Below, piece after piece: positions 1 through 64,000 of a DNA stretch of 64,000 bases. The notes under the pieces are model-generated. The model did no database searches and had not been told where the DNA came from. It worked only from the letters and a program-made list of their open reading frames with translations. The DNA comes from Diphasiastrum complanatum (taxonomy: Eukaryota > Streptophyta > Lycopodiopsida > Lycopodiales > Lycopodiaceae). How positions within the stretch are numbered: position 1 is the first letter of the stretch; each line of letters opens with the position of its first letter. The position numbers and the translations under genes were made by a program. Location: positions 48,952,933 to 49,016,932 of the forward strand of contig CM055104.1 in the NCBI GenBank assembly GCA_029204225.1, written 5' to 3'.

Positions 1-3000
1 TGTGTATCATCCTGTGGGAGCGCAGTGCGGTGTTGTAGCAAAAACTGAAATGAGATGTACACTATTACTATCGCTGAAGACCGTCTATTTGAGAGAGCTA
101 GACGATACTAGATGCAGGGTGGCTAGGCTACTGGGTCATCTTGAGTAGTAGCAATACAGCGTCAGTACAATGGTAGTGTCTACAGGGTTTATTCTTTATG
201 CCTTCGGTCACTAAGCATTCTCCAGAGGCAGTGGGCGACTGCTTGTGGTACTAGGCGCCCAGTTAGGGAACATACGTGCATGTGGTCCTAGCATGTTGCA
301 CTAGGTGCACCTTGTCAAGCTGTAGGTTCTCACAAAGTTGTCGATGCCATCTCTGATCACAATGGTTTGAAGGAGATGACTGCATCATTTATCAACCTTT
401 GACATCGCTGGGTGACTATGCGCTTGAACCTTTTGGGGGCATCATCTGGAGAAAGAGAAAGATGTACGAGATGCGACATGCCTCTCTTCTCAAGTAAAAT
501 CCTCTCGTAGCATCATGGCAACTCAACTCATGTCTGGTCCTCTTATGACATGAAAAAGGGGAATTGCAACTGACTCATCTTGAAACCAGCAAATGATATA
601 CATCCCTCCAATCTCATAGTAGATCGACAGTATAAGACAATGCTCCTCTATCTTCGTCTCGCATCTGGCAAATTCTGTCCATTTTAAGGATCCTCTTGGA
701 AGCAACTTGTCTCTGCTTGTAGTTGACATGAACAGCTACCACTTAATCATCAATACCTTTCTATTAATTTTTACCAGTGCACACTGTTTGGTTATGGTTA
801 TCAATTTGGGGTGACTAGTCATTTGTGGGAATATTTGGGCCCCTAAAAAGCCTGAGATCCTGTTTTCATTGATCAGCTTGATCCTTTTTATTTGTACTTT
901 TTTTAATGTATTAGAAATCCATGTGTTTGTTTTTCAAGTTGGTTAGAATAATCACATTCACGTTTCCTCTTCCATGCTTCAAAAACTTTTTTGGAAGTTG
1001 GTGACAGAGTTTCCATGCGGTTAATGTCTGAGCATCTTCATTTTGGAGGCGTATTGGGCTTGTTCTTGGAGTAAACAGACTTTTCAGCACTATTTATGAT
1101 CACTATTTCCTCTTGCAACCAATCTTTTATTTAGTTTATTCACCTTATGATGAGCCTTTTACTCCCTCATCATGGCAATCATTTCATTCTGCATTGGTTA
1201 TCCCAGATTTTGTTGCTGTGCTTATTCCTACACATTCATATTATGCCTTGTTAAGCTACAAACAACCTTGCAAGATTTAGGTGTTTTAGAGAAAAAGAAA
1301 AAGCCTAGAAAGTTCAGAAAACAATGATATATATCAGTTATCATGATTACTAAATTATACACGTAGTTGCATCAGAACAAGTTTGCTTTGCTACTTTTCT
1401 GGATCACACAAAGCTCCATGGTTATGGCACCAGTTTCTATGCATCTGGAAGATGTTTTGAGTCCTGACATATCGTTAAGTCCTACTGGGAAGGTTTTTCT
1501 ACCGAGTCGTACCTTGTTGCACTTCATGCAAGGTATTGTGTTCTTTAACAGATATGGGACGAGCAATTACTGGTAACTAAAGCAAAGGAAAGGTTAGGAG
1601 TCTGATAACAATTGTAAATATAACAACAAAAAGTCAAATTACTTTAAAATATAAAAAATGAGACCAAAATGTTAACTTTGAATACCTTTTCTTAGTCACA
1701 TTTTTTGGACCTCCTCTCCTCAGAGATGTGATTGTTTGCATTATCTTAATCTTTTTTTCGGTTGATATATGACGTTACTCTATTTTCCGTAGTGACAACA
1801 CCAAAATATGGAGTTATTGTGGAATCAACAAAAAGTACATGCCCTCTCTTTATTTTCTCTTTTATTGATTTGTTGGACGACTTTGGTGTCTTTTGCTTGT
1901 ATTTTGGGCTCTTTGGTAGTACGTTCATGCAGAGGCATTGACGACACGAACTACCTATGGAGTTAAAGGTGTTAGTGGTATGAAATTGCAAAATGATATG
2001 ATACATAACTACGAATAGACCTGGTCTCATCGAAGAAAATGTGAGTAATTGCAATAACTCGAGTTATGATCACGAAGTCTATATATGACAACATGTTCGC
2101 CTTCTATCTTGAACTAGTATCAATTTGATTTGCATATGGTAGGTAGAAGGTTTAACTTTGCTTTAAATAACTTGAATGCTAATGTCGTAATTTGTGAGGT
2201 TCTTACATTTTTGGAGTGAAATAACTTGGGTCTTCATAAGTATAATTCAGGTTATAAAATTTGTCGATGGTAAGAGTTTTTTTGTGAAGAATAGCATTGT
2301 GAAATAGTACTTCTTTCCAAATTGTACCTATGAAGTTGTACTAGGTCCAAATTTATGGCACAAATGTAAGAAGTGGAATAAATGTGATTCTAGTGTTTTG
2401 ATTAGTCCACGTGTTTAGTGTTTTTGATCAGACCATTGCTTGCTTCTTATGGTTGCACTATTTCGTGCCGCTTGGTTTGTGCAATAATCCCATAAGCTAA
2501 CAATTAAGTAAGATTTTTGTAAAGTTTTTTGCATTTAAATGCTGATGGAGTCAGGAGGTTTTTAGAAATGCGCCTGGAACATGGGTGGGAATTAGAGTTT
2601 TGATGATGAAATGAATCAGAATGTAGATGAAAACTTTTATAAATAAATAGCTAAAATGTAAGCAATGATGGACAAGTTTCTTGCAACTTTATATCACTCT
2701 TAAGAATCACGGACAACACTTACATGTAGTACAATAGAAAAGTTGTTCCAAGGTAGGGTGATATATAGATAAAACATGTAGTCCAAAATCAAGATCTTAA
2801 AAAGAAGTCTAATTGAATTGCTATTTATTTTGTTTGAACAATTTATATCTTGTCAAGTATTATTCTTTTAGTTTAGTATGAGCTTAATTTTTATACATTT
2901 TGAAAAAAGCTTCTATGAACTCATTGTTATTGGAGATGGGTGCACCATAAAATTTAAGACTTAAATTAACACTCTTTGTTAAAAAAAAAATTCTTCTCGT

Positions 3001-6000
3001 TTTGTTCGTAAATTTTTATTTTGAATAAAGGAGGTCCTCTTTTGTCAATCATGATTAATGCTAATTAAGAAAGTGTTCCCAATCGAATCTTGAGAACTAG
3101 GATCAATTGGTTATTATGGTTTGACACATTTAAAGGTGAAGAATAAATCATGACATGGACCTAGAATTACACCTTATACATTGATTATTCCGATTGAACT
3201 TACCCATATTAATAGAAATGTGTAGTAGTCATAATAAAGTGTTTTTTTCAACTATGTACAAGTATTCAATCCATGCATGTTTGGATTTGGGATAATATTA
3301 ATCACAATCCCATAAAATTTGCTCATAGTGTTCTTCCTATTGAGGCAAGGACACAACAAAATACAATAGAATGAGCATTTATGACGGGCTTTCTTCTGTC
3401 AATTCTATAAGATCTACTTATTGAAGGTATCGTGAAAAGCTAAGTGAAAGTTAATATGAAAAAGCATCTCAAATTCTTCTAGTTTTTGTTTTAAAAGATT
3501 TTGAATGGCATAAAAATCATGCTTAATTGAATAATTTAAATGATGAATACATTGTATGAAAGTGATTTTATCCACTCGCTAAAGGGCAAAAAGTCAAACC
3601 TCAGTAGCGTTAGATCGCCCAATGACATTGGAAAGATTTTGATGATGGAAAATCTGTGTAGCCCTTGTTGTAGTAAATGCCACATATATGTTGATTCTTA
3701 TTCACATCTTTGTTTAGAATTGATGGAAATATTTCACTAGTAATTTTTTTGGCAATTTACTATGTATATCCATGCATTTTAGGTAGGAAATCATGCATAT
3801 ATTGATTGTGCATGATTAATATGACCAATTTGTGCATGCTTGAACTTTAGAAAAGATATGTATCAAGTAGGCGAATCTGAAGTTGGTGGTAAGCTTAAGC
3901 ATATTGGACATGCAAGGAACTACATGTATGAAATTCATAAAGTATATGATTGAATGTGTTTGCTATAAATATACATACCCCTTTTTTGTTTTGAAATTTT
4001 GGAGGGTATAAAAAAACATTGTTGATATTATTCCAAATCTGTGCTTTATCATAAATATTTGTTGGATCAACAATTTGCCAAGAAAGCATATACACATTCA
4101 ATAATTTGCCAAGAAAGCATATACATAGAGTAATGTAAGTAGGAGCACACACCATGCTCATCAAAGATGGAAAACCACAATACTTAGAAAGAGAAAATTG
4201 TACAATAAATCTTAAACTCTATTGGGCCAATAATAGTCCAGTTCATATTATGTAGAACTATTGAGCTAGTTACTTACACCAAAGTACAAAAATGAAGATA
4301 AGTTAGTACGAACTATGTTAGCCTATGTAAAAGTGATCACTTTCTAACACTTGTCAATGATCCATTGACATACTACTAATTTTGATAATGAATGAAGTTT
4401 TTCAAATTGAATATGCTCCAATAATTGCTATGATATCATTCAAAGTGATTTGTGATTTGAGCTTGAGTATTTAGATGATTGACATGTGAGGGAACTACGT
4501 GGCGTTGTATCATTCACTCCCGTGATATCATCAAATAGATCTTGTGAAATTTTGAGCTTAAAATTCTAGATCAATAACATCTTATAGAGATGATGCATTG
4601 ACCTAGTTATTCATTTCTAAAAAGCCTTCAAGGTAACGAAAACACCATATTTGTATACCACATGTTATTGTTTTCATTGATTGCATTGGATAGTGTCATA
4701 AAGTGGCAGGTATATCAACTATTTATACCAAATCTGAGCACTAGATTGATCGCCTCAACATCTAATTATTAAATCTATCATTGTGTGCTAAGTTTGAGTG
4801 CTAGATGCAGTGATCAATGAACCATCAATCAATCAACCATCTGTTCTTATTTTAAAATTTTATCACAATTTCGTTTTATCCTATTCGTCAATTGATTAAG
4901 AAGCCTTTTGGTTGGGAGACCATACAATCGATCATTAATCTCAAGTCATAAATACAATCATATTGAAGAAGAACAATACTAAGTTTGAGCATTGGACTAA
5001 ACTCTAAGATCCGATCGATCAGTTAGCAAGTACATTATCGTTGCCTTGGACATATCACTAGTTAGAACTAATTTTGATCAATATTTGTTGCAAAATCAGC
5101 TTGGACGTCAAAATTCGCTTGTACTTCTACCATCTACATTCTTGATTTGATATTTTCACCTCTATAATCAATTACAAACCACAAGGTTGGTCAACGATTA
5201 AGGTCCATTATTATCGATTTATTTTTTACTTGTTTAAAATTATTACATCATCAGAGCAAATGATCAATGAGCTATGATGATAGGAAAATCTTAGATATTC
5301 ACGTTAATTTTCTGATATTACCAAAATTTGTAAAAAAACATTAGGGCTTTTTGGACTAAAAAATGGTCCTTTTTTTGCACCCATTTTGAGATAATCCTTT
5401 TGGATAAACTAAATAATCTAAAATTCTATGTGGCACTTCAACCATAGTTCCAACTATTAGAAGTTTAACACTAAACTTCACTTTTCATATTGCTCTTAGT
5501 TAACTAGTTGTATTACAAATTGTAAGACAATCTATAGATATTAGTTGTAAGTTAGTTGTTATCAGCCATTACATAGACTGTAGGTTAACACTTAGAAAGT
5601 TCTACATTTCGTCTCATATGTATTTCTACCTTTCATTCAATTGATAATTAGCTGAGTGTTGTTTCTTCTTCTTTGTATGTTACAGTGTTTTTAAGACAAT
5701 AGTAAATTTCTAAAGAAAAGACCCTACACACTCTGCATAGCCGATATATCATATGGATTCAGATGAAAGAATCATTAAATGATGATTCTCCTTTTAAATT
5801 CACTGAAATCCATAATTTTATGCAAGAGTTTCTCGAAGTCACGACATCTCCAATATGGAGAGTTGTTATTTTTCTTTTATCTTGGCAATCAGCTTCAAAA
5901 TAGAAAGCTTCATTAACTTTTTGTAATGTGGGAATAGAAAATGTTGTGTGGTAAGTTTTTAAGTTCACGAATTATAAATTTGTATTTTAATTCAAAGTTT

Positions 6001-6064
6001 TACTTTAAATTAGTATAATCAATCATTTTAACTTAAAAAATTTGAAATTTTTTATTTATTTTAG
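1..6064. other. Intergenic spacer, no gene recognised
   Basis: I see no coding region here that I can support. Reading frames are short and have no recognisable domain. The first ~500 bases are visibly less AT-rich than what follows. From about 1.6 kb onward the DNA is AT-rich with many A and T runs. No LTR ends, primer-binding site or polypurine tract could be paired in this stretch. Old, highly decayed repeats could still be present. Confidence 0.5.
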
Positions 6065-6309
6065 CTGTAATGTTCCATGTTAGGTATAAGCCCAATGTCA
6101 GAAACTCGGGAGGAGCACGACTTTGCAATGAAATAGAATACATAACCATTGGTTATTATTCTTTGGACGGCAAGCACTCGATGCTTCACTACAATACCTC
6201 CGGGCTGACAAGTTTTGGAAAAGTGTTCCAGTATCCAGCCGTGACAAAGAAACTCAAAAATCCAATGACGGGTTCCGTGGCTGTCTTGAAATCTTTTTTA
6301 TTAGTTTAA
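6065..6309 (+). pseudogene. Unrecognised exon-like open reading frame
   Basis: An open frame of 79 codons (ATG at 6070, stop at 6307-6309) stands out from very AT-rich surroundings by its balanced composition. It is preceded by a long T-rich tract ending in TTTTAG at 6059-6064, which looks like a 3' splice site. The peptide contains the run EIEYITIGYYSLDGKHSML and, later, VTKKLKNPMTGSV; it reads like a folded soluble domain rather than random translation. I do not recognise the family. No matching upstream or downstream exon is visible, so if it is an exon it is probably a stranded gene fragment. It could also be chance. Confidence 0.3.
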
Positions 6310-6451
6310 TATTCTTAAATGTGTTTGTATTAAAAAAAGATTAACAGTTATATAATGATATGCAATTGAAAAATTTAAATATTTTTAAATATCCATGATT
6401 TTATTTCAACATTAATAACCATTAGCAAAACTAAAATTGCAATGAACTATT

Positions 6452-6840
6452 AAATTTTTAATATTCTCATTTTTTGAGGTGTTTTTATAATAATATTTTG
6501 GAGGTAATATTGTTAGAAATTTAAAGAAATGCAAAGCTTTTTTTAGGGTGATTTAAATATTTTCACAAGTCATCTACAATCATTTAATGTTTAATTTCAT
6601 TTGCAATCATTTAATGTTCTCATTTAATTATTTGCAATCATTTAAATTTTTAATATTCTTATTTTTTGATGTATTTTTATAATAATATTTTGGAGATACT
6701 ATTATTAGAGATTTAGAGAGATGTAAAGATTTTTTTCAAAGTGATTTAAATATTTTCACAAGTCATGTACAATCATTTAATGTATTATTTCATTTGCAAT
6801 TATTTAATGTTTAAATATTCAATGACCTTACATAAAAATT
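6452..6840. repeat. AT-rich tandem duplication, period ~191 bp
   Basis: Two adjacent copies of a ~191-bp AT-rich unit, one starting near 6452 and one near 6643. Both contain the same ordered landmarks: a TATTCTYATTTTTTGA motif, TTTATAATAATATTTTGGAG, then GTGATTTAAATATTTTCACA and CAATCATTTAATG. The copies differ by scattered substitutions and small indels, so the duplication is not recent. No coding content. Confidence 0.7.
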
Positions 6841-7296
6841 TGAAATATAACTTAAGATTTAAATAATATTAAAGTTTAAAAAATACTCATTAAAGTTTTT
6901 GTCATAATTTAAAAGCTATTTTTTAGGATACAAATATTGTCATTTAAAAAACTTTAAAATTGAAAAAAAAAATTAAAACTTTTGTTTTAATTAAGCAAAA
7001 ATAATTTTTTTAGTTATTGTAGTGGTTGTGTAATTTTATTTTGAACAGTATTATTATTTCATATAAGCTAATTTGCAATTATTAATCAGAATTTATTAAC
7101 AAAATTTTAGTAGCATAATTAATTTTCTTGCAAAATACAACATTTATTTTAGTATTACAATATTTTTTTTGAGGTATTTTAAATATGGCTATTTAAAAAA
7201 AAAATTGAAAAAAAATTGGTCTCCATGTCATTTCTTTTTTTTTTGGTAATCGCGTTCACAATAATTAATCATTTTAAATCTCAATATGCAATCTTA
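6841..7296. other. AT-rich spacer without genes
   Basis: Very AT-rich sequence with homopolymer A and T runs. Nothing coding or repeat-like was recognised apart from its adjacency to the inverted repeat that starts near 7297. Confidence 0.5.
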
Positions 7297-8022
7297 TGTA
7301 ATCTCCACCATAGTCATTGTGAAAATAATAAGAAGATGAGCATATGGATGGTTGATTTTCTGCATTTGCATGTAGTAGCATTAATCTGTTGCTATGTAAG
7401 TTAAGCAGTGTGAGAGCATGATAAGATAAGTGAGATTTAATGCACTTTCTAGGTGATTCATATCTAATTTATATTTGAAATTGCACAAAGCAACAATTTT
7501 CCTACATATTTTTGGTATTCTCTTTGAGATTTAGACAAATGCATCTATTAGTTTTTTTGCTAAAGAAATAAGTATCGGTAAGTTAAGTTATCATGATGAT
7601 TCATTTGTTTTTTTTAATATTTTAAGTTAAGAGAGCTTACACAATCACAATCACTACCAAAAAGTAGGTAAAAATTTTAGAATCGTAGAACAAATTAAAT
7701 ACTTATCCTATAGCCTTCATTGACCTCGAAGATCTATGATAGTTTTTACTTTCATCTAATCGGTGTTAGATTGGAAAGCTGAGGTGAGCAACAAATACAA
7801 GCTTATAAAAACATAGATATTTTAAGATTCAAAGTATACAACAATATATAAAGTAGACATGAATCACTTAGAAAGTACATTCAATCCTATTTATCTTATC
7901 ATGCTCTCATAATACTTAATTTACATAACAAATTGATTCTACTGCATGCAAAAGTAGAGAATCAATCATCTGCATGCTCATCTTATTATTATTTTCATAA
8001 TGACTATGGTGTAGATTACCAA
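7297..8022. repeat. Inverted repeat (foldback/MITE-like), arms ~170-180 bp
   Basis: The left arm (about 7297-7470) and right arm (about 7850-8022) are reverse complements with moderate divergence. Landmarks in the left arm are CACCATAGTCATTGTGAAAA, GAGCATATGGATGGTTGATT and GAGAGCATGATAAGATAA. Their complements occur in reverse order in the right arm. A ~380-bp loop separates the arms and carries a copy of the short repeat described at 7703-8170. Terminal ends and target duplication could not be fixed, so assignment to a DNA-transposon superfamily is not possible. It could be a MITE, a foldback element or an inverted duplication. Confidence 0.6.
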
Positions 8023-8170
8023 TCTTAATACTTACCTTACCCCATAGCCTTCGTTGACCTTGAAGATCTATGGCAATTTTTACCTATAGCCTTCATCGAC
8101 CTAGAAGATCTATGACAATTTTCACTTTTATCTAATCAATGTTAGATTGGAAAGTAGAGGCAAGCAAGAG
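7703..8170. repeat. Three copies of a short dispersed repeat
   Basis: A motif beginning TATAGCCTTCATTGACCTCG and continuing through GAAGATCTATG to a TTAGATTGGAAAG end occurs at about 7703-7785 and 8086-8160. A shorter copy lies at about 8042-8085. The last two are immediately adjacent. No coding capacity. Confidence 0.65.
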
Positions 8171-8744
8171 TCTTTTCTAGAACAACTTTGCTTAGTTAAT
8201 TGTGTTGTCTAATACAATGAAATACAAATCATCAAGAAATCCTATCATGTCATGTCTCTTCATGTGAACTCAATTACAAGCCGATATTTAACAATTTTAG
8301 TTTTACAAGTCCAAAGTCGTCCTTTAAGAAAGAAACAAAAAGACGAAAGTTGTATTGTAAGAGATTGAAGTTTCTAGTGCTTGTAACGAACTTGGTTATT
8401 ATCTATTGAAATTCTAAATGTATGTATTCAAGTTATTATTGTGTTATTATGTCACAAAGGCCTTGCCATAATGCAAAGATTGTTAGATTAACCAAAGAAA
8501 AAAAAAACATCATTATAATTTATAAAACATTTGCCTATAAAAGTTAAGAACAATCTTCAAAATTTTACTAAGCTATTTTTCTACGTTTTTTTTTAATTTT
8601 TACAAAAAGTTAAAATATGACAATATGACATGGCAAGGCCTTTGTGGTACAATACCACATCATTCTTGTTTTTTTATGGAACATGCATGTGGATAGTCAC
8701 AATGATAGGCGTTGATGCACATTCTATGTGAAATCATGAAATGT
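8171..8744. other. Spacer, nothing recognised
   Basis: AT-rich sequence with no supported gene, RNA or structured repeat. Confidence 0.5.
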
Positions 8745-8940
8745 GCATGTTGGTATGTGGCAACCTATCATTAACTCTGTCCACTTGAAAATTATAACAA
8801 CAATGCTATGTTGCCATGTCTTGAAAATTATAACAAAAATGCGCATGTTGGCATGTGGCAACTTGTCATTAACTTTGTCCACTTGAAAATTATAACAAAA
8901 ATTCTCTGTTGCTATGTCTTGAAAATTATAACAAAAATGC
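8745..8940. repeat. Tandem duplication, 98-bp period, two copies
   Basis: Copy 1 starts at 8745 and copy 2 at 8843. Each runs from GCATGTTGG through two occurrences of CTTGAAAATTATAACAA, so the unit itself contains an internal ~40-bp repeat. The copies differ at only a few positions, indicating a fairly recent duplication. Confidence 0.8.
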
Positions 8941-9059
8941 TCACAAAAATTTTTTGGTTTTCAATTTAGATAAACATTGTGCTTCTGAAGCTGCCTCCAA
9001 AATACAAAGAAAATCGAAACATTGGGCATTACATATACCCTAAAAAGTCACCCTAACCC

Positions 9060-9758
9060 TGTGAAAGTACTGTACTTTAGGACCATAAATGGATCTACAA
9101 AAGATCCACAAGAGTGATTGGATGCTTGCTTAACAATCTATCAAAAAACTAGACACAAAAAAGTTGATCTAGATTGGCAGTTTGACAAACAACAAGCATT
9201 AACAATCAAAAGCATTGATCAACATTGAAATCCGAGCCCACACGTGTGTACTACAGGCTGTAGTACGGCCTTCAACTTGAGAAAGAAGTAGAAATTGATT
9301 TGGTTTCATTTGGATCACAAAAACTCAATGTACATAGTGAACTAGCTTGAGATTGCCAATGAGCTCCAAAAATTTTCTATCTTCTCACTATGGAGAGAGG
9401 GAATACATAGCAAATTCGACTTCCTTCTTGAAGTTAGGTGGATTTCCAGCATGTAATAAGGAAGTTAACTCACTTTCCTTGACCTAAAATGAAACCCTAG
9501 TCTATTTCCTAGAGTTATGCTTGGTAGGTAGCTAGTTGGTCAAATTTTCACCTTAAACTTAGGTGTAGGTCCTATAAAGTAGGGATGACCACCAAATAGA
9601 CATGACCAACTCTCTTGAATTGACCAAACCTACATTAGGATGGGTTTTCCATGTGGCATCATGGCCTCACATGTGTGGGACCCACTTGTGTACACAATTT
9701 ACACTATTCTACATGGTTTTTGATCAAGCTAGATGCCAATTTTTGGCAATTCTTCACA
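9060..9758 (-). repeat. 3' LTR of internally deleted copia element (minus orientation)
   Basis: A 699-bp LTR bounded by TGTGAA at its left end and TTCACA at its right end, a matched inverted terminus. Its first ~342 bases recur at 10780-11121. Immediately to the right lies CTCCTCCTC, which is a GAGGAGGAG polypurine tract on the minus strand. This fixes the orientation: minus-strand element, with this as the 3' LTR. The inner part contains CACACGTGTG followed by TAGTACGGCC, echoed in the LTR at 61397-62079, so the two elements are related. Confidence 0.85.
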
Positions 9759-10779
9759 CTCCTCCTCAAATTTAGCTTGATCTATCTACAACTCTCTTGC
9801 TAGATGAATGAATGCTTTTAGAAGTGTCTAACAAATCCAGCTACAAACAAGGAACTTTTGAGACTCCAATAGAGAATGATGTCCATGAAGGATCTTTCAC
9901 CACCTCTTAGAGGATCCCTTACAAGATGTTCCATAAATGTGTCTATATACATGTAGCACCTCTCAAACTAAACATCATGCCAAGCCATGGATTCCAAGGC
10001 ATTTTGTGCACTTGAAGATACATCAATTAAAATATTAAGTGCATAAATAATGTTGCCAAAGACAACTTGCCTTTCTTGATCCATATGATTGAGCCTTGAT
10101 GGCTCCATCTTGATACTCAAGATTCTTCTTGGAGTCCTCGGGACTTGAGCTTGATCCTCCACTTGACTTGGCTCCAAAACATCAATGAACTGAATAAGGT
10201 GTTGATCCAAAGGTGCTTCTTCAAGTTTACAAATCTTCCACTCTTGAAAGATCACATTTCCACCATTGACAAATTCTTTGGTTGAAAAAGAGCAAAACAC
10301 TACCATTATTCCTATCATTGAAATAGGATAATCTGTGGTCCTTACATTGGAATGATCATGCACAAAGCATGTGGACACAAAGATTTCCAAAGCAAATGAT
10401 TTTTCATCTTTTATGACTCTATTCAAACTATTACAAAAATAGTTATCAACAAATGTAGATTTCAAAGCATCCCATTTCATTGTCTTGTCATACAAAGTAA
10501 TAAACACCATGAATCTTAAAGAAACAAGTCACCTCATGTCTACTACTACTTTCCAAAAAGTATTCAAAGATAGTAGACTCTCCAATGCTCACCACCCTTG
10601 CAAGATGCACACTTGAATGGACAATTTGCATGCAATTTGATGACTTGGCCATTGTCATTGAGGACTCCCTTGAAACTCTCATGCTTTGAGGCTGATCCTC
10701 AAGATCTTCTTCCTTTTGATGCTCCTCCTCAATGCAAGTAGATCAATGGCTTATGCTCTTGTACTTGGCTCTGATACCA
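9759..10779 (-). mobile_element. Internally deleted Ty1/copia internal region (PPT, integrase tail, PBS)
   Basis: Only ~1.0 kb separates the two LTRs, against 4 kb or more in a complete copia element. At the right edge 10766-10779 is the complement of TGGTATCAGAGCCA, the usual initiator-Met tRNA primer-binding site, directly abutting the LTR. At the left edge is the polypurine tract. A minus-strand open frame (10510-9968, 180 codons) contains TPRRILSIKMEPSRLN and a YALN run. This is the style of the integrase-RT linker of copia polyproteins and resembles the linker of the 62-64 kb element. The reverse transcriptase is absent. This is a non-autonomous derivative that keeps its cis signals. Confidence 0.75.
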
Positions 10780-11121
10780 TGTGAAAGTACTGTACTTTAG
10801 GACCATAAATGGATCTACAAAAGATCCACAAGAGTGATTGGATGCTTGCTTAACAATCTATCAAGAAACTAGACACAAAAAAGTTGATCTAGATTGGCAG
10901 TTTGACAAACAACAAGCATTAACAATCAAAAGCATTGTTCAACATTGAAATTCGAGCCCACACGTGTGTACTACAGGCTGTAGTACGGCCTTCAACCTGA
11001 GAAACAAGCAGAAATTGAGTTGGTTTCATTTGGATCACAAAAACTCAATGTACATAGTGAACTAGCTTGAGATTGCCAATGAACTCCAAAAATTTTCTGT
11101 CTTCTCACTATGGAGAGAGGG
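10780..11121 (-). repeat. Truncated 5' LTR partner of 9060-9758
   Basis: This starts with TGTGAAAGTACTG directly beside the PBS and follows the left LTR for 342 bases with about nine substitutions counted by eye (~97% identity). The match stops abruptly after GGAGAGAGGG, where unrelated sequence begins. The right end of the element, with its target duplication, is therefore lost. Confidence 0.85.
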
Positions 11122-11239
11122 CCTTCTCTAAATTTTTTTACTCTCTCAAATGTAACCTATAGAAAATGAATTGTTTTTAAAAAGTCTGCATTTTTTAACT
11201 AATTGTCGCTACAGTCTGGTTTTTTACTCCATTTTTCCA

Positions 11240-11338
11240 CAGCCAAAAAATGCGAAAAACCTGACAGTGTTTTTACACTAAGTTTTCAACAACCGAAAAA
11301 TGCGAAAAACCCGACACTGTGTTTTTACACGGGGTTTT
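11240..11338. repeat. Tandem duplication, ~50-bp period
   Basis: Two adjacent copies of a unit containing AATGCGAAAAACC, GACA and TGTTTTTACAC lie at about 11240-11286 and 11288-11338, just before the gag remnant. They differ by a few substitutions. Confidence 0.65.
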
Positions 11339-11879
11339 TGACAGGCGACAATTAGGGCAAAAAAATGTGACATTGAGGATGATCCTGATCGAGAAAGAGC
11401 TGTGGGGGTACGTAAATGGTTCAATACCCAAGTCGATAGAACCTGAATTGCTTCCAGCATGGGAAGCAGAGGATGGCAAAGCACTTGCCATTGTATCCCT
11501 GAATCTGAAAGACACTCAAATTGCTCACGTGTCAAACAACACCACCTCCAAAGAAGCATGGGATATCCTTACAAGCATCTACGAGACCTCAGATCTGTCC
11601 ACTCGCCTCTTTTTGAGGAAGAAGATGCCGACACTCAGAATGAGCGAAGGCACCTCAGTAAGCGACCATCTGAATGAGTTCAAACAGTTGCTAAACCAAC
11701 TGGCTGCAATAGGATCACCTATATTAGAAGAAGACTCTACCATGTCTCTTCTTGCCAGTCTCCCATCCTCGTATGACAATTTATTGTTGCTTCTTAGCAA
11801 CACTCATGCGCTGTCTCTACAAAAATTAAGAAGGAAGCATAAACAAATAGGCTCTATATTAGAGGAATTAATCACGTAA
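11319..11879 (+). pseudogene. Ty1/copia gag remnant
   Basis: Plus-strand frame of 186 codons. It encodes the N-terminal half of a copia-type Gag (UBN2/retrotran_gag family), the capsid protein that packages element RNA. Diagnostic parts in order are EKELWGYVNG, LKDTQIAHV, SKEAWDIL, then LRKKMPTLRMSEG, SDHLNEFKQLLNQL and LLASLPSSYD. The usual N-terminal start (a DKL.GxNY.xW segment) is missing, and the frame ends before any CCHC zinc knuckle. This is therefore a 5'- and 3'-truncated piece. Protease, integrase and RT of this copy are not visible. The RNase H remnant at 12690 has the same orientation and may be its other end. Confidence 0.8.
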
Positions 11880-12689
11880 AACTGTTCAATTCTAGAATAT
11901 GAGCATGGTTCATGAAAGTATTGTCCATAAAGATGTGTGTGTGTGTGTGTGTGATTAAGGATGAAAAAAGGGTAATATGTGTTTAAGCTTTGGATGCAAC
12001 AAGTGGTCCTTGGGGGGTATGTATCAAATCCTTATTGTATTCTTGAATACATGCTTAACTTGCTAAGCCATGTTTGAAAAAAGAAAGACTAGTAAGATTT
12101 AAATCTCATATGCTTCTTTTAAGCTATGTAGAGATGTTTCATTCAACATGAATTCTATTTGTGTTGTACCTCATTCCAATACGACTCTCTAAATTAGACA
12201 GGTGTTACATTTTGTGTCTTTTTGAATTATGTCACCGTCTTCACTACTAAGAATTAACCATCTAGCCCATGGTGGCAATATGCATGTGTCAATTTCTATG
12301 GCACATATTTCTCTTAGGGCTGTTGGGATGAGTAGGAGTTAGATTAAATTCCAACAACTACCATAGATTCAATCTACATGGCTATGATACTAGTGTTAGG
12401 AACAACATAACCACAAGAAGACAAAGCTAGTATGATCCACCCAGCCAATGCATCCTCTTATAGAATGCCCCTCCTAGCCCAGTGTGAGTTTGCATTTGGT
12501 AAGTGTCAGTTGCAACTACCACTCACCGTTCATGCTACTTGCAGGGGTTATTGATGCATGAGGAGTCCTAGTCAACTACTGAAGGACTACACGGTTCCTA
12601 ACTGTCATGCATGTGACTGCATGGGGGGAGGCGATTCCAAAGATAGAAAGTCCACAAATGGCAAGTGTTAATCATGGTTGGAGATTGGG
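11880..12689. other. Spacer with short (GT)n tract
   Basis: No gene was recognised. A (TG)n run of about 10 units lies at 11934-11953. The rest may be degraded internal sequence of the copia element whose gag and RNase H flank it, but I can show no domain. Confidence 0.45.
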
Positions 12690-13041
12690 ACAACACCAAA
12701 CAAAACATAGTGGCATTGTCATATAGTCAAGTAGAGTACATTGGACTATGTCAAGCTATAAAGTACCAACTTAAACAACGAAACAAGAATTGATGCAACA
12801 AACTTCACAATCTACACTAAAACCAAGGTTTGTATGCAAAAATGACATCTTCCACAAGAGAAGAAAAAATATCAATTTGCAACACCATTTTGTCAAGGAT
12901 TTGGTAAAATTAGGATGCACAAATATAAGTTCTAGCAGGAATGATGACATTTTTGCTAATTACATGACCAAAGCATTAAGGACAGATAGATGTGTGAGAC
13001 TAAAAAATATGATGTGCATTATAGTCATAGATTGTAAATAG
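12690..13041 (+). pseudogene. Ty1/copia RNase H remnant
   Basis: Translation in changing frames gives the C-terminal copia RNase H signature: a degraded QNIVALSYSQVEYIG segment (normally an ALSTTEAEYIA-type motif) at about 12700-12760. It is followed by QHHFVKDLV and MTKALRTDRCVRLKN to a stop at 13041. The normal central acidic motif is degraded (FANYMTKAL in place of IADIFTKAL). It is non-functional. A purine-rich tract and a candidate LTR follow directly, as expected for the 3' end of an element. Confidence 0.7.
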
Positions 13042-13050
13042 CATATCATA

Positions 13051-13445
13051 TGGATGGGGGCATTGTGGATATGCCTTTAACTTATATGCAAGGTAATTGA
13101 TTTATAAAATCAATTAAATAATGAGAGTTAGTTGGTCACATTTATTGAGCGACCACGACCTAGCGGTGAACCACCCATATGAACAATGCTCACTTGGCAA
13201 ACATTAAGTAGTGGGATCATTTTCGGAGTCCTTGGCTCATGTACATTTCTTGCACATGAGACAAGCAAGACAAGCCTATTTAGTTACAAAGATTCCTTCT
13301 TGTATCATTTGTGTATGCCTTGTTGCAATTGTGATTACTTCTAATGTGCTTGATAGTTCCTAGTCAATAGTCTAAATTCATTGATAGTCAATTTATCAGT
13401 GCAAATGTAGGAATCTTACAGGTTCTTTTAATGCCAATCACCACA
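13051..13445 (+). repeat. Polypurine tract and candidate 3' LTR
   Basis: GGATGGGGGCA at 13052-13062 sits where the polypurine tract should be after RNase H. It is followed at 13064 by TGTGGATATG. A candidate end ATCACCACA lies at 13445, giving a ~382-bp LTR with TGTGG/CCACA termini. No second copy exists in the window to confirm it. Confidence 0.45.
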
Positions 13446-13740
13446 TCGCATTTTCAAGAGAAGTCGTTTTTGAAAGTAACTAATTGCCTTGCATTCCATC
13501 TTATTGAATGACCATTCTATTTTAAGTATTTGTATTTTCATACACTATCAATAAAAATATCATCTTTATGACAAGGCCTTTGGGATATACTATTCTTGTT
13601 TTGAGTATAGATGGGAATTGGTTAACAAGTATAATTAGTTCACAAACCAAATCCTTCACGACCAAATGGTAAAAAGACGTCATGACCATGATAATTAAGA
13701 TCCAAAACAACTCTTTGATGATGACATTTTAGATTGCCAT

Positions 13741-13875
13741 TGCATGGTAGAACATGCTCGATTTTGTTGGTTCCGCTGGATGGGACTAACTGGATTTAGA
13801 TTGCTTGTGCATGGTGGAACATGCTCGATTTTGTTGGTTCCGCTTGATGGGACCAATTGGATTTCGATGATTTCG
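13741..13875. repeat. Tandem duplication, 67-bp period
   Basis: The unit beginning TGCATGGTAGAACATGCTCG at 13741 is repeated from 13808 with few changes through GATGGGACYAAYTGGATTT. It lies ~500 bp downstream of the WRKY stop codon. The in-frame translation across it (13744-14028) has no recognised domain. Confidence 0.75.
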
Positions 13876-14375
13876 CCTGGAACAATTTGTTTGTGCTACA
13901 ATGCTTTTAGAGTTTCTTGGTGGAATTGGCTCAACCCAATTTCAAAATTACTTGGCAGAACCAATAAACCCAGTGGGTTCCACTATTCCACCATTTGGGC
14001 TCCAAGGCTAAGGGACTCACAAGCATGAATCTCTACTACACAAAAACGCAAACACAAATGGACATTCAATCCTCAAGTTTCTTAAACAATGATCTTGTAA
14101 CTTCTTTCCTCATTGGTCGCCTTTGTTTTGCAGCCACCTAAACAATCTGTTTTTCAAACCAAAGAGGCTCATATCTAAGTTGCCAACATGCCAAAACAGC
14201 CAGAATGAATCATATTGAAATCAGATATGTATGATGTATAGAAGTGTACAAAATGTGTCTATGAAAAGGAGAAAACCCCTTGAATGCTTTGAATTAACAG
14301 AAGTTTGGGGCCCATCTCTCTGGCTTGTTGTATAATGACGAAGTCTCGTCCAATGGGTACTGTTGTGTTGTCAGA

Positions 14376-15781
14376 TTATAATGTCATTGTTGTTGTCACA
14401 TTGCGAGCCATGATTCGAGCATGATCGTGCTCACCCTCGTAGGTAATTATCAGCATGGATGGATCGTCCAATGATCTCTCCACATGCTTCCTGGCACGAC
14501 ACCCTCTCATGGTGCTGCATTTGTAGTAACCCCTGAAGATCATGGCATAAACTTGGTGTTAGGATTTTGCTGGGAAAATTTGCTATGGATTCTGGATGAT
14601 TATAAGCATCATATGCAGCAGCACAAACAAATGTCAGACAATGCTGTATTGAATGCGATGGTTTACATACCTGGGATGGGGAGATCCTTTGATTGGCTTT
14701 TGCCCATATTTTCGCCATGAGTATTCGTCTGGTGGTATATCTGCTAGCTTGTTGCTGATTGCAGGCACTCTGATCGTCCTTTTGATTCTCAACTTCCTGC
14801 TAAGACGAAATAATGAAAAGAATGGTAAGGAATCAATTGTCAGGTAGAACAGTGCAACTAAGGATATTAATAACACACCGCAAGGAAGTTATGGTGATAC
14901 ACTGCGGAGCACAGATGTACACACATCACATTGACACATCATAAACCTCTATGCTTCTAGAGGTTACAGCATGCTCCATTTACAAATGGGTTACGCAATT
15001 TATCAGACGTTTCTTACTTGCGTTTAGAGCAATGGCATCTTCCGAGGCTTCCACACTTCCCGCTCATGTCTTCAACGTTGCCTAAGCATTTCTTCTTGAC
15101 TGATGATGATGTACGAGGCCAGAGTGGTGGAAGAGGCTGATGAAATGTGGAGGGCTTATCACTGGCAAGGCTACCATCGGCGCTCAAGGAAGACACGAAT
15201 GACCTAGATGCAGAGTGAGAGGGTACGCAGCTGGTAGAATATTCAAGAGTTCGGCCTAGTTTTCCTCCAACGATGCCGTTTGGGAAAATTTGAAAGTTTC
15301 TATACTGCTGTTGCAATTGTTGAAAAGCTGCAAGCTCAGCGGCACCAACGTTTGTTCCCGACGACAAACTTCTTTGGAATGGCATAAGCCGCCATGTTTG
15401 CTGTAACTGAGCAAACTCAGAAATAGGAGCAGGGGCGGATGGATTCGTATGGACCGAGGGACTCCGTGAATTGATTTGGAAGCGATCGATGGGTTCTGTG
15501 AAAGAAGATGAAAGTCCTGCCAAAGAAGAGTTTTGGGATCCCTTCGGTCCTTTGCGAAATCTTGCGTGTCCGTTTCTGCTTAGCAGGGAGACAACCTTTC
15601 TGAAATTGCTAATGGCTTGAACCGCATCGGAACTGTAGTCGTGCTGCAAATGGTGCTGATGTTGCTGCTGTGAAAGAATATGCAGAAACTGATGTGCATT
15701 TTCCAAGCCACTCCGCAAAGCCTCCTGGAGCTCATGGCCTCTATCGATCACGTCTGGACGAACATGAACAGCGACGTCCAT
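14376..15781 (-). CDS. WRKY transcription factor, group IId (three exons)
   Basis: A sequence-specific nuclear transcription factor that binds W-box DNA (TTGAC[CT]). Minus-strand exons are 15781-15018, 14796-14671 and 14532-14376, giving 348 residues. Introns are 221 and 138 bp with GT..AG ends (donors GTAAGA and GTATGT). The second splits the Arg codon just after the WRKY heptapeptide region, the conserved WRKY intron position. Domains in order: a basic HARF/C-motif region with [10 protein letters not shown] and GHARFRKG (calmodulin-binding type in group IId), a Ser-rich middle, a plant zinc cluster with GRCHCSKR and [17 protein letters not shown], and a C-X5-C-X23-H-X-H finger. All zinc ligands are present. 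One oddity is CRARKHVER where CPARKHVER is usual. I chose the Met at 15781 ([10 protein letters not shown]) because the extra N-terminal residues from an in-frame Met at 15811 are hydrophobic and atypical. Relatives are Arabidopsis WRKY7/11/15/17/21/39/74; orthology cannot be set from this window. Confidence 0.93.
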
Positions 15782-15856
15782 AATGAAAATAAGGCAACAA
15801 AATGGCTCCAAGTTTTGCGATCTTCAACAGGATTTGCAGGTGCTTGCACCTGCGCA

Positions 15857-15864
15857 TATAAATA
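15857..15864 (-). promoter_or_regulatory. Candidate TATA box of the WRKY gene
   Basis: TATTTATA on the minus strand, 76 bases upstream of the chosen start codon. This would place transcription start near 15825-15832 and leave a short leader of ~45-50 nt. It is supported by position and composition only. Confidence 0.45.
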
Positions 15865-15865
15865 G

Positions 15866-17380
15866 CACTCAACAGTGAGAGTTTTTATCCACAAGATGCT
15901 TTTCCAAGCTGAAAAGGAATTGCCATTTTTGCTACTTTCTAACTTGCAGGGCCCAGTAACAGGAAGGATAGAGATTTAATTAGCACAAAAGGATGGGCCT
16001 TTTGCAAAACGAAGCTACAGTTACCACGTACGATATTGTAGCTCGCGCAGAAGTTGTGGTCTTTGAGACACGCTTTAGTCAGCTCCATACAGTGATAGTT
16101 CAAGATGCTTTTGGCACGTCATATACAAAATCTTCTAGTCGCTCAGGACCTTCTGGAATCATCCTTGTTTGGGAGGACTTTCTCATATATACAATTCCTA
16201 TTCACTTCGGCCTAACTAGGGATCTTCCTCATTCGTGATAACGTTTCTTTGGGTGCTATAACCAGAGGCTGGCGCAAGCAATGTGTGTTATTGGTGGAAG
16301 TCTGAAGGAGTCAACAGGAAGAAAAAGCGTGGCATAAACAAAGAAAAGACGAAGCTGAGCAATATTTGTTGGGTGTTGATTGACAGGGACTCTCTAGAGA
16401 CGTCTAAAATATAACTGCTCTATACAGGAGTCGAGAACTTGTCTCTACAGAACCTTGCAAGCATTAACAGTGTATCACCATTGCAACATAAGTCAAACAT
16501 CCACTTAAAATGTGAAAATATCGCATACAGATACACTAGACAAACGCAAAATGCCAAATCCTTAAGATAATCCTAATGTATCTACAAGCTGGAAAAACAT
16601 ACCAAAAATACGACAGCATCTAGAAACCGTATGAAGCCGAAAGGAAGGAGGCAAGCCCAAACTAAGCTTTGCCTCATTCAAAGCATAGCTCAGCAATATA
16701 TAACAGAACAGACAAGGTGGTAGAAAGCAAGCAATTGGGTCAATCACAGAGGAGCTTTCAAGCCAATTCAATCAAAATGCGTGCTGGTGGCAGATTCAGA
16801 TGCAAAGGTTCAAAGAGCGGGAACCAGAAAACACAACCAAAGTCATACAAATTTTCTGTATAAGAAATACTGGACATGGGCTTCGAAAAAAGCTCCCAGT
16901 CCTACTTGAAAACCCGGATGACGGTGAGGTGATACGATGAACAGATTGACAGGGGCCCAGAAAAGAACATCATATCCATTCTACGGCAGCTTTCCTCTTG
17001 CTCCTCATCATCACCATCACGATCCTTCCTCTCTCCCCCCCCCCCTCTCTCTCTCTGCTCCTCTCTGTTCGTAGGAATCAACTTTTGACTGGGAAGGAAG
17101 AAGCGTCTCCGTCAGTCAGTTTCCAGCACAACGCAGCAGTAGGAAGTTAACGGCGAATGTAGCGGCGTCAGCTTGCCTGCCCACAAAAAGAGAAAAAGAA
17201 CACAAAGGGGTTTTGCGTGTAAACGCGAGAAAAATACGAAAAGCTTTTCCAAAAGAAAATGATGCATGTAATATGCTAAGAAGAAGAAGGCCTCTTATGT
17301 TTCCTAGAAGAAAGAATTTTTTTTCTTTTTACCACAGCTGCTAATCATCTCTCTCTCTCTCTCTCTCTCTCTTGTTGGAC
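15866..17380. other. WRKY upstream region with pyrimidine tracts
   Basis: No second gene is supported here. A C/T-rich stretch at about 17028-17076 (a C run of 11 or more flanked by CT repeats) and a (CT)n microsatellite at about 17347-17371 lie 1.2-1.6 kb upstream of the WRKY gene. No retroelement domain is visible, so this looks like unique promoter-proximal sequence. Confidence 0.5.
16309..17090. promoter_or_regulatory. Three W-box elements upstream of the WRKY gene
   Basis: TTGACT, a perfect TTGAC[CT] W-box, occurs on the minus strand at 16309-16314 and 16491-16496 and on the plus strand at 17085-17090. All lie within ~1.3 kb upstream of the WRKY start codon. WRKY genes are commonly controlled by WRKY proteins, so auto- or cross-regulation is plausible. 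A six-base motif occurs by chance often enough that this is only suggestive. Confidence 0.4.
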
Positions 17381-19111
17381 AGAATATGTTTTTTCCTTCA
17401 ATCCTCCAATGGGACCAAAAAACATACGAAAAAGGGATGTTCCTGTCACCTCTACTTCCAATGCTTAATCATACAAGGTTTCGAGTTTCGAGAAAAAAAG
17501 GGGATGATACCCTTGATTTGTTAATCAAGAAAATACAACACAAATCAATGCCTGTCATGCACCCTTTTTGACAACCCAACAAAAAAACATGCTCACCTTG
17601 ATTTTGATTTTGATAGGTTCTTTCAACATTCATGGACCAAAAGGTTGTTGCCTTCCATTTTGAGCAAGCTCAAGTTTTTCTTACACATTGTACACCTCTT
17701 ATGTGAATTCACTTTTTTAAGTGATGAAGAACTAATAGATATCAAAGCTTTTAACTTATAAAATTTGATTTATGTTTAAAATTAGTAAAGACCTTATAAG
17801 TATTTGTATTATTTTAATAATTTTTTGTTCTCATATGTCACAATTGGAGTTGAATCCTTGACCACGTAGGAATACTGATTTCTATAATTTAACATTCAAT
17901 TGGAAAAAGTTTATGGGCACCTTCTTACAGCTCTATTGTGAGCCAAGCCCCAAGACTACTAGAATCTAGATATAACCCAATTATCTTTTGAAACTATAAG
18001 CACACATCTTAAGCACTTTCATTACATAACTAGTTTACATGAAAAGAAAAACTCAAGCTTTAATATTTGACAGGTCCATAACCTTTAAGGGGCTAGAGAA
18101 TGTAGGTTATTGGAAACCTTAAAATATATTGTAGTACATTAAGTAAAATAGGTTCTTTTCAATGACTTAGGTTTCTCACAAGCCACGACAAAGATTTAAT
18201 GCAAAATGAAGTCATACTTGCATCCCTCTAAGTAGATAACTTCGATATGCATGTTGCTTTCACATTTTTGCCATCATTAGTGTTGTTGCATAATTGAAAG
18301 CATTCAAGACTTGGCGAGGTCATATGTGGCCTATAGAAAGGGCAATAGAATCATAAAATCACAATACTAGTGATGAAAACACTCTAGATTAGCCTCCAAA
18401 ACCAAGATTACTCTTCATTGATAATTATGGCCAATGTGGCTCTATATACATGAGTGGGAGCTCGAGCTGCTGCTGACTCAACTAATCTAGCACGTGTGAG
18501 AGTGCCTAGTCATCAATAGATCCACTAATCATATCTAACTTTGCACATGGTCCATGATTTTTTTGATTTAAGCCACCTCCTTGATTTTGGGCAATTTTCC
18601 TAATTCATAGGAACTTGGATAAATATCTCCTACAAATGCAAACTCGCATTCTACTGATGTTTCCACACTTCTGAGCAGTCCTCTACACATGGGAGATCAC
18701 TCCTAATCTCATGGTATAGCATTTCCTACCAATAAAATGATGCCAAGTGGCATATCACTAAAAAACAAGATTTTGGCAATTGTAGCCACTAGATGTCAAA
18801 TAGAATGAAATTTAAAAACTATATGACTAATCTAAATGGCATGAACATTAATTTCATATGTGGGAATAGGCTCCACACATCTGTAATGATGATATGTAAA
18901 TGGATTTTTCCTAGATCAAGCAACAATTTGACTATTTTCACACGTGAGAGGCTGTACAGTACTAGTTTTGAAGCTGTCCTTTTCAATTTGATGCAAAGTC
19001 CCACTCATACACCCAAAAAGAGAGCTTTTTAGTGCATTTTCAAGCTTGTCATGCATGTCTCTATTCCTATGATTAGTTCTTGGATTAGATCATTAAATTG
19101 ATTGATTAAGA
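17381..19111. other. Spacer, nothing recognised
   Basis: AT-rich sequence with only short frames and no domain, PBS or paired LTR found. Confidence 0.45.
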
Positions 19112-19590
19112 GCTTGTTTCAGTTAAGAATGTCTAAAGTAGATAGTGTTTTGAGCCATCTCAACACTTTCAAAAACCTTATGGAGTAGATGACTGCAACT
19201 GGATCAGTCATTGAAGATTCAGAGCAATGATGACTCTATTATCGAGTCTACCTGAAGCTTATGAAACCTGGGTTATGGCTATTTCAACCCAACAACATCT
19301 CACTCTATCAAGAGTCAATTCGATGCTACTTCAAGAGGATATCGGACGAAATGCATTCTCTTCTAGCTCAGGATCAGATCCTCAAGTTCTATTCTCAAAG
19401 TAAAATCAGAAGTTCAGATCCCAGAGATCTACAAAGTCAGATTATTTTGACAAGAGGAGCAACATGCAACTTGTATCAAATACAACATCAACTTCAAAGC
19501 CTTCATCATTCTAGCCGAGAGAGAACCTATTCTGTAAATATTGTAAGAAGACTGATAATCTTATCAAATCGGATTTCAGAAAAATGATGT
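19112..19590 (+). pseudogene. Ty1/copia gag remnant (central part)
   Basis: Plus-strand pieces in shifting frames encode the middle and C-terminal parts of a copia Gag. In order: a LRMS..DSVLSHLNTFKNL segment, MTATGSVIE, LLSSLPEAYE.WVMAISTQ, LSRVNSMLLQED, then a basic stretch and a damaged zinc knuckle (CKYCKKTDN, lacking the Gly-His pair). It is closely related in order and wording to the minus-strand gag at 53433-54243, so both belong to one lineage. Stops and at least one frameshift make it non-functional. It abuts an integrase fragment of opposite orientation at 19598. Confidence 0.8.
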
Positions 19591-19597
19591 AAAGTTT

Positions 19598-20303
19598 CTA
19601 TCCAATGTTCTTCACATTCCAAATCTTACTAAAATCTGCTATATTGTGAGATTCATAAAAAAGTACATCTCGACTTACAACAACTTTCTTGGAAATAGGA
19701 TCAAATATCCTATAAGCTTTACTATTTTCACTATAATCAACGAAGATGTCTTTGAATGAAGTAACATCTTCCTTCTTCCTTACTTCTAAAGGAATGTGTA
19801 CATAACAAGTACAACCAAAAACTTTCAGATCACTAAGATTTGGCTTTTTGCCAAAAGGTGTGAATCCTTCAATGGCACCATTAGTTGAGTCTATTGCATA
19901 GAAAGTTTGCACATAAAATAGCTTCTCCCCAAAATGAAATAAGAAGAGATGCATCTAACCTCAATGCCTTAGCACACTCACATAAGGTTCTATTTTTCCT
20001 TTCGGCCACTCCATTTTGTTGAGGAGTCTATTTGGATATAAATTCTCTCCTAATGCCATTAGTTTCACAAAACTCTTTCGTCCTATTGGAGATGTACTCC
20101 CCTCCATTATCACATCTTAATACTTTTATGCTAGTATTAAGTTGCTTTTCCACAAAAGTTTTGAGCTTCACAAAGGACTCAAACACATGATTTTTCTTAG
20201 ACAAGAGGAAGATCCAAGAGTATCTTGATTTATCAATCACAAAAAAAAAAAATTGTGAGTATTGATATATTACCATACTTTTATTATTCTCATTCATAAT
20301 CAT
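19598..20303 (-). pseudogene. Ty1/copia integrase fragment
   Basis: Minus-strand integrase core and C-terminal region. The core shows YSWIFLLSKKNHVFESF, VLRCDNGGEYISN (second catalytic Asp) and, after a frame break, a GVAERKNRT-like segment supplying the catalytic Glu. The C-terminal part has LKVFGCTCYVHIP, FVDYSENSKAYRIFDP and VVVSRDVLFYE. The zinc-binding N-terminus and first Asp are not present. The element's protease, RT and LTRs are also absent. A run of ten A residues at about 20241-20250 adds a Phe tract to the frame and may mark a slippage site. Confidence 0.8.
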
Positions 20304-20879
20304 CTATTATTAAATAGCTAATCTGATTATTTATCTCTTGCAGATGTATATGAGTCCAACATAAATCTCTTGCAAGTGTGTTAGATATAGTACACATTAA
20401 TATTGGACAGTTTGGGCAAATAGTGCCAATTCCATTACCTAGTTCTGGAAGTGATGAATGGGTTACTCCAGATGTTGTAGTTTCAGAATCCTTTCATTGT
20501 AAGCTTTATAATGATGTTAAAAATTCATTAAAGATAAGCACGAGATCAAAAACAGTCCGATTAAGTTGGTTTATTTCTTTAAATATATTTGTGAATTTTT
20601 TTTCAAGTGTCAATGTACACAAAACTCCAACGTAGTTTAAATGCAAAAATTTATTGCATAGTTTATTATTTGAGCTTATGGATGAAGGCTGGGACAAAAA
20701 CTCAAATGGAGATATAGAATGCATAATCAAAATGTCTTTCGTTATCAAATAGAAAAACAAATGTTGAGCCTATGCTTCCATTACCAAATATGGAAAATGA
20801 TTAAAAGTCAATGGGTGCCACTCGATCAAGACTTTGAAGCTAGTGGTGTTGTCCGATTTTGAGAACGACATGGAATATT
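20304..20879. other. Spacer, nothing recognised
   Basis: Short unrelated frames only. It separates the copia integrase from the gypsy RNase H. Confidence 0.45.
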
Positions 20880-22165
20880 TTAGAATATGACAAGAGGGAT
20901 ATCATCGGCACATAAAGGTGTTGCATCTATATAAAATAGACATGCATCCGGTAACTTATCATTTATTGGCTCATCAAATGCTTCAACATTGGGTAATTGT
21001 GAAAGATGATCAGCCAAGAAATGTTGTGATCCTTTTTGAATAACAACTCTAAAGTTGAACTCTAGAAGTATCAACAACCATCATGCAATGCGTCATGTTT
21101 TGCATGGTTTATTCAGTAGATATAGGAGAGCATGATGGTTGGTATAAAAGACAAAAACCTGGCCTAGCAAATAATGACAAAATTGTTGAACAACATAGAC
21201 CATTGCTAATGCTTCTCTGTCTATAGTAGAATAGTTGACCTTAGCTGGAACTAGCTGATGGCTTAGGAAATGGATTGGGAAATCCTTTTCGAATTCTCTG
21301 GGTTGTGTTAAAATAGCACTAATGGCATACTTACTAGCATACGTATGCACATGGAACTCCTTATTATAATCAGGCACACGAAGAATCGGTGCGGTGACTA
21401 AAGTTTGTTTGAGGTCTTTGAAGGCTTTAATCTGTTCTTCAGTTGGATTAGTAACAATTTTCTATACTAACCTTGCTTTATCGACGAAGTGTATTATAAA
21501 AATTCGATAGTAACCCGTGTGGCCAAGAGAACATAAATTTCCTTCAATGTACCTGGTAGCATCATTTTGAGAATCACCCTAATCTTTTCGAGATTAGTGG
21601 CTATACCATTTCGAGAAATAATATGGCCCGGTACTACATGGGTAACCCAGATCTGGCACTTTTTGAGATTCAACAAAATTCCGAACCTTCGACAAAGAAT
21701 GAACACTTGTTCAAGGGCATTGAGATGCTTATCCTCAGATGAATGTACACCAAGATCGTCGAGATAAATCTCTAGATGCTTGTGTAACAGATCCTTGAAA
21801 GCTCGTTGCATCACCCTTTGGAATGTTGATGGGGCATTGCACAGACTGAATGGCATAACAATATACATGAACGTGCCAAACTCTATAATAAACATCATTT
21901 TCTAATAATCTTCAAGAGCAATTTGGACTAAGAAATAGCCACTAAAGCCATCCAGGAAGCTAAAAGCTTCTACGGTCTTGCTGAGAGAAAGAACATAACC
22001 TTAGTCAAATCAACAAAGTGCATGTTATCAGATGCGACACTTCTAAAGTCCTTATGAGCTGAAGCTGTTTCAACAACATTCTATATTTAGAACAGATGTC
22101 CTACTAAAGGTCTCTCAAACAAAACACCATTCAAAGTTTGGATAGGTACCAAACCTTCTCTATCA
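20880..22165 (-). pseudogene. Ty3/gypsy reverse transcriptase-RNase H fragment
   Basis: The only clear Ty3/gypsy pol in the window. The minus strand from ~22165 reads into an RT with SFLDGFSGY, FGTFMYIVMPFSLCNAPSTF, then IYLDDLGVHSSE (catalytic YLDD intact) and LNLKKCQIW. It continues through a spacer (TNPTEEQIKAFKDL) to RNase H (VHTYASKYAISAILTQ, VNYSTIDREALAMVY, HHALLYLL). The first RNase H acidic residue is lost (TYAS where TDAS is usual). The segment ends around a LADHLSQLP motif that normally precedes integrase; integrase, protease and gag are missing. The left end is at a stop near 20880; the right end abuts copia sequence of opposite orientation. Confidence 0.85.
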
Positions 22166-24155
22166 AGCTTAGAAGTTTTTGGATGTACTGCTTATGCGCA
22201 GATTTCTCATGATCTCAGGAAGAAGCTCGACTTTCAGAGTATCAAATGTATTTTTATTAGCTACACTACTTCAGATGAAGCTTAGAAGTTGTTCGATCCT
22301 ATCGAATCGAAAATATTCACTAGCCGAAATGTCATCTTCATCGAAGATCGGTTTATCGACCTCAAGGAAAAAAACAAAGCCCATGTAGCCGACTTGTCTT
22401 GTCAACAACAAATCCGAAGATGACGATGTTGCAGTTCAACAACTACAACATGATGAAAATGATCAACTTCCTCTATTACCCAGAAGATCATCAAGAGCTA
22501 GCAGACCACATATCAAGTATATCGATGAGTCTGCAGCCTACCTTGTTCAGCAGTCGACGACTGTCGAAGAGGCACTCAATCAGCCCAATTCTGATCTTTG
22601 GAAAGAAGCTATGGATAAAGAGTATTCATCTCTTATCAAGAACTAGACATGAACGATTGTCGAATTACCTGCTAGCACAAACGTAGTTGATTGCAAATGG
22701 ATTTTAGAAGTCAAGTACAAAGCAGACGGAAGCATCGATAGAAGAAAAGCTCGACTTGTCACCAGAGGATTTTCTCAGGTATACAATGTCGATTACACTG
22801 AGACCTTCAGTCCAGTAGTCAAACATTCTTCTATTCGACTTTTAGTATCGTTTGCCATTGCAGTAGATTTGTAAATACATCAAATGGATGTACATATAGC
22901 ATATCTCAATGGAATTATTGAAGAAGACATTTACATGGTGCAACCCAAAGGTTATATTATCGAAGGTAAACACAATCATGTATGTAAACTCCATAAAGCA
23001 CTTTATGGCTTGAAGCAATCTGCTCGAGCATGGTTTCAAATGATCAATACTTTTCTTATTGATCACGGCTACACACCAAGCTCCTCATATTCGAATGTTT
23101 ACTTTAAGACAGTGCAACAGTCTTTTATCAGTATCACTTTATATGTCGATGACACATTGCTTTTCGACAATAGTATCGATCTGATAAAAGAAGTCAAGAC
23201 AATGCTATCTTCCGAATTCGACATGACCGATCTGGTGGGCGAAGCTCATTTCTACCTTGGTATTCAAATCCACAGAGACATAAATTGAAAGTTGATCTAC
23301 ATTACTCAACATAGGTACATCTACAATATGTTAGTCAGATATAATCTGGTTAATTGCAAGTTAGCTCTCTCACCAATGAAACTAGGTCTCAAATTGTCAA
23401 AGGACCAGTGTCCTAAAACAATCAAAGAGAAAGAGCAGATGTGTGAGTATCCTCATCATTCAATAATAGGATCTCTTACGTACGCAATGATCTGTACCAA
23501 GCCAGACATAGCTTTTGCAGTCAGCTCCCTAAGTTAGTTTATGAATAACTTTGGTATAACACATTGGAAGGCCCTTATCAGAGTTATAAGATATCTTCAA
23601 GCTACTATGACTTTTGCATTTGTTATGGAGTAGTCGACAATGACAAACTCAATTTACTCATAGGTTACACAGATACACGTTGGTCATGAGATGTAGCCAT
23701 CGACGTAAATCCACTTCTGGATTTACATTCCTCTTCAACAATGGTCCAAAAATGGTCCATTTTTTTGGAACAGTCACAAGCAACCTTTGACAGCTCTATC
23801 TTCTACAGAATCAAAGTATATCGCAGCCTCACAAGCTACAAAGAAAGCAATCTGGCTGAAGGACTTACTTTCAGATATCAGTCTGAATCAATATGCTCCG
23901 ACATTACTATTTTATGATAATCAAAGTGCCATTGCCTTGTCAGTCAACCCTAGGTTTCATTCTAGGAGTAAGCACATTGAGATTAAGTATCACTATGTTA
24001 GAAGCAAAGTTCTTGACAAAGAGGTCAGATTGCAGTACTGTCAAATGCAAGATATGACAGCAGATATTTTTACCAGAGCATTAAGCTTGGCTACACATAG
24101 AAAATTATGTGCAGAACTAAGTATCAAGGTCAAGGCATTCATGGATTCAGATTAA
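22166..24155 (+). pseudogene. Ty1/copia family A: integrase tail, RT and RNase H
   Basis: The 3' half of a copia pol on the plus strand. It begins abruptly in the integrase C-terminus (FGCTAYAQI, RKKLDFQS), then a linker (RRSSRASRPH). RT follows with YTETFSPVVKHSSIRLL, YLNGIIEEDIYMVQPKG, LYGLKQSARAWF and LYVDDTLLF, which is an intact catalytic motif. RNase H has ALSSTESKYIAASQA, a FYDNQSAIAL segment and MTADIFTRAL, and ends with a stop at 24153-24155. Interrupting stops, a frameshift around 23590-23790 and point losses make it inactive. A polypurine tract and LTR start follow. It matches the minus-strand copy at 44852-48210 closely in motif wording. Confidence 0.88.
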
Positions 24156-24330
24156 GGGGGAGTGTTGGATTATTCTCCTACTAATCGACTAATCGACATT
24201 TTAATCTTCATCCAACTCATTATCCAGACCTGCACTTTTTTTTTTGTGTTTCTACACATTGTGCAAAACTATTTGGAAATGGCTCACAGGTGGCTCTGAC
24301 GTTTATTGACATCATCAACAAACTTCGAAA
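24155..24330 (+). repeat. PPT and start of family A 3' LTR
   Basis: AAGGGGGAG at 24154-24162 directly follows the RNase H stop. It is followed by TGTTGGATTATT at 24163. The first ~60 bases resemble the start of the complete LTR at 33861-34588 (opposite strand), including a CGACTAATCGA motif. The right end cannot be found; resemblance fades by about 24290, so the LTR is truncated or diverged. Confidence 0.7.
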
Positions 24331-24465
24331 CTCTCGGGCACTTCAGTGACTTCGGAGACTCCGGCCACTTCAACGACTTCGGAGATTTTGGCCACTCCGG
24401 CCACTTTGACGACTTCGGCTATTTTGTTAACTTCAACCACTTTGGAGACTTCGGCCATGGTTGAT
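24325..24465 (+). repeat. Short-period minisatellite (9-base theme)
   Basis: About 15 imperfect 9-base units on the theme GACTTCGGA / GACTCCGGC / CACTTCAAC follow one another. It lies just downstream of the LTR start, so it is either an LTR-internal expansion or new sequence. It is more GC-rich than its surroundings. Confidence 0.65.
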
Positions 24466-25384
24466 TGGCAATTAACGTTTCAGTCATCTTGAAACTTGAA
24501 GAAATGAAATGTTTCTAATGCCAAAGCTTTGCTAGTTTTCAATCCTGAATTTTTGACAAAAGACGACACGACACGACGACACGATAAAACATGAAATCAG
24601 TCATGCTCCACAAACAGCCAAGAAGATCAGTCAAGTACCAAGGAGTACAAACATTTTGAAGAAGAAATGAGATCGCAATCGTGAAACTTTCGTGAAGACA
24701 AAGCAACCGCGATTCTCTTGCGGCTCAGATGGAGTTCAGATGCGTTCGCTAGACACTACCAGTTGAATCACTCCTACAGTCCTCCAAAATGTAGTCAGGC
24801 ACTGCTGATCTATGTTTATAAAATTAATGCAGCATTCAACATAGTTTCAACCAAGGTGCGAAATAAAAATGAACAAGAAACTTAGACACACGAAGAACAA
24901 CAAAGACATTTGCATTCGAGATCAGACACGACAAGAAAAAAACATCTATATTGATCTTTCTTTGATTCTTCAAGCACTGCATGCAAATCCATGAAGTGCG
25001 TTGGCATGGGAGAAACATGGTTCTCTCACGAGTAATCATCTCGCTTTACTAGCGGACAATTGGATCTACAGATCCTAGACAGAATTGTCTTTGCACGCAG
25101 GCAGACATGTATTCTGTAATTTTGTCTTGATTGCTTACTAGCATCAGACTACTTCATTACGCTACTTGTCAAGTATCATCCAATAAGTATATAGTCGCTC
25201 TATGTAACTTTTAGATTAGAGTGTTTAAGCATCTACAACTAATCAGGAAATTACAAGAGTGGAAAATTAGCCACAACCTAAAGTGTATCTACTGATGTCA
25301 TGCCATCAAATCAGACATCTGTACTTCTGGGTACTTGCATGATCTCGTTGGTACTCTTTATAGCGTGAAGGGCAGGAGAGGGTT
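24466..25384. other. Unassigned sequence between two copia elements
   Basis: No gene is seen. It may include the remainder of the family A 3' LTR (plus strand) and LTR sequence of the minus-strand element to the right, but no TG..CA boundary could be confirmed. Confidence 0.4.
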
Positions 25385-26269
25385 TCACGACGTTGGTTTT
25401 GTTTTCACCATTTTCCTTTTCTCATACTGGATCGCAAAGGATTCTCGTGCCAGACTGCAAAAGATTCTTGTTCGTGAATCTTTCATGTTCGCAAACCGTT
25501 CGTGTTCATTTCCTTTGACTTGCGTGTTCGCGAACCGTTCGTCTTCGTGTTTCGTGTCAGGCGGAGGGCTGAAAGCTAGCAAGGATTTGTAGCTAGAAAC
25601 ATTTCGTTTCTTCAACATTCTTTCAAAGCATGATAGCTTTACGATCTCGAGACTGCTCCTCTGTCTCTCAAAGAGTCCTTTGTCTAGGGCTTTGGTGAAT
25701 ATGTCAGCAACCATGTCTTTCGTTTCGATGAAGGTGGTTTGCAACATCTTCTTTTCAATTAGATCCTTGATCAAGTGATACTTGATCGCAATGTGCTTCA
25801 TTCTGAAATGGAACACGAGGTCTTTTGTTAGATGTATTGCAGAGGTGTCGTCCATCTGCAAGACCAGAGGCTCGTTTCTTGTTTTGCCCAATTCGTCCAG
25901 GAACTGCCTTAGCCAGATTATCTCGTTGGCCATCTTTGCTGCTGCAACGTACTCTAGTTTGCAGGATGACTGGGCTACAACGATCTGCTTCTTGTTGACC
26001 TAGAGAACTGCTGCTCCTGATGCGATGGTGCACCCTCCTGAGATGCTTTTACAATCGTCCTTGAGAGATGCCCAGCTAGCATCGCTGTAGAAAAGCATCC
26101 TGAAACCTGCACCACGACAATAACACAGCCCATAATCCCTCGTTAATTGAAGATATTGCAAAATTTGTTTCGCAATCTTCCAATGTGTCGAGCCTAGAAT
26201 TGTGCAAAATTGGCTCATCCTGAATACTGCACAAGCAATATCAAGACATGTGTTGTCTGCAAGGTGCAT
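25385..26269 (-). pseudogene. Copia family C RNase H with C-terminal read-through
   Basis: Minus-strand RNase H of the family C element. The upstream half (26269-26000) has THWKIAKQILQYL and FYSDASWASLKDDCKSISG. The downstream half (25933-25385) has MANEIIWLRQFL, LQMDDTSAIHL, HFRMKHIAIKYHLI and MVADIFTKALDKG. An in-frame stop separates them. The frame continues ~85 residues past the usual end of RNase H (beyond ERQRSSLEIVKL), into a basic tail with two DERFAN/HERFAN-like repeats. This tail probably reads into the 3' LTR rather than being a real domain. No polypurine tract was recognised. Confidence 0.75.
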
Positions 26270-26339
26270 CAGCGATTCTATCAGCTTCTTGTAAGGTGTG
26301 AGCTACATCTATTCTCTCTCTTCCTTAGTCTTCGGACAG

Positions 26340-27310
26340 TCATCGCTTGTCAGCACCATCCCTTGCGAGCATTGCAGTATTCGCTCCTTTGCAGTTTAGC
26401 ATCCCAAAGTCCTCTAGGATCTTCTGGGTGTATCTGGACTGGTGAAGGTATAACTTACCTCCCTTGTAGTTCCTTTCAATTTGTAAGCCTAGGTAACACT
26501 TGGCTTCTCCCACATCCATGATCTCGAAATGTTTCAAGATGTCTGTCTTCACTTCAGCAATTAGCTGCTCACTCTTGCAAAGTATCAAGGTGTCATCCAC
26601 ATATACAACCACAATGATGATTTGCCCATCTGTAATTCTGACATAAACATTAGAATCAGCTAACAGAGGCTTGAATCCTAATGATTTCAAGGCTTGATCT
26701 TTCTTTTTATACCATTGTCGGGCTGATTGTTTCAGACTGTGGATACTTCTGTGCATTCTACATGCATAGTTAAGAAGTGAATTCGAGACGTATCCTGGGG
26801 GTTGATCCATATAGACCTCTTTATCTAGTTTGCCATGCAAGAAGGCTGTCTTCTCATCCACAATGTGGATCCAAAGGTCATAAGCTACTGCATATGCAAA
26901 AAACAGATGTAGGGACGAATGTTTGACAACATGAGAGAAGGTTTCAGAGTAGTCAATACCATATTTCTAAGAAAATTCTTCGCTAGTAGTCTTGCCTTGT
27001 ATTTCGTGATGTTCTCATCTGGTCCGTATTTGAGCTTGAAAACCCATTTGCATTTGAGTCTTGCGCCTATGTGGTAATGGCTCCAACGTCCATACCTGGT
27101 TCTTCCTCATGGACTCCATCTCTTCGTTCATGGCTTGGATCCATTTGTCCTTGTTTAGACTGTCAATCGCCTCCTTGAAAGTCTGTGGTTCGCCACTGAA
27201 TCCGTAGATCTCTTCTGATATGGAAGCTGAGCTACTTGGCACATATCTTGCTGGCGCTAATCATGGTATTGTCGACCTTCTAAAAGATCTTCCCGGGACA
27301 ACAATGCCTT
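26340..27310 (-). pseudogene. Copia family C linker and reverse transcriptase
   Basis: Minus strand. The linker/RT start (27242-27015) reads FKEAIDSLNKDKWIQAMNEE, the typical region just before RT. After a frame break, RT continues at 26861-26340 with KTAFLHGKLDKEVYMDQPPG, HSLKQSARQWY, VVYVDDTLIL (catalytic YVDD intact), EVKTDILKHFEIMDVGEAK and CYLGLQIE. It ends before the conserved region preceding RNase H. Stops and frameshifts break the polyprotein in at least three places. Confidence 0.82.
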
Positions 27311-27451
27311 TATTGCTCTGCTCGGTCCAGAACCATCTTGGTTTACAGGAACTGTAGCAGTAGGCTGCCTCTCGAATCTTTCTTCTTCTGATTCTTCACT
27401 CGAATGGGAGACGACTCAAAAATCTTCGTTTTCGTGTTCGTCCTCTGCTCC

Positions 27452-28655
27452 CTATTTTACTAGCGGCAGGTCATAGTACTGTTTCTCCATAACTTCGTAG
27501 CTGACAGGATCGTCGTTGACCGTTATCCTGCTCTCATCAAATCTGACATCTCTCACTGTTTTCACAATGTTCGTGTCTGGCATGTAGATTCTGTAGTATG
27601 ATGAATTGTTGTCATAGCCTACCAGAAATCCCTGCTCGGGTTTCTCATCAAGCTTCTTTTGAAGCTTATCAGGAATATGTGCATAAGCTGCACAACCAAA
27701 GATTCTGACGTGAGACAGATTGGGCTTTCTACCCCACCATAGCTCATGTGGTGTCATGTGAGGAACACCAAACTTGCCTGTTCGGTTCTGGATGTATGCG
27801 GCTGTAGCTACTACTTCAGCCCACAATACCCTTGGAGCTTTCGAGTAGGCCATCATGCATCTGGCTGCTTCCATCAGGGTCCTATTCTTTATCTCAGCAA
27901 CACCATTGTGCTATAGTGTGTAGGCTGCAATTCTTCTATGAATGATGCCACGATCATTGCAAAAGTCAGTGAATCGATTCGAGATGTATTTGCTACCTCG
28001 ATCTATCCTGATCTGCTTAACCCTGTTGCCTGTACATCTTTCAGCCCAATTCACATATTTTGTGAATTTATCGAGTGGTTCATATTTATTCTGAATAAAG
28101 TACGCTCTGGAAAATTTGCTATAGTCATCAATGAAGGTTATATAATATTTTGAACCTCCTACTGAGATCACATTGAATGGTCCGCAGATGTTAGAATGCA
28201 CTAACTCTAGAATCTTGGTCATTCTGTAGGAGTCTTTGATGAATGTAGTGTGTGACATCTTGCCCTTCAAACATGCATCACAGGTGGTCGAACTGGTTGC
28301 ATTCAAGATGCTGACCCCTGTTATCACTCCATGATGGCTTGCCTGGTAAAGTGCCATTGAGTTCATGTGGCAAAGTCTTTTGTGCCACAGAGTGTCTGGC
28401 GAGTCATCATGAGTTTGATGCACCTGATCTGCAGGTAGGCATACCTTCAGATGATATAGGTTTCCTTTCCTTCTGCCTTGAGCGATCAAAGTACTAGTAC
28501 TGGCGTCAATCACGTTGCATGCTTCGTCAGAAAACATCACGTGCATCCTTGCATCTGCTATTCTTGCTACAGAGAGCAAGTCTTGTTGCAGAGTAGGCAC
28601 GAATAGAACGTCTTCGAGTCACCTGTCTCTGCTGTTGCTATTGAGCCATAGTGCG
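27452..28655 (-). pseudogene. Copia family C protease end and integrase
   Basis: The minus-strand frame at 28600-27911 starts in the pre-integrase region (LQQDLLSVARIADARM) and carries the HHCC zinc domain (LWHKRLCHMNS...CDACLKGK). The core follows, but the first catalytic position reads VHSN instead of VHSD, and the usual GGEY reads GSKY. A stop, then 27874-27452, gives the C-terminal core and tail (LWAEVVATAAYIQNR, VRIFGCAAYAHIPD, FLVGYDNNSSYY). Homology to the second family C copy continues to ~28655 (a degraded LNSNSRD.LED segment) and then stops abruptly. The element is therefore truncated at its 5' side, and gag is missing. Confidence 0.82.
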
Positions 28656-29590
28656 GTCTAATGCGGTCTAGGGCGATGCTAGGGCGGATATGGTTGATTG
28701 TGGTTGAATGCAGTGCAACTGCGGTCTAGAGCGGTGCAAGGGCGGATGCAAAGGATATGTCCGTTGGATGTAACTCAGACTATTCTTTCTCCTCCTAAAA
28801 TGGTGCATGATCGAGACATATAGCGGTTGGGTTGTTGTTTGCTTGAACATCGAACGATGGTGTTTTGATGCAATTCGGATCTTAGAGAAAAGATGGAATG
28901 CGTGCTTGTGAAAAAGATGAATGCAAAAAGCAAGTAGGCAATCAGAATCAAGAAGAACTATAAAATTGACTGTTACAGTGGAGTTCTTCAGCAAGATTTA
29001 AGAAGATTATCAGTAGCAACCAGTGCCATTGTTAGCGGATTCTATTAGGTACAATGTTTGCTGACTTTGCCACCTAAGAGCAAGAATCTGATTGCTACCT
29101 TTTTGGTTCATGATCACTTTGTAGTATGGTGTATGTATCACACCTGTCAGTTCGACACATCTACGACTTGATCTCGATCCTTGACTGACAATGGAAGCTC
29201 AACTTAAATGCTTGATCTATCAAGACTCATATATCTACGTTCTATAGTCTGTTTCAGATTTGTCTTGGTTTCTTACAGAATGTAGATGATTGCTAGTCCA
29301 ATAAAAAAAAAAGAATAAGATTGAATCTACTCCTACTGAAATCACCAGATCCACAAAACATCTAACTAAGAACTGGAAGATCCTACAGAGTGCTTATAAA
29401 AAATATCACTCAACATTAATAATAAACATTTAATTAGGAGGCCATCCTTTAACTTACTCATTATTAAGAGCCTCTTTATTAAAAATACATCTCAAGTTTG
29501 AGAGGGCCCAAATTACTAGCTCCGGCATGGTTTTCAATCTTTTGGGAATTACCATGGGGCTCACAAAATGTACAACTTAACCTAGCACTG
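28656..29590. other. Unassigned sequence, possible LTR-like DNA
   Basis: It begins with a short repeated motif (GCGGTCTA occurs three times in 28651-28730), in a less AT-rich stretch. No PBS or LTR pair was found and no gene is supported. Confidence 0.35.
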
Positions 29591-30700
29591 CAATATTTTT
29601 CCAACTTCATTCATAATGATATCAGTAATTGAAGCCTTATTGATATGAAATGGATTACCAACTTTTTCATTCACATGCCCCCTGAACCAATGTAATGTCC
29701 AATATTTTTCCAACTTCATTCATAATGATATCAGTAATTGAAGCCTTAATCTTTTTCATTTTGTTATTGTTTAACATTGATTTCATATATTTAGAACTTA
29801 AAATAGAACCTAATGAGTTTCCAATGGAAATCTCATCGGCCAAATGGTCTTCAACAATAAATGTAGATCTACATGGCAAATATCATGTTCATAGAAAAGT
29901 CAGTAGATATTTGGACACTCATTGTATTGACTGCGACACAATAAACAAATTCACAAAAGTGAAAATAAATAAATAATACAACTAGTGATTGCATTGAATC
30001 AAAAAGTTCAAACAATATTAAACCAAATAAGCTATGACTTACTTGGATGCATAGATTCTTCTTTTTGGATAAGCCCGTATAGATTATCAATTGAGTTACT
30101 AAATGAAAATCAGGATGTTGCAATGAATATGGACCAATAGGATACAATATTCCTAATGACCATAAATTTACATGCTTTAGCTTTTCCTCCCTGTAACAGG
30201 TCATATCAGAAGTTGATAATTTGGATTCTTTTGAATTTCTTGTCTTAAGCGGAGCATATTCTGGTGAAATGTCCACATGAAGATGATAAAGCTTAGTTAT
30301 CAGTACAGAAGTATAGTAGCAAACAACACAATGACAATAACAGAGCTAAAGATGGTGCTAATGACCTTGGAGATAGAGATGACGATAGCTTTATTTCTGA
30401 AATGTCACTCCTAATTTGAATTTTTGAGTGTTCTCAACTATTGTTTATCTGTAAAATACTCAAGGGTCAACATAACCCAAGGTAATAATAGTTCAAGGTC
30501 AAAATTCTAGGATCGATATTCTATTAAAATAATAAGCCCAGTTTATTTTCAATCGTTTCCAATTGATATGATGCTTTACTATAAAAAAACTTAAACTTTC
30601 AGTACACGATACAATGATGAGTGCCACATCAACAACATTTGAGTCAATGAGTTGAGACATATGTCCCGTAACAGGGACCGGTTTTCCATGCAATGGTACC
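29590..30700 (-). pseudogene. Unrecognised multi-exon gene fragment (possible)
   Basis: Three minus-strand blocks read like protein rather than noise, in order. Block 1, about 30695-30590, contains GKPVPVTGHMSQLIDSN and VVDVALIIVSCTE. Block 2, about 30290-30043, contains YHLHVDISPEYAPLKTRN and LWSLGILYPIGPYSLQHP, and ends at a strong splice donor GTAAGT (30042-30037). Block 3, about 29868-29700, contains STFIVEDHLADEISIGN and ASITDIIMNEVGKIL. They are separated by AT-rich DNA of intron-like character. I do not recognise the family. The frames are not all joinable by clear splice sites, and the block 3 end is duplicated, so a decayed host gene fragment is likelier than a working gene. Chance is possible. 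Confidence 0.35.
29591..29748. repeat. 49-bp direct repeat (partial exon duplication?)
   Basis: An identical segment of about 49 bases starting CAATATTTTTCCAACTTCAT occurs at 29591-29639 and 29700-29748, a 109-base period. On the minus strand both copies encode the same peptide, ASITDIIMNEVGKIL, which lies within the possible exon described at 29590-30700. Confidence 0.8.
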
Positions 30701-33246
30701 CCCCAAAAATTAATGATTATTATATGTGTTGTTTTTTTCTTTCAGTTAAGTAATACAACTTCAACGGTGTTTGTTATTTGCTTCAACTCTCGTGATTCTG
30801 ATGGATGGATAGCTTGTTAGATTGGCAGTTTAAAATTGTAGGATCATTCATTTATAGGGTATTGGAGTGAGGTTGGCTGCGGTTTTGCAGCTATCAAAAG
30901 CCAAAATTTTGGAGAATTCAAAAAATCGATAAAGTTGATGGCAAAGCTATCATTTTTTTTTTTTCAGTTTCTTGATTAGTTCAAAGTTATGAATTATCAA
31001 ATTGGATACAAAAGGACTCTGTATTCAATTAATTGATAGGACAAAGGTTTATACTACTTTAAGTGACGTTAAAATGAGTGTTTTTTCAAGTCTTAAATGG
31101 AGTAAACCATAAAATTAGATTAAAATCTAATTTTATTATTTTGTGGAAAGGAAGACGACAACTATATGTGCATTGCGTGGAGAAGATGGAATCAGACCTT
31201 GGAAATCAAGGAAGAAAGGTGCAAGTTTTTTAGTCATCTCCAAGTTTGAGTTCAAATGAATGATGGATATGAATTTTTATCGTTATAAAGATTTGGATGA
31301 GCTCAATGGAGTAGAAAAGACTTGGTTGTACACTCATTCTTCATTCTTTCAAATTCATGTTTGAATGACTTCACGTTATCTTATGATTGCTTCATGTGGA
31401 TGACACTGTTTTCACTATACATAGTGAAATGGCATTTGATAGGATTGTGTTTGGTCTTAGTCAAAGCTTTGGGATGAAGAATTAAATTTGTATACATGTT
31501 CTGTCAAAGCTAAGGATGTGGAAACATTAGAATATTATCTTTACTTTTGGTGTTCAAAATTCTAGTGTGAGGCATTGGTGCTTGGAAAGGGAAGTTTTGT
31601 GGCAAAACTTGGCAATTAGAGTTCTTGGCATGGATCTTGGAGGATAAAAAATGCATTAAACATATGTTTTAGGTTATTTAGTATTTTGAAGATCATTGTA
31701 ATGCATTGTTGATGTGCATCTCACTAATTTCATGGCAACAAATTGTTTTGCCAATCTTGACACATCTGGGTTTGCCTCGTTGTGTATGAAACTATTTTAC
31801 AATGTGTCCATAACAAGTAAAAACAAATAATTTGACATGCCCTACAATAGGATTCTCAATAAAGAAGACAAGTTGGTTTTCTCATCTACTTCCAAACCCT
31901 ATTTTCTAGATCCATACTATTTTCTAAAAAAAGTAGTTTCTCCTTTAGTTTGATCCCATGGGAGGAATAACTATTTCCAAGCTATAATACAAGCTTAAAA
32001 TGAAACCCTAATCATTAATTAAACGTTAAGCCTAGTCAAGCCACAAATGAGACTTATTTTTTCCTCTCTTTTGCTCTTCTTCCATAAAGAATGCAACAAT
32101 TACAAAATCCAAAAACCATAAAATCCGATAAACATCAACATCCAAATAACACGAGCCTTGTACTACAACAAATAACCAATGAATTTTTTGGTAAGTAAGT
32201 CAATTTTCTATTGAAGTTTTGGAGAAAATTGTGCATAAGAGACAAATCTTAATATTTTAAGGTGTTTGAAAAATGACTTTGTACTTGACAATGTCTCCTT
32301 TGACATCATATTATTGAAACTTGGTACAACAATGAGACTTAACATAGGTCATTCTTGCTATTGCCTTTGTCTAAAACTTTTTAAAAAATCTAAAATTTGG
32401 TATCATGGATTGTGTAGGCTATATAAGAGTCCAATTCTTATGTTTAAATGCCCACAACATGATCAACCTCAAGTTGACTCTAAGATTAGTGATAGGCCAA
32501 TGGAAGTGCGAAAGCCTAATGGCTTCCATGTACATAATTTAGAAATTAGATCTAAAATTCATATAGAAGCCATAAGAATATCCTTCATTGTTTTGGTAGG
32601 TCTTTAAAATTATGACTTTATAGATAATTTTGATTTTGAAATTTTAGATTTGCATCATTTTTTGATTTTGTTTTAGGTGGTATTCATAGTTTGCATCTCA
32701 GAAAGAGCCTGTAGACAGATATTTTCATATACTTGTCTTTTGTAGTGTTAGTGTGATCACTTGCTGGTCTAGCAGTGGAAGAAAGGAAGCTTCTTGTCTA
32801 AAATCACAATATTTACTAAGATTACAAAATGAAAATGGTGGTCATTTAAAAAACAACATTTTTTCTAGAAGCAATATGTCAGATGTTCAAAACTAGGAGA
32901 AATAAAGCAATTAAAGTTTGGAACGCTTTGTGTGTATGCATTTATGCATATGGAATGGGTTTGTTCTTTGACACAAAGGATCATATGCATAGCTTGACCA
33001 AAAATGATTATTACTTTCAATTGTCTTTTCAAAGTGGCTAGATTTCTTTTTTCTTAGTCAGATTTTGATCACCCGTGTAAGGACAATGTGGGTCCTTCCC
33101 TCACTAAGGCATCTTGGCTGGACAAATCCCTAGTCAAAACTTGCCCAAACAGATCATCACCCAGTTCTCATATGTAGAGGTCAAGCTTGAAAGCAATGTC
33201 ATGATGCATCTTGATCACCTATGACTACTCCGATAGTGGCCATTTG
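30701..33246. other. Spacer, nothing recognised
   Basis: AT-rich spacer. The longest frame (32266-32607, plus) has no recognised domain. No LTR, PBS or RNA gene was found. Confidence 0.45.
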
Positions 33247-33630
33247 TTATAAAAGATTTTGAATTGAATCACCATTTGACATCTTCAAAGTGAAGAATTT
33301 TTTTCGTAGGTATAACTTAGAAGTTACATACTTCACATCATATAGTGAACTCAGGATGTCCCATACTTGTTTTGAAGTTTGAGCTTCAGCTATGTGGCCA
33401 ATTTGAGTGTCTGATATATTGAGAATAATAAGCACGAAAGCTTTATCATCCTTCGACTTCCAATTTGAGTCGCCTGTGTCATCTTCAGGCTTCTCTTCTA
33501 TACCTGTGACAACATCCCACAACTCATTGGTGATTAGCAAGGTCTTCATCTTAAATTTTCACAAGTTACTATAGTAATTGGATCCATTAAGCTTGTCTGT
33601 GATAAGACCGACTTTATTATGAAAATCCAT
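33247..33630 (-). pseudogene. Copia family A-like gag, N-terminal part
   Basis: The minus-strand Gag start is at 33630 (an MDFH.. N-terminus followed by ITDKLNGSNYY, then a stop where W normally stands before KFKMK). The open part at 33549-33247 reads ELWDVVTGIEEKPEDD, ILNISDTQIGHI, SKQVWDILSSLYD and LRKKFFTLKMSNGDS. It ends mid-capsid and no zinc knuckle follows. It is preceded by a PBS and a full LTR in the right order and orientation, so this is the 5' end of an element whose remainder is lost. Confidence 0.85.
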
Positions 33631-33848
33631 CTGGAACTTTAGTCTGTCGATGATGTTAAGAGAGAGATACCGTGCTGCGCTACATTTGGAAATCAACTCT
33701 CTGATACTAAAATTTGACACCACAAATTGAAGAATATGATACTGTAAAAAGTATCAAACGATATCGATTTGATATCGCAAGTATTAGAGCCCTGGTATAA
33801 CATATTGCTCTAATATCATGAAGGTATGCTTTGATATTATATATTAGA

Positions 33849-33860
33849 GCTCTGATATCA
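33849..33860 (-). promoter_or_regulatory. Retroelement primer-binding site
   Basis: The minus strand reads TGATATCAGAGC immediately inside the LTR. This is one base different from the TGGTATCAGAGC initiator-Met tRNA complement used by copia elements. A similar RGAGCYCTGRTAT stretch is repeated ~60 bases away at about 33786. Confidence 0.75.
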
Positions 33861-34588
33861 TGTTGGAAAGAGGTGATAATGCAATAACACTAAGTCGATT
33901 GTGAACGACTTATCGAGCGCAACAAAATGAGCCTACTTTCATATGCATGACTACGCCTATCAATTTTGAAAAAAACATAATGACAAGAGTCACGTTCAAT
34001 CTTTTAGCAACTAACTTTAAAATCATCAGAGCTAAAGTGATTACATATCCAAACAAATGAAGAATTGAATTATCAGACGAAAGCAATATGAGATCACAGA
34101 GATTTTGACATGATATTGAATGCAATAAAGGATAGATGCACAAGACAAATTGCAGATAGAAACTACATACTCTAAGCTGTCTCTGAAAACTCTATTTGAT
34201 TTGCACTTCCACTGATAAGCAATTAGCACTAGCAAAACTCTAAAAGAACTGAGCTAAAATGCTCAAGAGAGTTCAAGCTTGAAAGCTTGAGAGAGTCGCT
34301 ATGTTATTCAAACTAATAAAAGTATGATCAGCTATTTATACTAAGCAAATGCGGCTAGTCTACTAGGACACTTGATTAGGTTGTAAGTCATAATGGTCAG
34401 TTGGCCATAGTGAGCCGACATCCGTCCAGTTAGTACTTTATGGAGATTCACTTGTGGAATCCACCTATGAGCGATTTTTGTGTACTTCTGTAGACTTTGT
34501 AGAAACATGCATAAAACTACAGAGTTGGGTAATAAGTAAATGAAGATTAAAAGATCGATTAGTCGATAATCAGGAAAATAATCCAACA
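33861..34588 (-). repeat. Complete copia 5' LTR (728 bp)
   Basis: Bounded by TGTTGGA on the left and TCCAACA on the right (as read on the plus strand), a perfect 7-base inverted terminus. It directly abuts the PBS. Its outer end (minus strand TGTTGGATTATTTTCC...) matches the LTR start at 24163, so both belong to one family. There is no downstream partner LTR to date it against. It is bounded on the right by the tandem array starting at 34589. Confidence 0.85.
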
Positions 34589-35270
34589 AATAAGACGATC
34601 GTAAACGGGAGTTTTATGGGCTCTTATGTTCAACACCACCATCATTGTCATGTAAGGAGATTTTTACAATCAGAGTAAAACCTGTGAATAAGGCTATTAT
34701 AAGAGGGCGTTTTATGGGCTCTTACGTAGGAGGGCATTTTATGGAATCTCATGTAGCAGCACCATCACTGTCACACAATGAGGTTTTTATGGTTACACTT
34801 AGTATGACCAAAATGCCCATTTTTATAGGGTCTGCTGACGATGAGTACCACCACACTACTTGTAAGTAGTCCTTATATGAGAAATTACGAACAAAATAAG
34901 ACCTGCAAATAAAACTACCATAAGAAGACATTTTACGGGCTCTTATGCAAGAGGGCATTTTATGGACTCTTATGAGCATTTTACGAGCTCTTACATAAGA
35001 GGGCGTCTTATGGGCTCTTATGTAGCACCACCATCATTAGTAAGCAAGGAGATTTTTATGGGGTACTTACATTGAGTACTGCTACATTGTCCATTTTTAT
35101 GGGGTCTGACACTCAATACCACCACATTGCCCATAAGGAGTCCTTCTATGAGACATTATAAATAGAGTAATACCTTCAAATAAGACTATCATAAGAGAGC
35201 GTTTCTCATTACCACCATCATTGCCACATAAATAGGTTTTTATGGGGTCTACGCTCAGTACCACCATGAT
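34589..35270. repeat. Degenerate tandem array (satellite-like)
   Basis: Repeated, shuffled motifs fill this interval: ATTTTATGGGCTCTTATG, AGAGGGCGT/CATTTTA, ACCACCATCATTGYCA and ATTTTTATGGGGTCTRCRCTCA. They form higher-order blocks of about 200-290 bp, each with two or three ~30-bp subunits. No coding sequence. It lies exactly between the copia LTR end and the LTR of the next element. Confidence 0.7.
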
Positions 35271-35696
35271 TGCCATGTAAGATCCAAGCAAATAGCCATT
35301 ACAATGGAAGTAAAGCTAGAAGCAAGAAAAGTACAAAGCATTCAAGATAGCAGATCCAAAGAAATCTATAAACAAGGAGCCTTATCCAAGCAATGGAAAT
35401 CCCAAGGCTCACATTCACAAGAGGAAGCTAGGAGCTCTTACTTGCAAATGAGCCAAGAGATCCTTAGAGTGATGTCTCTTCCCTACTTATAGACAATGCT
35501 CTAACTTTACTAAACATATCTATCCCGAGGGATATTTAGCCCTTTTTAAGTGTATTTTAGTCTACATTGGACCCTTATTGGTCTATTATCCTTATTAATT
35601 ACTTTGGATGGTTTTTGTCCTAAAAAATAAAGACTATTGTTTGATGAACTTGAGTACTCCATTTAAGTAGTCATGAAGAAGATGTCATGTCCAACA
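35271..35696 (-). repeat. 3' LTR of pol-less LTR element
   Basis: A ~426-bp LTR from TGCCATGTAAG to ATGTCCAACA. It shares its first ~180 bases with the right LTR at 41648 (landmarks ATCCAAGCAAATAGCCATT, GCTAGAAGCAAGAAAAGTAC and CACAAGAGGAAGCTAGGAG; the right copy has about 50 extra bases in the middle). The inner end (minus strand TGTTGGACATGACA) mirrors the outer end. The abutting tract on the minus strand (TATGGAGCAAAT) is a weak polypurine tract. Confidence 0.75.
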
Positions 35697-35869
35697 ATTT
35701 GCTCCATAGTTGTAGTTCCAAGGCTGTTTGAATTGAACCCATATGATAGCTTTAGTCTACAACTTGCTTTTCCGTTAAAGAGAAAAGATGACTGAAGAAG
35801 AGATGGATGAAACACCATATTGCTTTTGGACAACCAAATCGCAAATCCTCTTTTTCTACTTCTTTGACA

Positions 35870-36382
35870 TCATACCAATTCGGATGCATACCCGATTCCC
35901 TTGGATTCTTGTTTTTGTCTTGCATCTAGCTCTTTTGTCAAAGCTATCAATCCATGTTGTTTGACCAACTTGATAAAGAGAATTGCAATTCTTCCATAAA
36001 CAATGGTAGTCATGAATTGCTTTTCAAATATAAATACTTTATATAAAGTAGTCCTCATTAAGAATGATGCTTGGTCGTATGAGGATGAGACATATTGTTG
36101 GCCGAAGTATAATTCTTCAAATATGGACAAATTTTCATTCAAATTTCGCCAACACAAATGAACTCCCTTGAAAAGTGTTATTGGGATATTCCCATTAGAG
36201 TTGAATTTTGATTTTGCCAGTTTGAAATAACATTTACTTTTAGAGATTTGAAAACCATAGATGGCCATGAATATGCTTGAACACATTGGTTGAAGAGAAC
36301 ATATATGTATTCCAATATTGAAGCAAGGAACTAACAATTCTGCAATTCTGATTCTCCTACCATATGAAATCATTGTTGACAT
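35870..36382 (-). pseudogene. Unrecognised 170-codon frame in the LARD-like element
   Basis: A minus-strand open frame rich in aromatic and basic residues (runs such as YGRRIRIAELLVPCFNIG and LFKGVHLCWRNLNENLSIF). It ends close to the 3' LTR. I do not recognise the family. Its position after the gag-like segments is where some plant gypsy elements carry an extra ORF of unknown function, but that comparison is only positional. Confidence 0.35.
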
Positions 36383-36467
36383 TACTCAATTGGATATTGA
36401 TCAGGTTAGAATCCATTGCGCAATGCAAACTTCTCCAAAGAAACCGATACAAACTGATGTCATATTT

Positions 36468-36830
36468 TTATTTCAGCTTTTTATAGAGTGTTGGTAAACT
36501 GAGAGAATATTTCCAATCATTATTCACGTCCATGTATTTTGAATATACACATGAATTAGATATTGGCTGTTGAGTTCTAGAGAACCCACAAGAATAGGGT
36601 TCTCCAATATAAGCCTCTTGTAAAATGGATCCACGAGGCATCAAACAATAATCCAAACTATTGATATGAGTAGGATTACCATGGAATAATGAGTTCTCTT
36701 CATTTCTAACAATATCCATATTGAATACATCATAAACCATTAGATCATTGCCAAAAATTAAAATAATCTCGAAAGCTTCCAAATCGAATTGAAATGGTTC
36801 ACAGATCGGATCCTTAAAATAGCCACCTAA
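36468..36830 (-). pseudogene. Downstream part of an ORF split by the solo LTR
   Basis: The minus-strand frame contains GGYFKDPICEPFQFDLEAF and FGNDLMVYDVFNMD. It is in the same frame as the block at 37961-37634. The insertion plus target duplication is 798 bp, a multiple of three, so removing it joins the two blocks without a shift. Family unknown. Confidence 0.45.
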
Positions 36831-36835
36831 TTCCA

Positions 36836-37628
36836 TGTGAAAAATTGGCAAAATCTAGCTTGAATATTTTACAATTTCTTGTAAGTATGAAAATCTCACA
36901 CATGTGGAGCATGTTGCCATGTGTGGAAAATAGTCAACTATCATGTTAGATCTATGTTGAGTTAGGGGTACTTGAAATTTTGTAGACATCTATCCACATG
37001 TTAGTAGGAGATAGGGCCAATATTGACTTTAGAGGCAAAATGGGCAAGTACACATGTAAAGTCATGACTAGGCCTAAAGCAGGATTTGATGTGGCTCGAG
37101 ATAGGTTAGGCTTGTTAAATTTTTCATGATGAGCTTGGATGTGTGACACTTCCCTATGTGTTAGCATGAGAGCTAGTGACCAATCAAAAAGCTAGAAATC
37201 TACCAAATTGGTCCAATCAAGTTTGAGGGCTCATAAGTCACTCAACCAATCATATTTAGAGGAGGAAAATAAGGGGACCAATCACGATTCACTCCCCTTC
37301 ACCCTAGATTGCTACTTATATGTGAGTTAGATCAATTCTATGTGAGTGTTTTGGAGTTAATGAGAGTTTCTACATTTTGAGCATTTTTTGGCTTTCTCTC
37401 TCTACCCAAAAGCAAGGCTATTTTGTACTTAGTTTTTTCCATCTCAAGTCTCCACATGTGTGAATGTACTTTGGAGAGTGATATATGCATGTTTCATTGT
37501 GCACTTGCCTTAGATTTGTGAGACATAAGATCTTCGACTTCAATCTATGCTTGATCTATTGTGCAATCACCCACATCTTAGGAGATCAAACACACTTTTG
37601 AGCTATCTCACATGTGTGAAATTCAACA
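36836..37628. repeat. Solo LTR (793 bp) with perfect 5-bp target duplication
   Basis: Bounded by TGTGAAAAATT and TTCAACA and flanked on both sides by TTCCA (36831-36835 and 37629-37633). There is no internal region. This is the classic product of LTR-LTR recombination. It sits within a reading frame of the LARD-like element, so it is younger than that element. It contains CTTTCTCTCTCTACCCA, also present at about 49150-49165, suggesting a related LTR there. Confidence 0.9.
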
Positions 37629-37633
37629 TTCCA

Positions 37634-38395
37634 ATCCATGGAATATCGGTGCCATAAAGTCCTCGTAGTGAAAGTCAGGTGAATGTCTTGATCGACTCTC
37701 TTTGAGCATAGCACTATTCTCGATTTGACGACCCATAGTTGCTTGTCCACTGATCAAATTAAGACATTGATGTAAGTTTTGTCCTAAACTAAGATGGTTG
37801 AAATGAGACTCAAAAAGATGTTCAATAAGAAGTTGGACCTTATCTAGAACGTCAGGTTGCTCTAACTGCCAATGATAATCAATCGATTCTTGGATTTTCT
37901 CTTGATCAAGAGTTAACTCGTCCGATTGACAATTGATTGCATCTAAAATTTGCTCTTCCAACTGACCATCATGTGCTTTGGCAATATCATTCCTTTGATT
38001 AAATTTTGCATCTTAAAATAAACCCTGATCCTCATTGTCTTGATTAAGACTTTTGCTATATGTGAATGCTCTTTGATTTGAGTTCAAATTTTCTCCATCT
38101 GTCCTTGCATCATAATATAATTCATAACTTTCGTCTGAATCTTGATTTTCACCATCTATTGTCGCGTCTTATTTGAATCTTGAATAAGACTCTTTGTGTT
38201 TGCAACTGTTTTTGGATCTAGAACTTGACTTCCATCATTGCTTTGCTCATCTGCTTCGTCCTTGTCGCTTTGCTCATTAGACTCATTGCTGAAATTGTCT
38301 TCATCCTCAGAATCGTCTTTTTCTTGCACCTTTTTTGGTTGTCGATCCACTATTGCTTTGTTGTGAACGATCAAGTTTTGTATCCGCACATTCAT
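37634..38395 (-). pseudogene. LARD-like element: acidic linker and upstream part of split ORF
   Basis: The minus-strand frame at 38395-38156 has an acidic, Asn/Ser/Gln-rich run (KDDSEDEDNFSNESNEQ). It is followed, after frame breaks, by 37961-37634, rich in Gln, Asp and Leu (QLLIEHLFESHFNHLSLG). It looks like a disordered linker followed by helical sequence. No enzyme motif and no recognised family. Confidence 0.4.
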
Positions 38396-38569
38396 TTATT
38401 CAAACCATTCAAACTGTTCTTCTTTTCTTTTAGCTTCTAGTTTAAGCCTTTGTTCTCATTGCTCGTACTAATACATAATCCATTTTTTTCCCTTAATCAA
38501 AATCCAGACTGTAGAGAAGTACTTTGCAGATAATTTTCTACAATGCTCCGACATTGAGCTTGTAAGCCA

Positions 38570-38594
38570 TATATATATATGTATATATATATAG
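38570..38594. repeat. (TA)n microsatellite
   Basis: Alternating TA with one G interruption, about 25 bases, within the LARD-like element. Confidence 0.8.
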
Positions 38595-38640
38595 CATTTT
38601 ATAAGATATACTTCCCCATAGTCAACATTGGAACCATCAG

Positions 38641-38898
38641 CTAAAATTCTTGATTGTACTCAACAACTACAATTATTCGATTCGAAGAACACCATTGGAT
38701 GAAGTCGGATCGATTGAAAAGTTGTGTACAGACTGCTTCAAAAGCATTCCAATTCAAAATAAGAAAGTCTTGAACATTGTTCCACCAAGATTGAACACGT
38801 CCTTCGAAACCCAATGAAGCAAAGAGGAACATGCCATTGTCACAAATTCTAGTAGAATAATAGAAGTTATAGTCCAGATCTTCTAACCAATTCTCCAC
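38641..38898 (-). pseudogene. Gag-like capsid segment, copy 2
   Basis: The minus-strand frame reads ENWLEDLDYNF, FLFASLGFEGRVQSWWNNV, NWNAFEAVCTQLFNRSDF. The spacing WL..L...F, A.LGF.G....WW, W..F......F matches the retrotransposon Gag (PF03732-type) pattern common in Ty3/gypsy elements. The capsid protein would package RNA of the element. It is truncated before any zinc knuckle. Confidence 0.55.
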
Positions 38899-39271
38899 AT
38901 TAAAGGAATAAATACCAAATGAAGGACTAATGTAGTACAGTTGTTGATTGATAAAAGTATGGTTTCGTTTTGTAGAGATTTTTCACCAGTCTTTATTAGC
39001 TTGGTCTGTAGATAAATGTTCCATTACAAGTGCAGAATTCATCAAATCGTGTATATTCCATAAATGTAATTAGGAATAAGGGGCTTGAGAACATTTCTGA
39101 TAGTGGACTGAAGACATTTCACATAGAAGTTCAAGCATATCTTATAATCAAGTTTTGTCTTTGGAATCAACTCCAAACATTACTTGTTGAATTGTTGCAC
39201 ATATTCAGTATGTGTAAGAGACAAAATCGATTGTTTATAAAATTTTATAACATTGTCAACACATGCAATTT

Positions 39272-39529
39272 TTATTCATTCCAAATCTTGGTGACTAAAT
39301 ATTTTTTAGTGTCCTTGGACTTGTTTTTGAAAACACAATGAGGCAAAATGAATTTTATCCTCTTCAAAATAATGGTGAGACAAAAGTGGACCTCTAATGT
39401 AGTCAACCAATCTTCAATACTGATTGAATTTGGTTGTCCATCAAAAGCAAAGTCATAAAGTACGATTTCAGATGGTATTTCATCATTACATAGAAGTTGA
39501 ACATTTTTACTATAACAGTAGTCCATCAT
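39272..39529 (-). pseudogene. Gag-like segment, copy 1 (N-terminal)
   Basis: The minus-strand frame reads YDFAFDGQPNSISIEDWLTT then LEVHF. This is the F.G.......WL..LE..F opening of a gypsy-type Gag, again seen at 38898. The two segments look like a partial gag duplication in one element, or one gag with an inserted repeat. The C-terminal end is degraded and Lys-rich. Confidence 0.45.
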
Positions 39530-40000
39530 TAATGACTAATGAAGACTTTTGGACTATGAAATCACCTACTGGAATTTATGCAGAATGATATTTTATAGGC
39601 TTGTAAAACGCTCTTCTCCACCCACTTAAATTTTGAGTCCTCAAAGAATAAAGTGGTTGTGAATAAAAAATGTAACCAATTTTGCTTTTTACAACATTCA
39701 AATCCGATCTCAAATGGAAAAGATATGAAGCTTCAAAAAATGATAAGAAAAGAATGACAAGAGCGATAACTTAAAGAAAAAAGGTATATAATAAATAAAG
39801 TGAAAAGTAATAATTTCAAAATTTTGATAAATTCTCAATGTCAGGCTCATTGTTTTGATCACTTTTTGTTTTTACAACATTCAATCCTGAGATCAAATGT
39901 AAAAGTTATAAAACTTTAAAAATTGATAAGAGAAACAAAAATATAAAGAAATCACACATAGGATCCTAATACTTTTTTGTTAAACAAAACGGGAAATACG

Positions 40001-40510
40001 ACGGCAAATACAACGGAAAATGCCTGGAGATAGCCTATGCACATGGATTTATGCTTGTGTGTAGGAAGGAGTATAGCTCCCCGGTCCCCGTACTACTTAG
40101 GACAATAGTCTTGGCAACGCGCGTCTCCCTGCCGGTGCCCAGCGAACGCTATGCCCGTGGAAAATATTTTGCAGGCACTGGCGCCGACCTCCTGCCTATC
40201 GAGTGACTTAGTGCCAACTTGTCCCATGGACCTCCATGTGTCCCATCATGGACCCCCGACGCCCAAAGAGTCATGGCGCCCAAAGTGCCAACTTGCCCAT
40301 GGACCCCTGATGCCCAAAGAGTCATGGCACCCAAAGTCCCGGGCACCGTCCCCCACTCCCAGGCACATGCACACATGAGAGGTATTGGGCCAATTTGCTT
40401 TAATATGATATGGGAGATATGTCACTCAGCCACGTGGCACTCTGGGTCTCGGGCACCGAGCAGCGATGCCCAAGAGCCAGGCATTGGGATGCACAGGTTT
40501 TAAAGCCCGT
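40001..40510. repeat. GC-rich island with ~50-bp tandem repeats
   Basis: An abrupt GC-rich block inside AT-rich leader DNA. GCCCAAAGAGTCATGGC, CCAAAGTGCCAACTTGCCCA and TGGACCCC recur with a period of about 50 bases between 40214 and 40346. Related CACTCTGGGTCTCGGGCACC motifs lie to 40490. Overlapping open frames on both strands (for example 40219-40503 plus) are a consequence of repetition and few stop codons; they have no recognised domain. Confidence 0.7.
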
Positions 40511-40599
40511 GCGTAAAGTACCTTGAAGCCTGGAAAAAATGATAGAATATAGACTGAAAATAAGGCGTAGATAGAAAATAATAAAATACCACAAATAGT

Positions 40600-41110
40600 A
40601 CGTAAAGTTTTTTAGAAATAGCAAAATGTGTAAAATCTTACAAAAAATAGTACGGGCGAGTAACACTAAAATGAAAAGTGCAAAAATTCCAAAAATGGTA
40701 GGCGAGTAATATACTTACTAAAAATAAGAGGACAAATAATAGGCGAGTATAAACTTACTTAAAATAAAAAGTGAAAACTTTTGGAAGGTGAGTTAAAACT
40801 TAATGAAAATAGCAAGGTGAATAATGGGTGAGTTTAAAAATTACAAAAAATAAAATGTGCAAAATTTTGGAGGGTGAGTTGAAAATTACAAAAAATAGCA
40901 ATGCAAATAATGGGCGAGTCAAAAACTTATTAAAAATAAAAAGTATGAAATTTTGGAGAGCAAATAAAAAAACTTAATAATAATAGCAAGGCGAATAATT
41001 GGCGAGTAAAAAAACTCACAAAATTAAAAAAGAGTAAAATTTTCCAAGATTGGAGGGTTTGCGAAATAAACTAAAAATAGTAAGGGCGAATAATAGCGAT
41101 AGATCCAAAT
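40600..41110. repeat. Degenerate tandem array in the element leader
   Basis: Repeated units built from GGCGAGTAAAAACTTA, AAAATAAAAAGTG, AAAATTTTGGAGGGTGAGT and AAAATAGCAAGGCGAATAAT, alternating about every 45 bases (full unit ~85-90 bp), with at least five full units. It lies between the PBS and the gag-like segments, where LTR elements carry packaging signals. Confidence 0.7.
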
Positions 41111-41628
41111 ATGTGGCAAGTAATGAGAAAGTAATTTTTTTTTTCCAAAAATTTCAGAATGAAGAAACTTGAAAAACAAATTACAAAGACTCCCAAATTT
41201 TCTCTCCAAAAACAAGAAATGAACCTACTCTACAATAATTTCCATAACTTTGCCAAATCTTAACCAAATTGGATGAAAATTGGTGCAAATTAAAGTTAAG
41301 ATAGAGATCTACAAATATGTACGATTACAATTAGAAATTTTGGCCAAAAATGAAAAAAAAAAGATGGTAAAAACTAGACCTAAAAGTATAAAGAAATCAC
41401 AAAAATAGCCATAATTTGGTCATTTATAGCTTCAAATCAAAAAAATTTAGTACCTCCATAAAGTAAGAGGAAGACCTACTGATCTAAAGTAAGAACTTAT
41501 AAAAAAACAAAGATTAATGTGTCTAAAATTTAATCAAAACATTCTAAAAATGGAAAAACCAAAAAACTAGTAAAAGAACTCTACCAAATCTAAAGAAAAA
41601 CCACCAAATATGATGGGAAACGGATCTA

Positions 41629-41642
41629 TGGCTCTGATACCA
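41629..41642 (-). promoter_or_regulatory. Primer-binding site of the LARD-like element
   Basis: Complement of TGGTATCAGAGCCA, 5 bases inside the right LTR. It identifies 41648 onward as the 5' LTR and the element as minus-strand. Confidence 0.8.
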
Positions 41643-41647
41643 AGAAA

Positions 41648-41887
41648 TGTCATGTGCCAAATCCAAGCAAATAGCCATTGCATTGGGAGTAAAGCTAGAA
41701 GCAAGAAAAGTACACACATAAATAAGGAGATATCCATGGAATCATAATAGGAATGAAAGAATGCATACATCACAATGAGTAGAACTTGGATTCATGTAGA
41801 TAAGACACATGAGACCTAGAAATGGAAATTCCAAGGCTCACATTTACAAGAGGAAGCTAGGAGTTCTCACTTGCAAATGAGCTATAA
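41648..41887 (-). repeat. Truncated 5' LTR of the LARD-like element
   Basis: Starts TGTCATGTGCC and follows the left LTR up to CACTTGCAAATGAGC, where a copia RT fragment begins. It contains ~50 bases absent from the left copy. The outer end and target duplication are lost. Confidence 0.75.
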
Positions 41888-42228
41888 AAGTTCCTATTAA
41901 AGATGATGAAAAATCTTTTGAGGACATCACTCTTTATAGGAGTCTTATTGGCTCACTTATTTGGTTAATAGTGACTAGGCCTTATCTAAGCTTTTGTGTT
42001 CATAAGCTAAGTCAACACATGTAGGATCCAAAGTTATATCATTGGAAGTTGGCTAAAAGAGTCTTGAGGTATATATCTTCTACCTTGGATTATGGACTAT
42101 ACTATGAAGGAGAAGATCTTACTTTGATTGCTTTTTCAGATCAGATTTTGCAGGAGATAGGTTGGATAGGAAATCCCTAAGTTCTTACACTATATTTCTT
42201 GGAGGAAATTTGGTTTCTTGGCTGAAAC
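41888..42228 (+). pseudogene. Copia family B RT/RNase H fragment
   Basis: The plus strand, in broken frames, reads VPIKDDEKSFEDITLYRSLI, then SLIWLIVTRPYLSFCVHKLS, HWKLAKRVLRYISSTLDYGL and LGGNLVSWL, i.e. the RT end and first half of RNase H. It overlaps in content with 44100-44430, so it is a separate family B copy, not the left half of that one. It is cut off in mid-motif (VSWL) and joined to a family A gag. Confidence 0.8.
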
Positions 42229-43971
42229 ATCACGGATACCCAGATTGGCCATGTATCCAAGGCTCAGACATCGAAAGAAGTCTGGGACATCTTGAGCACA
42301 CTATACGAAGTGCGAGATATAGCTTCTAAGCTACATCTCAGAAAGAAATTCTACTCCCTCAAGATGACGAATGGTGATTCTCTGTAGAATCACATTATTA
42401 ACTCAAGAACTCGCTAAGAAAAATGGCCATTGTTGGATCTATCATAGACGATCAAGATGCAGTGATGCAAAAGCTTACCGTAGTTCTTACGACAGCTGGG
42501 TGATGATCATCAAGACTCATCCAGAATTGACTCTTTCGAGAGTCATTACTATGTTGTTGCAGGAAGACACACGAAGGAACGAAGCCTCGAGTTTCTCAGC
42601 TGATTCTCATCCCTTGTACACCAACAAGAGATGACAAAGCAGAAGAAGAAGAAAGGCCCGAAGCAATCAAAGCCAGACCAGAAACCAGCTCAACACAAGA
42701 AACAGTCGAATCCACAGACAAAGAAGAAGCTATTCTGCAGATACTAGGACAAGACTGCCGCATACTTCAAGCGAAGAACAACAGCAAAGGGCAGTCGACT
42801 CAAGTGGCGAATGCAGCTGCAGAAGCTCCACAACCTATTCAAGAAACGGATCATGATGCCTTCATGACCAACCATCAAGGAGCATCTGGCGATAGTTCTT
42901 GGTTTCTGGATTCCGGGACACTCAGCCTCATTGGATGTTTCGAGTCCTATACACCTAATTGTACTCAAAAATTTGTTCACCTTGGCGACAATAGCACACA
43001 AGCTATTAAAGGTGAAGGCACTGTAAGATTATGCTTTGCGAATGATCTACTAAAGTCCTGTATGTACCAAAGTTATCTACGAATCTGCTCTCTATAAGCA
43101 GAATCACAGATCTAGGACATAGAGTAGAATTCAAATGTGATCAATGTAAAGTAGTTGATAGGACAGACAAGATCCTAGCACTTGGAAAGAGGCATGGATA
43201 CTTGTATAAATTAAGTCATTGTTTTTTTGCTCTAGTCAGGCTCTCAGTACTTCAATTCATACAAATAAAGGTTTACTTTGGCATTATAGACTTGGTCATT
43301 TAAATCATGCTGCTGTACAGCGAATGTCTAGACAATCTATTGTTCTTGATCTCGACTATCCTCGCAAAAAAGTCGAGTTACCTGTCTGTCAAGACTGTCT
43401 AGTTGGTAAACAGACTAGGAAACCATTTAAGTCAAGCCATCAACATATTGCTAGAGGATTGCTAGATGTTGTACATTCAGATATTTGTGGCCCAATGAAA
43501 AATCCTCCGTTGAAGGATGCCAAGTATTTTATAACCTTTTTTGATGAATTCTCCAGAAGGACGATGGTGTATTTCATAAAGAAGAAATCAGAAGCTTTCA
43601 ACTGCTTCAGAATATTCAAGGAGTGTGCAAAACAGGAGACTGGAAGGACGATCAAGGCCCTAAGATTAGACAGTGGTGGAGAATACATCTCTGTTGAGTT
43701 TAAGGAGTACTGTCAAAGCCAAGGCATTGAGCAGCAATTCATCACTCCTTACAGTCCTCAGTCTAATGGCTTAGCTGAGAGGAAGAACTGTACTCTGGTT
43801 GAATCAACTAAATGTATGCTATCGCATGCATCGTTGCCCAAGAGATTCTGGGCTGAAGTTGTCTCCACTGCAGCTTACGTCCAGAACAGATGTTTGACCA
43901 AGGCCCTCTCAGACAAGACACCCCATGAGGTGTGGACAGGCTCTAAGCCTTCTTTAAAAAAAGATCCATTA
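42229..43971 (+). pseudogene. Copia family A gag, protease and integrase (5' part of a chimera)
   Basis: Plus-strand frames, in order. Gag, entering mid-capsid: ITDTQIGHVSKAQTSKEVWD, LRKKFYSLKMTNGDS, a Lys-rich basic stretch and a destroyed zinc knuckle (LFCRY then stop). Protease: SSWFLDSGT, where the catalytic DSG survives but the next five residues are deleted. Integrase: GLLWHYRLGHLNHAAVQR...CQDCLVGKQ zinc domain, VHSDICGPM, RLDSGGEYIS and GLAERKN catalytic residues all present in one 255-codon frame (43219-43986). The family A sequence stops at TGSKPSL and is followed without a gap by family B RT sequence. Confidence 0.85.
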
Positions 43972-44817
43972 CATTTTAGGCCTTGAGATTGATTTTCATG
44001 AAGAGTATGCTTTTATTTGTCAATCTAGATATGTCTTTTCTATGTTGAGAAAATTTAATATGCAAAATTGTAAAGGCATAGATACTCCCATGGAGCAACA
44101 TGTAAAAGATCCTATTAAAGGTGATGAAAGATCCTTCGAGGACATCACACTTTATAGGAGTCTTATAGGCTCTTTAATTTGGCTTACTATCACTATACCC
44201 GATTTGAGCTATTGTGTGCACAAATTGAGTCAATTTATGCAAGATCCCAAGATCCAACATTGGAAGATGGCCAAGAGAGTTCTAAGATATGTATCTTCTA
44301 CTCAAGATTATGGTTTATTGTACAAGAATGAAGATCTAACCATTGTTGGCTATTCGGATTCCAATTTTGCAAGTGATAAAATGGATCGAAAGTCCATTAA
44401 TGCATATACTATCTTTCTTGGAGGCAATCTTGTGTCTTGGCTTTCAAAGAAACAAGATACCATATCTCTATCATCTTGTGAGGCCGAGTACAAAGCACTC
44501 ACTACAACAACTAAAGAGGTGCTTTGGATCTAAAGTGCATCAAAGAGGATGATCTTCCCTTGATCAAATGTGACAACATATCGGCACAAGCTCTTGCAAA
44601 AAGTCCTATTTTTCATGCAAGAAGCAAGCATATAGAAGTGGCACACCATTTTGTAAGGGAAAAGCTCATTGGAGCTGAAATCAACCTGGAACATGTCGAC
44701 ACATCTTCATGTATTGCTGATCTTCTCACAAAGCCACTTTGCAAAAGTGCCTTCTCAAAGCATAGGTCTAATCTTGGTCTTATCTCAAGATCGATGCTTG
44801 ATCCACATTAGATACAT
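43972..44817 (+). pseudogene. Copia family B RT end and RNase H (3' part of the chimera)
   Basis: Enters RT at an LHYILGLEIDFHEE motif. It continues with FNMQNCKGIDTPMEQHVKDP, ERSFEDITLYRSLIGSLIWL and HWKMAKRVLRYVS. RNase H follows: YSDSNFASDKMDRKSINAY, SLSSCEAEYKALTTTTKEVL, CDNISAQALAKSPIFHARSK and IADLLTKPL. One stop (TCTAA near 44530) replaces the LWIK stretch. The YVDD catalytic region of RT is missing because the junction lies downstream of it. It is closely related to the element at 62163-63581. Confidence 0.85.
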
Positions 44818-44851
44818 TTTTAGGAGGAGTGTCAAAATATTAAAAAATCTC
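44818..44851 (+). repeat. PPT and stub of 3' LTR
   Basis: AGGAGGAG at 44821-44828 is the polypurine tract, followed by TGTCAAAATATTAAAAAATC, the first bases of an LTR. After ~23 bases the sequence changes to family A RNase H in the opposite orientation, so the LTR is truncated. Confidence 0.7.
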
Positions 44852-45597
44852 CTAGAGTGAAATTTAGGGTTGGCCGACAAGGCAATAACACTCTGATTAT
44901 CATAGAGGAAAATTGTAGGGTTGTATTGATACAAACTAATGTTTGACAATAAATTTCTCAACCAAAACGCTTCTTTAATAGATTGAGAAGCAGCAATGTA
45001 TTTCGCTTCTGTAGAAGAAAGAGCGATAGAGGTTTGCTTACGACTGTTCCATGAGATAGGACCACCGTTGAAGAAGAATGTAAATCCAGATGTGGACTTA
45101 GGATTGTCTACATCTCCTCCCCAACTTGCATCAGAATATCCACTGAGCTGATGAAGATTGTCGTTGTTGACTTCTCCATAGCAGATGCACTGGTCCATGG
45201 TAGCTCGAATATACCTCATGGCTCTTATGAGAGCCTTCCAATGGGTAATTCCAGGATTAGCCATGTATTGGTTGAGTGAGCTTATTGCAAAAGAGATGTT
45301 AGGTCTTGTACAGACCATTGCGTACATGAGAGATCCAAGTATCGATCGATAAGGATACTCTCTCATCTGCTCCTCTTCCTACTTGGTTTGGGGACATTGG
45401 TCCTTTGACAAATACAGGCCTGGATCCATCGGTGAGTGAGCTAACTTACAATTCATTAGATTGTATCTGTCAAGAACATTGTGAAGGTACCTTTGTTGAG
45501 TGATATAGATCAGTCGTCTCGCTCTGTCTTCGTGGATCTGAATGTCCAGACAGAAGTGAGTTTCACCTAGATCAGTCATGTCAAATTCAAAAAACAA
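44852..45597 (-). pseudogene. Copia family A (inverted copy): RT end and RNase H
   Basis: Minus strand. RT end: EFDMTDLGETHFCLDIQIHE, ITQQRYLHNVLDRYNL, SKDQCPQ (45597-45379). RNase H follows (45366 leftward): YRSILGSLMYAMVCTRPNIS, YSDASWGGDVDNPKSTSGFT, SSTEAKYIAASQS and LYDNQSVIALSANPKFHSR. It is cut exactly where SKHIEI should follow. The catalytic YVDD reads YVND at about 45630, so this RT would be dead even without its frame breaks. Confidence 0.85.
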
Positions 45598-46667
45598 CCT
45601 CTGTTATTATTGTTGAAAAACAACATATCATTCACGTATAAGGGGATGATAATGAAAGACTGCTACACCGACTTGGAATAGACGTTGCAATCAGTAGTGC
45701 TTGGTTTGGAACCTTGTTCGATGAGGAATGTGTTGATCTTCTGCTCTGGTAGACTATTTCAAGCCGTAGAGTGCCTTATGGAGTTTACAGACATGATTCT
45801 TCATACCTTCCAGAACATATCCTTTGGGTTAGATCATGTAGATGTCTTCTTGTATAACTCCATTCATATAAGTTGTTTGTACATCAAGTTGATGCACTTC
45901 AAGGTCGGCAGCTACAACATATGATAGGAGGGCTCGGATCGATGAATGCTTGACTACTAGATTGAAAGTCTCATTGTAGTCAATGTTGGGGATTTGAGTG
46001 AATCCTGGTGCTACCAATCTTGCCTTCCTTCAATCAATTGCTCCATTGGCATTGTACTTGATCTTGAAGATCCATTTGCAATCAATGATATTGCAGCCAA
46101 TAGGAGCTTTGACTAGTGACCACGTCTGGTTCTTAATCCGAGAGGAATACTCTCTGTCCATAGCTTCTCTCCAAAGATCAGAGTCTGGTTGGCTGAGTGC
46201 CTCTTTGACTGTTGTCGGTTCCTGTATCAAGAGACATGCAGACTCAAGAGTATACCTTGTGGGCTGTGTGCACACTCAACTTGATCTTATGGGAGGAATC
46301 AACTGATGAACCACTCTTGGAACTTGTTGTTGGGTAGCAGCAACGTCTTCGTCTGATTCACTATCAAATAGTGGGTTGTCAATGGACACGTCTGAGCCCA
46401 AAGCTTTGATTGTCGTGTCAATGACAGGTGATGAAAGTTCTCCTGGAACAATATCCTTGCCTTTGATGTCAACAAATTGATCCTCGAAAAAGACTGTATC
46501 TCAGCTATACAAGACTTGGGAATATCAGGATCATAAAGCTTATATGTGTTATCAGATGAAGTATATCCAATCAGGATGGTCTTGAGACCTTGGAAGTCCA
46601 ATTTCTTCCTTGTATTTTTTGGGATCTGCGCATAGGCAATGCATCCAAACACTCTTAGGTTCTTCAT
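45598..46667 (-). pseudogene. Copia family A (inverted copy): integrase tail, linker and RT start
   Basis: Minus strand. Integrase tail: LRVFGCIAYAQIPKNTRKK and GYTSSDNTYKLYDPD (46667 leftward). Linker/RT start: TVKEALSQPDSDLWREAMDR, NIIDCKWIFKIKYNANG and, in another frame, YNETFNLVVKHSSIRALLSY with DVQTTYMNGVIQEDIYMI. At least four frame interruptions. Confidence 0.82.
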
Positions 46668-46679
46668 AGAAGGCTTAGA

Positions 46680-48210
46680 GCCTGTTCACACCTCATGGGG
46701 TGTCTTGCTTGAGAGGGCCTTGGTTGAACATCTGTTTTGGACGTAAGCTGTAGTGGAGACAGCTTCGGCCCAGAACCTCTTGGGTAGCAATGCATGCGCT
46801 AGCATACATTTGGCTAATTCAATTAGAGTATGGTTCTTCCTCTCAGCTAAGCCATTCGACTGGGGACTATAAGGAGTGATGAATTGCTGCTCAATGTCTT
46901 GGCTTTGGTAGTACTCCTTAAACTTGGTAGAGATGTACTCTCCACCATTGTTTGACCTTAAGGCCTTGATCGTTCGTCCAATCTCTTTTTCTGCATGCTC
47001 CTTGAGGATTCTGAAGCAATTGAAAACTTCTGATTTTTTCTTGATAAAGTATACCATAGTCCTTTTGGAGAATTCATCAATAAAAGTTATAAAATACTTT
47101 GCATCCTTCAGTGAAGGATTTTTCATCGGGCCACAAGTGTCCGAATGCACAATGTCTAACAATCCTCTAGCAGTTTGTTGATGGCTTGATCTAAATGGTT
47201 TTCTAGTCTGTTTACAAACTAGCTAGTCTTGATAGACAGGTAACTCGACTTTCTCTCTAGGATAGTCTAGATCAAGAACAATAGAATGTCGAGACATTTG
47301 TTGTACAGTAGCATGACTCAAGTGACCAAGTCTATAATGCCAAAGTAAACTTTTATTTGCATGAATAAAAGTACTGAACGCCTAACTAGAGATAGAAAAA
47401 CAATGACCTAAACTACACAAGTATCCATGCCTCTTCTCGAGTGCTAGGATCTTTCCTGTCCTATCAACTACTTTGCACTGATCACATTCAAATTCTACTC
47501 TATGTCCTAGATCTGTGATTCCGCCTACAAAGAGTAGATTCATAGATAAATTGGGTACATACAGGACTTAAGAAAGTAGCTTAGATTGATCATTCGCAAA
47601 GCTCAATCCCACAATACCTTCACCTTTAATAGCTTGTGTGCTATTATCGCCAAGGTGAACATATTTGTTGGTACTATAAGGTGTATAGGACTCGAAACAG
47701 CCAATGAGACTGGTCATGTGCTGAGTGGCACCGAAATCCAGAAACCAAGAACTGTCGTTGGATGCTCCTTGATGGTTGGTCATGAAGGCATCATGATCCG
47801 CTTCTTGAATAGGCTGTGTAGCTTCTGTAGCTGCATTTGCCACTTGATTCGATTGTCCCTTTCTGTTGTTCTTAGCTTGTAGTATCCGATAGTCTTGAAT
47901 TTTGTGGTTGTTTCACTTGCAGTATCATGTGCTCAAGATGTCCTAGACTTCTTTGGATGTCTAGGCTTCGGATACATGGTCAATCTGAGTATCCAAGATG
48001 TTGAGGATGATTAGCGCGAAAGCCTTTTCATCCTTCAGTTTCCATTTGGCGATTGTTGTGTCGTTAGCTTCGGGTTTCCCTTCTGCACTTGTAACAATGT
48101 CATATAATTCTTTAGCCATTAGCCACTGTTTTCATCTTAAATTTCCATAGACGGTAATTGGCTCCATCAAGCTTGTCCATGATAGGACTGGCTTTCCCTT
48201 GGGAATCCAT
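46680..48210 (-). pseudogene. Copia family A (inverted copy): gag, protease, integrase core
   Basis: Minus strand from the Gag start at 48210 (MDSQGKASPIMDKLDGANYR then LWKFKMK). Gag breaks by frameshift, then runs through NDTTIAKWKLKDEKAFALII to a DILST segment. It jumps to a zinc-knuckle remnant near 47930, so most of the capsid C-terminal half is deleted. Protease at 47843-47568 reads SSWFLDFGATQHM: catalytic Ser of DSG replaced by Phe. The integrase core at 47162-46686 has VHSDTCGPM, RSNNGGEYIS (second Asp replaced by Asn) and GLAERKN. It is the inverted counterpart of 42229-43971. Confidence 0.85.
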
Positions 48211-50383
48211 GCGAAAGATTAGTCTAGGTGATTGGAATAACTATCAGTGACTTAAGTATGAAAATCTGATGTTTGGCTATGTAATTAGATTGAACGTGAT
48301 TTCTGTCTCTAATATTCTGTTCGAGTCTGATAGGTGTAGTCATGCTTAAGGAAAGAAGGATATAGCTCATTCCACTGCGCACGAACACTTTCCATTCATG
48401 TTCGTTTCTTTTTGGGCTATTTTCATTTCTCACACTCTGATATATGCTTTAAGATTTGATTTACAGGGTGCCTTCGCTTTTCTATAAGGGCACCTATTAC
48501 ATTTGTAGGGCAATGTCACCTTTTTCGCCTTTTTCGCCCGTGGAAATTTACTTGTATTTATGCAGACAGTCGCGGTTTTTGCCTATCTTACATGTAAATA
48601 TGCAGACTGTGCGAGAACATGAGTAAACATGCATCAGCATGAATGGAGGCAAATTTACATAGGATTTAGGAGAGTAAAGGAGATAAATCTAACACTATTT
48701 GCATTATCCAATTCATGCTTTAAAATAGCTTGTTTTTCATAACAGTGTGAAACTAGACAAAAGCTAGTCATGTAGAAGCATGTCAACATGAGGTTAAGCC
48801 TCAATCCCCTCATGACTTGTACAAATTAAAATGCATGTTTAGGTTAGGCAAAGACATCCATCCTGAGTCCCATTAGTTGTGGACACATGTCCTAGATTAT
48901 AGGGATGAAATTGGCAAGTATTGCACCATAGGTCAAAATCCTCACCACAGTGACTTTTGAGGTCCAATCAAATTTTGGGGTACAAATCATGGATCCAATC
49001 ACTTTTAGAGGTTACTACATGCCTTATTGAGTAGGAGCTTGAGCTACCACTATGTCAATGTGGAGTTCCATTGTATTTGAAGGACTTTTGAGAGTTAATC
49101 AAGTCTTTGTCTTGTAAACTTTTGGTCTATTTGCTCTCGAGCTTTGCTTTCTCTCTCTACCCAAGAGCTAGGTGCTTTTTTGGCTCCTCCATAATGAGAT
49201 CTACTTAGTTTTTTCAAGGATATGCATGAAACTTGCTTGACTTTGAATGGCCATTGCCCTTTGTGTTCATGAGCTCTTGCCTAGATCCAAATTGTGTTTG
49301 ATAGCTCATCAAGATCCAAGTTGATCAAGAGTAATTTGATAGTGTGCAACCTCTCATGCATGTAGGTCATGGATGATTTATTCAAGGTCCTCAAAAGTAA
49401 CTTTTTTTACATAAAGACTATATCTAAGTTCTTTCTACCAAAAAAATCTCTCTACAAATTTTCTAAGTGATTTCCACTAAAAAACAACAATTTTTAACCT
49501 TCAACAACATGAAAATTGCTAGAAAATGACAAAAACTACAACGTCACCATTTAAATAGATTTAAATTTTTTCAATCCTACCCTAGCTTTCTCAATGCCAC
49601 TACAAATGTTTTTCATTCTCTACTAATGAGTTTTGTGGCTCCAAGTTTGCAAGAAACTAGAAACAAATATTTTTGGCCACTAAGTTACCAAAACCTATTT
49701 TCACTTTCTATGAGGGATTTCTCACCTCAATACAAATCCTATGGCAGCTGAATCCGTGAATATTATGATCCAAAATGCACTTAATGGATCTTTGATCTTG
49801 GGTCAATTTGATCAGCACATCTAGAACTAGTTAGAAGGTAGAAATCAACAATTTTGAGCATGCTAGTCTTGCATAAATCACATAGATCTGATCATGAACA
49901 TAAAAATATAGTAAGATATTGTCCTTGTCTTTACAAAACTAGCAGCCTAATGTCGTTACTTGTGGATTCAAGATCTACAAGAAAATCAACATTCTACACA
50001 TAAAAACTCAAGATACATGAGAAAATGACATGAGATGGACATAGAATCAACAAAGCTGAGATCTCCACACAAATGATCAACTAATGAATATGTTCTCCAT
50101 ACAAATACAGATATTTATAGCAGCCATATTTCTTTTAGCTCTATTCTCCAACTATGCCCTAAAATGACAACTTCTAGGTACTTAACCAAAAACCTAGAAA
50201 AACTAGTCCAAATGCAATGTACCAAGTTTAACCAATTAGAATGGGTCCAAAATTGACCTCATCCACTTAGATACTTGTTAAAAATAGTAATAAAAGTATT
50301 TAGAGCTCTATTGACATTTATGAAACTAACTCTAAGTTGAGATTTCACTTTAGCCTCCAGAATTGCTAAATAAAATGTCAAAA
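48211..50383. other. Unassigned sequence with possible decayed LTR
   Basis: No gene. The segment from about 48746 to 49400 contains CTTTCTCTCTCTACCCAAG in a context similar to the solo LTR at 36836-37628, so a diverged relative of that LTR may lie here; boundaries are not defined. 48470-48560 has GGTGCC/TTTTTCGCC motifs like those in the LTR at 54388-55448. The rest is AT-rich spacer. Confidence 0.4.
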
Positions 50384-51143
50384 CTAGTTGACAATTTTCA
50401 CACTCGGAAGTGAATTCCAGACATATCTTGGGGGTTGATCCATATAGACCTCTTCGTCTAGGTCACCATGCAAGAAGGTTGTCTTCTCGTTCACAATATG
50501 GATCATGAGGTCATAAGCTGCTACATATGCAAATAATAGACGTAGGGATGAATGTTTGATGACAAGAGAGATGGTTTCAGAGTAGTCAATACCATATCTA
50601 TGAGAGAATCCCTTTACTACCAGTCTCGCCTTGTACTTTGAGACATTTCCATCTGGTCCATACTTGAGTTTGAAAACCCATTTGCATTTGACAGTCTTGC
50701 GCTTATGTGGTAATGGCTGCAACATCCATACTTGGTTCTTCCTCATGGACTCCATATCTTCGTTCATGGCTTGGATCCATCTGTCCTTCTCTAAACATTC
50801 AATCACCTCCTCAAAAGTCTATGGTTTGCCACTGAATCTGCAGAACTCTTCTGATGTGAAAGTTGAGCTGCCTGGCACATATCTTGCTGGCACTCTTCGT
50901 GGTCTTGTTGATCTTCTAGGAGATCCTCCTAGGACAACAATGCCTTTGCCTTTGTCTGCTCTGCTAGGTCCGAAATCATCCCGGTTTACAGAAACTATAG
51001 TAGTAGGCTACCTCTCGAATCTTTTGTCTTCAGATTCGTCACTCAAATAGGAAACGACTCAAAAATCTTCATTTTCGTGTTCGTTCTCTGCTCCCTCTGT
51101 CACTTGCGGTAGGTCATAGTACTATCTCTCTAGAACTTCATAG
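50384..51143 (-). pseudogene. Copia family C copy 2: linker and RT start
   Basis: Minus-strand frame 50806-50384 reads KDRWIQAMNEDMESMRKNQV, KWVFKLKYGPDGNVSKYKAR, VVKGFSHRYGIDYSETISL, SSLRLLFAYVAAYDL and DEEVYMDQPPRYV. It is cut off at about 50405, before the YVDD motif. A linker continues rightwards in broken frames to the palindromic insertion. It matches the family C copy at 26340-27310. Confidence 0.85.
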
Positions 51144-51148
51144 CTGAC

Positions 51149-51470
51149 TGTGAAGATGTGTATTTATTAAACAACGAATATACATCCGAATGAAGCAATA
51201 TATATTCACATAAGAAAAATATAGGCAGGTCCCTTCATTATAAATGTATCCAGCTCTTGTCTTCTTATGTGAATATATATTGCTTCATTCGGATGTATGT
51301 GTATTTATTAAACAACGAATATACATCCGAATGAAGCAATATATATTCACATAAGAAGACAAGAGCTGGATACATTTATAATGAAGGGACCTGCCTATAT
51401 TTTTCTTATGTGAATATATATTGCTTCATTCGGATGTATATTCGTTGTTTAATAAATACACATCTTCACA
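51149..51470. mobile_element. Palindromic insertion element, 322 bp, with 5-bp target duplication
   Basis: Two 150-bp arms (51149-51298 and 51321-51470) are perfect reverse complements by eye, around a 22-bp spacer that is itself a copy of part of the outer arm. Within each arm a 37-bp motif (51180-51216 / 51262-51298) is also inverted, so the motif occurs four times in alternating orientation. Ends are TGTGAAG..CTTCACA, and CTGAC flanks both sides (51144-51148, 51471-51475). The related element at ~27,500 has the uninterrupted site. TG..CA ends and 5-bp duplication point to integrase-mediated insertion, as for LTR elements or TRIMs. No coding capacity. The transcript would form a long hairpin. 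Confidence 0.9.
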
Positions 51471-52175
51471 CTGACAGGATTGTCATTGGCCATTGTCCCG
51501 CTCTCATCAAATCTGACATCTCTCACTGTTTGCACAACATCCATGTCTGGCATGTATACTCTGTAGTATGACAAATTGTTGTCATAACCCACCAAAAATC
51601 CCTGCTCGGCATTCTCATCAAGCTTCTTCCTAAGCTTATCAGAAATATGTGCATAAGCTGCACAACCAAAGATTCTGACATGAGACAGGTTCAGCTTTCT
51701 ACCCCACCATAACTCATGTGGTGTCATGTGAGGGACACCAGACTTTCCTGTCCTTTTCTAAATGTATGTGGCTGTAGCTATTGCTTCAGCCCACAATACT
51801 CTTGGAGCCTTTGAGTAGGCCATCATGCATCTAGCTGCTTCCATCAGGGTATTCTTTTGTTCTGCAACACCTGTGCTGTGGTGTGTAGGTTGCAGTCCTT
51901 CTGTGAATGATTCCATGATCATTACAGAGGTCAATGAAGTGATTCGAGATGTATTCGCCACCTTGATCTGTCCTAATCTGCTTCACTTTGTTGCTTGTAC
52001 ATCTCTCGGCCCAGTTCACATATTCTGTGAGTTTATCAAGTGCTTCAGATTTATTCTGAATAAAATACACTTTGACAAATTTGCTATAACCATCAATGAA
52101 GGTTATATAATATTTTAAACCTCCTATTGAGATCACATTGAAAGACCCACAGATGTCAGAATGCACTAATTCCAA
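51471..52175 (-). pseudogene. Copia family C copy 2: integrase
   Basis: Minus strand. The core frame at 52175-51831 has MELVHSDICGSFNV, TFIDGYSKFVKVYFI and RTDQGGEYISN. After a frameshift, the third catalytic residue follows at about 51880 (GVAEQKN). The C-terminal parts at 51961-51758 and 51727 leftward have MEAARCMMAYSKAPRVLWAE, VRIFGCAAYAHISD and FLVGYDNNLSYY. Unlike the copy at 28 kb, the first Asp and the GGEY motif are intact here. Confidence 0.85.
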
Positions 52176-53047
52176 AATCTTGGTCGTTCTGTAGGAGTCT
52201 TTGATGAATGGAGTGCGTGACCTTCAAACATGCATCATAGGTGGTCGAACTGATTGCATTCGAGATGCTGACCCATGTTATTGCTCCATGATGGCTTGTT
52301 TGGTAAAGTGCCATAGAGTTCATGTGGCAGAGTCTCATGTGCCACAGAGTGTCTGGCGAGTCATCATGAGTCTGATGCACCTGATCTGCAGGTAGGCATA
52401 CCTTTAGATGATATAGATTACCTTTTCTTCTGCCTTGAGTGATCAAAGTACTGGTACTGGCGTCAACCACGTTGCATGCTTCGTCAGAAAATGTCACACG
52501 CATTTTTGCATTTGCTATTCTTGCCACAGAAAGCAAGTCTTGTTGTAGTGTAGGCACGAACAGAACATCTTCGAGTCGTCTGTCTCTGCCATTGGTGTTG
52601 AGCCAAAGTGAACGAATACCATTCACTTGATGTTTAGATCCATCTCCAAGAACTATGAATCTGGAGGGATCGGCACTTCTGAAATCAGACATGATTCATC
52701 TTGATATCACGAAGTGTGAGGTGGCTCTCAAATCTAGGATCACTTCGTGTGTGTCAAATGTTGATGCTGCACACACATCTTCACAAATGTAGGTGGTCGA
52801 ATAATTTTTGTTCGATCTTTCCTCACCCATTTTTGAGCTCTCAAGCTCCTCGACATAGGATAAATTGTTGCTGTTCTCTTGTTTGTTCTGCGCTAATTTG
52901 TTTTTTAGGTTCTGTCCATAGTTGCATGACCTTCTTGTGACAGTGGATACACTCAATCTTTGGATTGAGCCAACATGTATCAACCGTGTGCCCATCTCGT
53001 CTGCATCTCATGCAAGTCTTCTTTTCTCCACCACGTTGTTTTGACAT
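52156..53047 (-). pseudogene. Copia family C copy 2: zinc knuckle, protease, pre-integrase
   Basis: Minus strand. Gag C-terminus at 53047: CMRCRRDGHTVDTCW (a CCHC-type knuckle) followed by ECIHCHKK. Protease at about 52750: VILDLRATSHFV, where the catalytic DSGA reads DLRA, so it is inactive. Pre-integrase 52692-52156: FIVLGDGSKHQVNGIRS, LEDVLFVPTLQQDLLSVAR, DTLWHMRLCHMNSMALYQ. Part of the second zinc pair is disrupted by a frameshift near CDACLKGK. Confidence 0.83.
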
Positions 53048-53432
53048 TCCTTTGCTTTTTCAGTTTCCTTTGCTGGTCCTCTCTGCTTGTTGATCATGAT
53101 CTTGCCTCTGATTCAACTCCCTCTTAGGCTTAATTTATTTCTTGGATTTCTCTTAGTTGATGTAGAGGGCCTGGTCAGAACCATCTTTGTGATCAAGATG
53201 TTCTCTTGCCTTGACTTCCTCTAGAAACTCGCCTTTTTGAGGTTCATGGTAGGATCTTTCGCGAGCAGGGTGCTCGTTGTCTGAAAAGATTTGGGTAAGG
53301 CTCTCAACAGGTATGTGAGCTGCTTCTCAGCTGGCACTGCGTTCTCTGCTCCAGAGTTATGTAGTGATAGAAATAGATCTTTCATCTTTCTTACAAAAGA
53401 GGTGAGGTCTTTTCCATCTCACTGTAGATTTG
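53048..53432 (-). pseudogene. Copia family C copy 2: mid-gag joined to a foreign gag
   Basis: The minus strand in broken frames gives capsid-like LTSFVRKMKDLFLSLHNSG and YLLRALPKSFQTT, then a basic region. Its expected N-terminal half is missing. At about 53432 it is joined head-to-tail to the zinc-knuckle end of a different gag family in the same orientation. Confidence 0.7.
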
Positions 53433-54243
53433 TCAGTTGATTAAAGTTCGGCAGTCCTTAATTTCGTGGCCAGTCCTCTTACAGTATCTGCAGAAAAGTT
53501 TATGCACTGGTTGAAATGATGAAGAGGTTGAATTCGATTCTAAATTAGAATTTCGTCCAGACTGCATGTTGCTCTTCTTGTCAGTAGAGCCTGAATTTGT
53601 AGATCTCTTGGATCTAAACTTCTGATTTTTTGAATACAAAACTTGAGGATTTGATCCTGAGCCTGAGGAGGATGCTGGTCTTCTGATCTCTTCTTGTAGG
53701 AGCAGCGAAATCACTCTAGATAGAGTGAGGTGTGCTTCTGGGTAGAAATTGCCATTACCCAATTTTTGTAGGCTTCAAGTAGACTCGATAATAGAGTCAT
53801 GAGTGCATCAGAATTTTTTATGACTGACCCTGTTGCAGTCATCTGCTCCATAAGATTTTTGAAAGTGTTGAGGTGGCTCGAAACACTATTTGCGTCAGAC
53901 ATTCTAAGGGTGAATAATTTCTTCCTCAGATGAAGCTTGGATGTAATGTCTCTAATGTCGTAGAGAGTTGCTAGGATGTCCCATGCAGTCTTAGCTATCT
54001 GAACAACACGTATGTGGTTGATTTGAGTGTCCTTGATATTGAGGGTGATCATGGCAAATGCTTTGCCGTCTCTCAGTTTCCACTTGGTGATGACGACTGC
54101 ATCACCTTCTGGTTTGAGCTCTGTGCCATCAACAATGTCCCATAGTTCTTTGGCTAGAAGTATAACCTTCATCTTGAATTTCTAGAGATGGTAGTTATCT
54201 CCATCGAGTTTGTCAATGAGAGATGAACTAGATGATGGATCCA
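53433..54243 (-). pseudogene. Copia gag, nearly complete (start, capsid, zinc knuckle)
   Basis: Minus strand. Start at 54243: MDPSSSSSLIDKLDGDNYHL, then a TAG stop where W is expected, then KFKMKVILLAKELWDIVDG. The capsid follows with IKDTQINHI, LRKKLFTLRMSD, SSHLNTFKNLMEQMTATG and LLEAYKNWVMAISTQ (to 53711). After one frameshift, LTLSRVISLLLQEEIRR continues to a good zinc knuckle, CRYCKRTGHEIKDC. It is the same lineage as the plus-strand gag at 19112-19590. It is preceded by a PBS and LTR. A premature stop and one frameshift inactivate it. Confidence 0.88.
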
Positions 54244-54375
54244 TTCTGGTTGAACAAGTTCGTTGGTAGAAACAACGACTGTCGGAATACTGTTGGCTGC
54301 GCGTTTGCTAGAAAGACGTCTTGATAGAAACAAGATTGATAATCTACAATAGAAATGCAGATTAATTAAATGCTC

Positions 54376-54387
54376 GCTTTGATACCA
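54376..54387 (-). promoter_or_regulatory. Retroelement primer-binding site
   Basis: The minus strand reads TGGTATCAAAGC directly inside the LTR that starts at 54388. This is one base different from the usual initiator-Met tRNA complement. Confidence 0.75.
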
Positions 54388-55448
54388 TGTCGTAAAATCG
54401 CGTGTGGGCATGAGCGGCAGCAGAAGCTCAAGGATTGGAGCACGGCATGTAGGAACAGAATAGTTAGCAGCAGAATTATTCAAGTAGAAGAATTCATACA
54501 GAATGCGCAAATGAACGATGCAGTAGTGAGACAAAAATTGCACTCTGATAAAAATATCAACAATGAGTACAATAGCTTGAAGTAATAACTTCAGCTTGTT
54601 GAGCGTGATAATGCTGGCTATAGAAAACTCTGATTAAAAGAGAATTTCAATTAACTCAAAATTCTCAAAAATTAACATTTACATAGCTTGAATCAGCTAA
54701 TATATAGATTTACAAGTGTCGAGGAACAAAATATCTTACAAGCCTTTAATGCTATTTACGCCAGTCTTTGCATATGTACAAAGTTGGTAACCGCCAACTG
54801 CCTTTGGGATATTTGGTTGTCCAATTGTTTTAGGGTTGCTGATAAGTTGGCGACGTCGGTCAGCCAAAGTAGCAAAATGCGAAAAAGCCAAAAAACTCGA
54901 AGGTGCCCTTAGACTAAAGGTTTGCAACTCTTGAAGGTGCCCTTACACTAAAGGTATGTAAATCCCTAAGGCGCCCTTAGATTCAAGACAGCGAAGAAGG
55001 CAAAAAAGCCGAAAAAGCCGAAAAGTGCCTTACATTGAAGGCAGAGAAGAAGGCGAAGGTGCCTTAAATTAGAGGCAGTGAAGAAGGCAAAGGTGTCTTA
55101 GATTACAAGCAGCGAAAAAGGCAAAAAAAGAGAACATGCCTAAAAAATGATTTCTAAGGCATTCTGGCCATTTGGCCATTGTGTCGCATTTTTTGCTACT
55201 GCAAAAAGGCGAAGGAGGCGGAAAAACAAAGGTGCTTTAAAAATGGCTTCTAAGGCATTCTGGCCACTTTGGCCAGTGTGTTGCATTTTTTTGCTAAGGA
55301 GCGAAAAAGGGCAAAGGTGCCTAAAAATTGTTTTAAGGTAAAAGAAAGGAAAAATGTGAAGGTCCGAAAATATGAAGTCGGCATTCGGTTTTTCAGGATA
55401 CTCATTACTTAAACAATTTTGTTTAAGGCTGAGCATAAAAATCTAACA
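54388..55448 (-). repeat. Candidate copia 5' LTR containing an internal tandem array
   Basis: Begins TGTCGTAAAATCG beside the PBS. The best right end is ATCTAACA at 55448 (TGT..ACA), giving ~1.06 kb. Between about 54895 and 55340 it holds repeated, variable units on the themes GAAGGTGCCTTAGATT, GGCAGCGAAGAAGGC and AAAAAGCCGAAAA, about 45-60 bp each, plus two copies of TTCTAAGGCATTCTGGCCA at 55149 and 55245. The right end is inferred, as no partner LTR is present. Confidence 0.55.
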
Positions 55449-59439
<3,991 letters not shown>

Positions 59440-59650
59440 ATGGATCTAGACAATGTCCTTCTTGTACCATCAATTACCAAAAGCTTGCTTAGTGTTGGAC
59501 AACTAATGGATGATGGTTTAGATGTTCACTTCAAGCATGGAGTTTGTTCCATCATGAATAATGATATTTGCATAGCAAATGGTGTTAAACAAGGTAGTTT
59601 GTTTAAGTTGGATGCTAAAATTGCTATGGCAAAAGTGGAAATCATTCATT
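59440..59650 (+). pseudogene. Copia pre-integrase remnant
   Basis: The plus-strand frame reads LDNVLLVPSITKSLLSVGQL, MDDGLDVHFKHGVCSI and ANGVKQGSLFKLD. This is the region between protease and integrase in copia polyproteins. The start of a VEIIHSNVHS stretch may be a corrupted LWH..HSD junction. Flanking domains are absent. Confidence 0.7.
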
Positions 59651-60112
59651 CAAATGTACACTCAACTTGAGGGCTTCATCAAGAAGGAAGTTGAAGTAAG
59701 ATGTGTAATGACTCATTTGAAAACAAGTTTTTATGTTTTAGTGATTTAAAAATTGTTATGAACCAATTAAGAGTAAATTGGTTGTTTGATCAAATGAGTG
59801 CTCTCAGATTTTGGAAGAGCAAAAATGAGTTAATCACTCATTGTTTTGAAAAATGTGTTTTTTCTTTTGGAGAGGCAAATTGTAAGCTTCTTATGAGAAT
59901 AAGTGAAACATCCTTGAAGGACACTTATATCCATAAGCAAGTATGTAGCCTCATGAAGTTCAAGATCACTTGTAATTAGAAGATTAGGAAAATCATGCTT
60001 ACTTTTGATGGTTTGTGCACTAGTCACTCTAGCATGATAAATCTTGGACTAGCCAAACGTATTGAAATACGTCCACATGGGTTGGACTAGACAAGATGTA
60101 ATTTGGTAGAAT

Positions 60113-60313
60113 ATGTGGCCAGATTGGGGTCGTCAGTATGCTCATGGACATATGGACACCACCAATTTAATCGAGCAAACTTGGCACTATCTCAAATATA
60201 CTATTTTGGGAGCAAGAGTGAACCATAAGATTATAGAATTGGTGGGGGCCCTGATAGGCTCGTCCTCAACCAGAATTGTTACGTCCATGTCCTGTACAAG
60301 GGAATCGGAATAA
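60113..60313 (+). pseudogene. Possible DNA-transposase scrap
   Basis: A 66-codon plus frame contains YAHGHMDTTNLIEQTWHYLK and YTILGARVNHKIIELVGALI. The TTN.IE..W...K pattern is reminiscent of the C-terminal part of plant MULE-like transposases, where an N-E pair in this setting belongs to the catalytic region. The resemblance is from memory of the pattern only. There are no terminal inverted repeats or other transposase motifs nearby. It could be unrelated. Confidence 0.25.
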
Positions 60314-60385
60314 TTCCTAACGTGGATAGCCGGTCACTCCAGGTGTATATGGTTATTAGTTATGCCTCGTCATTCCGGGCTTGGC

Positions 60386-60744
60386 CTGTAAAGTAATCAG
60401 ATCTATAATTGGACATAGGAGCACATGCATTGTGAATGACTACTTTAATGCAAGAATAGGAGGTCAATAGCTCAATATAGGTTGCATGGGAATCCTAGGA
60501 GAATATTCTCTCTCTCACGAGGAGAATATGTCCATTGGAAACTCACCCATCCTCCTATTGGAAATTCAGTTTCTTGAGCCAGTTTCTCCTCCTCTCTCTT
60601 AGGTTCTTCACTATGGCTTGGGGGCTAGGTCCAGGAGGAAACTCCAGGAGGGATCTAGGTTTGGTTGGGTGGTTTTGCTCCACAGGTGCCTTTTGGTTGT
60701 TTTGCAACAGGATCTAGTCAGATCTTCATTTGATTATCCTTACA
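60386..60744 (+). repeat. Candidate plus-strand 5' LTR
   Basis: Ends in CCTTACA at 60744, one base before a perfect TGGTATCAGAGC primer-binding site. A matching start, TGTAAAG, at 60386 gives 359 bp with TGTAA/TTACA termini. The start is inferred; the end is well supported by the PBS. Confidence 0.55.
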
Positions 60745-60745
60745 G

Positions 60746-60758
60746 TGGTATCAGAGCT
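60746..60758 (+). promoter_or_regulatory. Retroelement primer-binding site
   Basis: TGGTATCAGAGCT, the initiator-Met tRNA complement, on the plus strand one base after the LTR end. Confidence 0.85.
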
Positions 60759-61396
60759 ATGAATTTGCATCAATCAGAAGGTGGAGCTACTTCTTGTATT
60801 TTCTCAGTTTTTGTGGATTTCTCCTTGCATGTTACTTCCAGGTGGTGGAATTGATCTCCAAGTAGGTGGCTTCTCTACATTTGGTGTACTTTCAGCCTAA
60901 AGATCATAACTATGGGATTTCTCCATAGTTTTTGTTGGAAATCAAAGGATTTTTGACGATTTTAGTGGATTTTTCACTAGAATTGAAGGTTTTTGCTTGA
61001 AATTGATCATAGGTACTGCTGTAGAATGTTTTCCAGATGTTTTACAGTCATTATTGATTGGATCTAATTATTGCATGATGTTGGAATAGTCAAAAGGTGG
61101 ACTAGATAGTGATTTGGACCAAAAATTGGGGTTTTTGGACCATAAATGGGCTATAGAAATCGTGTTTGACTAGAATCAGAGCTTTTGGTGCTTGCATGCA
61201 ATGGATTTACAGGGATTTGGATCTGATTGCACAAATTTGTGGATTTTTCCCACAAATTTTGGTCAAAATTGGTCAAAAACCAAGGTTTTTTTTAAAATGT
61301 TTTTTGGACTAATTTTGGGGTAGATCTCAAAATTCTCAGACAAGACTTGGTGTGAACGTTTTTAGAGATGTAATGAAGCTATCTCTGAGCTGTCAT
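60759..61396 (+). other. Leader-like sequence of the plus-strand LTR element
   Basis: T/G-rich sequence with short frames. No gag is seen before the next element's LTR begins at about 61397, so the plus-strand element is truncated. Confidence 0.45.
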
Positions 61397-62079
61397 TGTA
61401 AAAATTACAGCAAATAAGGATCCTAAAACACTTGAAATGATGAGGGAAACAATAGATTATGATTTCATAAGATTAGCACAAGTGAACCATCAAAATCCAT
61501 CAAAAATCTATGCTTGAACCTCACTAAATGGCCTAAATCCTTGAAGAAGGCTTCACACGTGTGAAAGTACGGCCTCCCACAGTCTGAGTACTGTACACCA
61601 GACCTACATTCAATCCTATAATCATTAGTAATCACAAGTGTTCAAACAATCATGAACATAGAGAGCAATTGCACCATTATGAGAGAAAAATCATGAAATT
61701 GCTTGATTGATTTTGGTGAGATATCATCACCTATATATACATGATCCATCATGGTTTTGGGCAGGTATGAGTAGCCCTAAACCTATCCCTAATGCTAATT
61801 TTGGTGGATCTTTCATCACTACCAAGTTAAGGTTGGAATCTTGGAGATCCCTCAACAATGCAAAAATTACCAAAAATAGCTCCTATTTTTTCTCCCTTGT
61901 ATCTAAGCATAATTTGGACTCATTCCAAAGGTTCTAACACTTAGGTCTACTTGAGAACATCTTTATGAATGGAATCCTATGCTATTTGGCATGTGTGACA
62001 CAAGCCACATCATGACCATCTAACTATTTACAAGTCATATGACCAAAACTAGTCAAGCTAGAATTGTGAATTTTTAACA
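61397..62079 (-). repeat. 3' LTR of the copia element entering from the right
   Basis: Ends TTTTTAACA at 62079, directly followed by CTCCTCCTC (minus-strand polypurine tract GAGGAGGAG). The proposed left end, TGTAAAAATTAC at 61397, gives 683 bp with partly matching termini. It shares CACACGTGTG and AGTACGGCC motifs with the LTR at 9060-9758 at a similar depth, indicating related families. The partner LTR lies outside the window. Confidence 0.65.
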
Positions 62080-62162
62080 CTCCTCCTCACTATCTAGCTT
62101 GGTTCAATCATTGCTTTACTAATCACTCCAAGTGATAATCCGAACTTCATAAAAGGTGTCTT

Positions 62163-63600
62163 TTAAAGTGGTTTAGTAAGTAGATCAGCTACACATTCAT
62201 TGCTTGGAACAAAAGCAATCTCCTTGGCTTGCACCATTTCTCTCACAAAGTGATGGCATATCTCAATGTGCTTAGATCTTGCATGGAATATTGGGTTAGA
62301 TGCAAGGTGTTGGGCTGATATATTGTCATTGTAGATGATTGGTGCCTCTTCTGAATCCATGATCTTTAGCTCCACCAATAATCTCTTGATCTAAAGTACC
62401 TCCTTTGTAGTGGTTGTCAGAGCTTTGTACTCGGCCTCGGTTGAAGATAGAGATATAGTTTCTTGATTTTTTGAAAGCCATGAAACCACACCTTCTCCTA
62501 TGAAAGTTGAATAGGCACTTGTTGATTTCCTATCCCTCTTGTCCCCTGCAAAATCTGAATCACTAAATGCATGAAGGTTAATCACATCTCCTCTATATAG
62601 AATCCCAAAATCCAATGTACCCGAGATGTATCTTAGAATCCTCTTAGCCTTTTTCCAATGGATATTCAATGGCTTTTGCATGGATTGGCTCAACCTACAT
62701 ACACTAAAGCTAAGATTTGGTCTAGTTATAGTGATCCACATTAAGGAACCTATAAGTTGCCTAAACAAAGTGATGTCCATGAAGGATCTTTCATCATCTT
62801 CATTTGGCACTTTTACATCTTGCTCCATTGGTGTGTCAACACTTTTGCATACTTCCATCTTAAACTTCTTCAAAAGACTTTGAGCATAGTTTACTTGACT
62901 TACAAAGATAAAATCAGACCCTCTAAGTACTTCTATGCCTAAGATGAAGTGAAGACACCCTAGATCTACCATCTTGAACTCCAAGGATAGATCTATCTTG
63001 ATTTTTTCAATACCATCAATACTATTTCCACTAATGATGATGTCATCTACATAAATGAGTAAAAGTACAATACCAACATCATCAAACTTAATGTAAAGAG
63101 TGGGATCATATTCACTTTGAACAAAAGAAAGTGAAATAAGATAGCAATGTAGTCTTGAATTCCAAGATCTCGAGGCTTGCTTCAAGCCATAGATGCTTCT
63201 TTGGAGATGGCATACTTTGTTCTCCATTCCATGCTTGATGAACCCTTTTGGCTGCTCCATATAGATATCCTCTTCCAAAAAAACATTCAAGAAAGCATTA
63301 GAGACATCCATTTGACATAGAATCCATCCAAAATGTGATGCAAGTGCAATGATTAGCCTTATTGTGACCATCTTGGCCATGGGTGCAAAAGTTTCCTCAT
63401 AGTCTATCCCTCTCTCTTGAGCATAACCTTTTGCAACTAATCTTGCTTTATGTTTGTTAACACTCCCATTTGCATTCAACTTAAGCTTGAAGACCCACTT
63501 GCATCCTATTACATTCCTTTGAGGTCTCTCAACAAGCAACCAAGTTTCATTCTCAATCAAGGCATCATACTCATCCAACATAGCTTTATACCATTCTTTG
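62163..63600 (-). pseudogene. Copia RT and RNase H, nearly intact
   Basis: The best preserved pol in the window. The minus frame 63581-62391 (396 codons) encodes RT: ETWLLVERPQRNVIGCKWVF, KARLVAKGYAQERGIDYEET, QMDVSNAFLNVFLEEDIYME, GLKQASRSWN, then IYVDDIIISG with the catalytic YVDD intact. RNase H begins at SDSDFAGDKRDRKSTSAYS with SLSSTEAEYKALTTTTKEVL. A TAG stop at 62393-62391 replaces the Trp expected there. The rest (62390-62163) continues in frame through YNDNISAQHLASNPIFHARS to CVADLLTKPL and a stop. RT synthesises element cDNA and RNase H removes template RNA. Confidence 0.92.
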
Positions 63601-64000
63601 GATTCAATGCATCTTCAACATTAGATGGTTCTTCAAAACTAGATAAAGCATAAGAAGTGGATGAGATACCCTCAACTTGATGTCCTTTGCCTTGATATGT
63701 GAGCCTTGATGGCTCCACTTTTGCCCTTGAAGATCTCCTTGGTGTGATAGGTGGGTTTGGTGCTTGCTCCTCCATGAGCTCCTCCTCAAAACCAAGATCT
63801 TGCTCCTCGGCCATCTTCTTCTTGATTGTTGGAGCACTTGAGCCTTCTTCAACCACCTTGGATGGAAAGCCTATCCATCCTCTCTTGCATTTGGCTTCTT
63901 CTTGATTCCTCGGCCATGAGTGTGCCTTGGAGTTCTTCAAGTATGGGTAGCTTACCCATAATTGCATATCCCTGAACCAGATTGTCAAATTCAAAGCTTA
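63557..64000 (-). pseudogene. Copia integrase tail and linker (runs off window)
   Basis: Minus frame 63994-63557 has an acidic Glu-rich stretch (EEELMEEQAPNP) and then TPRRSSRAKVEPSRLTYQGK, the typical linker before RT. A single-base shift near 63595 separates it from the EWYKAMLDEYD.. RT start in the next frame. The same linker style appears in the deleted element at 9968-10510. Integrase core, protease and gag would lie beyond 64000. Confidence 0.8.

Follow-up and report, generated by a model that had tools for sequence, protein, structure and literature searches.

The 322-bp palindrome in the 64,000-nt stretch of Diphasiastrum complanatum DNA analysed here (the window) very probably arose through faulty reverse transcription of a Ty3/gypsy-type LTR retrotransposon that was active recently, and was integrated as a cDNA with two U3 ends. 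Both outer ends of the insert (51149-51470) are the same LTR end, U3 nt 1, which in ordinary LTR elements stands at the left end only; the one U3 and one U5 end of an ordinary insertion were thus not found. Three further insertions of the same U3-U3 kind were located elsewhere in the genome.

Anatomy of the palindrome and its target site

The two arms (51149-51298 and 51321-51470) are 150 bp each and 100% reverse-complementary. When the insert was compared with its own reverse complement, 12 positions differed, every one of them inside the 22-bp spacer, whose sequence is found again at 51158 and, in the opposite orientation, at 51440. There are also four copies of a 37-bp unit, with orientations that alternate. 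The near-perfect palindrome with nested motifs, as described in the initial annotation, was thereby confirmed in all its parts. The whole insert can be written as a recipe from the first 113 bp of U3 (+1 to 68, -113 to -32, +10 to 113, -68 to -1), which accounts for all 322 bp; the segments and the joins between them, among these J1 and J2, are listed in Table 1. Applied to 25 LTRs (27 LTR loci minus L012 and L017, whose U3 end is altered), the recipe rebuilt the insert with 0/322 mismatches from 24 of them. In the wider set it was mismatch-free from 43 of 103 sites, the rest differing at 2-8 bases and one at 50. This agreement with present-day LTRs is a sign of youth, and the insert is probably young. 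Its recent age had been proposed from the undiverged arms; arm identity alone is a weak sign of age, because copied arms start identical.

In the native U3, no inverted repeat longer than 7 bp was present in the first 130 nt, and the folding of one stretch was nothing unusual (z -0.02). Folded as RNA, the insert was predicted to reach -255.5 kcal/mol, against -51.1 kcal/mol for native U3, and since this predicted fold is far more stable, a role of the insert as a small-RNA source is possible.

The target is a copia relic with a sister copy in the same window. The target-site duplication (TSD) is exactly 5 bp, CTGAC on both flanks, and the sister copy (identity 86.8% on one side and 83.6% on the other) carries CTGAC only once and without an insertion, as had been claimed for the empty site near 27,500. 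Palindromes are prone to misassembly and this insert is known from the assembly alone, so that an assembly artefact had to be considered; we regard it as extremely improbable in view of the 5-bp TSD, the known empty site, the exact LTR termini and the three more insertions built by the same logic. No further copies of the insert were present in the window, where nothing beyond short matches (13-16 bp, E 0.7) was found, and a search of the window for Rfam families (gathering score) and tRNAs gave none. An open frame on the minus strand of the window (15014-15823) has a sub-threshold match to Plant_zn_clust (E 0.0095) and may be an exon belonging to a WRKY group IId gene.

Table 1. Parts of the palindromic insert and its target in the window, and the other U3-U3 insertions in the genome
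Feature	Position	Strand	Length	Basis or sequence detail
Left TSD, CTGAC	51144..51148	.		Sequence read
U3 nt 1-68 of gypsy-type LTR, sense; begins at U3 nt 1	51149..51216	+		Exact rebuild
U3 nt 113 to 32, antisense; J1 with 3-bp microhomology GAA	51217..51298	-		Rebuild; J1 pattern only here
U3 nt 10-113, sense; J2 with 2-bp microhomology AT	51299..51402	+		Rebuild
Palindrome centre, U3 nt 10-31; putative uncopied loop	51299..51320	.	22 bp	Arm comparison, rebuild
U3 nt 68 to 1, antisense; mirrors first segment, with U3 nt 1 as outer end	51403..51470	-		Rebuild
Right TSD, CTGAC	51471..51475	.		Sequence read
Copia relic holding the insertion, extent as aligned to sister copy; target, not source	50407..52610	-		Alignment
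Empty site CTGAC in sister copia copy	27501..27505	.		Alignment
U3-U3 insertion on C22	3818410-3820618		2,209 bp	TSD CATCA; turn-back microhomology CGAAA
U3-U3 insertion on C20	19162934-19165936		3,003 bp	TSD ATGAT; turn-back microhomology CGAAAA
U3-U3 insertion on C9	41860343-41878710		18,368 bp	TSD GGCTT; turn-back microhomology TCAGTGAA

The source element and the question of a family

A search of the 1.74-Gb assembly with one arm gave at least 82 matches (with 40 of 198 candidates scored); across the second half of the arm many were 100% identical. The initial annotation had named many dispersed copies with the same ends as the mark of a new family; the matches were LTRs of 1,218 bp and not copies of the insert. 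Among the matches listed there were at least 11 same-orientation pairs, spaced 6.3-14.5 kb apart, five of them at 10.2-10.3 kb, and this commonest spacing together with the LTR length gives a commonest element length of about 11.5 kb. Seven of eight LTR pairs tested had a common 5-bp TSD and were 99.1-99.7% identical; the eighth, without a common TSD and 100 kb apart, is probably no true pair. Identities were 97.0-99.7% when the comparison was widened to 24 pairs, of which one or more are not true pairs.

A purine tract, GAGGAGGGGGATA (the polypurine tract, PPT), precedes TGTGAAG inside the element at all 13 loci read on that side. After the other LTR end there is a site matching the 3' tail of tRNA-Asp (PBS); of 12 loci read there, nine have it exactly, one has it with a single change, and it is absent in two. 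With the PPT on one side and the PBS after the other LTR end, TGTGAAG is U3 nt 1, and its reading as the U5 end was ruled out by the same positions. Pfam matches in one copy follow the order RVT_1, RT_RNaseH, Integrase_H2C2 and rve, which is the RT-RNaseH-integrase order of Ty3/gypsy pol. To judge from the sequence comparisons, the source is a Ty3/gypsy-type element elsewhere in the genome and not the surrounding copia. The proposal that the palindrome is LTR-derived, with TG..CA ends of the integrase type, agrees with these results, all 322 bp coming from U3 and both ends being U3 nt 1.

Downstream of pol, in L031:3026-5923, there is a 965-aa open frame with no Pfam match, at what we assume to be the position of the extra ORF in Athila-type elements. 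With its long extra ORF and tRNA-Asp PBS the source may be labelled Athila-like, which we take as a candidate lineage. Two LTRs of the same family (L005 and L007) have an inner flank without the tRNA-Asp-type site and possibly belong to a derivative which uses the same LTRs with another internal region. LTRs with a common outer flank occur at places 20-160 kb apart (L009/L010/L012 and L102/L103), which suggests segmental duplications that carried elements along.

The inverted arms, the TG..CA ends and the 5-bp TSD are what could be expected if the insert belonged to a trans-mobilised family of MITE, TRIM or foldback type. A search of the assembled genome for J1 at no more than one mismatch gave two matches, both of them the mirror places within this insert, and every base of the insert comes from one LTR end. 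The foldback family of the initial annotation therefore did not hold up, J1 being without the dispersed copies that a MITE or foldback family would have; a single copy genome-wide is also what the annotation itself had named as evidence contrary to its family. Its TRIM-like element was likewise rejected; the insert consists only of U3 pieces in alternating orientation, with no two direct LTRs, PBS or PPT. We give this group of explanations practically no credence. A Ginger-type MITE, considered from the TGT..ACA ends, was dropped after the LTR source was identified.

Further insertions with two U3 ends

The exact 27-bp start of U3 occurs 182 times in the genome, and positions were obtained for 100 of these occurrences. 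Sites were read in two rounds, 103 in the first (105 loci, of which L012 and L017 are without the key) and 18 together with two larger regions in the second. At 88 sites the U3 end is not preceded by the final A of the PPT; at another 18 it is preceded by A but not by TA, and among the latter at least L037 seems to be the start of an inner LTR whose PPT is altered. These two exact patterns define our 106 outer U3 ends; 24 of them (17 of the 88 and 7 of the 18) are known by position only. Among the 106 ends there were six adjacent convergent pairs within 30 kb, against 0.05 expected from a simple density estimate, and no divergent adjacent pair within the same distance. Four of the six are U3-U3 insertions with a TSD, namely the window insert and those on C22, C20 and C9. 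The other two represent one duplicated locus with an element nested in an element, and their flanks do not match. U3-U3 insertions thus make up 4 of at most 102 insertions with a listed outer U3 end.

The insertions on C22, C20 and C9 have U3 nt 1 at both ends, an exact 5-bp duplication and a single turn-back each, at microhomologies of 5-8 bp. On C22 the plus strand runs from U3 through the LTR and the PBS to about 2.09 kb, and on C20 to about 2.89 kb; both turn back to U3 nt 117. The turn-back site at U3 112-117 is common to these two and the window insert. A special stop at this place was considered and set aside for a simpler explanation, as it is the only TTTCG in the LTR examined. On C9, measured along another copy, the plus strand reaches about 7.5 kb before turning to about 4.5 kb. 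A stretch matching pol lies between the two U3 ends. This insertion has a surplus of about 6.3 kb between LTR and pol (C9:41860343-41870964), probably a later nested insertion, as suggested by the shifted position of pol. Each of the four U3-U3 insertions has its own junction, which suggests independent accidents and not the copying of a single element.

All four have TG..CA ends and a TSD of exactly 5 bp, as in LTR integration, and in all four U3 nt 1 stands directly against the second copy of the TSD. The last observation bears on the possibility that ordinary insertions were rearranged after integration, through template switching in replication or repair of chromosomal breaks. Truncated LTRs do exist in the source family (L068 and L100, see below), one of them with filler; such a rearrangement would leave a U5 end beside the TSD or destroy the TSD, and we consider it highly improbable.

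Another alternative is that a host polymerase (Pol theta, for example) joined two truncated cDNAs tail to tail at a microhomology before their integration. Joining by polymerase theta is characterised by microhomology and templated filler, and the microhomologies of 2-8 bp, as well as the templated filler of L068, resemble its products. In the window insert, however, the composite junction is present twice in mirror image, which needs self-copying. The arms on C9 are mutual best matches among the LTRs compared, at 98.8%, as expected if they were identical at insertion, with small margins to the next best (98.5% and 98.6%). On C20 the arms agree across the first 117 bp, and on C22 they differ at one base, position 116; the identity of these two pairs is no proof of self-copying, because the chance that two copies share a U3 haplotype is 0.16 (120 sites, 34 haplotypes). 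Self-copying is most secure for the window insert, where J1 occurs twice in mirror image, and on the whole we regard end-joining by a host polymerase as unlikely compared with the integration of an aberrant reverse-transcription product.

Joining of any cDNA ends, if that were the cause, would also be expected to make U5-U5 insertions. None was found among 55 outer U5 ends, with no outward-facing pair within 30 kb and the nearest 346 kb apart. The control covers one exact U5 variant, and its list is about half the length of the U3 list. Given this lower sampling, the probability that chance alone makes all four events U3-U3 is 0.19, and the excess of U3-U3 over U5-U5 is a trend only, the control being weak because U5 ends are sampled less.

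Three other loci were set apart from the four. L068 (C4:1265517-1267417) consists of U3 1-913 followed by a 31-bp inverted stretch which begins with a 7-bp match; where it joins the target there is no 5-bp duplication, but one of 29 bp (as judged by eye) together with an additional partial repeat. We treat it as a one-ended relative of the U3-U3 insertions, not counted as one of them. Its surroundings appear by eye to be a copia relic. L100 (C9:61175966-61177866) is a U3 fragment, nt 1-941, with an exact ACCTT repeat on each side. It could have come from insertion of a truncated cDNA or from a deletion that ended at the TSD, and it was dropped as a member of the class since deletion at a 2-bp match would yield the same structure. 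L103 was also dropped; its flank is shared with the full LTR L102, and it seems to be a copy that suffered a deletion within a duplicated segment.

Proposed origin and relation to known systems

In the mechanism that we propose, plus-strand DNA would be primed at the PPT and would start at U3 nt 1. Its 3' end would then switch strand at a microhomology of a few bases, through self-folding or through transfer to another plus-sense template, and would copy back to U3 nt 1. Two such switches would have taken place in the window insert, J1 first and then J2, a snap-back with a 22-nt loop in which the strand ending at -10 would turn on itself and copy itself to its own 5' end. One snap-back would give both the second and the third join, and by copying J1 in mirror image it would make the 150-bp arms perfect. 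The second strand would be made through repeated priming at the PPT, and because PPT priming sets U3 nt 1, plus-strand starts would come to lie at both ends of the molecule. The resulting linear DNA, with a U3 terminus at both ends, would be inserted by integrase in the same way as U3/U5 cDNA, duplicating 5 bp. We thus infer that reverse transcriptase switched strands before integration, that the PPT primed repeatedly and that integrase was the enzyme.

Parts of this mechanism have counterparts in the literature. A Ty3 review notes apparent repeated priming at the PPT for both Ty3 and Ty1 (PMC5371799). Minus strong-stop DNA of HIV-1 undergoes TAR-dependent self-priming of the nascent cDNA, as stated in the relevant passages of PMC4668388; the likeness is that nascent cDNA folds back and primes on itself. 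The retroviral product, as presented in the same passages, is minus strong-stop, abortive and reduced by nucleocapsid protein, whereas here the plus strand from U3 would be concerned and the product was integrated. Integrases insert two mimics of LTR ends in vitro, as indicated in the portions of PMC11054761 and PMC6705210 considered here, and such concerted integration likewise brings two ends of the same kind into a target. Our cases differ in being insertions in a plant genome, with both ends on one linear molecule and both of them U3. The integrases of HIV-1, SIV and HTLV-1 prefer U5 ends over U3 in vitro, to go by the relevant part of PMC6705210, so that the use of two U3 ends is not favoured by these enzymes, which counts against our proposal.

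Solo and truncated LTRs are also made of LTR sequence, often with a flanking 5-bp TSD; in a solo LTR, however, a U3 end is paired with a U5 end, unlike the two U3 ends of the present insertions. Ginger and TDD-4/5 combine a gypsy-type integrase, TGTNR ends and TIRs, TDD-4/5 with 5-bp TSDs, as described in the passages of PMC2836005 cited here. They are DNA-transposon families, whereas the U3-U3 insertions look like single events of an LTR retrotransposon, and the window insert, with no second copy of its junction and consisting of U3 only, without pol, does not belong to Ginger2/TDD. The insertion on C9, with its pol-matching stretch between two U3 ends, resembles Ginger in outline, as far as the cited part of PMC2836005 describes it; that such a form moves as a Ginger-like transposon is speculation. 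In the titles and abstract openings of the open-access literature searched, no U3-U3 or fold-back LTR insertions were described, which leaves their absence in print unproven. The components are known separately, and integrated U3-U3 fold-back forms as a recurring class seem undescribed in that literature.

Taken by itself, the window insert would be no more than a curiosity; the insertions on C22, C20 and C9 add weight to it, and together they suggest that the source element repeatedly inserts DNA with the same end on both sides. They would be integrated records of an apparent plus-strand fold-back during reverse transcription, and they indicate that, in the living plant, a pair of U3 ends can serve as substrate for the integrase of a plant retrotransposon. 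For annotation they are a warning that an inverted repeat which ends in TG..CA and is flanked by a 5-bp duplication may be a by-product of LTR elements and not a DNA transposon. A wider idea, which we put forward tentatively and hold to be doubtful, is that DNA with inverted U3 ends is both made and integrated on a regular basis by gypsy-type LTR retrotransposons, as a direct structural route to Ginger-like transposons and a source of single-copy 'MITEs'. If this were true, a turned-back piece including pol, as on C9, would have the anatomy of an integrase-encoding TIR transposon, and single-copy 'MITEs' with 5-bp duplications could arise from inverted-U3-end DNA. The link between LTR retrotransposons and integrase-type TIR transposons becomes testable through counts of such forms across genomes.
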